From NCBI GenBank assembly GCA_030549335.1, contig CM060188.1:17859501-17923500 (forward strand): DNA of 64,000 nucleotides, in the 5' to 3' direction. Under the pieces are notes generated by a model, which worked only from the letters and a program-made list of their open reading frames with translations, was not told the origin of the DNA and ran no database searches. The translations under genes and the position numbers were made by a program. The DNA comes from Pontederia crassipes. Lineage: Eukaryota; Streptophyta; Magnoliopsida; Commelinales; Pontederiaceae. The first letter of the stretch is position 1; every line of letters starts with the position of its first letter. Of the stretch, positions 1 to 64,000 are shown piece after piece.

Positions 1-1900
1 GGAAATCAAACCATCGGAAGTTTCGACGGTTAAGGTCGTGAGAAGTTCCTACGGCTACGATCGTCAGAACTTTTCACAGTCCTAACCGTTGGAAGTTCCG
101 ACGACAATAATCATTGGAACTTTCGACGGTTATAACCATCGATGGTTATCTTCTTTTTCGATGGCCCGTCCATCGGAAAGGATATTTAAAATGTAAAAAA
201 AATAGACCTCCTCGCGACGGATCCAACCGCCCACGTCCTGATCCGTCACCTGGTGGACGGAGAAGGCCGCCTCGCGACGGATTCTGCTGCCGCCGCCCAC
301 GGCCTGATCCGCCACCTAGTGGCCATGGATGGTCTTCCATGGCCTGATCTGACCGCCTGAGGCTGGTGACAGATTAGGCCGGCATCGCGGGCGGGAGGGG
401 AAGAAGGGCTGCCAGATCGTGGCCAAATCGCGAGTGACGGAGTGGGAGAGGGAGCCGACTGAAGGAGAGAGCACCTTCGGAGGGAGAGAGCGCTACTAGA
501 TAGAGCGCCATTGGAGGGAGAGGGCGCCGTCAGAGGGAGAGAGCGCAAGAGGAAGAGGGACTTCGTTCGGTGGGAGTGAGAGAGGGGGAAGAGACGGAGA
601 GAGGGGAGAAAGATATATGGGGTTGTGAGGGAAAAAGTGACGCATTAATAAAAATTAGAATAACCGATGGTCCGAATCGTTGGAACCACTGAACATAAGC
701 ATTATATTATAAATAAATTTATTATTATTTTATTATCGACGGTCCAAACCATCGGAATCACCAATGGCTCTAACTCTGTCGGTAGTTCCGACTGTCCGAG
801 CCTAATAAAAACTATACATAGGCATTAAATTATATTATATATAAATTTATTAGTAATTTAATTATCGACGGTCCGGACGGTCGGAACTACGATGGACTCA
901 AAATCTATCGATAGTTCCGACAGTCCCGACCTTCAAAATTATTAATAATAAAAAAACTAGACATGGGCGTTATATTATATTATATATGAATTTATTATTA
1001 ATTTAAGGTTTATTTCCATAAATCTCTTCTAAACTAACACGATTTTTCACATCTAACCTCAAACTACGAACTTATGTTTTGGAATCCTAAACTATCGCGA
1101 CTTTTTCACTTTAGTTATTTTGTCCACTTCTGTTATAGTTTTCATTACTTTTATTGTTTCCATTTATGAAAAGACTAAATTACTCAACCCTAAAAAAAAA
1201 TATGAAATAACAAATAAAAAATTTACTGGAAGGATTAAAGTGGTAAACAAAAAAGTTTATCATTTATGAAAAAGATTAAATTACCCTCTCCCATTTTTTT
1301 ATTTTTTATATTTATTATTTGATATGTTATGGAGGGAGGGGTAATTTTATCTTTTCATAAATGGAAAAAATCAAAGGTAACAGAAAACCTAATAGAAGTA
1401 GACAGAAGGACTAAATTGAAAAAAACTGTGATAGTTTAGGTATACGAAAAATAACTCCGTAGTTTGGGGTTAATTGCAGAAAAATTTGATAGTTTAGGGA
1501 GGTTTATGAAAATAATCCTTAATTTAATTACCGACGGTCTCAACCATTGGAACTATGAGGCTCGAAATTTGTCAGTAGTTTCGATGGTCCGGGTCGTCAG
1601 AAATATTAATAATAAAAACTAAGCATAGGTGTTATATTATGTTATATATAATTTTTTTATTAACTTAATTACTGATGGCCTGAACCATCGAAACTATCGA
1701 TGGCTCGAAATCCTTCGATAGTTCCGACGATCTAGGCCGTATGAAATATTAATAATAAAAAACTAAACATATGTGTTATCTTATATTATACATAAATTTA
1801 ATATTAATTTAATTACCGATGATTCGAACCGTCGGAACTATCAACGGCTCGAAATTCATCGGTAATTACCTAGGGATTAGGCCGTCGATAAACTACAAAA
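1..1900. mobile_element. CACTA-like element family E2, left copy of unit 1 (5' end outside window)
   Basis: This stretch is full of GACGGT/ACCGTC and CGATGGT motifs spaced by AT-rich DNA, the pattern of subterminal repeats in CACTA elements. The homologous copies at 26424 and 48205 start with CACTACAAGAAAGG, a CACTA-type terminus; here that end lies just before the window. A GC-rich core (about 200-620) has a roughly 60-bp direct duplication (from 212 and from 272, each starting CTCGCGACGGAT) followed by purine-rich GGGAGAGAGCGC-type repeats. No transposase is visible, so it is non-autonomous. The right terminus is not resolved: motifs stop near 1890 and no clear TAGTG end is seen. A MITE is nested at 1007-1518. 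The short open frames here are products of the repeats. Confidence 0.55.
1007..1518. mobile_element. Mutator-like MITE M1, 512 bp, 9-bp TSD
   Basis: The element starts GGTTTATTTCC and ends GAAAATAATCC. Its ends form a long imperfect inverted repeat of about 110 bp (left arm with CCTAAACTATCGCGAC, right arm with GTGATAGTTTAGG). It is flanked by the 9-bp direct repeat TTAATTTAA at 998-1006 and 1519-1527. A 9-bp target duplication with long inverted ends is typical of Mutator-superfamily MITEs. It lies inside the E2 copy, so it is younger than E2. In the gene B blocks (about 11031-11060) only the first 30 bp or so remain, joined by a deletion to downstream E2 sequence. Confidence 0.75.
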
Positions 1901-2199
1901 CATTGAAGAGTATTTCCAATGCTTACAAAGTTTAAAATCTAAAAATTAGATGTTGTTTTACATGTCCTCTTTATATCTATTAAGTTTTTTTTAAATAGTG
2001 CATATCATATTTAATTTTTATTGTAATTATTATTTTTATAGATTCATTGAAATATCACAAATGAACTCGTGATTTCTCACATCTTTGCATGCCCTTGAAC
2101 TATTGTTAAATATATTTTATTCCTAAATGATTTTTTTATTCTGATTTTTTTTGTGAGGTGTGGTGCTTCGTGTTCCTAAATAAATTGTCATAATTTTAA

Positions 2200-2984
2200 G
2201 GATTTAACCGGGAGCACCCTCAATGCTTACAACTGCATGACTGAGCTGCGATAGTCGACGATATGTGTCCGATTCAAATTTTTTCTCGCACTCAATGGGT
2301 GATGGTTCAACTCCTTTCGTCGGTCAAGCGCAAGTCGAACCCTTCACATCGTGCCCTAACAAGTTCTACTCGCAATTTTTTTTTTGCTCGCGTTGAACGC
2401 CCTAACGACCTCGGTGCTCGCCGTCATCTGCTCGAGATCTGGTGCCCGCAAGATGTCATCATCGGTTCTGGTTTTGCTCGCAAGATGTTGTCGCCGCTAT
2501 TGTTCGCAAGTCGCTCGCAAAGCCGTCGCTCACGAAGACGTCGATTCAACATCATTGTCGCCGTTACTTACGAAGAAGTCGGTGTTGCTCGCTAAGATGC
2601 TGTAATCCCCACTTATGCTAACGAAGTTGATTATTTGCTGCTCGTCGCCGATTATGCTCACAAGATGTTCATAGTCATCGGTGCTCGTGAAATGTTCGTC
2701 ATCATTGGTGCTCACGAGTTGTTTGTCGTCGCCTCACAAGCTTTTCATGGCTGTCGTGCTTGCAAAGACATTGAGATCGATTGGAAAAAGCGATGTCGAC
2801 TTCTTGCGAAGACGCACCGACTGAAGATAGAGTGAACCGGCAATGGAGAGTGTTGAACCGGCGAACAAAAATGATAAAAAAATAGCCTCGCTGAACCGCG
2901 TGTGCACACCCACCGATCTCAATCCAACCAATGAAAAGCTTGGTAGCTAGTTCTCACAACTTAAGTTGGGAGCATCCCATTAAA
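2200..2984. mobile_element. GC-rich element R, Mutator-like candidate
   Basis: A GC-rich block of about 785 bp lies in AT-rich DNA. Its ends are imperfect inverted repeats (left TTTAACCGGGAGCACCC, right GGGAGCATCCCATTAAA). A TCATAATTTTAA-like direct repeat flanks it (2188-2199 and 2985-2999); the repeat is exact in the paralogous copy at 11639. Inside are irregular direct repeats of the type GCTCGTGAA...GCTCACGAG...TCGCC. Open frames exist on both strands but none resembles a known protein. Terminal type and a target duplication of 9-12 bp suggest a Mutator-like non-autonomous element, perhaps carrying captured genomic DNA. Class assignment is inference. Confidence 0.45.
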
Positions 2985-3694
2985 TCATAATAATTTTAAT
3001 AGTTGACAACATATTTTCCTTTAAAAAATAAGTAGAAAGGTAAATGTCATGTGACTTGAAAAATATAAAGTGAAAACACATTTAAAGTTTAAAGGACAGT
3101 AGAATATTAAAAATCATCAGTTAAATGCGAAAATTCATGACAATTCAAGAGGTCTAAAAGAAAATACTTCTTTTTAATATTTTACTTTTCAAAATAAAAT
3201 GTAAGAATATATATTTCCATTTTTTTTGTTTTTAATTACTTACTATTTTTTCTTCTTCAAAACAAAAATGATAAATATTTGTAAACAACATAAGTTCATT
3301 ATTATGTTGTAACAAAAAGTTTCCAATATAAGTATCAATGCATATTTTATATTCATGTATATTTATGTTACTTTACAGTAATAAATTGTTTTGGTCCTTA
3401 TATCCTAACAAATATTTTTTTACTAAATTTATAATAAAACCCATATTCATTAATATCTAAATATTATATATTACTCAATTACGATCTATTTGTCAAACTT
3501 TCTATTATGAATAGGGAGCGACACCTAGATCACGCACACAAAAAAAACATAAGAAATGTGAAAAATCTAAATCATGATTCACATAGGTGACGTTTGGCTG
3601 AAGAATAATATATTCTTGAAAATATTATATTCCATGTAATATTTTTTTCTTTGGATGTTAAATTAATATTCTAAAATGATGAAAATTCTTTATT
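2985..3694. other. AT-rich spacer, no gene seen
   Basis: AT-rich DNA without a plausible coding frame. The last 110 bp or so (from GTGACGTTTGGCTGAAG near 3589) are conserved upstream of the B genes and form the target into which E1 inserted. Confidence 0.6.
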
Positions 3695-4787
3695 CACTAA
3701 AAAAAATTACCATTTTTCGACGGACAATTTCCGACGGATAGAAATATGTCACAATTTGTGACGGATTTTCCAACGTTTACAACTGTCGGAAATAAAAATA
3801 ATAAATTATGTAATTTATTATATTATTATTTTATTTTTTGACGATTAGGAACGTCGATATTTTCGACGAATATCCATCCGTCACAATTTTCGTTAGATTT
3901 TTCGACGGTTATGACCGTCAGAAATGAAAATAATAAATTATGTAATTTGTTATATCATTATTTTACTTTTCGACGATTAGACGAATTTTTCGACGGTTAC
4001 GATCGTAAAAATGAAAATAATAAATTATGTAATTTGTTATATTGTTATTTTATTTTTTGACGATTAGGAATGTCGATATTTCTGACGGATATTCATCCGT
4101 TGCAATTTCCGATGGATTTTTTGACGGTTACGATTGTCGGAAATGAAAATAATAATTTATTTTTCGACGATTAGAAACGTCAAAATTTGACGGATATCTA
4201 TCCGTCACAAATTTTGACGGAATTTCCGACGATTACAACTGTCAAAAATAAAAATAATAAATTATGTAATTATTTATATTATTATTTTATTTTTTGACGA
4301 TTAGGAACGCCGATATTTCTGACATTGTAATCGTCGGTAAATGTATAATAATATAATATGAGGAGTATTTTATTAATATAATTAGCAACAGTCCAAACCG
4401 TCGCAATCCAACGGTTCCGATCGTCGGTAATAATTAGCGACAGTTCAAACCGTTAGTAAAATAAAAAAATAAATATTGTATAAGTATTTTATTTTTATAA
4501 TTAAATAATTTTCGATGGTTTCGTCAGTCAGTAACTAAAAAATAATAATATAACATATTACCGACGGTTCGGACCGTCGATAAACTAAAAAATAAACATT
4601 ATATATATGTAAGTAATATTTTATTGTTATAATTAAATACATTCCGATGGTTTGGACCGTCGGTAACTTTAAAAATAATTAAATATTACATTAATATATA
4701 TCTTTACTAATTTTTCGACGGTCATAGCCGACGGTAATTAAAAATACTCTCCTCTGATCTTTTTTCGTTTTTTCGCTTCCCAACTTT

Positions 4788-4818
<31 letters not shown>

Positions 4819-5573
4819 GCATTTTTACTTTCCCACTCTCCATTCTCCACTTATTTCACCCATTCCTCTCTCTTTCTCCATCTCCTATTTTGTCGGCCCG
4901 ACCCGTCGGCGACTTCTCCGGACCGGCGACCCTCTCCTCATTGGAGACGACCCGCCGGCGATCCCTCTCTCTCCATCTCTCTCCAGCCAGATCGGCCGAT
5001 CCAGCCGCTCATGGCTGGATCTGGCCGATCCGGCTGCCCGCGATCGGATCTGGCCGCGGGGGCAAGATCGGTCGTGACCAGATTGGCTGCCTGCGGCCCG
5101 GATCGGTCTCCTGCGGCCCGGATCGGCCCCCTGCGGCCCAGATCTGGCCGTCCGGCTGCCAATTTTTTTATTTTTAAAAAATTCTTTACGACGGTTGCGA
5201 CCACAACTGTCGAAAGTTTCGACGGTTTGTGACCGCCGAAAATTTCGACGAATTGCGACGACCGTCGAAAGTTTTGACAGTTGCGGTCGTCGAAAACTTT
5301 CGATGGTTGGAACCGCCGGACTTTTCGGACGGTTACAACCGTCGAAAGTTTTCGACGGTTGGAACCGTTGGGACTTTTCGGACCGTTAGAACTGTCGATA
5401 TTTCCGACGAATTTTTTCCAATCGTCGGAAATCGATTTGTGACGATCATTTTTCCAACGGATCAATTCCGTCCGAAAAACTGTCGAAAAATGTATTACCG
5501 ATGAGTTTTGGGTTGATTACGACCGTCTATAATCAACATTTTTTTTGTAGTGATCAGTGTTTTACTTGTAGTG
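3695..5573. mobile_element. CACTA element E1, 1879 bp, TSD ATT (unit 1 copy)
   Basis: Starts CACTAAAAAAAATTACC and ends TTTACTTGTAGTG, with the 3-bp target duplication ATT at 3692-3694 and 5574-5576. The paralogous sequence upstream of B1 reads TTTATTCCAGCTTGTG at 13139-13154, an exact empty site with one ATT. The left half has about five tandem modules of roughly 100 bp built on CGACGGTTACGACCGTCG with AT-rich linkers, as expected for subterminal transposase-binding repeats. The right half has a (TA)n tract (about 4796-4817), a GC-rich core (about 4880-5160) and more GACGGT repeats. The 3' end carries two TAGTG termini 20 bp apart (5549-5553 and 5569-5573). There is no transposase, so movement would need a partner in trans. 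Confidence 0.88.
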
Positions 5574-5794
5574 ATTCCAGCTTGTGTTTGGATGCAAATG
5601 AATAAAGTCATTTGATATTATGCTATTTGACCATTTTACCCTTCTCTTAACAAATTGTTCTTATATTTTAATTACTACTAATTATTATCTTTTTTTGTTA
5701 TTAATTTTATTATATTATAATTAGTAACCATATTTATGGACTGCATTATCTTATCTTTCTAATATAAAGTATGTACTAAAAGTATTAATAAATT

Positions 5795-6232
5795 GGATTA
5801 TTTCCTCTAACCACCCCTAAATTATCACGAATTTTCACATTTAACCCTAAATTATGAACTTCATTTTTTGGATACCTAAACTATCGCAATTTTTTCAATT
5901 TTGTCCTTCCGTCCAAGCCCGTCAACTTTTCGATTAACTTTGATTTTTTAGATTTGTGAAAAATAAAAAATGCCCATATGCGAAAGAAATCTCTCTTAGA
6001 GAGAGAAAGAGAGGAGAGGGGGGCGTGTGCAGGGAGAGATTTTTTCGCATGGCGCATTTTTGACTTTTTACAAATTCGAAAAAATAAAGTTAACGAAAAA
6101 GTTGACGAAATTAGACGGAAGGATCAAATTGAAAAAATTATGTTAGTTTAGGGATTCAAAAAATGAAGTTCATAGTTTAAGGTTAGATGTGGAAAATCGT
6201 GATAGTTTAGGAGTGGTTAGAGGAAATAATTC
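5795..6232. mobile_element. Mutator-like MITE M2, 438 bp, 9-bp TSD (unit 1 copy)
   Basis: Starts GGATTATTTCCTCTAACC and ends GGTTAGAGGAAATAATTC, forming terminal inverted repeats that extend imperfectly for more than 100 bp. The 9-bp target duplication TAATAAATT is at 5786-5794 and 6233-6241. The paralogous site upstream of B1 (13344-13352) has a single TAATAAATT and no insert. The centre carries a purine-rich GAGAGAGAAAGAGAGGAGAGG block. Terminal sequence is related to M1, so both belong to one family. Confidence 0.88.
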
Positions 6233-6241
6233 TAATAAATT

Positions 6242-6990
6242 TAATTTCTTTACTCTACAAAAGAAAAAAATCCTAATGAAATTTTTAATATGAAGAATAA
6301 ATAACTTTTTCTTGAATTCACAAGATCATCTAATTGTCAATCTTTAATTTGATGGTCATTTGGTCTATTATCAATATAATTTTATGTTACTTTTGACGTG
6401 TTATGATGTAGTTGACCATAATCAAACCATGAAGAAGGCCAAATGTCTCAAAACGTGAAGGACCATGCAGCCCTCATGAAAATGATCAAAATATATATAT
6501 TCCACTCGAATATGATACGATGAGTTTAAACATCCATTAATTGATGTGCTTGATGGTGTGAGACTTTACTCTTACTTTCATGGGTAATATCCTTTTATTC
6601 GGCTAGTAAACAACGCTATCGATTGAAGTGTTCCAATGCGTCTTCCATTAGAAATAGAAATATGTAATTGTTTTTTTCTTCCTCTAATTGGATAAAGAAA
6701 GTAAAAACTTATTTTACTTATTTATAAATCAGAAAAAAATAAGACAAAAATCTCAACTTATTTTTTGTAAAAAAATAGATCAGTTTGATCAATAAATGTA
6801 CTATTTTATTTTTAGAATATATATAACTTTTTTACATTTTTTATATTATAATATTAATGACATTTTGATCATTTGATTAAAATAATAATTTAAAATTTTA
6901 TTATTATCAAACACTATAATTACTTATTTTTAGAATTAACTTAACCATTAAATTATTTGTCAACATTTTAACTTATAAGCCAAATGAGCC
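6242..6990. other. Upstream AT-rich region of A1 with small inverted-repeat piece
   Basis: No gene is seen. Bases 6635-6678 (GCGTCTTCCATTAGAAATAG and following) match the reverse complement of 9783-9835 in the 3' flank of A1. Bases 6680-6990 include TTATAAGCCAAATGAGCC, a phrase common at the ends of small plant MITEs, but no complete element could be bounded. Confidence 0.45.
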
Positions 6991-7094
6991 TATAATAATC
7001 TCTTAATTGAATTGTCGTGTGCAAGGACAAAAAAAAAGAGTATATATATATATATGACATAACCCCTTACTAAGGAATTACATTTTAATCATGG
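6991..7094 (-). repeat. Inverted relic of the RING gene 3' flank, upstream of A1
   Basis: Read on the - strand, this segment aligns with the A1 3' flank at about 8915-9012. Shared blocks are CCATGATTAAAATGTAATT, AAGGGGTTATGTCAT, GTCCTTGCACAC and TTCAATTAAGAGAT, in the same order. Together with the piece at 6635-6678 it marks an inverted copy of the gene's downstream region. A1 therefore lies between inverted arms about 1.8 kb apart. The segment is most likely what is left of a former head-to-head gene copy. Confidence 0.75.
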
Positions 7095-7808
7095 ATATAA
7101 ACAAAATAAAGAACATATTTTAGATATAAACAGAAAATAACATAAAAATTGTAACGTTGCTTGGCCAATACTAACTACAATTATAGTTATAGAAAAGATA
7201 ACTTTTTATTTTTATGGATACAGGTCACTTTTATAGAAAACTGTAGTTAATATATTTACAGTAAAAATTTTGATTGATTTAGGATTTATGGTTTACAGTT
7301 TAGGATTAGCTTTTTTTATTTTAATTAATAATAACCATTTCTGGTTATTTCTTTATATTTTTCTGGACGTCTGATGTAATCCTTGTGGGTGCAAAATGCG
7401 GTGCCTTTAAGAAAAAAAAGAAAGACATACTCTATAGTCTACATTATTATTTAAGTATTTTTTAACAAATAACTTAAATACAGATATACTCGATAATTAA
7501 CAATATACTATATTTCACTGCAATATAATATTATAGTTATTTTTGTCATGTGGTTCCCCAAATTTTGATATTAATACTTTTATTTTATTTATTTAGTCTA
7601 AGTCAAGCTCTTGTTTTGGTCAATTTTTTTTATTTTCTCCAAGAAAATAATTTACTTATTTAATCTAAGCAAAATTCTTATTTTTATTAATAGCGAAATG
7701 GAATTTACATTCCTTAGTTCGTATTCTTTTATTTTTCAGATATATTTGATATCTAATATTTGATATTAGTGAACTTCTAATTAAGAGAATTATTATAAAA
7801 TTAGATTC

Positions 7809-7990
7809 AACATATTTAGAGTAGCATATTCGGGGACATAATAAATTTAATCATAACATATTTATGTAATATTAATCTAATTATGATTCCTAATTCGATT
7901 AGGATTTGATTTTTCTTATTAGTTCGTATATCTTTATATTAAGTCTCGCCTAAACTAATCCTCTCCGCTCTCCGCGTTTAGCAATTGATC
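7809..7990 (+). promoter_or_regulatory. Shared proximal promoter and leader of A1
   Basis: About 180 bp directly before the ATG are almost the same before A1-A5 and B1 but absent before B2 and B3. The block contains the near-palindrome TCCTAATTCGATTAGGA at 7888-7904, a TATA-like TTTATATTA near 7933-7941, and a leader with two CTCTCCG units. The start site is not known. Conservation across paralogs that differ further upstream is the main support. Confidence 0.5.
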
Positions 7991-8710
7991 ATGGCGACGT
8001 CGACGGCTTCACGCATGGACTCCTCTCCACTGCTGCCAACACCCCGGCCGTCGCATTGGAGAAATATGCGGTACCGCAACGCGGCCGTATCCATCCGTGG
8101 CGGCGTCGTCTCCGTGTCGGAGGACGACGTCTCCCACGCCGGCGAACAGGAGGTCCAACTGCAGGTGGCAGTCAACGTGGTTACGCTCACCCTGACGCCG
8201 CCGCCGTCTTCGATCCGCAGGCAGGACAGTCAAGTCACCTATGCCAACTTCCCTCTGTCTCAGCCGCTCGGCTTCCGGGAGTTGCTCCCCGATTCCCTCC
8301 TCAATCGTCCTGACCTGGACGACAGCTACGCCGACTTCTTGGTCGAAATCGTCAGCTTCTTCGCGCTCATTCACCAGTTCTCGTACATTGGGACTCCCCG
8401 CACGCTCTGGATGCAGCTCAGCATCGACGTCGTCGTCGTCGAGACGGAGGCGGAGACGGCTCCTCCTCCGCTACCTGCGGCGAGACCGCAACTCGAGAAG
8501 ATAATCTACGACGAGGGAGGAGAGTCGACGGAGTTGAGTGAGACGGCGTGCCCGATATGCCTGCAGGACTTTCAAACCGGCGAAGAACTGGGGAAGACGA
8601 TGTGTGGCCATCCCTTTCACCCTCACTGCCTCGGCAGATGGTTGGAGCGGAATCCCGTCTGCCCTCTCTGCCGGTCTCGGGTTCTCCTGACGGATGCAGC
8701 TGACGATTAG
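7991..8710 (+). CDS. RING-H2 E3 ubiquitin ligase, copy A1
   Basis: Single-exon gene of 239 aa. The C-terminal RING-H2 finger has its eight zinc ligands at C187, C190, C205, H207, H210, C213, C224 and C227 (C-x2-C-x14-C-x-H-x2-H-x2-C-x10-C-x2-C). The E2-contact positions I189, W217 and P225 usual for active RING ligases are present, so the predicted role is transfer of ubiquitin from an E2 to a substrate. No signal peptide or membrane helix is seen, so it is probably soluble. Residues about 55-150 form an alternating hydrophobic, beta-rich region of unknown family, perhaps for substrate binding; a Pro-rich linker (about 157-165) precedes an acidic stretch and the RING. The chosen ATG has a good plant context (ATCATGGCG). 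The frame is open further upstream only to a TTG at 7985, which is not a likely plant start. The substrate is unknown. Confidence 0.93.
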   Translation: MATSTASRMDSSPLLPTPRPSHWRNMRYRNAAVSIRGGVVSVSEDDVSHAGEQEVQLQVAVNVVTLTLTPPPSSIRRQDSQVTYANFPLSQPLGFRELLPDSLLNRPDLDDSYADFLVEIVSFFALIHQFSYIGTPRTLWMQLSIDVVVVETEAETAPPPLPAARPQLEKIIYDEGGESTELSETACPICLQDFQTGEELGKTMCGHPFHPHCLGRWLERNPVCPLCRSRVLLTDAADD

Positions 8711-9836
8711 CTTGTACGCACGGCACATCCCCTCGCCACAACGAAAGCATGGAGGCCGTGTCCCGGTTCCAGTTTCAGAGATCTGTTTACACCTCAATTA
8801 AATTCCCTCGTCGACTGCATGTCTTGCCGAGAATTTGTATTTTGCTTTTGTTCTTTTAAGAAGCAGGACATTGTTTTGTTTTTAATTTGCTGGCCAAAGA
8901 GTCATCTGATAACTCCATGATTAAAATGTAATTATCTCGTAAGGGGTTATGTCATGTATAATACACATTTTTTTCGTCCTTGCACACGGCCATTCAATTA
9001 AGAGATGATTATATACACAGTTTATATGTTATGAGATCTTTGTGCACGTGTTTAGTTAATTAAGTGTGTTTCTACCGTTCTATAATACATATATTTTATT
9101 TCGAATATGTACTCGATGCATATTATTTCGTCTTCTCTCGTAGTTTAAATTTTAATGTATCGATTATCGTAATTCAAATTCTTTAAATAGACGAACTCAA
9201 TAGAAGCTTTAAGTATTGCCCTCAAATATCAACAAGAAACTTGTCTCCACGATTAGGTGTCCCATTTATGAATTTGTCAACACAACACAGTTATAAAGAT
9301 CATCACCTATTACATTGTGCGCCTACAAAAAGTTAAGTTTTTGTAATAAGCCTCTTTTAAGATTTACGATAAGTGCATGTAAACACGTAAATTATATCGA
9401 CATTAATTATTGTGAACGTGCAGGATCTATGGACATATTAAAATTTATGTAAACATGCAAATTATATCGATCAACACGTTATTTAGTAAATATATACTAT
9501 GGGTATGTTATAGGTGCGATTATATATCACGATTTAAAAAAAACATTAATTTGCATGCGTGAAAAAATTATTCATAATAAAAATTATGCATTTTTATTGA
9601 AAAAATTAACTTGTGTCTAATTAATTTATACCATATTTACGTCGTATAAAGTCTTCATTTATTTATATATTCATTTCGAATACACAACTTTGAGATTGAA
9701 AACGTGTATATACATATATAGATATAAACAGAAAAGAACAAGGAAAAAATTACCATGTATAATTTTCATACTTCCGCTATCGAGCAAAAAAAAAACCAAT
9801 TACATGCTTCCATTTCTAATGGGAGTAAGGCGCACT
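8711..9836. other. 3' UTR and downstream flank of A1
   Basis: The first 200 bp or so are GC-moderate and conserved in the A copies, with a T-rich TTTGTATTTTGCTTTTGTTC near 8835-8854 that could serve as a plant far-upstream polyadenylation element. The remainder is AT-rich, conserved behind A1-A4, and stops exactly where E2 begins. Bases 8915-9012 are the right arm of the inverted repeat described at 6991. Confidence 0.6.
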
Positions 9837-11335
9837 CACTATGAGAAAGGAAAATAAAAAATCCATCAGAAACCAAATTTCCCGACGAGTTCTGCGACGG
9901 AACCGATCCATCGAAAAAGTCGGCATTGCAAATGATTTTCGATGGACGCGAAAAAACCGTTAGAACTTTCGATGATTAGGGCTGTCTCCAATGGTTTGTA
10001 AACCATCGGAAGTTACGACGGTTAAGGCCGTGAGAAGTTCCAACGGCTACGATTGTCAGAACTTTTCAAGGTCATAATCGTTGGAAGTTCCGAGACAATA
10101 ATCGTTGAAACTTTCGACGGTTACAACCATCTAAGCTTTCGATGATTATCTTCTTTTCCGACGGCCCGTCCGTTGGAAATGATTTTTAAAATGTAAAAAA
10201 AATTAGACCTCCTCGCGGCGGATCCAACTGCCCACGTCCTGATTCGTCGCCCGGTGAGCGGAAGAAGGCCGCCATGCAACAGATTCGGCTGCCGCCGCCC
10301 ACGATCTGATCCGCCACCTAGCGGTCGTGGATGGTCTCCCAAGGCCTGAAATGGCCGCTTGAGGGCGGTGACAGATGAGGCCGCAACCGACCACATCGCG
10401 GGAGCGGGAGAGGAAAAGGAGCTGCTAGATCGTGGTCAAATCGCGAGTGAGGGAGTGGGAAAGGGAACCGACTGAGGGAGAGAGCTCCTTCGGAGGGAAA
10501 GAGCGCTGCCAGATAGAGCGCCATTGGAGGGAGAGAGCGCTGTCTGAGGGAGAGAGCGTGGGAGGAAGAGGGACTTCGTTCGGTGGGAGTGAGAGAGGGG
10601 GAAGAGATGGAGAGAGGGGAGAAAGATATATGGTGATGTGAGGGAAAAAGTGGCGGGGAGGACACGCGTGAATGAAATTAGAATAACCGACGGTCCGAAT
10701 CGTCCAAACCATTGAACATAAAAGTTATATTATAAATAAATTTATTATTATTTAATTATCGATGGTCCAAACCATCAGAACCACCAATGGCTCGAACTCT
10801 GTCGGTAGTTCCGACTGTCGGAGCCTAATAAAAACTATACATAGGCATTAAATTATATTATATACAATTTTATTATTAATTTAATTATCGACGGTCCAAA
10901 CGATCGGAACTATCGATGGACTCAAAATTTGTCGATAGTTCTGACAGTCCCGACCTTTAGAAATATTAATAATAAAAAAACTAAACATGGGCGTTATATT
11001 ATATTATATATGAATTTATTATTAATTTAAGGTTTATTTTCATAAATCTCTCCTAAACTAAACATAGGTGTTATATTATGTTATATATAATTTTTTTTAT
11101 TAACTTAATTACTGATGGCCTGAACCATCGAAACTACCGATGGCCCGAAATCCTTCGATAGTTCCGACGGTCTGGGCCGTATGAAATATTAATAATAAAA
11201 AATTAAACATGTGTGTTATATTATATATAAATTTAATATTAATTTAATTACCAGTGATTCGAACCGTCAAAACTATCAACAGCTCGAAATCCATCGGTAA
11301 TTACCGAGGGATTAGGCCGTCGATGAACTACAAAA
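9837..11335. mobile_element. CACTA-like element family E2, second copy of unit 1
   Basis: Begins CACTATGAGAAAGG directly after the gene A 3' flank, a mutated form of the CACTACAAGAAAGG terminus of sister copies. It has the same order as the copy at 1-1900: GACGGT motifs, GC-rich core (10200-10460), GGGAGAGAGCGC repeats, then spaced CGACGGTCC motifs. It lacks MITE M1 except for a left-end remnant near 11031. The right end is not resolved. No transposase is visible. Confidence 0.55.
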
Positions 11336-11638
11336 CATTGAAGAGTATTTCCAATTTTTACAAAGTTTAAAATCTAAAAATTAGATGTTGTTTTACATGT
11401 CCTCTTTATATCTATTAGTTTTTTAAAATTTTTAAATAGTGCGTATCATATTTAATTTTTATTGTAATTATTATTTTATAGATTCATTGAAATATCGCAA
11501 ATGAACTCGTGATTTCTCACATCTTTGCATGCCCTTGAACTATTGTTAAATCTGTTTTATTCCTAAATGATTTTATTATTCTGATTTTTTTATGAGGTGT
11601 GGTGCCTCGTGTTCCTAAATAAAGTGTCATAATTTTAA

Positions 11639-12425
11639 GGATATAACCGAGAGCACCCTCTATGCTTACAACCGCATGATTGAGATGCGACAATCGACGA
11701 TATGTGTCCGATTCAAATTTTTTCTCGCACTGAATGGGGGATGGTTCAACTCTTTTCGTCGGTCAAGCGCAAGTCGAACCCTTCATGCCCCTAACAAGTT
11801 CTACTCACCATTTTTTCTGCTCGCGTTGAACGCCCTAACAACCTCGGTGCTCGCCGTCATCTGCTCGAGATCTCGTGGTCACAAGATGTCATCATCGGTT
11901 CTGGTTTTGCTCGCAAGACGTTGTCGCTGCTATTGTTCGCAAGTCGCTCGCAAAGCCATCGCTCACGAAGACGTCGATTCAATATCGTCGTCGCCGTACT
12001 TGCGAAGAAGTCGGTGTTGCTCGCTATGATGCTGTCATCCCCACTTCTGCTCACGAAGACGATTATTTGCTGCTCGTCGCCGATTATGCTCACAAGATGT
12101 TCGTAGTCATCGGTGCTCGTGAACTGTTCTTCATCCTTGGTGCTCACGAGTTGTTTGTCATCGCCTCGCAAGCTTTTCGTGGTTGTCGGTGCATGCAAAG
12201 ACATCGAGATCAATTGGAAAAAGTGACGTCGACTTCTCGCAAAGACGCACCCGTCGACTGAAGAGAGCGCAAACCGGCGATGGAGAGCGTTGAACTGGCG
12301 AACAAAAATGATAAAAAAATAGCCTCGTTGAACCGCGTGTGCGCACCCACCTTTGCATCTCAATTCAACCAATGAAAAACTTGGCAGCTGGTTCTCACAA
12401 CTTAAGTTGGGAGCATCCCATTAAA
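11639..12425. mobile_element. GC-rich element R upstream of B1
   Basis: Paralog of 2200-2984. The flanking direct repeat is exact here: TCATAATTTTAA at 11627-11638 and 12426-12437. Ends are ATAACCGAGAGCACCC and GGGAGCATCCCATTAAA. Several overlapping open frames occur in both orientations; none matches a recognisable family and they are not conserved in frame with the 2200 copy, so no CDS is called. Confidence 0.45.
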
Positions 12426-12437
12426 TCATAATTTTAA

Positions 12438-13788
12438 TAGTTGACAACATATTTTCTTTTAAAAAATAAATAGGAACGCAAATGTCATGTCTTGAAAAAT
12501 ATAAAGTGAAAATACATTTAAAGTTTAAAGGACAGTAGAATTTTAAAAATCATCAGTTAAATGCGAAAATTCATGAAAATTCAAGAGGTCTAAAAGAAAA
12601 TACTTCTTTTTAATATTTGATGCCTCTAATTTTACTTTTCAAAATAAAATGTAAGAATATATATTTCCATTTTTTTGTTTTTAATTACTTACTATTTTTT
12701 CTTCTTCAAAACAAAAATGATAAATATTTGTAAACAACATAAGTTCATTATTATGTTGTAACAAAAAGTTTCCAATATAAGTATCAATGCATATTTTATA
12801 TTCATGTATATTTATGTTACTTTACTGTAATAAATTGTTTTGGTCATTATATACTATTTTTTTCTAAATTTATAATAAAACCCATATTCATTAATATCTA
12901 AATATTATACATTACTCAATTACGATCTATTTGTCAAACTTTCTATTATGAAAAGGGAGCGAGAGCGAGAGTGAGATTACGCACACAAAAAAACATAAGA
13001 AATGTGAAAAATCTAAATCATAATTCACATAGGTGACGTTTGGCTGAAGAATAATATATTCTTGAAAATATTATATTCTATGTAATATTTTTTATTTTGT
13101 TTGGATGTTAAATTAATATTCTAAAATGATGAAAACTGTTTATTCCAGCTTGTGTTTGGATGCAAATGAATAAAGTCATTTGATATTATGCTATTTGACC
13201 ATTTTACCCTTCTCTTAACAAATTGTTCTTGTATTTTAATTATTATCTTTTTTGGTTATTAATTTTATTATATTATAATTAGTAACCACATTTATGGACT
13301 ACATTATTTTATCTTTCTAATATAACGTATGTAGTAAAAGTATTAATAAATTTAATTTCTTTACTCTAGAAAAGAAAAAAGAATCGTAATCAAATTTTTA
13401 ATATGAAGTATAAATAACTTTTTTCTTCAATTCACAAGATCATCTAATTGTTAATCTTTAATTTGACGGTTGTTTGGTCTATTATCAATATAATTTTATG
13501 ATACTTTTGACGTGTTATGATGTAGTTGACCATAATCAAACCATGAAGAAGGCCAAATGTCTCAAAACGTAAAGGACCATGCAGCCCTCATGAAAATGAT
13601 CAAAATATATATATTCACTCGAATATGATACGATGAGTTTAAACATTCATTAATTGATGTGCATGATGATGTGAGACTTTACTCTTACTTTCATGAGTAA
13701 TATACTTTTTTTTTTAGTAGTATCCTTTTATTCGGCTACTAAACAACGTTATTGATTGTAGTGTTCCAATGCGTCTTACTCCCATTAG
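12438..13788. other. AT-rich block upstream of B1 with empty sites for E1 and M2
   Basis: This block is colinear with 3000-6620 upstream of A1 but lacks both transposons. The single ATT at 13142-13144 is the empty E1 target, and the single TAATAAATT at 13344-13352 is the empty M2 target. No gene is seen. Confidence 0.75.
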
Positions 13789-13926
13789 GAACGATATTTC
13801 GTGGCTGAAGGAACGATATTTCGTGGCTGAAGGAACGATATTTCGTGGCTGAAGGAATGATATTCCGTAGCCGAAGGAACGATATTCCGTAGCTGAAGGA
13901 ACGATATTCCGTGGCTGAAGAAACGA
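13789..13926. repeat. 22-bp minisatellite upstream of B1, six copies plus a partial
   Basis: Exact 22-bp period with unit GAACGATATTTCGTGGCTGAAG; copies start at 13789, 13811, 13833, 13855, 13877 and 13899. Later copies change TTTCG to TTCCG and GTGG to GTAG. The corresponding places before B2 and B3 have only three copies. Related three-copy arrays lie at 19540, 41319 and 62225. Confidence 0.9.
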
Positions 13927-15419
13927 TTGTGCACTTTACGTTGCATGAATGGACATGCAATGCGACGTCACAAAATATCGAGCAGCGTCAAATTATCATG
14001 ATAGTACATGACGGCAGTCCTGCATGTGACACGAGTGCTATGAGTTATACAACAGTTGTGTATAATTAATTTTAAAATAAATTTTCATATTTAAATAATA
14101 CATTTTTGTACAATTTTTTTCTTGAAAAATGTTAGTTTTTATTTTATTAATAATAAAATTATATTTTTTCAAAACTCACCAAAAATTAATCCATGACATA
14201 AATTTTTTCTTTCATATCAACTTCCTAATTCCTCATCTTCCACTCCATCGAAGTAATATGTCATTTCAACTATTTGCCAAAAACGTGGGAGAAATCACGG
14301 TTCCATTTTCAAACGTCGTTAAGTAAATTATGTATATGTGAATTAAAAAACACTTGTTTATTTCATCTAATCAATTTATTTTATAAGTTTTATAATAATA
14401 TATTAATAAATAAATAACTATATATATGAACTAATATATATATTAATAGATATACAAGCTTAATATTAATAGTAAATATTAACTAATAATTTTTTATTAT
14501 ACTAAGATACTAATTATATATACTATATCTATATAATATATAGTATAAACCATATAATACATTATTAAATATAATTAGTAGGTAAAAAAGGTAACTTGTT
14601 ATCAATGACAATAACTTTTTTTTAGAACTTTCACGTATGATCACAATATTTTTTTCTCTTATTTAACAAAATTTGAATAAATTCTGTCTAAGTTTTACTA
14701 TCCAAATATTGTGACGATGCCCTGTTATGTTTGGATGTTAGACTTTATGTTCTTATTAGTTTTTTTTAGAATAAATCGATTAAATAAAAAATTTTAAACG
14801 TGATGTTTGAATGAAAAATGCAATAATGAAGATTTAAAAATTGATTTGATAGATAAGTTTTATTGGGTGTTTGAATAAAATGTAAGAACTAAAGAGATAA
14901 ATTATTATTGTGTGAAATTTAATTAAAACACTAGATTTTTATTGAAAAATAAGCTGTGGCACAATATATTAATATTAATTTTGGTTTAAATTTTCTTTTA
15001 TAAGTATTTAATATTGTAGTTAACGTAAATAGTATCTTCATACGATCCTAATATATTTTAATACATTATTATTTAAAACACCATATATACGCATATATGT
15101 TGAATTCATTTAAAAATTATGCAATTAATATTATAACGTTATATATATAATAATATTATACATTATTATAGTTGGTTTTGTCATGTGGTTCCCCAAAATT
15201 TGATATTAGTACTTTTATTTTCTTTATTTAATCTAAAGCAAGCTCTTGTTTTGGTCAATTTTTTTATTTATTTAATCTAAGCAAAATTCTTATTTTAATT
15301 TATAGCGAAATGGAATTTATATTTCTTAGTTGTATTATTTTATTTTTCAGATATATTTCTTATCTAATATTCGATATTAGTGAACTTCCAGTTAAGAGAT
15401 TTATTATAAAATTAGATTG
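13927..15419. other. Distal upstream region of B1
   Basis: Bases 13927-14066 match 19660-19790 of the unclassified repeat downstream of B1 (shared GTTGCATGA, TGCGACGTCACAAA and TGTGACACGAG). From about 14088 the sequence is AT-rich and matches 23840-24330 upstream of A2. Nearly all of it from about 14092 on is missing before B2 and B3. No gene is seen. Confidence 0.6.
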
Positions 15420-15615
15420 AACATATTTAGAGTATAATATTCGGGGACATAATAAATTTAATCATAACATATTTATGTAATATTAATCTAATTATGATTC
15501 CTAATTCGATTAGGATTTGATTTTTCTTATTAGTTCGTATATCTTTATATTAAGTCTCGCCTAAACTAATCCTCTCCGCTCTCCGCTCTCCGCTCTCCGC
15601 GTTTAGCAATTGATC
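15420..15615 (+). promoter_or_regulatory. Shared proximal promoter and leader of B1
   Basis: Same conserved block as before A1, with the TCCTAATTCGATTAGGA near-palindrome at 15499-15515 and a TATA-like TTTATATTA. The leader has four CTCTCCG units, the longest version in the window. B1 is the only B copy that still has this block. Confidence 0.5.
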
Positions 15616-16341
15616 ATGGCGACGTCGACGGCTTCGCGCATGGACTCCTCTCCACTGCTGCCAACACCCCGGCCGTCGCATTGGAGAAATATCCGGTACC
15701 GCAACGCGGCCATATCCATCTGTGGCGGCGTCGTCTCCGTCTCGGAGGACGACGTCTCCGACGCCGGCGAACAGGAGGTCCAACTGCAGGTGGCGATCAA
15801 CGTGGTTACGCTCAGCCTGACCCCGCCGCCGTCTTCGATCCGCAGGCAGGACAGACAAGTCACCTATGCTGACTTCCCTCTGTCTCAGCTGCTCGGTTTC
15901 CGGGAGTCGCTCCCCGATTCCCTCCTCAATCATCCTGTCCTGGACGACGGCTACGCCGACTTCTTGGTCAACATCGTCGGTCACTTCGCGCGCACTCACC
16001 AGCTCTCGTACAGTGGGACTCCCCGCACGCTCTGGATGCAGCTCAGCATCGACGCCGTCGTAGTCGAGACGGAGACGGAGACGGGGACGGTTCCTCCTCC
16101 GCTACCTGCGGCGAGACCGCAACTCGAGAAGATAATCTACGAGGAGGGAGGAGAGTCGGGGGAGTTGAGCGAGACGGCGTGCCCGATATGCCTGCAGGAC
16201 TTTCAAACCGGCGAAGAACTGGGGAAGACGATGTGCGGGCATCCCTTTCACCCTCACTGCCTCGGCAGATGGTTGGAGCGGAATCCTGTCTGCCCTCTTT
16301 GCCGGTCTCGGGTTCTCCAGACGGATGCAGCTGACCATTAG
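15616..16341 (+). CDS. RING-H2 E3 ubiquitin ligase, copy B1
   Basis: Single-exon gene of 241 aa, the founder-like form of subtype B. Zinc ligands are C189, C192, C207, H209, H212, C215, C226 and C229; the RING is identical to that of subtype A, although four codons in it differ silently from A. Outside the RING about 25 residues differ from A, for example I26 for M, C36 for R, L92 for P and H123 for F, and the acidic linker is two residues longer (ETETETGTV). It keeps the segment VSVSEDD that B2 and B3 lack. It is probably soluble. With its complete promoter it is the best candidate for an expressed B gene. ATG chosen for its ATCATGGCG context. Target unknown. Confidence 0.92.
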   Translation: MATSTASRMDSSPLLPTPRPSHWRNIRYRNAAISICGGVVSVSEDDVSDAGEQEVQLQVAINVVTLSLTPPPSSIRRQDRQVTYADFPLSQLLGFRESLPDSLLNHPVLDDGYADFLVNIVGHFARTHQLSYSGTPRTLWMQLSIDAVVVETETETGTVPPPLPAARPQLEKIIYEEGGESGELSETACPICLQDFQTGEELGKTMCGHPFHPHCLGRWLERNPVCPLCRSRVLQTDAADH

Positions 16342-16781
16342 CTTTCACGCACGGCACAGCCCCTCGCCACAACGAAAGCATATGGAGGCCGTGTCCATAT
16401 GGAGGCCGTGTCCCAGTTCCAGTTTCATTGATGTCTTGCTGAGAGTTTTGTATTTTGCTTTTGTTCTTTTAAGAACCAGGGCATTGTTTTGTTTTTAATT
16501 TGCTGGCCAAAGAGTCATCCGATAACTCCATGATTACAATGTAATTATCTCGTAAGGGGATATGTCATGTATAATACACAATTTTTTCCGTCCTTGCACA
16601 CGGCCATTCAATTAAGAGATGATTATATATACACAGTTGATGTTATATGATCTGTGTGCATGTGTTTAGTTAATTAAGTGTGTTTCTATCCTTCCATAAT
16701 AATAATATATATGTATATATATATATATATATATATAATTTCGAACATGTACTCGATGCATATTTCTATGTCTTCTCTACT
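16342..16781. other. 3' UTR and downstream flank of B1
   Basis: Homologous to the A1 3' flank up to about 16780 (shared TTTGCTGGCCAAAGAGTCAT and GTCCTTGCACACGGCCATTC). A short direct duplication ATATGGAGGCCGTGTCC lies at 16381-16411, and a (TA)n tract near 16710-16736. Homology to A1 ends where a MITE begins. Confidence 0.6.
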
Positions 16782-17293
16782 AGTTCGGTTTGGTGAATTA
16801 ATCAAAATTTTAAATAAAAATCAAAATTAACCGAAAAATAAAATAATATTTCTTATTATATATTTTAAAATAAAATTCATATATTATACATATTTTTTCA
16901 AACATTTTTGCACTCTTTCATCAACACATCTATATATTCCTTGATACATTATATTCTTCTCTTTTTAATGTTTGTTACATGGTCTATGTTTAAAAATAAT
17001 TTTATATCCATTCATTTGTTAAATGTTATAATTGATTTATATTCAAATTTGATATCAAACTTTTAATTGGACCCATACTATATTTTATTTTAATATTTTA
17101 AACCTAAAAATAATAAAATTATTTATTTCATAAAATATTATTTTTTCTTTGGATAATTCGATGAATTAATCGAACCAAAACAAAAAAATTTGGTGAATTA
17201 ACTGAACCAAACCAGAAATTTTGGACCGAATAACGGATAAAAATTTTTAGTTCAATTCGGATAATTAATCGATCCAATTAGACGGTTAATTAT

Positions 17294-18420
17294 CAATGTT
17301 GTAAGATTCGACCCGGCCTTCGACCTGGATAGATCAACGGGTCCGGTCGGACCGGATCGGACCGAATGGTCGGACCGGATTATAATAAATCAATATAAAT
17401 AATAATTATATATAATCAACATGTATATTATTATTATTCACTAATAATATTTTTTTTATAATCACAACGCAACACAATTAATAATTTAAATCTAACACAA
17501 TTAATAATAGCCGATCATGATTGTGTCTGGCTGGCCTGGGCACCCCTTGGGCGGTCATGGGGGTGCCATGGCCGTGCTCGGCTCGCCTGAGCGTGGCCTT
17601 GCCGGCCAAAGGGCGACTTAGCTTGCTGGGGCGTGCCTTGGCCAGGCATGGCCGCGCCTTGCCGGTTAGGTCATCGGATCGCAAGCAGCGTTCATCGGAT
17701 TGAAGGTAGCATTCGTCAGATATCGTCAGTCGCCAAAGCCCATAAGGGCGACTTAGCTTGCTGGGCGTGCCTTGGCCGGGCATGGCCGCGCTTTGCCGGC
17801 CAGGTCATCAGATTGAAGGCAGCATTCGCCGGAGAATCTGCGGTCGTCGAATCTGCAGTCGTCGGATCTGCTTCTAGATCCGTGACTTCATGGTCGTCGG
17901 ATCTTGGTGGTCTTCGGCGGATCTCGGCGGTCTTTGTCCGATCTCGTCGGGATCTCATCCGATCTTGGCGGTCTTCGACGGATCTCTACGAATCTCGACG
18001 GATCTCGATGGATCTCGGCGGATCTCGACGAATCTCGATAGATCTCGGCGGCCTTCGGCGGATCTCGGCGGTCCTCGATGGATCTCGTCGGATCTCGGCG
18101 TTCTTCGGTGGATCTCGGCTATCTTTGGTGGATCTCGCCGGATCTCGATGGTGTCGCCATGATGTAGTCGAGAATCGGGAGTGGAGTGGCCGCACCGTGC
18201 TGGAGTCAGGAATGAAGCAAGAACTGGCCAGCATATAATCTTAAAAAAAAAAACCTGCCGGGTCACAAGAACTCGGCGGGTCAAGTGGCCAAACCCGGGT
18301 TTTGACTGGGTTTGATCAGTCCAACACAGGTCAATGCACAGTCCAGGTTTGTACTGACCCATGACCCATTTTATTGGCCAGACACCGGTCCGACCGGCTG
18401 GGCCGGGTTTGATACCCCTG
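17294..18420. mobile_element. Non-autonomous hAT element, 1127 bp, 8-bp TSD (unit 1 copy)
   Basis: Flanked by the perfect 8-bp target duplication TTAATTAT at 17286-17293 and 18421-18428, the hallmark of hAT transposons. The right end reads on the complement CAGGGGTATCAAACCCGGCC, a hAT-type terminus; the left end is CAATGTTGTAAGATTCGACCCGGCC, so the inverted ends are imperfect. Subterminal CCGG/GGTCGGACCGG repeats follow. The interior is GC-rich with a 135-bp direct duplication (from 17611 and 17746) and a 10-bp minisatellite. No transposase frame is present. Confidence 0.85.
17890..18152. repeat. 10-bp minisatellite inside the hAT element
   Basis: About 26 imperfect units of GGATCTCGGC with a strict 10-bp period. 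Because ten is not a multiple of three and the unit holds few stop triplets, several frames stay open on both strands, giving Arg-Ile-Ser-Asp-Leu-Gly-type low-complexity peptides. These frames, including the 201-residue one at 17633-18238, are products of the repeat and not genes. Confidence 0.85.
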
Positions 18421-18451
18421 TTAATTATCTGAATCGACTGATGCTCACCCC

Positions 18452-20421
18452 AAGACGGAACAAGGTTCCTTGATATAGAACTTCATACCTTGTCGGCACC
18501 GAGTCGCTATAGTGAACGACGAGAGTCTCCTCGCGTTTGCTTGTGGTACAACTCAATTCTCTTGCTTCGATGGAGTTTCTCTTTGTTTTGACAAAATAGC
18601 TTCCTCCTTGCGACTTGAACTTCTCTCCCCCACCATTGCTTTTGCCCAAGGGCTTTGGTACTTGTCTTGGCACGATTGATTTGGCTTCAATGACTAGTGA
18701 GCGAAAGTTGGGTGATTCCGTCGTTTCAACTTCGTCCTAATCCAAAGCTTCAATCCCTCTGCTTGAAGAGCACCAAGTTTGATCTTCATCCATCTAGGAA
18801 CACTGTAGGCGGAGTTCGGTGATATCTTTCACGTCCTCCTTTAACATGCCATTTTGGCTAATGCTGAAAAATGTGACATTGACCTCAAGTCTCGACTTGT
18901 CAGGGTTTGTATAATTGATGAACTAATGTCTGCCTCCGTCCCATGCCTTCATGGGATCTATGTTTGTCACATTCCACATTGTCGCGATGGTATCGCCATC
19001 ATCAGTTCGCCACATCTTGCAGGGTTCTTGAATATGTCTTCTTTCGATCTTGTAACCTCCTTTAAAGCTTCGGCAACACCTTTTGGTATGGATGAGGCGA
19101 TATCATTGTGCCCGTTCATGAAGATGATGCACATTTAATACTCGTCCCTCCACAATCTGGATGAAGTAATGTCTTTGTGCTGGTCGACAAAGATCATACA
19201 CCTTTGACATACTTGTCATCGGAATGCTTTGACAAAGATCATCTCCTTCGGTTGGCAGCGGGACGCTTGACAGCAGCATGCCAAGGTGCATCAAATGCTC
19301 GATGCTTAGACCATTTGCCAAATTAATCATTCGAGTTCAAACATCGATTTATGTTGGCACGTAGCAGGTTCATCCCAACTTTGGATGGGTGACATTATGC
19401 CGCTCGCAGGACGACACTTGACGAGGCAAACAAGGCAAACAGCTCGTCCCTAAGTGTTTGCAAGTAATCAACTCTTTGCCCCATTTGTGAGAGTCATCAT
19501 GACGTGACAGGTGAGGCTTGCGAACGATAAGATGCTTGTGAATGATGCTCCGTAGACGAAGGAATGATATTCCGTAGCTGAAGGAATGATATTCCGTAGC
19601 CGAAATGGACCATGAACCCTGATGCTTAACATTGAGCCAACTTCTCCCATGGAGTGGTTGTGCGCTTCACGTTGCATGACTGAACATGCGATGCGACGTC
19701 ACAAATACTGATAAGTTCCAGATTATCATGATAGTGCATGACTACAGTCCTGAATGTGACACGAGTACTCTAAGTTACACAACAATTGTGTAGTGTGACT
19801 TCTTGGTATGGGTAGCGCAAGACCATCATGCGAAGCATGTTGACACTTTTAACGCAGCACGACACTTCAAGATTCCCGACTATATACCTGGGGTGGTGAT
19901 CTGCTCGAGTGAGCGACGCGTGACTATCCCGATTAGGCGGGTGATCAATTCGTCATCATAGTGCATGACGAACGTTTCTTGACACGACACGAGTGTACGA
20001 TGAACTTGTTGCGGGTCACAACTAGGCGTGCGGCGATGAAGCTTGCCAGGTATTTCTCATTGGCGTTCATGATCAGGGTCCATGGTACCAGTGCACCTGA
20101 GCGTAGTAGAGTTTTTGAGCGGAAGCACTTTTCTACGCCATCGCACTTTGCGACGACACAAGCGAGTAATCATCGCGTGGTGATCCGAGCTGAGACCTCA
20201 TGCGGCGACTAGATTGATAGGCACTTAACCAAGTCTATTTTGAGTAACAGCGAAAGTTTTATGGTCGAAACGACTATGCCGAAAGTTGCTCTTATAGGCA
20301 TTCGATTATGGACATAACTAGAGTGTTCGACTACTCGTCAGAGGTCCGTGACATTAGCGCATTGAGGACTAATTCAGACGCTTGAACGCTTAATGTTCGA
20401 AGGGGCAACTAATGTACGACT
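18452..20421. repeat. Unclassified repeat-derived block downstream of B1
   Basis: Mixed-composition DNA present in all three units with very few changes. Short open frames occur on both strands (for example 18854-19138 and 19103-19330) but none is recognised. Part of it (about 19540-19790) is repeated upstream of the B genes. A motif of the type TAGTGCATGAC...GACACGAGT recurs inside (19731 and 19960). It may be worn retroelement or other repeat DNA; class unknown. Confidence 0.4.
19540..19604. repeat. 22-bp minisatellite, three copies (unit 1, downstream of B1)
   Basis: Units start at 19540, 19562 and 19584 with the consensus GAATGATATTCCGTAGCTGAAG, the same family as the array at 13789. Confidence 0.85.
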
Positions 20422-21521
20422 GGACACCAAGAAGGGTCTCCAATGTGGATTGCCACCTCACGCTTAAGGACAAACACTAGAATTAAAGAAAGCTTATTTA
20501 TTTTAAATATGATGAAACATAACATACATTTGAGCCTCGAAAGACACTAGTGAATTTCTCCCAATGTATTGTAGGTAAGGAAGTCTTATTATAAAATGGA
20601 AAATGTAAAAGACGTTACCCACATAACTTGGCCACTCATAAGGATGACCTTACCAGATAAATGCCTGAAGGATGAAAAATATGGTACTCCGCAATATTAC
20701 ACAGTGCGGGGCGGCTACATGTATTTCATGATTCGGCGCTGAGCGGCCAAAAGCTTTAAGTTGAACGGCACTGGTGTCATGAGACTTCGTGCGTTGTAAC
20801 ACGAGAAAACACCACGTGACACGTGCTTCACACACTCATTTTACCTATATATATTGCATTAGTATTCTTGGATTTATTCTTATACAAATTGTGTTTCGAT
20901 GTCAGAGCTAGTTAAAATTAGACCCCTATTTTAAATAAATTTTGGCTAATGAAATCACTCTTTGAATGAGCCCTACCAAAATTTAAATTATGATAAATAC
21001 TCACATTTCCTTAAAATACGAGAATTTGAGTTTTCATGGGAGGCAAAAATTGAATCTAATTTATTGTGTGTTCAACTTTTTTCTCTTAGACAAAAAAAAT
21101 TAAACACATCATTTACATCGGAACTCTTTATATGCTTAACTTACATCCCAACATTAAGTCAAAATTTTTATGTTGCGTTATTTAATTCTTGAAAAATAGG
21201 TAGAAGTTATAAAAATAGTCACTATAATTTATTCGTCTAATTAATTTTTTAATTCATCATCATTACAATTTTCATCCAAAATTAAATCAAAATATTTTTG
21301 TCTAATCGATTAGTTTTCAAGAACTTAAGTTCTTGCATCCAAACACAACACAAATGTATTGTTTTTTTTATGTGAGAGCTTATGTTCTAATTAATTAAGA
21401 ACAATGGATTAGATCTTAAAGTTCATATTTGGATGAAAAATGCAATAATAAAGAAATAAGAATATAATTTTTTTTATTTTATGAGGTATAAAATTATAAT
21501 GAATAAAATATTATGTATCTT
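20422..21521. repeat. 1.1-kb direct repeat, first copy (unit 1)
   Basis: Starts near GGACACCAAGAAGGGTCTCC and matches the copy from 22007 (period 1585 at the left edge), at clearly lower identity than between units. Each copy holds a 61-codon open frame on the - strand (20650-20835 here), but the peptides diverge at many residues and are not recognised. No TG...CA ends, primer site or gag-pol is seen, so LTR status is not supported. Confidence 0.65.
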
Positions 21522-21524
21522 ATA

Positions 21525-21762
21525 ATAGGTACGATTATAAATCATGATCTTAAAAAATTATTAATTTGCATTTCATGAGCGAAAAAAGGATTCATAATAA
21601 AATTTATGCATTTTTATTGAAAAAAATCGGCTTGTGTCTAATTAATTTACACCATATTTGCATCGTATAATTAAAGTCTTCATTTATTTACATATTCATC
21701 TGGAATACACAAATTCAAGATTGGACACGTCTATATACATATATTAGATATCAACCGAAAAC
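21525..21762 (+). pseudogene. Ghost 3' flank of a lost RING gene copy (unit 1)
   Basis: Aligns with the distal 3' flank of A1 at about 9510-9735 (shared GCATTTTTATTGAAAAAA, CTTGTGTCTAATTAATTTA and AAAGTCTTCATTTATTTA). No RING sequence lies before it; the 1.1-kb repeat stands there instead. It probably marks a gene copy that was deleted or overwritten. It carries no coding sequence. Confidence 0.65.
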
Positions 21763-21987
21763 ATTACAAGAAAATGACGTATTTTCGATGGATAATTTTC
21801 GACGGCAGAAAATCCTTCGTAATTTGCGACGGATTACCTTCCGCCGATATTTCATATGGTTCAAATTGTAGGAAATATTTTCTACGACTTAAATCGTGAA
21901 AAATGTTTTCCATGACTTAAGCAATGGAAAGTTCCCACGAATCTAACAATGGGAAAAATTTCTCACAGCTCCGACAGTTCAAATTGT
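21762..21987. mobile_element. CACTA-like end fragment
   Basis: Starts CATTACAAGAAAATGACG, close to the CACTACAAGAAAA terminus with one changed base, followed by TTTTCGATGGATAATTTTCGACGG and repeated GACTTAAATCGTG-type motifs. Only one end is recognisable; the rest is missing or merged with the following direct repeat. Confidence 0.45.
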
Positions 21988-22006
21988 GGGCAACTGATAT
22001 ACCACA

Positions 22007-23172
22007 GGACATCGAGAAGGGTCTCCGATGTGGGTTGCCACCTCATGCTCAGGGACATACACTAGAATTAAAGAAAATTTAATTATATTAAATATGATGA
22101 AATATAATATACATATGAACATCGAAGACACTAGTGAATTTTTCCTAATGTACCATAGATAAGGAAGTCTTATTACAAAATGGAAAATGTAAAAAACGTT
22201 ATCGTACTGGTTCATAACTTGGACACATAACTTGACCATTCGTAAGGATGACCTTACAATATAAATGCTATAAGGATGGATAACACGGTACTCCACAATA
22301 TTACACAGTGCGGAGCGACTACATGTATTTCATGATTCGACGCTGAGTGGCCAAGAAATTTAAGTTGAACGACACTGGTGCTGCAAGACTTCGCGCATTG
22401 TATCACGGAAAAATGCCCCGTGACTCGTGCTTTACACACTCATTTTACTTATATAGATTGCATTAGTATTCTTGGATATATAGTTATACAAATTGTGTTT
22501 CGATGTCAGGTTAAAAGTTAAAACTAGACCCCTATTTTTAATAATTTTGGCTAATAAAAGCACACTTTGAATGAGCACTATCAAAATTTAAATTATGATT
22601 AATACTCACATTTCCTTAAAATACGAGAATTTGAGTTTTCAAGGGAGGCAAAAATTGAATCTAATTTATAGTGTGTTCGACTTTTTTCTCTTTGACAAAA
22701 AAAAAATTAAACACATAATTTACTTTGGAACTCTTTATATGCTTAACTTACATCCCAACATTAAGTCAAAATTTTTATGTCGCGTTATTTAATTCTTGAA
22801 AAATAGGTAGAAGTTATAAAAATAGTCACTCGAACTTATTCATCTAAATAAATTTTTAATTCCTCATCTTTACAATTTTTATCCAAAATCAAATCAAAAT
22901 ATTTTTGTCTAATCGATTAATTTTAATTCTTACATCCAAACACAACACAAAGGTATTGTTTTTTTATGTGAGAGCTTATGTTCTCATTAGTTAAGAACTA
23001 ATGGATTAGATTTTAAAGTTCATATTTGGATGAAAAAATGCAATGATAAAGATTTAAAAATTTGATTTGATAGATAAGTTTTAGTGGATGTTCAAATAAA
23101 AAGTTAGAAATAAGAATATAATTTTTTGTTTGATGAGGTATAAAATTATAATATATAAAATATTATGTATCT
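22007..23172. repeat. 1.1-kb direct repeat, second copy (unit 1)
   Basis: Partner of 20422-21521. The end part shares TTCATATTTGGATGAAAAA and ATTATGTATCT with the first copy but has an extra stretch of about 50 bp. Its - strand frame is at 22254-22439. No gene is called. Confidence 0.65.
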
Positions 23173-23520
23173 ATTTATTTAAAACAATAATTACTATAAT
23201 ATAGAAATATTATACGTAATTATTAATTTGAAAATGATTGAATAATAAGTTATATCGTACTATATTAATATTAATTTAGATTAATTTTTTACATGTTATT
23301 AATATTATAATTTATGTAAAAAATATAATTTATTATTTTATGAGTTATAAAATTGTAAGTAAATAATGATATTATCACTTTATTATTTAACATATATAAA
23401 TATTGTATATTGTTTTCCTAAAAATAATTGAAATTTTTAATCAGTAATTTTTATTTGAATACAATAACATTTAAATTATTTTTATCATAGAATTTATTTA
23501 TTTTATTGTGCTATAATACT

Positions 23521-23736
23521 AAGGATGTGTTTGGTTGCGGACAGGGCGAGAATCCGGTCTTTTATCCATCCGATTTCATCAAACGCTAATCTGGAATCAA
23601 GTTCCCCGACGAAAACTAATAACTGGAACGAGGTCATCATGTGACCTGATTTCATGTAACCGGGGCACTGTAACACAACATTTTTCTTCATTTTTAATTC
23701 ATTTTTTCTTTTCCTTTTCTCTCGCACCACATCCTT
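23521..23736. mobile_element. Possible small MITE upstream of A2
   Basis: Begins AAGGATGTGTTTGGTTGCGG and ends CGCACCACATCCTT, giving short imperfect inverted ends of about 9-15 bp in an otherwise AT-rich region. No convincing target duplication was found. Confidence 0.3.
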
Positions 23737-24390
23737 TAAAAAATAAATAATTTAATAAATATAAAATATTCATAATAATGGATTAATATAATATTATTGA
23801 ATACTTATTATTTCATTAAAAAAATTAATTTTCATTATGTATAAAATTTTTCATATTTAAATAATATATTTTTGTATAATTTTTTTCTTGAAAATTTTCA
23901 ATTTTTATTTTTATTAATAATAAAATTATATTTTTTCAAAACTCACAAAAAATTAATCCATCACATAAAATTTTCCTTTCACATCAACACCCTAATTCAT
24001 CATCTTCCACTCCAAGTAATATGTCATTTCAACTATTTATCGAAAACTTGGGAGAAATTACGATTTCGTTTCCAAACGTCATTAAGTAAATTATGTATAT
24101 GTGAATTAAAAAACACTTGTTTATTACATCTGATCAATTTATTTTATAAGTTTTATAATAATATATTAATAAATAAATAACTATATATATGAACTATAAT
24201 GGTAAATATTAACTAATAATATTTTACTATACTAAGATACTAATTATATATACTATATCTATATAATATAAAACATATAATACATTATTAAATATAATTA
24301 GTAGGTAAAAGAAGTAACTTGTTATCAATGAACATATTTAGAGTATAATATTCGGGGACATAATAAGAGATTTATTATAAAATTAGATTG
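23737..24390. other. AT-rich upstream region of A2 with a 60-bp duplication
   Basis: Matches 14088-14610 upstream of B1. Relative to B1 a further 800 bp or so is missing before the promoter. At the junction AACATATTTAGAGTATAATA occurs twice, at 24331 and 24391, a 60-bp tandem duplication. Confidence 0.6.
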
Positions 24391-24579
24391 AACATATTTA
24401 GAGTATAATATTCGGGGACATAATAAATCTAATCATAACATATTTATGTAATATTAATCTAATTATGATTCCTAATTCGATTAGGATTTTATTTTTCTTA
24501 TTAGTTCGTATATCTTTATATTAAGTCTCGCCTAAACTAATCCTCTCCGCTCTCCGCTCTCCGCGTTTAGCAATTGATC
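24391..24579 (+). promoter_or_regulatory. Shared proximal promoter and leader of A2
   Basis: The conserved block with the near-palindrome at 24470-24486, TATA-like TTTATATTA and three CTCTCCG leader units. The sequence upstream of this block is unlike that of A1, so A2 may respond to different distal signals. Confidence 0.5.
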
Positions 24580-25299
24580 ATGGCGACGTCGACGGCTTCA
24601 CGCATGGACTCCTCTCCACTGCTGCCAACACCCCGGCCGTCGCATTGGAGAAATATGCGGTACCGCAACGCGGCCGTATCCATCCGTGGCGGCGTCGTCT
24701 CCGTGTCGGAGGACGACGTCTCCCACGCCGGCGAACAGGAGGTCCAACTGCAGGTGGCAGTCAACGTGGTTACGCTCACCCTGACGCCGCCGCCGTCTTC
24801 GATCCGCAGGCAGGACAGTCAAGTCACCTATGCCAACTTCCCTCTGTCTCAGCCGCTCGGCTTCCGGGAGTTGCTCCCCGATTCCCTCCTCAATCGTCCT
24901 GACCTGGACGACAGCTACGCCGACTTCTTGGTCGAAATCGTCAGCTTCTTCGCGCTCATTCACCAGTTCTCGTACATTGGGACTCCCCGCACGCTCTGGA
25001 TGCAGCTCAGCATCGACGTCGTCGTCGTCGAGACGGAGGCGGAGACGGCTCCTCCTCCGCTACCTGCGGCGAGACCGCAACTCGAGAAGATAATCTACGA
25101 CGAGGGAGGAGAGTCGACGGAGTTGAGTGAGACGGCGTGCCCGATATGCCTGCAGGACTTTCAAACCGGCGAAGAACTGGGGAAGACGATGTGTGGCCAT
25201 CCCTTTCACCCTCACTGCCTCGGCAGATGGTTGGAGCGGAATCCCGTCTGCCCTCTCTGCCGGTCTCGGGTTCTCCTGACGGATGCAGCTGACGATTAG
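24580..25299 (+). CDS. RING-H2 E3 ubiquitin ligase, copy A2
   Basis: 239 aa, identical in protein sequence to A1 and apparently identical in coding DNA too, with the full RING-H2 ligand set (C187 to C227). It is the second A gene of unit 1 and lies directly before the unit boundary at 26424. Identity with A1 16.6 kb away, with closely similar 3' flanks, points to recent duplication or gene conversion. Distal promoter sequence differs from A1 but resembles B1. No sign of decay. Confidence 0.93.
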   Translation: MATSTASRMDSSPLLPTPRPSHWRNMRYRNAAVSIRGGVVSVSEDDVSHAGEQEVQLQVAVNVVTLTLTPPPSSIRRQDSQVTYANFPLSQPLGFRELLPDSLLNRPDLDDSYADFLVEIVSFFALIHQFSYIGTPRTLWMQLSIDVVVVETEAETAPPPLPAARPQLEKIIYDEGGESTELSETACPICLQDFQTGEELGKTMCGHPFHPHCLGRWLERNPVCPLCRSRVLLTDAADD

Positions 25300-26423
25300 C
25301 TTGTACGCACGGCACATCCCCTCGCCACAACGAAAGCATGGAGGCCGTGTCCCGGTTCCAGTTTCAGAGATCTGTTTACACCTCAATTAAATTCCCTCGT
25401 CGACTGCATGTCTTGCCGAGAATTTGTATTTTGCTTTTGTTCTTTTAAGAAGCAGGACATTGTTTTGTTTTTAATTTGCTGGCCAAAGAGTCATCTGATA
25501 ACGCCATGATTAAAATGTAATTATCTCGTAAGGGGTTATGTCATGTATAATACACATTTTTTTCGTCCTTGCACACGGCCATTCAATTAAGAGATGATTA
25601 TATACACAGTTTATATGTTATGAGATCTTTGTGCACGTGTTTAGTTAATTAAGTGTGTTTCTACCGTTCTATAATACATATATTTTATTTCGAATATGTA
25701 CTCGATGCATATTATTTCGTCTTCTCTCGTAGTTTAAATTTTATGTATCGATTATCGTAATTCAAATTCTTTAAATAGACGAACTCAATAGAAGCTTTAA
25801 GTATTGCCCTCAAATATCAACAAGAAACTTGTCTCCACGATTAGGTGTCCCATTTATGAATTTGTCAACACAACACAGTTATAAAGATCATCACCTATTA
25901 CATTGTGCGCCTACAAAAAAGTTAAGTTTTTGTAATAAGCCTCTTTTAAGATTTACGATAAGTGCATGTAAACACGTAAATTATATCGACATTAATTATT
26001 GTGAACGTGCAGGATCTATGGACATATTAAAATTTATGTAAACATGCAAATTATATCGATCAACACGTTATTTAGTAAATATATACTATGGGTATGTTAT
26101 AGGTGCGATTATATATCACGATTTAAAAAAAACATTAATTTACATGCGTGAACAAATTATTCATAATAAAAATTATGCATTTTTATTGAAAAAATTAACT
26201 TGTGACTAATTAATTTATACCATATTTACGTCGTATAAAGTCTTCATTTATTTATATATTCATTTCGAATACACAAATTTGAGATTGAAAACGTGTATAT
26301 ACATATATAGATATAAACAGAAAAGAACAAGGAAAAAATTTCCATGTATAATTTTCATACTTTCTCTATCGAGCGAAAAAAAACAATTACATGCTTCCAT
26401 TTCTAATGGGAGTAAGGCGCACT
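25300..26423. other. 3' UTR and downstream flank of A2
   Basis: Nearly the same as 8711-9836, with a few substitutions (for example ACGCCATG where A1 has ACTCCATG). It ends at the next E2 copy. No gene is seen. Confidence 0.6.
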
Positions 26424-27551
26424 CACTACAAGAAAGGAAAATTAAAAAAATCTATCGGAAATCAAATTTCCTGATGAGTTTTGCGACGGAACCAATCCGT
26501 TGGAAAAGTAGGCATTGCAAATGATTTACGATGGGCGCAAAAATACCGTCGAAACTTCCGATGGTTTGTAAACCATCGGAAGTTACGACGGTTAAGGTCG
26601 TGAGAAGTTCCTACGGCTACGATCGTCAGAACTTTTCACGGTCCTAACCGTTGGAAGTTCCGACGACAATAATCATTGGAACTTTCGACGGTTATAACCA
26701 TCGATGGTTATCTTCTTTTTCGATGGCCCGTCCATCGGAAAGGATATTTAAAATGTAAAAAAAATAGACCTCCTCGCGACGGATCCAACCGCCCACGTCC
26801 TGATTCGTCACCTGGTGGACGGAGAAGCCCGCCTCGCGACGGATTCTGCTGCCGCCGCCCACGGCCTGATCCGCCACCTAGTGGCCATGGATGGTCTTCC
26901 ATGGCCTGATCTGACCGCCTGAGGCTGGTGACAGATTAGGCCGGCATCGCGGGCGGGAGGGGAAGAAGGGCTGCCAGATCGTGGCCAAATCGCGAGTGAC
27001 GGAGTGGGAGAGGGAGCCGACTGAAGGAGAGAGCACCTTCGGAGGGAGAGAGCGCTACTAGATAGAGCGCCATTGGAGGGAGAGGGCGCCGTCAGAGGGA
27101 GAGAGCGCGAGAGGAAGAGGGACTTCGTTCGGTGGGAGTGAGAGAGGGGGAAGAGACGGAGAGAGGGGAGAAAGATATATGGGGTTGTGAGGGAAAAAGT
27201 GACGCATTAATAAAAATTAGAATAACCGATGGTCCGAATCGTTGGAACCACTGAACATAAGCATTATATTATAAATAAATTTATTATTATTTTATTATCG
27301 ACGGTCCAAACCATCGGAATCACCAATGGCTCTAACTCTGTCGGTAGTTCCGACTGTCCGAGCCTAATAAAAACTATACATAGGCATTAAATTATATTAT
27401 ATATAAATTTATTAGTAATTTAATTATCGACGGTCCGGACGGTCGGAACTACGATGGACTCAAAATCTATCGATAGTTCCGACAGTCCCGACCTTCAAAA
27501 ATATTAATAATAAAAAACTAGATATGGGCGTTATATTATATTATATATGAA
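26424..27551. mobile_element. CACTA-like element E2, left copy of unit 2, right-truncated
   Basis: Has the intact left terminus CACTACAAGAAAGG. It follows the copy at 1-1900 closely until TTATATATGAA at about 27551 and then jumps to ACCTAGATCACGC, which corresponds to 3524 of unit 1. Its right part, MITE M1 and element R were lost in one deletion of about 2.53 kb (unit 1 positions 991-3523). Confidence 0.6.
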
Positions 27552-27723
27552 CCTAGATCACGCACACAAAAAAAAACATAAGAAATGTGAAAAATCTAAA
27601 TCATGATTCACATAGGTGACGTTTGGCTGAAGAATAATATATTCTTGAAAATATTATATTCCATGTAATATTTTTTTCTTTGGATGTTAAATTAATATTC
27701 TAAAATGATGAAAATTCTTTATT

Positions 27724-29600
27724 CACTAAAAGAAAATTACCATTTTTCGACGGACAATTTCCGACGGATAGAAATCTGTCACAATTTGTGACGGATTTTC
27801 CAACGTTTACAACTGTCGGAAATGAAAATAATAAATTATGTAATTTATTATATTATTATTTTATTTTTTGACGATTAGGAACGTCGATATTTCCGACGAA
27901 TATCCATCCGTCACAATTTTCGTTAGATTTTTCGACGGTTATGACCGTCAGAAATGAAAATAATAAATTATGTAATTTGTTATATCATTATTTTACTTTT
28001 CGACGATTAGATGAATTTTTTGACGGTTACGATCGTAAAAATGAAAATAATAAATTATGTAATTTGTTATATTGTTATTTTATTTTTCGACGATTAGGAA
28101 TGTCGATATTTCTGACGGATATTCATCCGTCGCAATTTCCGATGGATTTTTCGACGGTTACGACTGTCGAAAATGAAAATAATAATTTATTTTTCGACGA
28201 TTAGGAACGTCAAAATTTGACGGATATCTATCCATCACAAATTTTGACGGAATTTCCAACGATTACAACTGTCAAAAATAAAAATAATAAATTATGTAAT
28301 TATTTATATTATTATTTTATTTTTTGACGATTAGGAACGCCGATATTTCCGACATTGTAACCGTCGGTAAATGTATAATAATATAATATGAGGAGTATTT
28401 TATTAATATAATTAGCAACAGTCCAAACCGTCGCAATCCAACGGTTTCGATCGTCGGTAATAATTAGCGACAGTTCAAACCGTTAGTAAAATAAAAAAAT
28501 AAATATTGTATAAGTATTTTATTTTTATAATTAAATAATTTTCGATGGTTTCGTCCGTCAGTAACTAAAAAATAATAATATAACATATTACCGACGGTTC
28601 GGACCGTCGATAAACTAAAAAATAAACATTATATATATGTAAGTAATATTTTATTGTTATAATTAAATACATTCCGACGGTTTGGACCGTCGGTAACTTT
28701 AAAAATAATTAAATATTACATTAATATATATCTTTACTAATTTTTCGACGGTCATAGCGACGGTAATTAAAAATACTCTCCTCTGATCTTTTTTCGTTTT
28801 TCCGCTTCCCAACTTTCTACCCTATATATATATATATATATATGCATTTTTACTTTCTCACTCTCCATTCTCCACTTATTTCACCCATTCCTCTCTCTTT
28901 CTCCATCTCCTATTTTGTCGGCCCGACCCGTCGGCGACTTCTCCGGACCGGCGACCCTCTCCTCATTGGAGACGACCCGCCGGCGATCTCTCTCTCTCTC
29001 CATCTCTCTCCAGCCAGATCGGCCGATCCAGCCGCCCATGGCTGGATCTGGCCGATCCGGCTGCCCGCGATCGGATCTGGCCGCGGGGGCAAGATCGGTC
29101 GTGACCAGATTGGCTGCCTGCGGCCCGGATCGGTCTCCTGCGGCCCGGATCGGCCCCCTGCGGCCCAGATCTGGCCGTCCGGCTGCCAATTTTTTTATTT
29201 TTAAAAAATTCTTTACGACGGTTGCGACCACAACTGTCGAAAGTTTCGACGGTTTGTGACCGCCGAAAATTTCGACGAATTGCGACGACCGTCGAAAGTT
29301 TTGACAGTTGCGGTCGTCGAAAACTTTCGATGGTTGGAACCGCCGGACTTTTCGGACGGTTACAACCGTCGAAAGTTTTCGACGGTTGGAACCGTTGGGA
29401 CTTTTCGGACCGTTAGAACTGTCGATATTTCCGACGAATTTTTTCCAATCGTCGGAAATCGATTTGTGACGATCATTTTTCCAACGGATCAATTCCGTCC
29501 GAAAAACTGTCGAAAAATGTATTACCGATGAGTTTTGGGTTGATTACGACCGTCTATAATCAACATTTTTTTTGTAGTGATCAGCGTTTTACTTGTAGTG
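27724..29600. mobile_element. CACTA element E1, 1877 bp, unit 2 copy
   Basis: Same target duplication ATT (27721-27723, 29601-29603) as in unit 1, so it was carried along by segmental duplication and did not insert afresh. The left end CACTAAAAGAAAATTACC is closer to the CACTACAAGAAAA consensus than the unit 1 copy. The double TAGTG right end is kept. The open frames of 87 to 203 codons within it are repeat shadows. Confidence 0.88.
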
Positions 29601-29821
29601 ATTCCAGCTTGTGTTTGGATGCAAATGAATAAAGTCATTTGATATTATGCTATTTGACCATTTTACCCTTCTCTTAACAAATTGTTCTTATATTTTAATT
29701 ACTACTAATTATTATCTTTTTTTGTTATTAATTTTATTATATTATAATTAGTAACCATATTTATGGACTGCATTATCTTATCTTTCTAATATAAAGTATG
29801 TACTAAAAGTATTAATAAATT

Positions 29822-30260
29822 GGATTATTTCCTCTAACCACCCCTAAATTATTACGAATTTTCACATTTAACCCTAAATTATGAACTTCATTTTTTGGAT
29901 ACCTAAACTATCGCAATTTTTTCAATTTTGTCCTTCCGTCCAAGCCCGTCAACTTTTCGATTAACTTTGATTTTTTAGATTTGTGAAAAATAAAAAATGC
30001 CCATATGCGAAAGAAATCTCTCTTAGAGAGAGAAAGAGAGGAGAGGGGGGCGTGTGCAGGGAGAGATTTTTTCGCATGGCGCATTTTTGACTTTTTACAA
30101 ATTCGAAAAAATAAAGTTAACGAAAAAGTTGACGAAATTAGATGGAAGGATCAAATTGAAAAAATTATGTTAGTTTAGGGATTCAAAAAAATGAAGTTCG
30201 TAGTTTAAGGTTAGATGTGGAAAATCGTGATAGTTTAGGAGTGGTTAGAGGAAATAATTC
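29822..30260. mobile_element. Mutator-like MITE M2, 439 bp, unit 2 copy
   Basis: TSD TAATAAATT at 29813-29821 and 30261-30269. It differs from the unit 1 copy by single bases only. Confidence 0.87.
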
Positions 30261-30269
30261 TAATAAATT

Positions 30270-31018
30270 TAATTTCTTTACTCTACAAAAGAAAAAAATC
30301 CTAATGAAATTTTTAATATGAAGAATAAATAACTTTTTCTTGAATTCACAAGATCATCTAATTGTCAATCTTTAATTTGATGGTCATTTGGTCTATTATC
30401 AATATAATTTTATGTTACTTTTGACGTGTTATGATGTAGTTGACCATAATCAAACCATGAAGAAGGCCAAATGTCTCAAAACGTGAAGGACCTTGCAGCC
30501 CTCATGAAAATGATCAAAATATATATATTCCACTCGAATATGATACGATGAGTTTAAACATCCATTAATTGATGTGCATGATGATGTGAGACTTTACTCT
30601 TACTTTCATGGGTAATATCCTTTTATTCGGCTAGTAAACAACGCTATCGATTGAAGTGTTCCAATGCGTCTTCCATTAGAAATAGAAATATGTAATTGTT
30701 TTTTTCTTCCTCTAATTGGATAAAGAAAGTAAAAACTTATTTTACTTATTTATAAATCAGAAAAAAATAAGACAAAAATCTCAACTTATTTTTTGTAAAA
30801 AAATAGATCAGTTTGATCAATAAATGTACTATTTTATTTTTAGAATATATATAACTTTTTTACATTTTTTATATTATAATATTAATGACATTTTGATCAT
30901 TTGATTAAAATAATAATTTAAAATTTTATTATTATCAAACACTATAATTACTTATTTTTAGAATTAACTTAACCATTAAATTATTTATCAACATTTTAAC
31001 TTATAAGCCAAATGAGCC
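30270..31018. other. Upstream AT-rich region of A3
   Basis: Equivalent of 6242-6990; includes the small inverted piece at 30663-30706. No gene is seen. Confidence 0.5.
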
Positions 31019-31119
31019 TATAATAATCTCTTAATTGAATTGTCGTGTGCAAGGACAAAAAAAAAAGAGTATATATATATATATGACATAACCCCTTACT
31101 AAGGAATTACATTTTAATA
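31019..31119 (-). repeat. Inverted 3'-flank relic upstream of A3
   Basis: Same relic as at 6991. It is cut after CATTTTAAT by a deletion of about 645 bp (unit 1 equivalent about 7089-7733), so the relic now lies only about 265 bp before the A3 start codon. Confidence 0.7.
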
Positions 31120-31194
31120 TTTCAGATATATTTGATATCTAATATTTGATATTAGTGAACTTCTAATTAAGAGAATTATTATAAAATTAGATTC

Positions 31195-31383
31195 AACATA
31201 TTTAGAGTAGCATATTCGGGGACATAATAAATTTAATCATAACATATTTATGTAATATTAATCTAATTATGATTCCTAATTCGATTAGGATTTGATTTTT
31301 CTTATTAGTTCGTATATCTTTATATTAAGTCTCGCCTAAACTAATCCTCTCCGCTCTCCGCTCTCCGCGTTTAGCAATTGATC
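31195..31383 (+). promoter_or_regulatory. Shared proximal promoter and leader of A3
   Basis: Conserved block with the near-palindrome at 31274-31290 and three CTCTCCG units. Sequence more than about 265 bp before the ATG differs from A1 and A5 because of the upstream deletion. Confidence 0.5.
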
Positions 31384-32103
31384 ATGGCGACGTCGACGGC
31401 TTCGCGCATGGACTCCTCTCCACTGCTGCCAACACCCCGGCCGTCGCATTGGAGAAATATGCGGTACCGCAACGCGGCCGTATCCATCCGTGGCGGCGTC
31501 GTCTTCGTCTCGGAGGACGACGTCTCCCACGCCGGCGAACAGGAGGTCCAACTGCAGGTGGCAGTCAACGTGGTTACGCTCACCCTGACGCCGCCGCCGT
31601 CTTCGATCCGCAGGCAGGACAGTCAAGTCACCTATGCCAACTTCCCTCTGTCTCAGCCGCTCGGCTTCCGGGAGTTGCTCCCCGATTCCCTCCTCAATCG
31701 TCCTGACCTGGACGACAGCTACGCCGACTTCTTCGTCGAAATCGTCAGCTTCTTCGCGCTCATTCACCAGTTCTCGTACATTGGGACTCCCCGCACGCTC
31801 TGGATGCAGCTCAGCATCGACGTCGTCGTCGTCGAGACGGAGGCGGAGACGGCTCCTCCTCCGCTACCTGCGGCGAGACCGCAACTCGAGAAGATAATCT
31901 ACGACGAGGGAGGAGAGTCGACGGAGTTGAGTGAGACGGCGTGCCCGATATGCCTGCAGGACTTTCAAACCGGCGAAGAACTGGGGAAGACGATGTGTGG
32001 CCATCCCTTTCACCCTCACTGCCTCGGCAGATGGTTGGAGCGGAATCCCGTCTGCCCTCTCTGCCGGTCTCGGGTTCTCCTGACGGATGCAGCTGACGAT
32101 TAG
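31384..32103 (+). CDS. RING-H2 E3 ubiquitin ligase, copy A3
   Basis: 239 aa with a complete RING-H2. It differs from A1/A2/A4 by F41 in place of S41 (shared with A5) and by its private F117 in place of L117. Both lie in the N-terminal part, not in the RING. GTCTCGG after the F41 codon is shared with A5 and B1, while A1, A2 and A4 have GTGTCGG, which suggests patchwise exchange between copies. Upstream control sequence is shortened by a private deletion. Confidence 0.92.
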   Translation: MATSTASRMDSSPLLPTPRPSHWRNMRYRNAAVSIRGGVVFVSEDDVSHAGEQEVQLQVAVNVVTLTLTPPPSSIRRQDSQVTYANFPLSQPLGFRELLPDSLLNRPDLDDSYADFFVEIVSFFALIHQFSYIGTPRTLWMQLSIDVVVVETEAETAPPPLPAARPQLEKIIYDEGGESTELSETACPICLQDFQTGEELGKTMCGHPFHPHCLGRWLERNPVCPLCRSRVLLTDAADD

Positions 32104-33227
32104 CTTGTACGCACGGCACATCCCCTCGCCACAACGAAAGCATGGAGGCCGTGTCCCGGTTCCAGTTTCAGAGATCTGTTTACACCTCAATTAAATTCCC
32201 TCGTCGACTGCATGTCTTGCCGAGAATTTGTATTTTGCTTTTGTTCTTTTAAGAAGCAGGACATTGTTTTGTTTTTAATTTGCTGGCCAAAGAGTCATCT
32301 GATAACGCCATGATTAAAATGTAATTATCTCGTAAGGGGTTATGTCATGTATAATACACATTTTTTTCGTCCTTGCACACGGCCATTCAATTAAGAGATG
32401 ATTATATACACAGTTTATATGTTATGAGATCTTTGTGCACGTGTTTAGTTAATTAAGTGTGTTTCTAGCGTTCTATAATACATATATTTTATTTCGAATA
32501 TGTACTCGATGCATATTATTTCGTCTTCTCTCGTAGTTTAAATTTTATGTATCGATTATCGTAATTCAAATTCTTTAAATAGACGAACTCAATAGAAGCT
32601 TTAAGTATTGCCCTCAAATATCAACAAGAAACTTGTCTCCACGATTAGGTGTCCCATTTATGAATTTGTCAACACAACACAGTTATAAAGATCATCACCT
32701 ATTACATTGTGCGCCTACAAAAAGTTAAGTTTTTGTAATAAGCCTCTTTTAAGATTTACGATAAGTGCATGTAAACACGTAAATTATATCGACATTAATT
32801 ATTGTGAACGTGCAGGATCTATGGACATATTAAAATTTATGTAAACATGCAAATTATATCGATCAACACGTTATTTAGTAAATATATACTATGGGTATGT
32901 TATAGGTGCGATTATATATCACGATTTAAAAAAAACATTAATTTGCATGCGTGAAAAAATTATTCATAATAAAAATTATGCATTTTTATTGAAAAAATTA
33001 ACTTGTGTCTAATTAATTTATACCATATTTACGTCGTATAAAGTCTTCATTTATTTATATATTCATTTCGAATACACAAATTTGAGATTGAAAACGTGTA
33101 TATACATATATAGATATAAACAGAAAAGAACAAGGAAAAAATTACCATGTATAATTTTCATACTTCCGCTATCGAGCAAAAAAAAACCAATTACATGCTT
33201 CCATTTCTAATGGGAGTAAGGCGCACT
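32104..33227. other. 3' UTR and downstream flank of A3
   Basis: Copy of 8711-9836 with single-base changes. It includes the right inverted-repeat arm (about 32308-32405) that pairs with 31019-31119. No gene is seen. Confidence 0.6.
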
Positions 33228-34727
33228 CACTATGAGAAAGGAAAATAAAAAATCCATCAGAAACCAAATTTCCCGACGAGTTTTGCGACGGAACCGATCC
33301 ATCGAAAAAGTCGGCATTGCAAATGATTTTCGATGGACGCGAAAAAACCGTTAGAACTTTCGATGATTAGGGCTGTCTCCAATGGTTTGTAAACCATCGG
33401 AAGTTACGACGGTTAAGGCCGTGAGAAGTTCCAACGGCTACGATTGTCGGAACTTTTCAAGGTCATAATCGTTGGAAGTTCCGAGACAATAAGCGTTGGA
33501 ACTTTCGACGGTTACAACCATCTAAGCTTTCGATGGTTATCTTCTTTTCCGACGGCCCGTCCGTTGGAAATGATTTTTAAAATGTAAAAAAAATTAGACC
33601 TCCTCGCGGCGGATCCAACTGCCCACGTCCTGATTCGTCGCCCGGTGAGCGGAAGAAGGCCGCCATGCAACAGATTCGGCTGCCGCCGCCCACGATCTGA
33701 TCCGCCACCTAGCGGTCGTGGATGGTCTCCCAAGGCCTGAAATGGCCGCTTGAGGGCGGTGACAGATGAGGCCGCAACCGACCACATCGCGGGAGCGGGA
33801 GAGGAAGAGGAGCTGCTAGATCGTGGTCAAATCGCGAGTGAGGGAGTGGGAAAGGGAACCGACTGAGGGAGAGAGCGCCTTCGGAGGGAAAGAGCGTTGC
33901 CAGATAGAGCGCCATTGGAGGGAGAGAGCGCTGTCTGAGGGAGAGAGCGTGGGAGGAAGAGGGACTTCGTTCGGTGGGAGTGAGAGAGGGGGAAGAGATG
34001 GAGAGAGGGGAGAAAGATATATGGTGATGTGAGGGAAAAAGTGGCGGGGAGGACACGCGTGAATGAAATTAGAATAACCGACGGTCCGAATCGTCCAAAC
34101 CATTGAACATAAAAGTTATATTATAAATAAATTTATTATTATTTAATTATCGATGGTCCAAACCATCAGAACCACCAATGGCTTGAACTCTGTCGGTAGT
34201 TCCGACTGTCGGAGCCTAATAAAAACTATACATAGGCATTAAATTATATTATATACAATTTTATTATTAATTTAATTATCGACGGTCCAAACGATCGGAA
34301 CTATCGATGGACTCAAAATTTGTCGATAGTTCTGACAGTCCCGACCTTTAGAAATATTAATAATAAAAAAACTAAACATGGGCGTTATATTATATTATAT
34401 ATGAATTTATTATTAATTTAAGGTTTATTTTCATAAATCTCTCCTAAACTAAACATAGGTGTTATATTATGTTATATATAATTTTTTTTATTAACTTAAT
34501 TACTGATGGCCTGAACCATCGAAACTAGCGATGGCCCGAAATCCTTCGATAGTTCCGACGGTCTGGGCCGTATGAAATATTAATAATAAAAAATTAAACA
34601 TGTGTGTTATATTATATATAAATTTAATATTAATTTAATTACCAGTGATTCGAACCGTCAAAACTATCAACAGCTCGAAATCCATCGGTAATTACCGAGG
34701 GATTAGGCCGTCGATGAACTACAAAAC
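33228..34727. mobile_element. CACTA-like element E2, second copy of unit 2
   Basis: Begins CACTATGAGAAAGG and corresponds to 9837-11335 over its whole length, with the same M1 left-end remnant. The right end is unresolved. Confidence 0.55.
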
Positions 34728-35029
34728 ATTGAAGAGTATTTCCAATTTTTACAAAGTTTAAAATCTAAAAATTAGATGTTGTTTTACATGTCCTCTTTAT
34801 ATCTATTAGTTTTTTAAAATTTTTAAATAGTGCGTATCATATTTAATTTTTATTGTAATTATTATTTTATAGATTCATTGAAATATCGCAAATGAACTCG
34901 TGATTTCTCACATCTTTGCATGCCCTTGAACTATTGTTAAATCTGTTTTATTCCTAAATGATTTTATTATTCTGATTTTTTTATGAGGTGTGGTGCCTCG
35001 TGTTCCTAAATAAAGTGTCATAATTTTAA

Positions 35030-35815
35030 GGATATAACCGAGAGCACCCTCTATGCTTACAACCGCATGATTGAGATGCGACAATCGACGATATGTGTCC
35101 GATTCAAATTTTTTCTCGCACTGAATGGGGGATGGTTCAACTCTTTTCGTCGGTCAAGCGCAAGTCGAACCCTTCATGCCCCTAACAAGTTCTACTCACC
35201 ATTTTTTCTGCTCGCGTTGAACGCCCTAACAACCTCGGTGCTCGCCGTCATCTGCTCGAGATCTCGTGGTCACAAGATGTCATCATCGGTTCTGGTTTTG
35301 CTCGCAAGACGTTGTCGCTGCTATTGTTCGCAAGTCGCTCGCAAAGCCATCGCTCACGAAGACGTCGATTCAATATCGTCGTCGCCGTACTTGCGAAGAA
35401 GTCGGTGTTGCTCGCTATGATGCTGTCATCCCCACTTCTGCTCACGAAGATGAGTATTTGTTCTCGTCGCCGATTATGCTCACAAGATGTTCGTAGTCAT
35501 CGGTGCTCGTGAACTGTTCTTCATCCTTGGTGCTCACGAGTTGTTTGTCATCGCCTCGCAAGCTTTTCGTGGTTGTCGGTGCATGCAAAGACATCGAGAT
35601 CAATTGGAAAAAGTGACGTCGACTTCTCGCAAAGACGCACCCGTCGACTGAAGAGAGCGCAAACCGGCGATGGAGAGCGTTGAACTGGCGAACAAAAATG
35701 ATAAAAAAATAGCCTCGTTGAACCGCGTGTGCGCACCCACCTTTGCATCTCAATCCAACCAATGAAAAACTTGGCAGCTGGTTCTCACAACTTAAGTTGG
35801 GAGCATCCCATTAAA
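35030..35815. mobile_element. GC-rich element R upstream of B2
   Basis: TCATAATTTTAA repeats at 35018-35029 and 35816-35827. It differs from the B1 copy by a small change near 35450-35465 (GATGAGTATTTGTTC for GACGATTATTTGCTGC), shared with unit 3. Confidence 0.45.
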
Positions 35816-35827
35816 TCATAATTTTAA

Positions 35828-37178
35828 TAGTTGACAACATATTTTCTTTTAAAAAATAAATAGGAACGCAAATGTCATGTCTTGAAAAATATAAAGTGAA
35901 AATACATTTAAAGTTTAAAGGACAGTAGAATTTTAAAAATCATCAGTTAAATGCGAAAATTCATGAAAATTCAAGAGGTCTAAAAGAAAATACTTCTTTT
36001 TAATATTTGACGCCTCTAATTTTACTTTTCAAAATAAAATGTAAGAATATATATTTCCATTTTTTTGTTTTTAATTACTTACTATTTTTTCTTCTTCAAA
36101 ACAAAAATGATAAATATTTGTAAACAACATAAGTTCATTATTATGTTGTAACAAAAAGTTTCCAATATAAGTATCAATGCATATTTTATATTCATGTATA
36201 TTTATGTTACTTTACTGTAATAAATTGTTTTGGTCATTATATACTATTTTTTTCTAAATTTATAATAAAACCCATATTCATTAATATCTAAATATTATAC
36301 ATTACTCAATTACGATCTATTTGTCAAACTTTCTATTATGAAAAGGGAGCGAGAGCGAGAGTGAGATTACGCACACAAAAAAACATAAGAAATGTGAAAA
36401 ATCTAAATCATAATTCACATAGGTGACGTTTGGCTGAAGAATAATATATTCTTGAAAATATTATATTCTATGTAATATTTTTTATTTTGTTTGGATGTTA
36501 AATTAATATTCTAAAATGATGAAAACTATTTATTCCACCTTGTGTTTGGATGCAAATGAATAAAGTCATTTGATATTATGCTATTTGACCATTTTACCCT
36601 TCTCTTAACAAATTGTTCTTGTATTTTAATTATTATCTTTTTTGGTTATTAATTTTATTATATTATAATTAGTAACCACATTTATGGACTACATTATTTT
36701 ATCTTTCTAATATAACGTATGTAGTAAAAGTATTAATAAATTTAATTTCTTTACTCTAGAAAAGAAAAAAGAATCCTAATCAAATTTTTAATATGAAGTA
36801 TAAATAACTTTTTTCTTCAATTCACAAGATCATCTAATTGTTAATCTTTAATTTGACGGTTGTTTGGTCTATTATCAATATAATTTTATGATACTTTTGA
36901 CGTGTTATGATGTAGTTGACCATAATCAAACCATGAAGAAGGCCAAATGTCTCAAAACGTAAAGGACCATGCAGCCCTCATGAAAATGATCAAAATATAT
37001 ATATTCACTCGAATATGATACGATGAGTTTAAACATTCATTAATTGATGTGCATGATGATGTGAGACTTTACTCTTACTTTCATGAGTAATATACTTTTT
37101 TTTTTAGTAGTATCCTTTTATTCGGCTACTAAACAACGTTGTTGATTGTAGTGTTCCAATGCGTCTTACTCCCATTAG
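35828..37178. other. AT-rich block upstream of B2 with empty sites
   Basis: Equivalent of 12438-13788. The empty E1 target ATT is at 36532-36534 and the empty M2 target TAATAAATT at 36734-36742. No gene is seen. Confidence 0.7.
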
Positions 37179-37250
37179 GAACGATATTCCGTGGCTGAAG
37201 GAATGATATTCCGTAGCTGAAGGAACGATATTCCGTGGCTGAAGAAACGA
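37179..37250. repeat. 22-bp minisatellite upstream of B2, three copies
   Basis: Units start at 37179, 37201 and 37223, then a partial one. B1 has six copies at the same place. The array lies only about 170 bp before the B2 ATG because the intervening promoter region was deleted. Confidence 0.88.
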
Positions 37251-37419
37251 TTGTGCACTTTACGTTGCATGAATGGACATGCAATGCGACGTCACAAAAT
37301 ATCGAGCAGCGTCAAATTATCATGATAGTACATGACGGCAGTCCTGCATGTGACACGAGTGCTATGAGTTATACAACAGTTGTGTATAATTAATTTTAAA
37401 ATAAATTTTCATATTGATC

Positions 37420-38124
37420 ATGGCGACGTCGACGGCTTCACGCATGGACTCCTCTCCACTGCTGCCAACACCCCGGCCGTCGCATTGGAGAAATATCCGG
37501 TACCGCAACGCGGCCATATCCATCTGTGGCGGCGTCGTCTCCGACGCCGGCGAACAGGAGGTCCAACTGCAGGTGGCGATCAACGTGGTTACGCTCAGCC
37601 TGACCCCGCCGCCGTCTTCGATCCGCAGGCAGGACAGACAAGTCACCTATGCTGACTTCCCTCTGTCTCAGCTGCTCGGTTTCCGGGAGTCGCTCCCCGA
37701 TTCCCTCCTCAATCATCCTGTCCTGGACGACGGCTACGCCGACTTCTTGGTCAACATCGTCGGTCACTTCGCGCGCACTCACCAGCTCTCGTACAGTGGG
37801 ACTCCCCGCACGCTCTGGATGCAGCTCAGCATCGACGCCGTCGTAGTCGAGACGGAGACGGAGACGGGGACGGTTCCTCCTCCGCTACCTGCGGCGAGAC
37901 CGCAACTCGAGAAGATAATCTACGAGGAGGGAGGAGAGTCGGGGGAGTTGAGCGAGACGGCGTGCCCGATATGCCTGCAGGACTTTCAAACCGGCGAAGA
38001 ACTGGGGAAGACGATGTGCGGGCATCCCTTTCACCCTCACTGCCTCGGCAGATGGTTGGAGCGGAATCCTGTCTGCCCTCTTTGCCGGTCTCGGGTTCTC
38101 CAGACGGATGCAGCTGACCATTAG
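37420..38124 (+). CDS. RING-H2 E3 ubiquitin ligase, copy B2 (promoter lost)
   Basis: 234 aa, subtype B, with ligands C182, C185, C200, H202, H205, C208, C219 and C222. Compared with B1 it lacks seven residues (VSEDDVS or an equivalent frame of that segment), a 21-bp in-frame deletion between two CGTCTCCG direct repeats. The upstream sequence is foreign: homology to the B1 promoter stops with the T before TGATCATGG, and before it stands AATAAATTTTCATAT from far upstream. The normal core promoter and leader are therefore gone. The frame is intact, so it may be silent, newly controlled, or too young to have decayed. Confidence 0.85.
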   Translation: MATSTASRMDSSPLLPTPRPSHWRNIRYRNAAISICGGVVSDAGEQEVQLQVAINVVTLSLTPPPSSIRRQDRQVTYADFPLSQLLGFRESLPDSLLNHPVLDDGYADFLVNIVGHFARTHQLSYSGTPRTLWMQLSIDAVVVETETETGTVPPPLPAARPQLEKIIYEEGGESGELSETACPICLQDFQTGEELGKTMCGHPFHPHCLGRWLERNPVCPLCRSRVLQTDAADH

Positions 38125-38560
38125 CTTTTACGCACGGCACAGCCCCTCGCCACAACGAAAGCATATGGAGGCCGTGTCCATATGGAGGCCGTGTCCCAGT
38201 TCCAGTTTCATTGATGTCTTGCTGAGAGTTTTGTATTTTGCTTTTGTTCTTTTAAGAACCAGGGCATTGTTTTGTTTTTAATTTGCTGGCCAAAGAGTCA
38301 TCCGATAACTCCATGATTACAATGTAATTATCTCGTAAGGGGATATGTCATGTATAATACACAATTTTTTCCGTCCTTGCACACGGCCATTCAATTAAGA
38401 GATGATTATATATACACAGTTGATGTTATATGATCTGTGTGCATGTGTTTAGTTAATTAAGTGTGTTTCTATCCTTCCATAATAATAATATATATGTATA
38501 TATATATATATATATAATTTCGAACATGTACTCGATGCATATTTCTATGTCTTCTCTACT
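38125..38560. other. 3' UTR and downstream flank of B2
   Basis: Copy of 16342-16781 with single-base changes and a shorter TA tract. No gene is seen. Confidence 0.6.
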
Positions 38561-40230
38561 AGTTCGGTTTGGTGAATTAATCAAAATTTTAAATAAAAAT
38601 CAAAATTAACCGAAAAATAAAATAATATTTCTTATTATATATTTTAAAATAAAATTCATATATTATACATATTTTTTCAAACATTTTTGCACTCTTTCAT
38701 CAACACATCTATATATTCCTTGATACATTATATTCTTCTCTTTTTAATGTTTGTTACATGGTCTATGTTTAAAAATAATTTTATATCCATTCATTTGTTA
38801 AATGTTATAATTGATTTATATTCAAATTTGATATCAAACTTTTAATTGGACCCATACTATATTTTATTTTAATATTTTAAACCTAAAAATAATAAAATTA
38901 TTTATTTCATAAAATATTATTTTTTCTTTGGATAATTCGATGAATTAATCGAACCAAAACAAAAAAATTTGGTGAATTAACTGAACCAAACCAGAAATTT
39001 TGGACCGAATAACGGATAAAAATTTTTAGTTCAATTCGGATAATTAATCGATCCAATTAGACGGTTAATTATCAATGTTGTAAGATTCGACCCGGCCTTC
39101 GACCTGGATAGATCAACGGGTCCGGTCGGACCGGATCGGACCGAATGGTCGGACCGGATTATAATAAATCAATATAAATAATAATTATATATAATCAACA
39201 TGTATATTATTATTATTCACTAATAATATTTTTTTTTATAATCACAACGCAACACAATTAATAATTTAAATCTAACACAATTAATAATAGCCGATCATGA
39301 TTGTGTCTGGCTGGCCTGGGCACCCCTTGGGCGGTCATGGGGGTGCCATGGCCGTGCTCGGCTCGCCTGAGCGTGGCCTTGCCGGCCAAAGGGCGACTTA
39401 GCTTGCTGGGGCGTGCCTTGGCCAGGCATGGCCGCGCCTTGCCGGTTAGGTCATCGGATCGCAAGCAGCGTTCATCGGATTGAAGGTAGCATTCGTCAGA
39501 TATCGTCAGTCGCCAAAGCCCATAAGGGCGACTTAGCTTGCTGGGCGTGCCTTGGCCGGGCATGGCCGCGCTTTGCCGGCCAGGTCATCAGATTGAAGGC
39601 AGCATTCGCCGGAGAATCTGCGGTCGTCGAATCTGCAGTCGTCGGATCTGCTTCTAGATCCGTGACTTCATGGTCGTCGGATCTTGGTGGTCTTCGGCGG
39701 ATCTCGGCGGTCTTTGTCCGATCTCGTCGGGATCTCATCCGATCTTGGCGGTCTTCGACGGATCTCTACGAATCTCGACGGATCTCGATGGATCTCGGCG
39801 GATCTCGACGAATCTCGATAGATCTCGGCGGCCTTCGGCGGATCTCGGCGGTCCTCGATGGATCTCGTCGGATCTCGGCGTTCTTCGGTGGATCTCGGCT
39901 ATCTTTGGTGGATCTCGCCGGATCTCGATGGTGTCGCCATGATGTAGTCGAGAATCGGGAGTGGAGTGGCCGCACCGTGCTGGAGTCAGGAATGAAGCAA
40001 GAACTGGCCAGCATATAATCTTAAAAAAAAAACCTGCCGGGTCACAAGAACTCGGCGGGTCAAGTGGCCAAACCCGGGTTTTGACTGGGTTTGATCAGTC
40101 CAACACAGGTCAATGCACAGTCCAGGTTTGTACTGACCCATGACCCATTTTATTGGCCAGACACCGGTCCGACCGGTTGGGCCGGGTTTGATACCCCTGT
40201 TAATTATCTGAATCGACTGATGCTCACCCC
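38561..40230. mobile_element. Older hAT-like MITE, unit 2 copy, split
   Basis: Equivalent of 16782-18451, interrupted by the hAT element at 39073-40199. Confidence 0.45.
39073..40199. mobile_element. Non-autonomous hAT element, 1127 bp, unit 2 copy
   Basis: TSD TTAATTAT at 39065-39072 and 40200-40207. It carries the same 10-bp minisatellite (about 39670-39932) and 135-bp duplication as the unit 1 copy. The identical insertion site shows it moved by segmental duplication. Confidence 0.85.
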
Positions 40231-42200
40231 AAGACGGAACAAGGTTCCTTGATATAGAACTTCATACCTTGTCGGCACCGAGTCGCTATAGTGAACGACG
40301 AGAGTCTCCTCGCGTTTGCTTGTGGTACAACTCAATTCTCTTGCTTCGATGGAGTTTCTCTTTGTTTTGACAAAATAGCTTCCTCCTTGCGACTTGAACT
40401 TCTCTCCCCCACCATTGCTTTTGCCCAAGGGCTTTGGTACTTGTCTTGGCACGATTGATTTGGCTTCAATGACTAGTGAGCGAAAGTTGGGTGATTCCGT
40501 CGTTTCAACTTCGTCCTAATCCAAAGCTTCAATCCCTCTGCTTGAAGAGCACCAAGTTTGATCTTCATCCATCTAGGAACACTGTAGGCGGAGTTCGGTG
40601 ATATCTTTCACGTCCTCCTTTAACATGCCATTTTGGCTAATGCTGAAAAATGTGACATTGACCTCAAGTCTCGACTTGTCAGGGTTTGTATAATTGATGA
40701 ACTAATGTCTGCCTCCGTCCCATGCCTTCATGGGATCTATGTTTGTCACATTCCACATTGTCGCGATGGTATCGCCATCATCAGTTCGCCACATCTTGCA
40801 GGGTTCTTGAATATGTCTTCTTTCGATCTTGTAACCTCCTTTAAAGCTTCGGCAACACCTTTGGGTATGGATGAGGCGATATCATTGTGCCCGTTCATGA
40901 AGATGATGCACATTTAATACTCGTCCCTCCACAATCTGGATGAAGTAATGTCTTTGTGCTGGTCGACAAAGATCATACACCTTTGACATACTTGTCATCG
41001 GAATGCTTTGACAAAGATCATCTCCTTCGGTTGGCAGCGGGACGCTTGACAGCAGCATGCCAAGGTGCATCAAATGCTCGATGCTTAGACCATTTGCCAA
41101 ATTAATCATTCGAGTTCAAACATCGATTTATGTTGGCACGTAGCAGGTTCATCCCAACTTTGGATGGGTGACATTATGCCGCTCGCAGGACGACACTTGA
41201 CGAGGCAAACAAGGCAAACAGCTCGTCCCTAAGTGTTTGCAAGTAATCAACTCTTTGCCCCATTTGTGAGAGTCATCATGACGTGACAGGTGAGGCTTGC
41301 GAACGATAAGATGCTTGTGAATGATGCTCCGTAGACGAAGGAATGATATTCCGTAGCTGAAGGAATGATATTCCGTAGCCGAAATGGACCATGAACCCTG
41401 ATGCTTAACATTGAGCCAACTTCTCCCATGGAGTGGTTGTGCGCTTCACGTTGCATGACTGAACATGCGATGCGACGTCACAAATACTGATAAGTTCCAG
41501 ATTATCATGATAGTGCATGACTACAGTCCTGAATGTGACACGAGTACTCTAAGTTACACAACAGTTGTGTAGTGTGACTTCTTGGTATGGGTAGCGCAAG
41601 ACCATCATGCGAAGCATGTTGACACTTTTAACGCAGCACGACACTTCAAGATTCCCGACTATATACCTGGGGTGGTGATCTGCTCGAGTGAGCGACGCGT
41701 GACTATCCCGATTAGGCGGGTGATCAATTCGTCATCATAGTGCATGACGAACGTTTCTTGACACGACACGAGTGTACGATGAACTTGCTGCGGGTCACAA
41801 CTAGGCGTGCGGCGATGAAGCTTGCCAGGTATTTCTCATTGGCGTTCATGATCAGGGTCCATGGTACCAGTGCACCTGAGCGTAGTAGAGTTTTTGAGCG
41901 GAAGCACTTTTCTACGCCATCGCACTTTGCGACGACACAAGCGAGTAATCATCGCGTGGTGATCCGAGCTGAGACCTCATGCGGCGACTAGATTGATAGG
42001 CACTTAACCAAGTCTATTTTGAGTAACAGCGAAAGTTTTATGGTCGAAACGACTATGCCGAAAGTTGCTCTTATAGGCATTCGATTATGGACATAACTAG
42101 AGTGTTCGACTACTCGTGAGAGGTCCGTGACATTAGCGCATTGAGGACTAATTCAGACGCTTGAACGCTTAATGTTCGAAGGGGCAACTAATGTACGACT
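40231..42200. repeat. Unclassified repeat-derived block downstream of B2
   Basis: Near-identical to 18452-20421, with the three-unit 22-bp array at 41319-41383. No gene is recognised. Confidence 0.4.
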
Positions 42201-43300
42201 GGACACCAAGAAGGGTCTCCAATGTGGATTGCCACCTCACGCTTAAGGACAAACACTAGAATTAAAGAAAGCTTATTTATTTTAAATATGGTGAAACATA
42301 ACATACATTTGAGCCTCGAAAGACACTAGTGAATTTCTCCCAATGTATTGTAGGTAAGGAAGTCTTATTATAAAATGGAAAATGTAAAAGACGTTACCCA
42401 CATAACTTGGCCACTCATAAGGATGACCTTACCAGATAAATGCCTGAAGGATGAAAAATATGGTACTCCGCAATATTACACAGTGCGGGGCGGCTACATG
42501 TATTTCATGATTCGGCGCTGAGCGGCCAAAAGCTTTAAGTTGAACGGCACTGGTGTCATGAGACTTCGTGCGTTGTAACACGAGAAAACACCACGTGACA
42601 CGTGCTTCACACACTCATTTTACCTATATATATTGCATTAGTATTCTTGGATTTATTCTTATACAAATTGTGTTTCGATGTCAGAGCTAGTTAAAATTAG
42701 ACCCCTATTTTAAATAAATTTTGGCTAATGAAATCACTCTTTGAATGAGCCCTACCAAAATTTAAATTATGATAAATACTCACATTTCCTTAAAATACGA
42801 GAATTTGAGTTTTCATGGGAGGCAAAAATTGAATCTAATTTATTGTGTGTTCAACTTTTTTCTCTTAGACAAAAAAAATTAAACACATCATTTACATCGG
42901 AACTCTTTATATGCTTAACTTACATCCCAACATTAAGTCAAAATTTTTATGTTGCGTTATTTAATTCTTGAAAAATAGGTAGAAGTTATAAAAATAGTCA
43001 CTATAATTTATTCGTCTAATTAATTTTTTAATTCATCATCATTACAATTTTCATCCAAAATTAAATCAAAATATTTTTGTCTAATCGATTAGTTTTCAAG
43101 AACTTAAGTTCTTGCATCCAAACACAACACAAATGTATTGTTTTTTTTATGTGAGAGCTTATGTTCTAATTAGTTAAGAACAATGGATTAGATCTTAAAG
43201 TTCATATTTGGATGAAAAATGCAATAATAAAGAAATAAGAATATAATTTTTTTTATTTTATGAGGTATAAAATTATAATGAATAAAATATTATGTATCTT
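42201..43300. repeat. 1.1-kb direct repeat, first copy (unit 2)
   Basis: Equivalent of 20422-21521; the partner starts at 43786. Confidence 0.65.
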
Positions 43301-43303
43301 ATA

Positions 43304-43541
43304 ATAGGTACGATTATAAATCATGATCTTAAAAAATTATTAATTTGCATTTCATGAGCGAAAAAAGGATTCATAATAAAATTTATGCATTTTTATTGAA
43401 AAAAATCGGCTTGTGTCTAATTAATTTACACCATATTTGCATCGTATAATTAAAGTCTTCATTTATTTACATATTCATCTGGAATACACAAATTCAAGAT
43501 TGGACACGTCTATATACATATATTAGATATCAACCGAAAAC
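43304..43541 (+). pseudogene. Ghost 3' flank of a lost RING gene copy (unit 2)
   Basis: Equivalent of 21525-21762, without coding sequence. Followed by the CACTA-like fragment at 43541-43766. Confidence 0.65.
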
Positions 43542-43766
43542 ATTACAAGAAAATGACGTATTTTCGATGGATAATTTTCGACGGCAGAAAATCCTTCGTA
43601 ATTTGCGACGGATTACCTTCCGCCGATATTTCATATGGTTCAAATTGTAGGAAATATTTTCTACGACTTAAATCGTGAAAAATGTTTTCCATGACTTAAG
43701 CAATGGAAAGTTCCCACGAATCTAACAATGGGAAAAATTTCTCACAGCTCCGACAGTTCAAATTGT
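43541..43766. mobile_element. CACTA-like end fragment (unit 2)
   Basis: Equivalent of 21762-21987, starting CATTACAAGAAAATGACG. Confidence 0.45.
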
Positions 43767-43785
43767 GGGCAACTGATATACCACA

Positions 43786-44950
43786 GGACATCGAGAAGGG
43801 TCTCCGATGTGGGTTGCCACCTCATGCTCAGGGACATACACTAGAATTAAAGAAAATTTAATTATATTAAATATGATGAAATATAATATACATATGAACA
43901 TCGAAGACACTAGTGAATTTTTCCTAATGTACCATAGATAAGGAAGTCTTATTACAAAATGGAAAATGTAAAAAACGTTATCGTACTGGTTCATAACTTG
44001 GACACATAACTTGACCATTCGTAAGGATGACCTTACAATATAAATGCTATAAGGATGGATAACACGGTACTCCACAATATTACACAGTGCGGAGCGACTA
44101 CATGTATTTCATGATTCGACGCTGAGTGGCCAAGAAATTTAAGTTGAACGACACTGGTGCTGCAAGACTTCGCGCATTGTATCACGGAAAAATGCCCCGT
44201 GACTCGTGCTTTACACACTCATTTTACTTATATAGATTGCATTAGTATTCTTGGATATATAGTTATACAAATTGTGTTTCGATGTCAGGTTAAAAGTTAA
44301 AACTAGACCCCTATTTTTAATAATTTTGGCTAATAAAAGCACACTTTGAATGAGCACTATCAAAATTTAAATTATGATTAATACTCACATTTCCTTAAAA
44401 TACGAGAATTTGAGTTTTCAAGGGAGGCAAAAATTGAATCTAATTTATAGTGTGTTCGACTTTTTTCTCTTTGACAAAAAAAAATTAAACACATAATTTA
44501 CTTTGGAACTCTTTATATGCTTAACTTACATCCCAACATTAAGTCAAAATTTTTATGTCGCGTTATTTAATTCTTGAAAAATAGGTAGAAGTTATAAAAA
44601 TAGTCACTCGAACTTATTCATCTAAATAAATTTTTAATTCCTCATCTTTACAATTTTTATCCAAAATCAAATCAAAATATTTTTGTCTAATCGATTAATT
44701 TTAATTCTTACATCCAAACACAACACAAAGGTATTGTTTTTTTATGTGAGAGCTTATGTTCTCATTAGTTAAGAACTAATGGATTAGATTTTAAAGTTCA
44801 TATTTGGATGAAAAAATGCAATGATAAAGATTTAAAAATTTGATTTGATAGATAAGTTTTAGTGGATGTTCAAATAAAAAGTTAAAAATAAGAATATAAT
44901 TTTTTGTTTGATGAGGTATAAAATTATAATATATAAAATATTATGTATCT
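43786..44950. repeat. 1.1-kb direct repeat, second copy (unit 2)
   Basis: Equivalent of 22007-23172. Confidence 0.65.
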
Positions 44951-45298
44951 ATTTATTTAAAACAATAATTACTATAATATAGAAATATTATACGTAATTA
45001 TTAATTTGAAAATGATTGAATAATAAGTTATATCGTACTATATTAATATTAATTTAGATTAATTTTTTACATGTTATTAATATTATAATTTATGTAAAAA
45101 ATATAATTTATTATTTTATGAGTTATAAAATTGTAAGTAAATAATGATATTATCACTTTATTATTTAACATATATAAATATTGTATATTGTTTTCCTAAA
45201 AATAATTGAAATTTTTAATCAGTAATTTTTATTTGAATACAATAACATTTAAATTATTTTTATCATAGAATTTATTTATTTTATTGTGCTATAATACT

Positions 45299-45514
45299 AA
45301 GGATGTGTTTGGTTGCGGACAGGGCGAGAATCCGGTCTTTTATCCATCCGATTTCATCAAACGCTAATCTGGAATCAAGTTCCCCGACGAAAACTAATAA
45401 CTGGAACGAGGTCATCATGTGACCTGATTTCATGTAACCGGGGCACTGTAACACAACATTTTTCTTCATTTTTAATTCATTTTTTCTTTTCCTTTTCTCT
45501 CGCACCACATCCTT
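45299..45514. mobile_element. Possible small MITE upstream of A4
   Basis: Equivalent of 23521-23736, with the same AAGGATGTG and CACATCCTT ends. Confidence 0.3.
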
Positions 45515-46168
45515 TAAAAAATAAATAATTTAATAAATATAAAATATTCATAATAATGGATTAATATAATATTATTGAATACTTATTATTTCATTAAAAA
45601 AATTAATTTTCATTATGTATAAAATTTTTCATATTTAAATAATATATTTTTGTATAATTTTTTTCTTGAAAAATTTCAATTTTTATTTTTATTAATAATA
45701 AAATTATATTTTTTCAAAACTCACAAAAAATTAATCCATCACATAAAATTTTCCTTTCACATCAACACCCTAATTCATCATCTTCCACTCCAAGTAATAT
45801 GTCATTTCAACTATTTATCGAAAACTTGGGAGAAATTACGATTTCGTTTCCAAACGTCATTAAGTAAATTATGTATATGTGAATTAAAAAACACTTGTTT
45901 ATTACATCTGATCAATTTATTTTATAAGTTTTATAATAATATATTAATAAATAAATAACTATATATATGAACTATAATGGTAAATATTAACTAATAATAT
46001 TTTACTATACTAAGATACTAATTATATATACTATATCTATATAATATAAAACATATAATACATTATTAAATATAATTAGTAGGTAAAAGAAGTAACTTGT
46101 TATCAATGAACATATTTAGAGTATAATATTCGGGGACATAATAAGAGATTTATTATAAAATTAGATTG
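45515..46168. other. AT-rich upstream region of A4
   Basis: Equivalent of 23737-24390 including the 60-bp duplication (AACATATTTAGAG at 46109 and 46169). No gene is seen. Confidence 0.6.
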
Positions 46169-46357
46169 AACATATTTAGAGTATAATATTCGGGGACATA
46201 ATAAATCTAATCATAACATATTTATGTAATATTAATCTAATTATGATTCCTAATTCGATTAGGATTTTATTTTTCTTATTAGTTCGTATATCTTTATATT
46301 AAGTCTCGCCTAAACTAATCCTCTCCGCTCTCCGCTCTCCGCGTTTAGCAATTGATC
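46169..46357 (+). promoter_or_regulatory. Shared proximal promoter and leader of A4
   Basis: Same as the A2 block; near-palindrome at 46248-46264, three CTCTCCG units. Confidence 0.5.
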
Positions 46358-47077
46358 ATGGCGACGTCGACGGCTTCACGCATGGACTCCTCTCCACTGC
46401 TGCCAACACCCCGGCCGTCGCATTGGAGAAATATGCGGTACCGCAACGCGGCCGTATCCATCCGTGGCGGCGTCGTCTCCGTGTCGGAGGACGACGTCTC
46501 CCACGCCGGCGAACAGGAGGTCCAACTGCAGGTGGCAGTCAACGTGGTTACGCTCACCCTGACGCCGCCGCCGTCTTCGATCCGCAGGCAGGACAGTCAA
46601 GTCACCTATGCCAACTTCCCTCTGTCTCAACCACTCGGCTTCCGGGAGTTGCTCCCCGATTCCCTCCTCAATCGTCCTGACCTGGACGACAGCTACGCCG
46701 ACTTCTTGGTCGAAATCGTCAGCTTCTTCGCGCTCATTCACCAGTTCTCGTACATTGGGACTCCCCGCACGCTCTGGATGCAGCTCAGCATCGACGTCGT
46801 CGTCGTCGAGACGGAGGCGGAGACGGCTCCTCCTCCGCTACCTGCGGCGAGACCGCAACTCGAGAAGATAATCTACGACGAGGGAGGAGAGTCGACGGAG
46901 TTGAGTGAGACGGCGTGCCCGATATGCCTGCAGGACTTTCAAACCGGCGAAGAACTGGGGAAGACGATGTGTGGCCATCCCTTTCACCCTCACTGCCTCG
47001 GCAGATGGTTGGAGCGGAATCCCGTCTGCCCTCTCTGCCGGTCTCGGGTTCTCCTGACGGATGCAGCTGACGATTAG
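46358..47077 (+). CDS. RING-H2 E3 ubiquitin ligase, copy A4
   Basis: 239 aa and identical to A1 and A2 in protein. Two silent changes (CAACCA for CAGCCG at Q91-P92) distinguish its DNA from A2. It is the second A gene of unit 2 and has the same distal upstream sequence as A2. It is complete, with no sign of decay. Confidence 0.93.
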   Translation: MATSTASRMDSSPLLPTPRPSHWRNMRYRNAAVSIRGGVVSVSEDDVSHAGEQEVQLQVAVNVVTLTLTPPPSSIRRQDSQVTYANFPLSQPLGFRELLPDSLLNRPDLDDSYADFLVEIVSFFALIHQFSYIGTPRTLWMQLSIDVVVVETEAETAPPPLPAARPQLEKIIYDEGGESTELSETACPICLQDFQTGEELGKTMCGHPFHPHCLGRWLERNPVCPLCRSRVLLTDAADD

Positions 47078-48204
47078 CTTGTACGCACGGCACATCCCCT
47101 CGCCACAACGAAAGCATGGAGGCCGTGTCCCGGTTCCAGTTTCAGAGATCTGTTTACACCTCAATTAAATTCCCTCGTCGACTGCATGTCTTGCCGAGAA
47201 TTTGTATTTTGCTTTTGTTCTTTTAAGAAGCAGGACATTGTTTTGTTTTTAATTTGCTGGCCAAAGAGTCATCTGATAACGCCATGATTAAAATGTAATT
47301 ATCTCGTAAGGGGTTATGTCATGTATAATACACATTTTTTTCGTCCTTGCACACGGCCATTCAATTAAGAGATGATTATATACACAGTTTATATGTTATG
47401 AGATCTTTGTGCACGTGTTTAGTTAATTAAGTGTGTTTCTACCGTTCTATAATACATATATTTTATTTCGAATATGTACTCGATGCATATTATTTCGTCT
47501 TCTCTCGTAGTTTAAATTTTAATGTATCGATTATCGTAATTCAAATTCTTTAAATAGACGAACTCAATAGAAGCTTTAAGTATTGCCCTCAAATATCAAC
47601 AAGAAACTTGTCTCCACGATTAGGTGTCCCATTTATGAATTTGTCAACACAACACAGTTATAAAGATCATCACCTATTACATTGTGCGCCTACAAAAAGT
47701 TAAGTTTTTGTAATAAGCCTCTTTTAAGATTTACGATAAGTGCATGTAAACACGTAAATTATATCGACATTAATTATTGTGAACGTGCAGGATCTATGGA
47801 CATATTAAAATTTATGTAAACATGCAAATTATATCGATCAACACGTTATTTAGTAAATATATACTATGGGTATGTTATAGGTGCGATTATATATCACGAT
47901 TTAAAAAAAAACATTAATTTGCATGCGTGAAAAAATTATTCATAATAAAAATTATGCATTTTTATTGAAAAAATTAACTTGTGTCTAATTAATTTATACC
48001 ATATTTACGTCGTATAAAGTCTTCATTTATTTATATATTCATTTCGAATACACAAATTTGAGATTGAAAACGTGTATATACATATATAGATATAAACAGA
48101 AAAGAACAAGGAAAAAATTACCATGTATAATTTTCATACTTCCGCTATCGAGCAAAAAAAAAACCAATTACATGCTTCCATTTCTAATGGGAGTAAGGCG
48201 CACT
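47078..48204. other. 3' UTR and downstream flank of A4
   Basis: Copy of the A1 3' flank that ends at the E2 terminus at 48205. No gene is seen. Confidence 0.6.
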
Positions 48205-49332
48205 CACTACAAGAAAGGAAAATTAAAAAAATCTATCGGAAATCAAATTTCCTGATGAGTTTTGCGACGGAACCAATCCGTTGGAAAAGTTGGCATTGCA
48301 AATGATTTACGATGGGCGCAAAAATACCGTCGAAACTTCCGATGGTTTGTAAACCATCGGAAGTTACGACGGTTAAGGTCGTGAGAAGTTCCTACGGCTA
48401 CGATCGTCAGAACTTTTCACGGTCCTAACCGTTGGAAGTTCCGACGGCAATAATCATTGGAACTTTCGACGGTTATAACCATCGATGGTTATCTTCTTTT
48501 TCGATGGCCCGTCCATCGGAAAGGATATTTAAAATGTAAAAAAAATAGACCTCCTCGCGACGGATCCAACCGCCCACGTCCTGATTCGTCACCTGGTGGA
48601 CGGAGAAGCCCGCCTCGCGACGGATTCTGCTGCCGCCGCCCACGGCCTGATCCGCCACCTAGTGGCCATGGATGGTCTTCCATGGCCTGATCTGACCGCC
48701 TGAGGCTGGTGACAGATTAGGCCGGCATCGCGGGCGGGAGGGGAAGAAGGGCTGCCAGATCGTGGCCAAATCGCGAGTGACGGAGTGGGAGAGGGAGCCG
48801 ACTGAAGGAGAGAGCACCTTCGGAGGGAGAGAGCGCTACTAGATAGAGCGCCATTGGAGGGAGAGGGCGCCGTCAGAGGGAGAGAGCGCGAGAGGAAGAG
48901 GGACTTCGTTCGGTGGGAGTGAGAGAGGGGGAAGAGACGGAGAGAGGGGAGAAAGATATATGGGGTTGTGAGGGAAAAAGTGACGCATTAATAAAAATTA
49001 GAATAACCGATGGTCCGAATCGTTGGAACCACTGAACATAAGCATTATATTATAAATAAATTTATTATTATTTTATTATCGACGGTCCAAACCATCGGAA
49101 TCACCAATGGCTCTAACTCTGTCGGTAGTTCCGACTGTCCGAGCCTAATAAAAACTATACATAGGCATTAAATTATATTATATATAAATTTATTAGTAAT
49201 TTAATTATCGACGGTCCGGACGGTCGGAACTACGATGGACTCAAAATCTATCGATAGTTCCGACAGTCCCGACCTTCAAAAATATTAATAATAAAAAACT
49301 AGATATGGGCGTTATATTATATTATATATGAA
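48205..49332. mobile_element. CACTA-like element E2, left copy of unit 3, right-truncated
   Basis: Intact CACTACAAGAAAGG start and the same deletion junction (TATATGAACCTAGATC) as unit 2, so the deletion came before the duplication of units 2 and 3. Confidence 0.6.
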
Positions 49333-49504
49333 CCTAGATCACGCACACAAAAAAAAACATAAGAAATGTGAAAAATCTAAATCATGATTCACATAGGTGA
49401 CGTTTGGCTGAAGAATAATATATTCTTGAAAATATTATATTCCATGTAATATTTTTTTCTTTGGATGTTAAATTAATATTCTAAAATGATGAAAATTCTT
49501 TATT

Positions 49505-51380
49505 CACTAAAAGAAAATTACCATTTTTCGACGGACAATTTCCGACGGATAGAAATCTGTCACAATTTGTGACGGATTTTCCAACGTTTACAACTGTCGG
49601 AAATGAAAATAATAAATTATGTAATTTATTATATTATTATTTTATTTTTTGACGATTAGGAACGTCGATATTTCCGACGAATATCCATCCGTCACAATTT
49701 TCGTTAGATTTTTCGACGGTTATGACCGTCAGAAATGAAAATAATAAATTATGTAATTTGTTATATCATTATTTTACTTTTCGACGATTAGACGAATTTT
49801 TTGACGGTTACGATCGTAAAAATGAAAATAATAAATTATGTAATTTATTATATTGTTATTTTATTTTTCGACGATTAGGAATGTCGATATTTCTGACGGA
49901 TATTCATCCGTCGCAATTTCCGATGGATTTTTCGACGGTTACGACTGTCGAAAATGAAAATAATAATTTATTTTTCGACGATTAGGAACGTCAAAATTTG
50001 ACGGATATCTATCCATCACAAATTTTGACGGAATTTCCAACGATTACAACTGTCAAAAATAAAAATAATAAATTATGTAATTATTTATATTATTATTTTA
50101 TTTTTTGACGATTAGGAACGCCGATATTTCCGACATTGTAACCGTCGGTAAATGTATAATAATATAATATGAGGAGTATTTTATTAATATAATTAGCAAC
50201 AGTCCAAACCGTCGCAAACCAACGGTTTCGATCGTCGGTAATAATTAGCGACAGTTCAAACCGTTAGTAAAATAAATAAATAAATATTGTATAAGTATTT
50301 TATTTTTATAATTAAATAATTTTCGATGGTTTCGTCCGTCAGTAACTAAAAAATAATAATATAACATATTACCGACGGTTCGGACCGTCGATAAACTAAA
50401 AAATAAACATTATATATATGTAAGTAATATTTTATTGTTATAATTAAATACATTCCGACGGTTTGGACCGTCGGTAACTTTAAAAATAATTAAATATTAC
50501 ATTAATATATATCTTTACTAATTTTTCGACGGTCATAGCGACGGTAATTAAAAATACTCTCCTCTGATCTTTTTTCGTTTTTCCGCTTCCCAACTTTCTA
50601 CCCTATATATATATATATATATATGCATTTTTACTTTCTCACTCTCCATTCTCCACTTATTTCACCCATTCCTCTCTCTTTCTCCATCTCCTATTTTGTC
50701 GGCCCGACCCGTCGGCGACTTCTCCGGACCGGCGACCCTCTCCTCATTGGAGACGACCCGCCGGCGATCTCTCTCTCTCTCCATCTCTCTCCAGCCAGAT
50801 CGGCCGATCCAGCCGCCCATGGCTGGATCTGGCCGATCCGGCTGCCCGCGATCGGATCTGGCCGCGGGGGCAAGATCGGTCGTGACCAGATTGGCTACCT
50901 GCGGCCCGGATCGGTCTCCTGCGGTCCGGATCGGCCCCCTGCGGCCCAGATCTGGCCGACCGGCTGCCAATTTTTTTATTTTTAAAAAATTCTTTACGAC
51001 GGTTGCGACCACAACTGTCGAAAGTTTCGACGGTTTGTGACCGCCGAAAATTTCGACGAATTGCGACGACCGTCGAAAGTTTTGACAGTTGCGGTCGTCG
51101 AAAACTTTCGATGGTTGGAACCGCCGGACTTTTCGGACGGTTACAACCGTCGAAAGTTTTCGACGGTTGGAACCGTTGGGACTTTTCGGACCGTTAGAAC
51201 TGTCGATATTTCCGACGAATTTTTTCCAATCGTCGGAAATCGATTTGTGACGATCGTTTTCCAACGGATCAATTCCGTCCGAAAAACTGTCGAAAAATGT
51301 ATTACCGATGAGTTTTGGGTTGATTACGACCGTCTATAATCAACGTTTTTTTTGTAGTGATCAGCGTTTTACTTGTAGTG
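49505..51380. mobile_element. CACTA element E1, 1876 bp, unit 3 copy
   Basis: TSD ATT at 49502-49504 and 51381-51383. It shares the CACTAAAAGAAAA left end with unit 2 and has a few private substitutions. Confidence 0.87.
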
Positions 51381-51601
51381 ATTCCAGCTTGTGTTTGGAT
51401 GCAAATGAATAAAGTCATTTGATATTATGCTATTTGACCATTTTACCCTTCTCTTAACAAATTGTTCTTATATTTTAATTACTACTAATTATTATCTTTT
51501 TTTGTTATTAATTTTATTATATTATAATTAGTAACCATATTTATGGACTGCATTATCTTATCTTTCTAATATAAAGTATGTATTAAAAGTATTAATAAAT
51601 T

Positions 51602-52039
51602 GGATTATTTCCTCTAACCACCCCTAAATTATCACGAATTTTCACATTTAACCCTAAATTATGAACTTCATTTTTTGGATACCTAAACTATCGCAATTTT
51701 TTCAATTTTGTCCTTTCGTCCAAGCCCGTCAACTTTTCGATTAACTTTGATTTTTTAGATTTGTGAAAAATAAAAAATGCCCATATGCGAAAGAAATCTC
51801 TCTTAGAGAGAGAAAGAGAGGAGAGGGGGGCGTGTGCAGGGAGAGATTTTTTCGCATGGCGCATTTTTGACTTTTTACAAATTCGAAAAAATAAAGTTAA
51901 CGAAAAAGTTGACGAAATTAGACGGAAGGATCAAATTAAAAAAATCATGTTAGTTTAGGGATTCAAAAAATGAAGTTCGTAGTTTAAGGTTAGATGTGGA
52001 AAATCGTGATAGTTTAGGAGTGGTTAGAGGAAATAATTC
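51602..52039. mobile_element. Mutator-like MITE M2, 438 bp, unit 3 copy
   Basis: TSD TAATAAATT at 51593-51601 and 52040-52048. Confidence 0.87.
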
Positions 52040-52048
52040 TAATAAATT

Positions 52049-52798
52049 TAATTTCTTTACTCTACAAAAGAAAAAAATCCTAATGAAATTTTTAATATGA
52101 AGAATAAATAACTTTTTCTTGAATTCACAAGATCATCTAATTGTCAATCTTTAATTTGATGGTCATTTGGTCTATTATCAATATAATTTTATGTTACTTT
52201 TGACGTGTTATGATGTAGTTGACCATAATCAAACCATGAAGAAGGCCAAATGTCTCAAAACGTGAAGGACCTTGCAGCCCTCATGAAAATGATCAAAATA
52301 TATATATTCCACTCGAATATGATACGATGAGTTTAAACATCCATTAATTGATGTGCATGATGATGTGAGACTTTACTCTTACTTTCATGGGTAATATCCT
52401 TTTATTCGGCTAGTAAACAACGCTATCGATTGAAGTGTTCCAATGCGTCTTCCATTAGAAATAGAAATATGTAATTGTTTTTTTCTTCCTCTAATTGGAT
52501 AAAGAAAGTAAAAACTTATTTTACTTATTTATAAATCAGAAAAAAATAAGACAAAAATCTCAACTTATTTTTTGTAAAAAAATAGATCAGTTTGATCAAT
52601 AAATGTACTATTTTATTTTTAGAATATATATAACTTTTTTACATTTTTTATATTATAATATTAATGACATTTTGATCATTTGATTAAAATAATAATTTAA
52701 AATTTTATTATTATCAAACACTATAATTACTTATTTTTAGAATTAACTTAACCATTAAATTATTTATCAACATTTTAACTTATAAGCCAAATGAGCCT
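52049..52798. other. Upstream AT-rich region of A5
   Basis: Equivalent of 6242-6990, with the small inverted piece at 52442-52485. No gene is seen. Confidence 0.5.
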
Positions 52799-52907
52799 AT
52801 AATAATCTCTTAATTGAATTGTCGTGTGCAAGGACAAAAAAAAAAGAGTATATATATATATATATATATGACATAACCCCTTACTAAGGAATTACATTTT
52901 AATCATG
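52799..52907 (-). repeat. Inverted 3'-flank relic upstream of A5
   Basis: Equivalent of 6991-7094 with a longer TA tract. The right arm that pairs with it is missing here because the A5 3' flank was deleted. Confidence 0.7.
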
Positions 52908-53622
52908 GATATAAACAAAATAAAGAACATATTTTAGATATAAACAGAAAATAACATAAAAATTGTAACGTTGCTTGGCCAATACTAACTACAATTATAG
53001 TTATAGAAAAGATAACTTTTTATTTTTATGGATACAGGTCACTTTTATAGAAAACTGTAGTTAATATATTTACAGTAAAAATTTTGATTGATTTAGGATT
53101 TATGGTTTACAGTTTAGGATTAGCTTTTTTTATTTTAATTAATAATAACCATTTCTGGTTATTTCTTTATATTTTTCTGGACGTCTGATGTAATCCTTGT
53201 GGGTGCAAAATGCGGTGCCTTTAAGAAAAAAAAGAAAGACATACTCTATAGTCTACATTATTATTTAAGTATTTTTTAACAAATAACTTAAATACAGATA
53301 TACTCGATAATTAACAATATACTATATTTCACTGCAATATAATATTATAGTTATTTTTGTCATGTGGTTCCCCAAATTTTGATATTAATACTTTTATTTT
53401 ATTTATTTAGTCTAAGTCAAGCTCTTGTTTTGGTCAATTTTTTTTATTTTCTCCAAGAAAATAATTTACTTATTTAATCTAAGCAAAATTCTTATTTTTA
53501 TTAATAGCGAAATGGAATTTACATTCCTTAGTTCGTATTCTTTTATTTTTCAGATATATTTGATATCTAATATTTGATATTAGTGAACTTCTAATTAAGA
53601 GAATTATTATAAAATTAGATTC
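52908..53622. other. AT-rich upstream region of A5
   Basis: Equivalent of 7095-7808 of unit 1, retained here but largely deleted before A3. No gene is seen. Confidence 0.55.
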
Positions 53623-53811
53623 AACATATTTAGAGTAGCATATTCGGGGACATAATAAATTTAATCATAACATATTTATGTAATATTAATCTAATTATGA
53701 TTCGTAATTCGATTAGGATTTGATTTTTCTTATTAGTTCGTATATCTTTATATTAAGTCTCGCCTAAACTAATCCTCTCCGCTCTCCGCTCTCCGCGTTT
53801 AGCAATTGATC
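53623..53811 (+). promoter_or_regulatory. Shared proximal promoter and leader of A5
   Basis: Conserved block, but the near-palindrome at 53702-53718 has one changed base (TCG for TCC in the left arm), which breaks the symmetry. Three CTCTCCG units. Confidence 0.5.
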
Positions 53812-54531
53812 ATGGCGACGTCGACGGCTTCACGCATGGACTCCTCTCCACTGCTGCCAACACCCCGGCCGTCGCATTGGAGAAATATGCGGTACCGCAA
53901 CGCGGCCGTATCCATCCGTGGCGGCGTCGTCTTCGTCTCGGAGGACGACGTCTCCCACGCCGGCGAACAGGAGGTCCAACTGCAGGTGGCAGTCAACGTG
54001 GTTACGCTCACCCTGACGCCGCCGCCGTCTTCGATCCGCAGGCAGGACAGTCAAGTCACCTATGCCAACTTCCCTCTGTCTCAGCCGCTCGGCTTCCGGG
54101 AGTTGCTCCCCGATTCCCTCCTCAATCGTCCTGACCTGGACGACAGCTACGCCGACTTCTTGGTCGAAATCGTCAGCTTCTTCGCGCTCATTCACCAGTT
54201 CTCGTACATTGGGACTCCCCGCACGCTCTGGATGCAGCTCAGCATCGACGTCGTCGTCGTCGAGACGGAGGCGGAGACGGCTCCTCCTCCGCTACCTGCG
54301 GCGAGACCGCAACTCGAGAAGATAATCTACGACGAGGGAGGAGAGTCGACGGAGTTGAGTGAGACGGCGTGCCCGATATGCCTGCAGGACTTTCAAACCG
54401 GCGAAGAACTGGGGAAGACGATGTGTGGCCATCCCTTTCACCCTCACTGCCTCGGCAGATGGTTGGAGCGGAATCCCGTCTGCCCTCTCTGCCGGTCTCG
54501 GGTTCTCCTGACGGATGCAGCTGACGATTAG
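53812..54531 (+). CDS. RING-H2 E3 ubiquitin ligase, copy A5 (3' flank replaced)
   Basis: 239 aa with F41 like A3 but L117 like A1, and a complete RING. Only about 77 bp of the normal 3' UTR remain. After TTTCAGAGATTTGTT the sequence switches to CCTAGCGGTCGTGG, the inside of an E2 element, so the T-rich putative polyadenylation region and the rest of the flank are missing. Transcripts would have to end within transposon sequence. The coding frame itself is undamaged. Confidence 0.9.
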   Translation: MATSTASRMDSSPLLPTPRPSHWRNMRYRNAAVSIRGGVVFVSEDDVSHAGEQEVQLQVAVNVVTLTLTPPPSSIRRQDSQVTYANFPLSQPLGFRELLPDSLLNRPDLDDSYADFLVEIVSFFALIHQFSYIGTPRTLWMQLSIDVVVVETEAETAPPPLPAARPQLEKIIYDEGGESTELSETACPICLQDFQTGEELGKTMCGHPFHPHCLGRWLERNPVCPLCRSRVLLTDAADD

Positions 54532-54610
54532 CTTGTACGCACGGCACATCCCCTCGCCACAACGAAAGCATGGAGGCCGTGTCCCGGTTCCAGTTTCAGA
54601 GATTTGTTCC

Positions 54611-55630
54611 CCTAGCGGTCGTGGATGGTCTCCCAAGGCCTGAAATGGCCGCTTGAGGGCGGTGACAGATGAGGCCGCAACCGACCACATCGCGGGAGCG
54701 GGAGAGGAAGAGGAGCTGCTAGATCGTGGTCAAATCGCGAGTGAGGGAGTGGGAAAGGGAACCGACTGAGGGAGAGAGCGCCTTCGGAGGGAAAGAGCGT
54801 TGCCAGATAGAGCGCCATTGGAGGGAGAGAGCGCTGTCTGAGGGAGAGAGCGTGGGAGGAAGAGGGACTTCGTTCGGTGGGAGTGAGAGAGGGGGAAGAG
54901 ATGGAGAGAGGGGAGAAAGATATATGGTGATGTGAGGGAAAAAGTGGCGGGGAGGACACGCGTGAATGAAATTAGAATAACCGACGGTCCGAATCGTCCA
55001 AACCATTGAACATAAAAGTTATATTATAAATAAATTTATTATTATTTAATTATCGATGGTCCAAACCATCAGAACCACCAATGGCTCGAACTCTGTCGGT
55101 AGTTCCGACTGTCGGAGCCTAATAAAAACTATACATAGGCATTAAATTATATTATATACAATTTTATTATTAATTTAATTATCGACGGTCCAAACGATCG
55201 GAACTATCGATGGACTCAAAATTTGTCGATAGTTCTGACAGTCCCGACCTTTAGAAATATTAATAATAAAAAAACTAAACATGGGCGTTATATTATATTA
55301 TATATGAATTTATTATTAATTTAAGGTTTATTTTCATAAATCTCTCCTAAACTAAACATAGGTGTTATATTATGTTATATATAATTTTTTTTATTAACTT
55401 AATTACTGATGGCCTGAACCATCGAAACTACCGATGGCCCGAAATCCTTCGATAGTTCCGACGGTCTGGGCCGTATGAAATATTAATAATAAAAAATTAA
55501 ACATGTGTGTTATATTATATATAAATTTAATATTAATTTAATTACCAGTGATTCGAACCGTCAAAACTATCAACAGCTCGAAATCCATCGGTAATTACCG
55601 AGGGATTAGGCCGTCGATGAACTACAAAAC
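54611..55630. mobile_element. CACTA-like element E2, second copy of unit 3, left-truncated
   Basis: Corresponds to about 10317-11335 of unit 1. The left terminus, GACGGT-rich left arm and part of the GC-rich core are lost in the A5 junction deletion (about 1.5 kb in unit 1 coordinates). Confidence 0.55.
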
Positions 55631-55932
55631 ATTGAAGAGTATTTCCAATTTTTACAAAGTTTAAAATCTAAAAATTAGATGTTGTTTTACATGTCCTCTT
55701 TATATCTATTAGTTTTTTAAAATTTTTAAATAGTGCGTATCATATTTAATTTTTATTGTAATTATTATTTTATAGATTCATTGAAATATCGCAAATGAAC
55801 TCGTGATTTCTCACATCTTTGCATGCCCTTGAACTATTGTTAAATCTGTTTTATTCCTAAATGATTTTATTATTCTGATTTTTTTATGAGGTGTGGTGCC
55901 TCGTGTTCCTAAATAAAGTGTCATAATTTTAA

Positions 55933-56718
55933 GGATATAACCGAGAGCACCCTCTATGCTTACAACCGCATGATTGAGATGCGACAATCGACGATATGTG
56001 TCCGATTCAAATTTTTTCTCGCACTGAATGGGGGATGGTTCAACTCTTTTCGTCGGTCAAGCGCAAGTCGAACCCTTCATGCCCCTAACAAGTTCTACTC
56101 ACCATTTTTTCTGCTCGCGTTGAACGCCCTAACAACCTCGGTGCTCGCCGTCATCTGCTCGAGATCTCGTGGTCACAAGATGTCATCATCGGTTCTGGTT
56201 TTGCTCGCAAGACGTTGTCGCTGCTATTGTTCGCAAGTCGCTCGCAAAGCCATCGCTCACGAAGACGTCGATTCAATATCGTCGTCGCCGTACTTGCGAA
56301 GAAGTCGGTGTTGCTCGCTATGATGCTGTCATCCCCACTTCTGCTCACGAAGATGAGTATTTGTTCTCGTCGCCGATTATGCTCACAAGATGTTCGTAGT
56401 CATCGGTGCTCGTGAACTGTTCTTCATCCTTGGTGCTCACGAGTTGTTTGTCATCGCCTCGCAAGCTTTTCGTGGTTGTCGGTGCATGCAAAGACATCGA
56501 GATCAATTGGAAAAAGTGACGTCGACTTCTCGCAAAGACGCACCCGTCGACTGAAGAGAGCGCAAACCGGCGATGGAGAGCGTTGAACTGGCGAACAAAA
56601 ATGATAAAAAAATAGCCTCGTTGAACCGCGTGTGCGCACCCACCTTTGCATCTCAATCCAACCAATGAAAAACTTGGCAGCTGGTTCTCACAACTTAAGT
56701 TGGGAGCATCCCATTAAA
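55933..56718. mobile_element. GC-rich element R upstream of B3
   Basis: Flanked by TCATAATTTTAA at 55921-55932 and 56719-56730. Follows the unit 2 copy. Confidence 0.45.
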
Positions 56719-56730
56719 TCATAATTTTAA

Positions 56731-58082
56731 TAGTTGACAACATATTTTCTTTTAAAAAATAAATAGGAACGCAAATGTCATGTCTTGAAAAATATAAAGT
56801 GAAAATACATTTAAAGTTTAAAGGACAGTAGAATTTTAAAAATCATCAGTTAAATGCGAAAATTCATGAAAATTCAAGAGGTCTAAAAGAAAATACTTCT
56901 TTTTAATATTTGACGCCTCTAATTTTACTTTTCAAAATAAAATGTAAGAATATATATTTCCATTTTTTTGTTTTTAATTACTTACTATTTTTTCTTCTTC
57001 AAAACAAAAATGATAAATATTTGTAAACAACATAAGTTCATTATTATGTTGTAACAAAAAGTTTCCAATATAAGTATCAATGCATATTTTATATTCATGT
57101 ATATTTATGTTACTTTACTGTAATAAATTGTTTTGGTCATTATATACTATTTTTTTCTAAATTTATAATAAAACCCATATTCATTAATATCTAAATATTA
57201 TACATTACTCAATTACGATCTATTTGTCAAACTTTCTATTATGAAAAGGGAGCGAGAGCGAGAGTGAGATTACGCACACAAAAAAACATAAGAAATGAGA
57301 AAAATCTAAATCATAATTCACATAGGTGACGTTTGGCTGAAGAATAATATATTCTTGAAAATATTATATTCTATGTAATATTTTTTATTTTGTTTGGATG
57401 TTAAATTAATATTCTAAAATGATGAAAACTGTTTATTCCACCTTGTGTTTGGATGCAAATGAATAAAGTCATTTGATATTATGCTATTTGACCATTTTAC
57501 CCTTCTCTTAACAAATTGTTCTTGTATTTTAATTATTATCTTTTTTGGTTATTAATTTTATTATATTATAATTAGTAACCACATTTATGGACTACATTAT
57601 TTTATCTTTCTAATATAACGTATGTAGTAAAAGTATTAATAAATTTAATTTCTTTACTCTAGAAAAGAAAAAAGAATCCTAATCAAATTTTTAATATGAA
57701 GTATAAATAACTTTTTTCTTCAATTCACAAGATCATCTAATTGTTAATCTTTAATTTGACGGTTGTTTGGTCTATTATCAATATAATTTTATGATACTTT
57801 TGACGTGTTATGATGTAGTTGACCATAATCAAACCATGAAGAAGGCCAAATGTCTCAAAACGTAAAGGACCATGCAGCCCTCATGAAAATGATCAAAATA
57901 TATATATATTCACTCGAATATGATACGATGAGTTTAAACATTCATTAATTGATGTGCATGATGATGTGAGACTTTACTCTTACTTTCATGAGTAATATAC
58001 TTTTTTTTTAGTAGTATCCTTTTATTCGGCTACTAAACAACGTTGTTGATTGTAGTGTTCCAATGCGTCTTACTCCCATTAG
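56731..58082. other. AT-rich block upstream of B3 with empty sites
   Basis: Empty E1 target ATT at 57435-57437 and empty M2 target at 57637-57645. No gene is seen. Confidence 0.7.
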
Positions 58083-58154
58083 GAACGATATTCCGTGGCT
58101 GAAGGAATGATATTCCGTAGCTGAAGGAACGATATTCCGTGGCTGAAGAAACGA
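58083..58154. repeat. 22-bp minisatellite upstream of B3, three copies
   Basis: Same three-copy state as before B2. Confidence 0.88.
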
Positions 58155-58323
58155 TTGTGCACTTTACGTTGCATGAATGGACATGCAATGCGACGTCACA
58201 AAATATCGAGCAGCGTCAAATTATCATGATAGTACATGACGGCAGTCCTGCATGTGACACGAGTGCTATGAGTTATACAACAGTTGTGTATAATTAATTT
58301 TAAAATAAATTTTCATATTGATC

Positions 58324-59028
58324 ATGGCGACGTCGACGGCTTCACGCATGGACTCCTCTCCACTGCTGCCAACACCCCGGCCGTCGCATTGGAGAAATAT
58401 CCGGTACCGCAACGCGGCCATATCCATCTGTGGCGGCGTCGTCTCCGACGCCGGCGAACAGGAGGTCCAACTGCAGGTGGCGATCAACGTGGTTACGCTC
58501 AGCCTGACCCCGCCGCCGTCTTCGATCCGCAGGCAGGACAGACAAGTCACCTATGCTGACTTCCCTCTGTCTCAGCTGCTCGGTTTCCGGGAGTCGCTCC
58601 CCGATTCCCTCCTCAATCATCCTGTCCTGGACGACGGCTACGCCGACTTCTTGGTCAACATCGTCGGTCACTTCGCGCGCACTCACCAGCTCTCGTACAG
58701 TGGGACTCCCCGCACGCTCTGGATGCAGCTCAGCATCGACGCCGTCGTAGTCGAGACGGAGACGGAGACGGGGACGGTTCCTCCTCCGCTACCTGCGGCG
58801 AGACCGCAACTCGAGAAGATAATCTACGAGGAGGGAGGAGAGTCGGGGGAGTTGAGCGAGACGGCGTGCCCGATATGCCTGCAGGACTTTCAAACCGGCG
58901 AAGAACTGGGGAAGACGATGTGCGGGCATCCCTTTCACCCTCACTGCCTCGGCAGATGGTTGGAGCGGAATCCTGTCTGCCCTCTTTGCCGGTCTCGGGT
59001 TCTCCAGACGGATGCAGCTGACCATTAG
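58324..59028 (+). CDS. RING-H2 E3 ubiquitin ligase, copy B3 (promoter lost)
   Basis: 234 aa and identical in protein to B2, with the same 21-bp deletion and the same foreign upstream junction (TTTTCATATTGATCATGG). Both lesions therefore arose once and were then duplicated with the unit. The RING-H2 ligands C182 to C222 are intact. Whether it is expressed cannot be told from sequence; nothing resembling the conserved promoter block lies within 1 kb upstream. Confidence 0.85.
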   Translation: MATSTASRMDSSPLLPTPRPSHWRNIRYRNAAISICGGVVSDAGEQEVQLQVAINVVTLSLTPPPSSIRRQDRQVTYADFPLSQLLGFRESLPDSLLNHPVLDDGYADFLVNIVGHFARTHQLSYSGTPRTLWMQLSIDAVVVETETETGTVPPPLPAARPQLEKIIYEEGGESGELSETACPICLQDFQTGEELGKTMCGHPFHPHCLGRWLERNPVCPLCRSRVLQTDAADH

Positions 59029-59465
59029 CTTTTACGCACGGCACAGCCCCTCGCCACAACGAAAGCATATGGAGGCCGTGTCCATATGGAGGCCGTGTCC
59101 CAGTTCCAGTTTCATTGATGTCTTGCTGAGAGTTTTGTATTTTGCTTTTGTTCTTTTAAGAACCAGGGCATTGTTTTGTTTTTAATTTGCTGGCCAAAGA
59201 GTCATCCGATAACTCCATGATTACAATGTAATTATCTCGTAAGGGGATATGTCATGTATAATACACAATTTTTTCCGTCCTTGCACACGGCCATTCAATT
59301 AAGAGATGATTATATATACACAGTTGATGTTATATGATCTGTGTGCATGTGTTTAGTTAATTAAGTGTGTTTCTATCCTTCCATAATAATAATATATATG
59401 TATATATATATATATATATATAATTTCGAACATGTACTCGATGCATATTTCTATGTCTTCTCTAC
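59029..59465. other. 3' UTR and downstream flank of B3
   Basis: Copy of 16342-16781. No gene is seen. Confidence 0.6.
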
Positions 59466-61136
59466 TAGTTCGGTTTGGTGAATTAATCAAAATTTTAAAT
59501 AAAAATCAAAATTAACCGAAAAATAAAATAATATTTCTTATTATATATTTTAAAATAAAATTCATATATTATACATATTTTTTCAAACATTTTTGCACTC
59601 TTTCATCAACACATCTATATATTCCTTGATACATTATATTCTTCTCTTTTTAATGTTTGTTACATGGTCTATGTTTAAAAATAATTTTATATCCATTCAT
59701 TTGTTAAATGTTATAATTGATTTATATTCAAATTTGATATCAAACTTTTAATTGGACCCATACTATATTTTATTTTAATATTTTAAACCTAAAAATAATA
59801 AAATTATTTATTTCATAAAATATTGTTTTTTCTTTGGATAATTCGATGAATTAATCGAACCAAAACAAAAAAATTTGGTGAATTAACTGAACCAAACCAG
59901 AAATTTTGGACCGAATAACGGATAAAAATTTTTAGTTCAATTCGGATAATTAATCGATCCAATTAGACGGTTAATTATCAATGTTGTAAGATTCGACCCG
60001 GCCTTCGACCTGGATAGATCAACGGGTCCGGTCGGACCGGATCGGACCGAATGGTCGGACCGGATTATAATAAATCAATATAAATAATAATTATATATAA
60101 TCAACATGTATATTATTATTATTCACTAATAATATTTTTTTTATAATCACAACGCAACACAATTAATAATTTAAATCTAACACAATTAATAATAGCCGAT
60201 CATGATTGTGTCTGGCTGGCCTGGGCACCCCTTGGGCGGTCATGGGGGTGCCATGGCCGTGCTCGGCTCGCCTGAGCGTGGCCTTGCCGGCCAAAGGGCG
60301 ACTTAGCTTGCTGGGGCGTGCCTTGGCCAGGCATGGCCGCGCCTTGCCGGTTAGGTCATCGGATCGCAAGCAGCGTTCATCGGATTGAAGGTAGCATTCG
60401 TCAGATATCGTCAGTCGCCAAAGCCCATAAGGGCGACTTAGCTTGCTGGGCGTGCCTTGGCCGGGCATGGCCGCGCTTTGCCGGCCAGGTCATCAGATTG
60501 AAGGCAGCATTCGCCGGAGAATCTGCGGTCGTCGAATCTGCAGTCGTCGGATCTGCTTCTAGATCCGTGACTTCATGGTCGTCGGATCTTGGTGGTCTTC
60601 GGCGGATCTCGGCGGTCTTTGTCCGATCTCGTCGGGATCTCATCCGATCTTGGCGGTCTTCGACGGATCTCTACGAATCTCGACGGATCTCGATGGATCT
60701 CGGCGGATCTCGACGAATCTCGATAGATCTCGGCGGCCTTCGGCGGATCTCGGCGGTCCTCGATGGATCTCGTCGGATCTCGGCGTTCTTCGGTGGATCT
60801 CGGCTATCTTTGGTGGATCTCGCCGGATCTCGATGGTGTCGCCATGATGTAGTCGAGAATCGGGAGTGGAGTGGCCGCACCGTGCTGGAGTCAGGAATGA
60901 AGCAAGAACTGGCCAGCATATAATCTTAAAAAAAAAAACCTGCCGGGTCACAAGAACTCGGCGGGTCAAGTGGCCAAACCCGGGTTTTGACTGGGTTTGA
61001 TCAGTCCAACACAGGTCAATGCACAGTCCAGGTTTGTACTGACCCATGACCCATTTTATTGGCCAGACACCGGTCCGACCGGCTGGGCCGGGTTTGATAC
61101 CCCTGTTAATTATCTGAATCGACTGATGCTCACCCC
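59466..61136. mobile_element. Older hAT-like MITE, unit 3 copy, split
   Basis: Equivalent of 16782-18451, interrupted at 59979-61105. Confidence 0.45.
59979..61105. mobile_element. Non-autonomous hAT element, 1127 bp, unit 3 copy
   Basis: TSD TTAATTAT at 59971-59978 and 61106-61113; 10-bp minisatellite at about 60575-60837. All three unit copies have the same length. Confidence 0.85.
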
Positions 61137-63106
61137 AAGACGGAACAAGGTTCCTTGATATAGAACTTCATACCTTGTCGGCACCGAGTCGCTATAGTGA
61201 ACGACGAGAGTCTCCTCGCGTTTGCTTGTGGTACAACTCAATTCTCTTGCTTCGATGGAGTTTCTCTTTGTTTTGACAAAATAGCTTCCTTCTTGCGACT
61301 TGAACTTCTCTCCCCCACCATTGCTTTTGCCCAAGGGCTTTGGTACTTGTCTTGGCACGATTGATTTGGCTTCAATGACTAGTGAGCGAAAGTTGGGTGA
61401 TTCCGTCGTTTCAACTTCGTCCTAATCCAAAGCTTCAATCCCTCTGCTTGAAGAGCACCAAGTTTGATCTTCATCCATCTAGGAACACTGTAGGCGGAGT
61501 TCGGTGATATCTTTCACGTCCTCCTTTAACATGCCATTTTGGCTAATGCTGAAAAATGTGACATTGACCTCAAGTCTCGACTTGTCAGGGTTTGTATAAT
61601 TGATGAACTAATGTCTGCCTCCGTCCCATGCCTTCATGGGATCTATGTTTGTCACATTCCACATTGTCGCGATGGTATCGCCATCATCAGTTCGCCACAT
61701 CTTGCAGGGTTCTTGAATATGTCTTCTTTCGATCTTGTAACCTCCTTTAAAGCTTCGGCAACACCTTTTGGTATGGATGAGGCGATATCATTGTGCCCGT
61801 TCATGAAGATGATGCACATTTAATACTCGTCCCTCCACAATCTGGATGAAGTAATGTCTTTGTGCTGGTCGACAAAGATCATACACCTTTGACATACTTG
61901 TCATCGGAATGCTTTGACAAAGATCATCTCCTTCGGTTGGCAGCGGGACGCTTGACAGCAGCATGCCAAGGTGCATCAAATGCTCGATGCTTAGACCATT
62001 TGCCAAATTAATCATTCGAGTTCAAACATCGATTTATGTTGGCACGTAGCAGGTTCATCCCAACTTTGGATGGGTGACATTATGCCGCTCGCAGGACGAC
62101 ACTTGACGAGGCAAACAAGGCAAACAGCTCGTCCCTAAGTGTTTGCAAGTAATCAACTCTTTGCCCCATTTGTGAGAGTCATCATGACGTGACAGGTGAG
62201 GCTTGCGAACGATAAGATGCTTGTGAATGATGCTCCGTAGACGAAGGAATGATATTCCGTAGCTGAAGGAATGATATTCCGTAGCCGAAATGGACCATGA
62301 ACCCTGATGCTTAACATTGAGCCAACTTCTCCCATGGAGTGGTTGTGCGCTTCACGTTGCATGACTGAACATGCGATGCGACGTCACAAATACTGATAAG
62401 TTCCAGATTATCATGATAGTGCATGACTACAGTCCTGAATGTGACACGAGTACTCTAAGTTACACAACAGTTGTGTAGTGTGACTTCTTGGTATGGGTAG
62501 CGCAAGACCATCATGCGAAGCATGTTGACACTTTTAACGCAGCACGACACTTCAAGATTCCCGACTATATACCTGGGGTGGTGATCTGCTCGAGTGAGCG
62601 ACGCGTGACTATCCCGATTAGGCGGGTGATCAATTCGTCATCATAGTGCATGACGAACGTTTCTTGACACGACACGAGTGTACGATGAACTTGCTGCGGG
62701 TCACAACTAGGCGTGCGGCGATGAAGCTTGCCAGGTATTTCTCATTGGCGTTCATGATCAGGGTCCATGGTACCAGTGCACCTGAGCGTAGTAGAGTTTT
62801 TGAGCGGAAGCACTTTTCTACGCCATCGCACTTTGCGACGACACAAGCGAGTAATCATCGCGTGGTGATCCGAGCTGAGACCTCATGCGGCGACTAGATT
62901 GATAGGCACTTAACCAAGTCTATTTTGAGTAACAGCGAAAGTTTTATGGTCGAAACGACTATGCCGAAAGTTGCTCTTATAGGCATTCGATTATGGACAT
63001 AACTAGAGTGTTCGACTACTCGTGAGAGGTCCGTGACATTAGCGCATTGAGGACTAATTCAGACGCTTGAACGCTTAATGTTCGAAGGGGCAACTAATGT
63101 ACGACT
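61137..63106. repeat. Unclassified repeat-derived block downstream of B3
   Basis: Near-identical to 18452-20421, with a 22-bp array at 62225-62289. No gene is recognised. Confidence 0.4.
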
Positions 63107-64000
63107 GGACACCAAGAAGGGTCTCCAATGTGGATTGCCACCTCACGCTTAAGGACAAACACTAGAATTAAAGAAAGCTTATTTATTTTAAATATGATGA
63201 AACATAACATACATTTGAGCCTCGAAAGACACTAGTGAATTTCTCCCAATGTATTGTAGGTAAGGAAGTCTTATTATAAAATGGAAAATGTAAAAGACGT
63301 TACCCACATAACTTGGCCACTCATAAGGATGACCTTACCAGATAAATGCCTGAAGGATGAAAAATATGGTACTCCGCAATATTACACAGTGCGGGGCGGC
63401 TACATGTATTTCATGATTCGGCGCTGAGCGGCCAAAAGCTTTAAGTTGAACGGCACTGGTGTCATGAGACTTCGTGCGTTGTAACACGAGAAAACACCAC
63501 GTGACACGTGCTTCACACACTCATTTTACCTATATATATTGCATTAGTATTCTTGGATTTATTCTTATACAAATTGTGTTTCGATGTCAGAGCTAGTTAA
63601 AATTAGACCCCTATTTTAAATAAATTTTGGCTAATGAAATCACTCTTTGAATGAGCCCTACCAAAATTTAAATTATGATAAATACTCACATTTCCTTAAA
63701 ATACGAGAATTTGAGTTTTCATGGGAAGCAAAAATTGAATTTAATTTATTGTGTGTTCAACTTTTTTCTCTTAGACAAAAAAAATTAAACACATCATTTA
63801 CATCGGAACTCTTTATATGCTTAACTTACATCCCAACATTAAGTCAAAATTTTTATGTTGCGTTATTTAATTCTTGAAAAATAGGTAGAAGTTATAAAAA
63901 TAGTCACTATAATTTATTCGTCTAATTAATTTTTTAATTCATCATCATTACAATTTTCATCCAAAATTAAATCAAAATATTTTTGTCTAATCGATTAGTT
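63107..64000. repeat. 1.1-kb direct repeat, first copy (unit 3, cut by window end)
   Basis: Equivalent of 20422-21315. By analogy the window stops before a relic, the second direct repeat and a further A gene. Confidence 0.65.

Follow-up and report, generated by a model that had tools for sequence, protein, structure and literature searches.

A fragmentary inverted copy of a RING-H2 gene's own 3′ flank lies upstream of gene A1 in Pontederia crassipes, and we consider it very probable that this copy, referred to here as the left arm, is a neutral and eroding relic of a rearrangement that has been carried along by duplication. We propose that the 3′ flank of a RING gene, from its inner to its outer piece and about 15 nt further, was copied in inverted orientation to a position upstream of one gene of the family, before the A-type modules on contigs C5 and C6 separated and probably before the A and B genes split. 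Most of the interior of the copy is missing, with a dispersed, MITE-like repeat of ~280 nt in its place; the resulting scar was then carried along passively with the unit through tandem and segmental duplication, and deletions have eroded it since. The copying itself may have proceeded through templated repair or local inverted duplication, and we found no target-site duplication or junction signature that would identify the mechanism.

RING-H2 gene arrays

The window (the whole stretch of 64,000 nt that was analysed, C6:17859501-17923500) is part of a genome of 1,132,208,429 bases in 43 contigs. It contains eight intronless RING-H2 genes, all on the plus strand, which start at 7994 (A1), 15619 (B1), 24583 (A2), 31387 (A3), 37423 (B2), 46361 (A4), 53815 (A5), and 58327 (B3). 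Gene A1 (7994..8710, plus strand) encodes a protein of 238 aa with a profile match to zf-RING_2 at 5.2e-14. Genome-wide, the RING-H2 copies form two arrays, one on C6 that includes the window and a second on C5; there are at least 24 near-full-length open copies with 87% protein identity or more, 20 on C6 and four on C5, among the matches listed. The coding regions of A1 and B1 are identical at 674 of 717 positions, and their synonymous distance is 0.083-0.098.

Several features of these arrays were observed alongside the main analysis. In the proximal promoter (7840-7989), A1 and B1 agree at 150 of 150 aligned bases with 14 gapped columns, an identity above that of the coding region, and A1 and the C5 sequence agree at 150 of 154 over 7840-7993. 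B2 and B3, both of which lack a few codons near the N-terminus, begin to match B1 just ahead of the start codon (37413 and 58317, respectively); the 1.5 kb found upstream of B1 is absent from both and a different sequence, matching 14091 and before, is joined instead, so that the usual promoter may be absent from these two genes. Elsewhere in the C6 array an A gene is broken near codon 152 into opposite-facing halves ~17 kb apart (17784219-17784671 on the minus strand, 17801635-17801886 on the plus strand), between which lie two minus-strand B genes (C6:17788621 and 17796729); this arrangement may reflect an inversion inside the array or an assembly fault.

An inverted match around gene A1

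The sequence-only reading had placed A1 between two pairs of inverted arms, in the order that a single inverted copy of its 3′ flank would give, and self comparison recovered the extended inverted match in the places proposed. The left inner arm (6991..7095, minus orientation) is an inverted copy of the right inner arm (8914..9012, plus orientation), which belongs to the native 3′ flank, with 12-13 mismatches in 101 aligned bases (13 in the core alignment, which has 8 gapped columns, and 12 in a second alignment). Taken without gaps, this pair resolves into 6982-7043/8961-9022 (84% complementary) and 7049-7095/8914-8960 (89%); taken as one gapped match, it extends over 6891-7095 and 9098-8914 with 71% identity across 206 columns and a score of 108 bits, although similarity beyond the core (6991-7095/8914-9012) is weak. 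Across 100 dinucleotide shuffles of 6400-10100, no inverted match scored above 62.5 bits.

Collinear with the inner pair, 6633-6690 within the left outer arm (6628..6690, minus orientation) repeats in inverted orientation the right outer arm (9783..9836, plus orientation), a piece of native 3′ flank that ends where a CACTA-like sequence starts at 9837. The outer arms are 85% complementary over 6642-6680/9787-9825 and 74% in a gapped match of 6642-6712 with 9825-9759; the latter scores 44 bits, a value that 2 of the 100 shuffles also attained with their best match, and the outer arm alone is therefore weaker evidence. Its order is nevertheless correct, and it recurs in the related modules and older flanks described below. 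A 19-mer from the right outer arm has seven matches in the window at up to three mismatches, four of them direct (flanks of A1-A4) and three inverted (upstream of B1-B3), and none in 100 shuffles.

Between A1 and its right inner arm lies the remainder of the 3′ flank (8711..8913, plus orientation), presumed to be the 3′UTR, which shows A-B homology throughout and has no counterpart in the left arm. The right inner arm is also found 3′ of B1-B3, matching between A1 and B1 at 96 of 99 positions, and has 37 matches genome-wide. Two ideas about this core were considered and rejected. It does not appear unusually conserved, given that 67 of 1017 windows of 99 columns across the gene and flank have three or fewer mismatches. 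Gene-less copies at C5:37711310 and C11:11606200 had suggested a short mobile element; however, their similarity continues on both sides, to 8891-9062, inside a larger repeat, so that the ends of the core are not those of an element. The larger repeat is common to the two gene-less sites, at 93-95% identity over stretches of more than 1 kb, and the gene's 3′ flank may have been derived from, or taken up by, a mobile element.

A dispersed repeat between the left-arm pieces

The initial guess that a small MITE-like stretch now separates the pieces of the left arm proved sound. A repeat of ~280 nt occupies 6691..6990, with matches elsewhere covering about 6696-6988. Of 1281 initial candidates for 6690-6990 in the genome, at least 40 are scored matches, nine in the two arrays and at least 31 scattered over many contigs; the scattered matches have 78-81% identity and mostly cover 6702-6980, among the matches listed. 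The stretch is short, dispersed, and present in many copies, as would be expected of a MITE. Internal symmetry was discarded as proof of a MITE, since the self-complementarity of 6654-7053 (58% over 400 nt, 62.5 bits) equals that of the best shuffle match (also 62.5); the dispersed copies were used instead.

Native side, spread, and age of the inverted copy

Four older 3′ flanks, two of which belong to intact genes, show the A1 order of inner and outer piece, and most of the sequence in between is homologous to the right side of A1 (C6:17733219-17734021, C5:51852922-51853718, C5:51868609-51871148, and C5:51889809-51891074). The 10-kb loci surrounding them yielded no left arm. The right side is therefore ancestral, and the left arm a derived inverted copy. 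Past the outer piece the older flanks read CACTTCAATC, and the left arm likewise has CACTTCAATC after a few extra bases, so that the copy extends ~15 nt beyond the limit originally assigned to it.

Nine left-arm modules were identified, eight on C6 and one on C5, corresponding to the array places of the 6690-6990 stretch. In all nine the inner left arm, whole or in part, adjoins the repeat, and the outer arm is present in each of the eight whose outer side was covered, all but C6:17783349. One module (C6:17820843-17821684) sits in an A-to-B spacer, 4.7 kb before the B gene. The C5 module lies upstream of a minus-strand gene (51830575-51831303), and its collinearity with A1 extends from the outer arm as far as the promoter, with identities of 60/62 in the left outer arm, 259/275 in the repeat, and 314/345 in 7096-7440. 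From comparisons of this kind we find good support for an inverted copy older than the separation of the C5 and C6 modules.

We find modest support for an origin that would also predate the A/B split. In a tree of the arms, which is based on about 100 nt and has modest support values, the left arms fall into a single clade (UFBoot 83) and group with the older flanks, apart from the right arms of A and B (UFBoot 78). The right arms of A and B have CTCG and a short AT run, and the left arms and older flanks have TAG and a longer run. The core of A1 differs from that of B1 at three sites, and the left arm has the A-gene base at each of them, an observation that, taken alone, would fit a copy made from A once the split had occurred. 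As a relic, the copy serves mainly as a marker that orders events in the arrays, with the inverted copy arising before the C5/C6 module separation and local losses following later; the repeat was already in place in all nine modules found.

Within the window only A1, A3, and A5 have the inner left arm; the right inner arm accompanies A1-A4 and B1-B3. As A2, A4, and B1-B3 lack the inner left arm, only two of the eight genes, A1 and A3, stand between both arms. Two structural variants that had been pointed out were borne out by comparison of the units in the window: A3 has its arms closer together, since it lacks ~640 nt of upstream sequence (7090-7726 in A1) and its inner arms are 1189 nt apart instead of 1818, and A5 has lost the right arm. 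Among the matches listed, seven of the 24 near-full-length open genes have a left arm within ~1.4 kb upstream, six of these with both arms, and the other 17 have no left arm nearby. Across the arrays the scar has spread passively and has been eroding since. A5 itself is cut ~75 nt past the stop codon and joined at 54608-54611 to the interior of a CACTA-like sequence, a truncation that removes the presumed poly(A) region.

Was there a partner gene?

The sequence-only reading had also postulated a head-to-head partner, now without its coding part. Under this scenario a whole inverted gene once stood opposite A1 and later lost both its coding part and its 3′UTR, which we regard as unlikely. The orientation and order of the arms would suit an inverted gene with its 3′ end pointing away from A1, and inverted B genes do exist elsewhere in the array, namely the minus-strand genes at C6:17788621 and 17796729; these two, however, sit between the halves of the broken A gene, probably in a later inversion, and are unrelated to the left arm. 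Searches of the upstream stretches of seven left-arm modules, in which the A1 coding sequence was detected as a control, gave no tblastn coding remnant and no inverted 3′UTR match in any of the seven. The place expected for the partner's 3′UTR is occupied by an unrelated sequence (7096..7440) that starts abruptly where the left arm stops on its inner side and has neither an inverted 3′UTR nor a translated coding match, and similarity to the flank ends sharply 204 nt past the stop codon. These 345 nt from 7096 are common to six of the seven modules tested, so that any gene loss would have preceded the multiplication of the module. Copying of a flank fragment alone is the simpler explanation.

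Pairing of the arms and possible silencing

One observation counts against a neutral relic, namely that the left-arm core still pairs strongly with the right arm. The A1 arms form a predicted duplex of 93 pairs at -118.1 kcal/mol, compared with -39.0 kcal/mol for the best of 100 left-arm shuffles, and the duplexes of three other modules have -114.1, -113.2, and -75.0 kcal/mol. Such pairing could occur only if an RNA covered both arms. A hairpin or MIR-founder locus would be expected to contain a gene segment that is repeated in inverted orientation and pairs strongly, as here, and one may postulate that RNA crossing both arms would give rise to double-stranded RNA and small RNAs that damp the RING genes or, alternatively, that plus-strand RNA from the left arm would meet the gene's 3′ end with the same outcome. 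We consider such a founder role quite improbable. In its favor, in addition to the duplex, 46 of 86 left-arm 21-mers match the A1-A4 flanks and 32 of 86 match the B1-B3 flanks at up to three mismatches, which would make silencing in trans thinkable. None of the 86, however, matches a flank perfectly, and none matches A5 at up to four mismatches; A5 is left without a target, contrary to the earlier suggestion that small RNAs from the arms would act on all copies.

Precedent for a founder role comes from the inverted duplication model for hairpin/MIR-founder loci, as set out in PMC3237417. As in that model, an inverted gene piece lies near its parent and would be able to pair with the parent's RNA. 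The structure found here differs from the model in that the parent gene lies between the arms, which are separated by 1.2-1.8 kb, and in that only the 3′ flank was copied and is now ~13% diverged and eroding.

Neither selection on the pairing nor co-evolution of the arms was evident in our comparisons. In the C5-C6 comparison, the left inner arm agrees at 50 of 54 positions, with 51 nt, half of the core, deleted on C5, and it is no better kept than its neighbors, the repeat (0.942) and 7096-7440 (0.910). The right inner arm agrees at 96 of 99 positions, compared with 114 of 131 immediately beyond it; being better kept than its surroundings, it seems to be under constraint, as would be expected of a 3′ end, whereas the left arm does not. 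Poly(A)-like hexamers occur within 8796-9081, and the right arm may thus sit at the very end of the mRNA. The A1 left arm differs from other left arms by 3/107, 7/107, and 5/70 mismatches and from its own right arm by 12/101, which suggests that the pairing is not being renewed, as the left arms are closer to each other than to their own right arms.

Further points weigh against a founder role: the 17 genes without a nearby left arm, the ~0.9 kb further upstream at which the A1 mRNA would have to start in order to take in the left arm, and the lack of any Rfam match at the gathering score in 6000-17000. A literature search for tandem RING-H2 arrays combined with inverted repeats and small RNA found no papers. 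Given strong pairing and no sign of its upkeep, we do not claim membership of the MIR-founder class for the A1 structure. Geometry and pairing are all that speaks for a partner gene or a regulatory role, and we infer that the left arm is without function.

A related idea, to which we attach hardly any probability, is that the left arm is a young and weak silencing trigger lowering the dose of an expanding RING array. RING mRNAs would be paired at their 3′ ends by plus-strand left-arm RNA or by read-through from the previous unit, and A5 would have escaped through loss of its target. If small RNAs are indeed made, the family would be bearing a trigger against itself, at an early stage.

Mobile elements in the spacers

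That the arms are instead terminal inverted repeats of a single mobile or foldback element filling the intergenic spacer is very unlikely. In favor of this reading, its geometry in a tandem array is the same as that of a structure around the gene, A-to-B spacers that have no inner left arm carry the outer 19-mer in inverted orientation at either end, and in some spacers an octamer, CACTACAA, adjoins the outer arm at each end. Against it, the older flanks show CACTTCAATC in the octamer's place, a 3-bp duplication is absent (ACT versus TTC), and the right arm is continuous with the gene's 3′UTR in A, B, C5, and the older flanks. Because of what the older flanks read at this place, the octamer in the B spacers is best regarded as a mutated flank. 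A palindrome or foldback with a central CACTA element, to which the octamer at both spacer ends had pointed, was rejected as the main reading for this reason; an inverted flank copy, eroding and carried along by duplication, is the preferred explanation.

CACTA (En/Spm-like) elements start with CACTA(C/T) and have sub-terminal GACGGT-like motifs. The sequence from 9837, beside the right outer arm, resembles them on both counts and differs from them in that neither a right end nor a 3-bp duplication was found. At a candidate right end, itself doubtful, the flanking triplets are ACT and TTC. A search of the window for the right end by way of the expected duplicated site, using patterns from the older flank, gave 0 matches, and no transposase domain was found in the 10 ORFs scanned.

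Other insertions and repeats were observed in the spacers. Another CACTA-like element, at 3695-5573, has ATT on both sides, consistent with a 3-bp duplication, and lies in the spacer before A1; it is absent before B1. Two related self-complementary stretches, 5797-6230 and 997-1528, have inverted identities of 77% and 74%, respectively, and are absent from the matching B1 spacer; we read them as foldback or MITE-like insertions. A minisatellite of the 22-nt unit AGGAACGATATTCCGTGGCTGA, in 6.4 copies at 13787-13927, abuts an outer-arm remnant before B1, and a unit related to AGGAACGATATTCCGTGGCTGA is present in three copies at 19540-19604.
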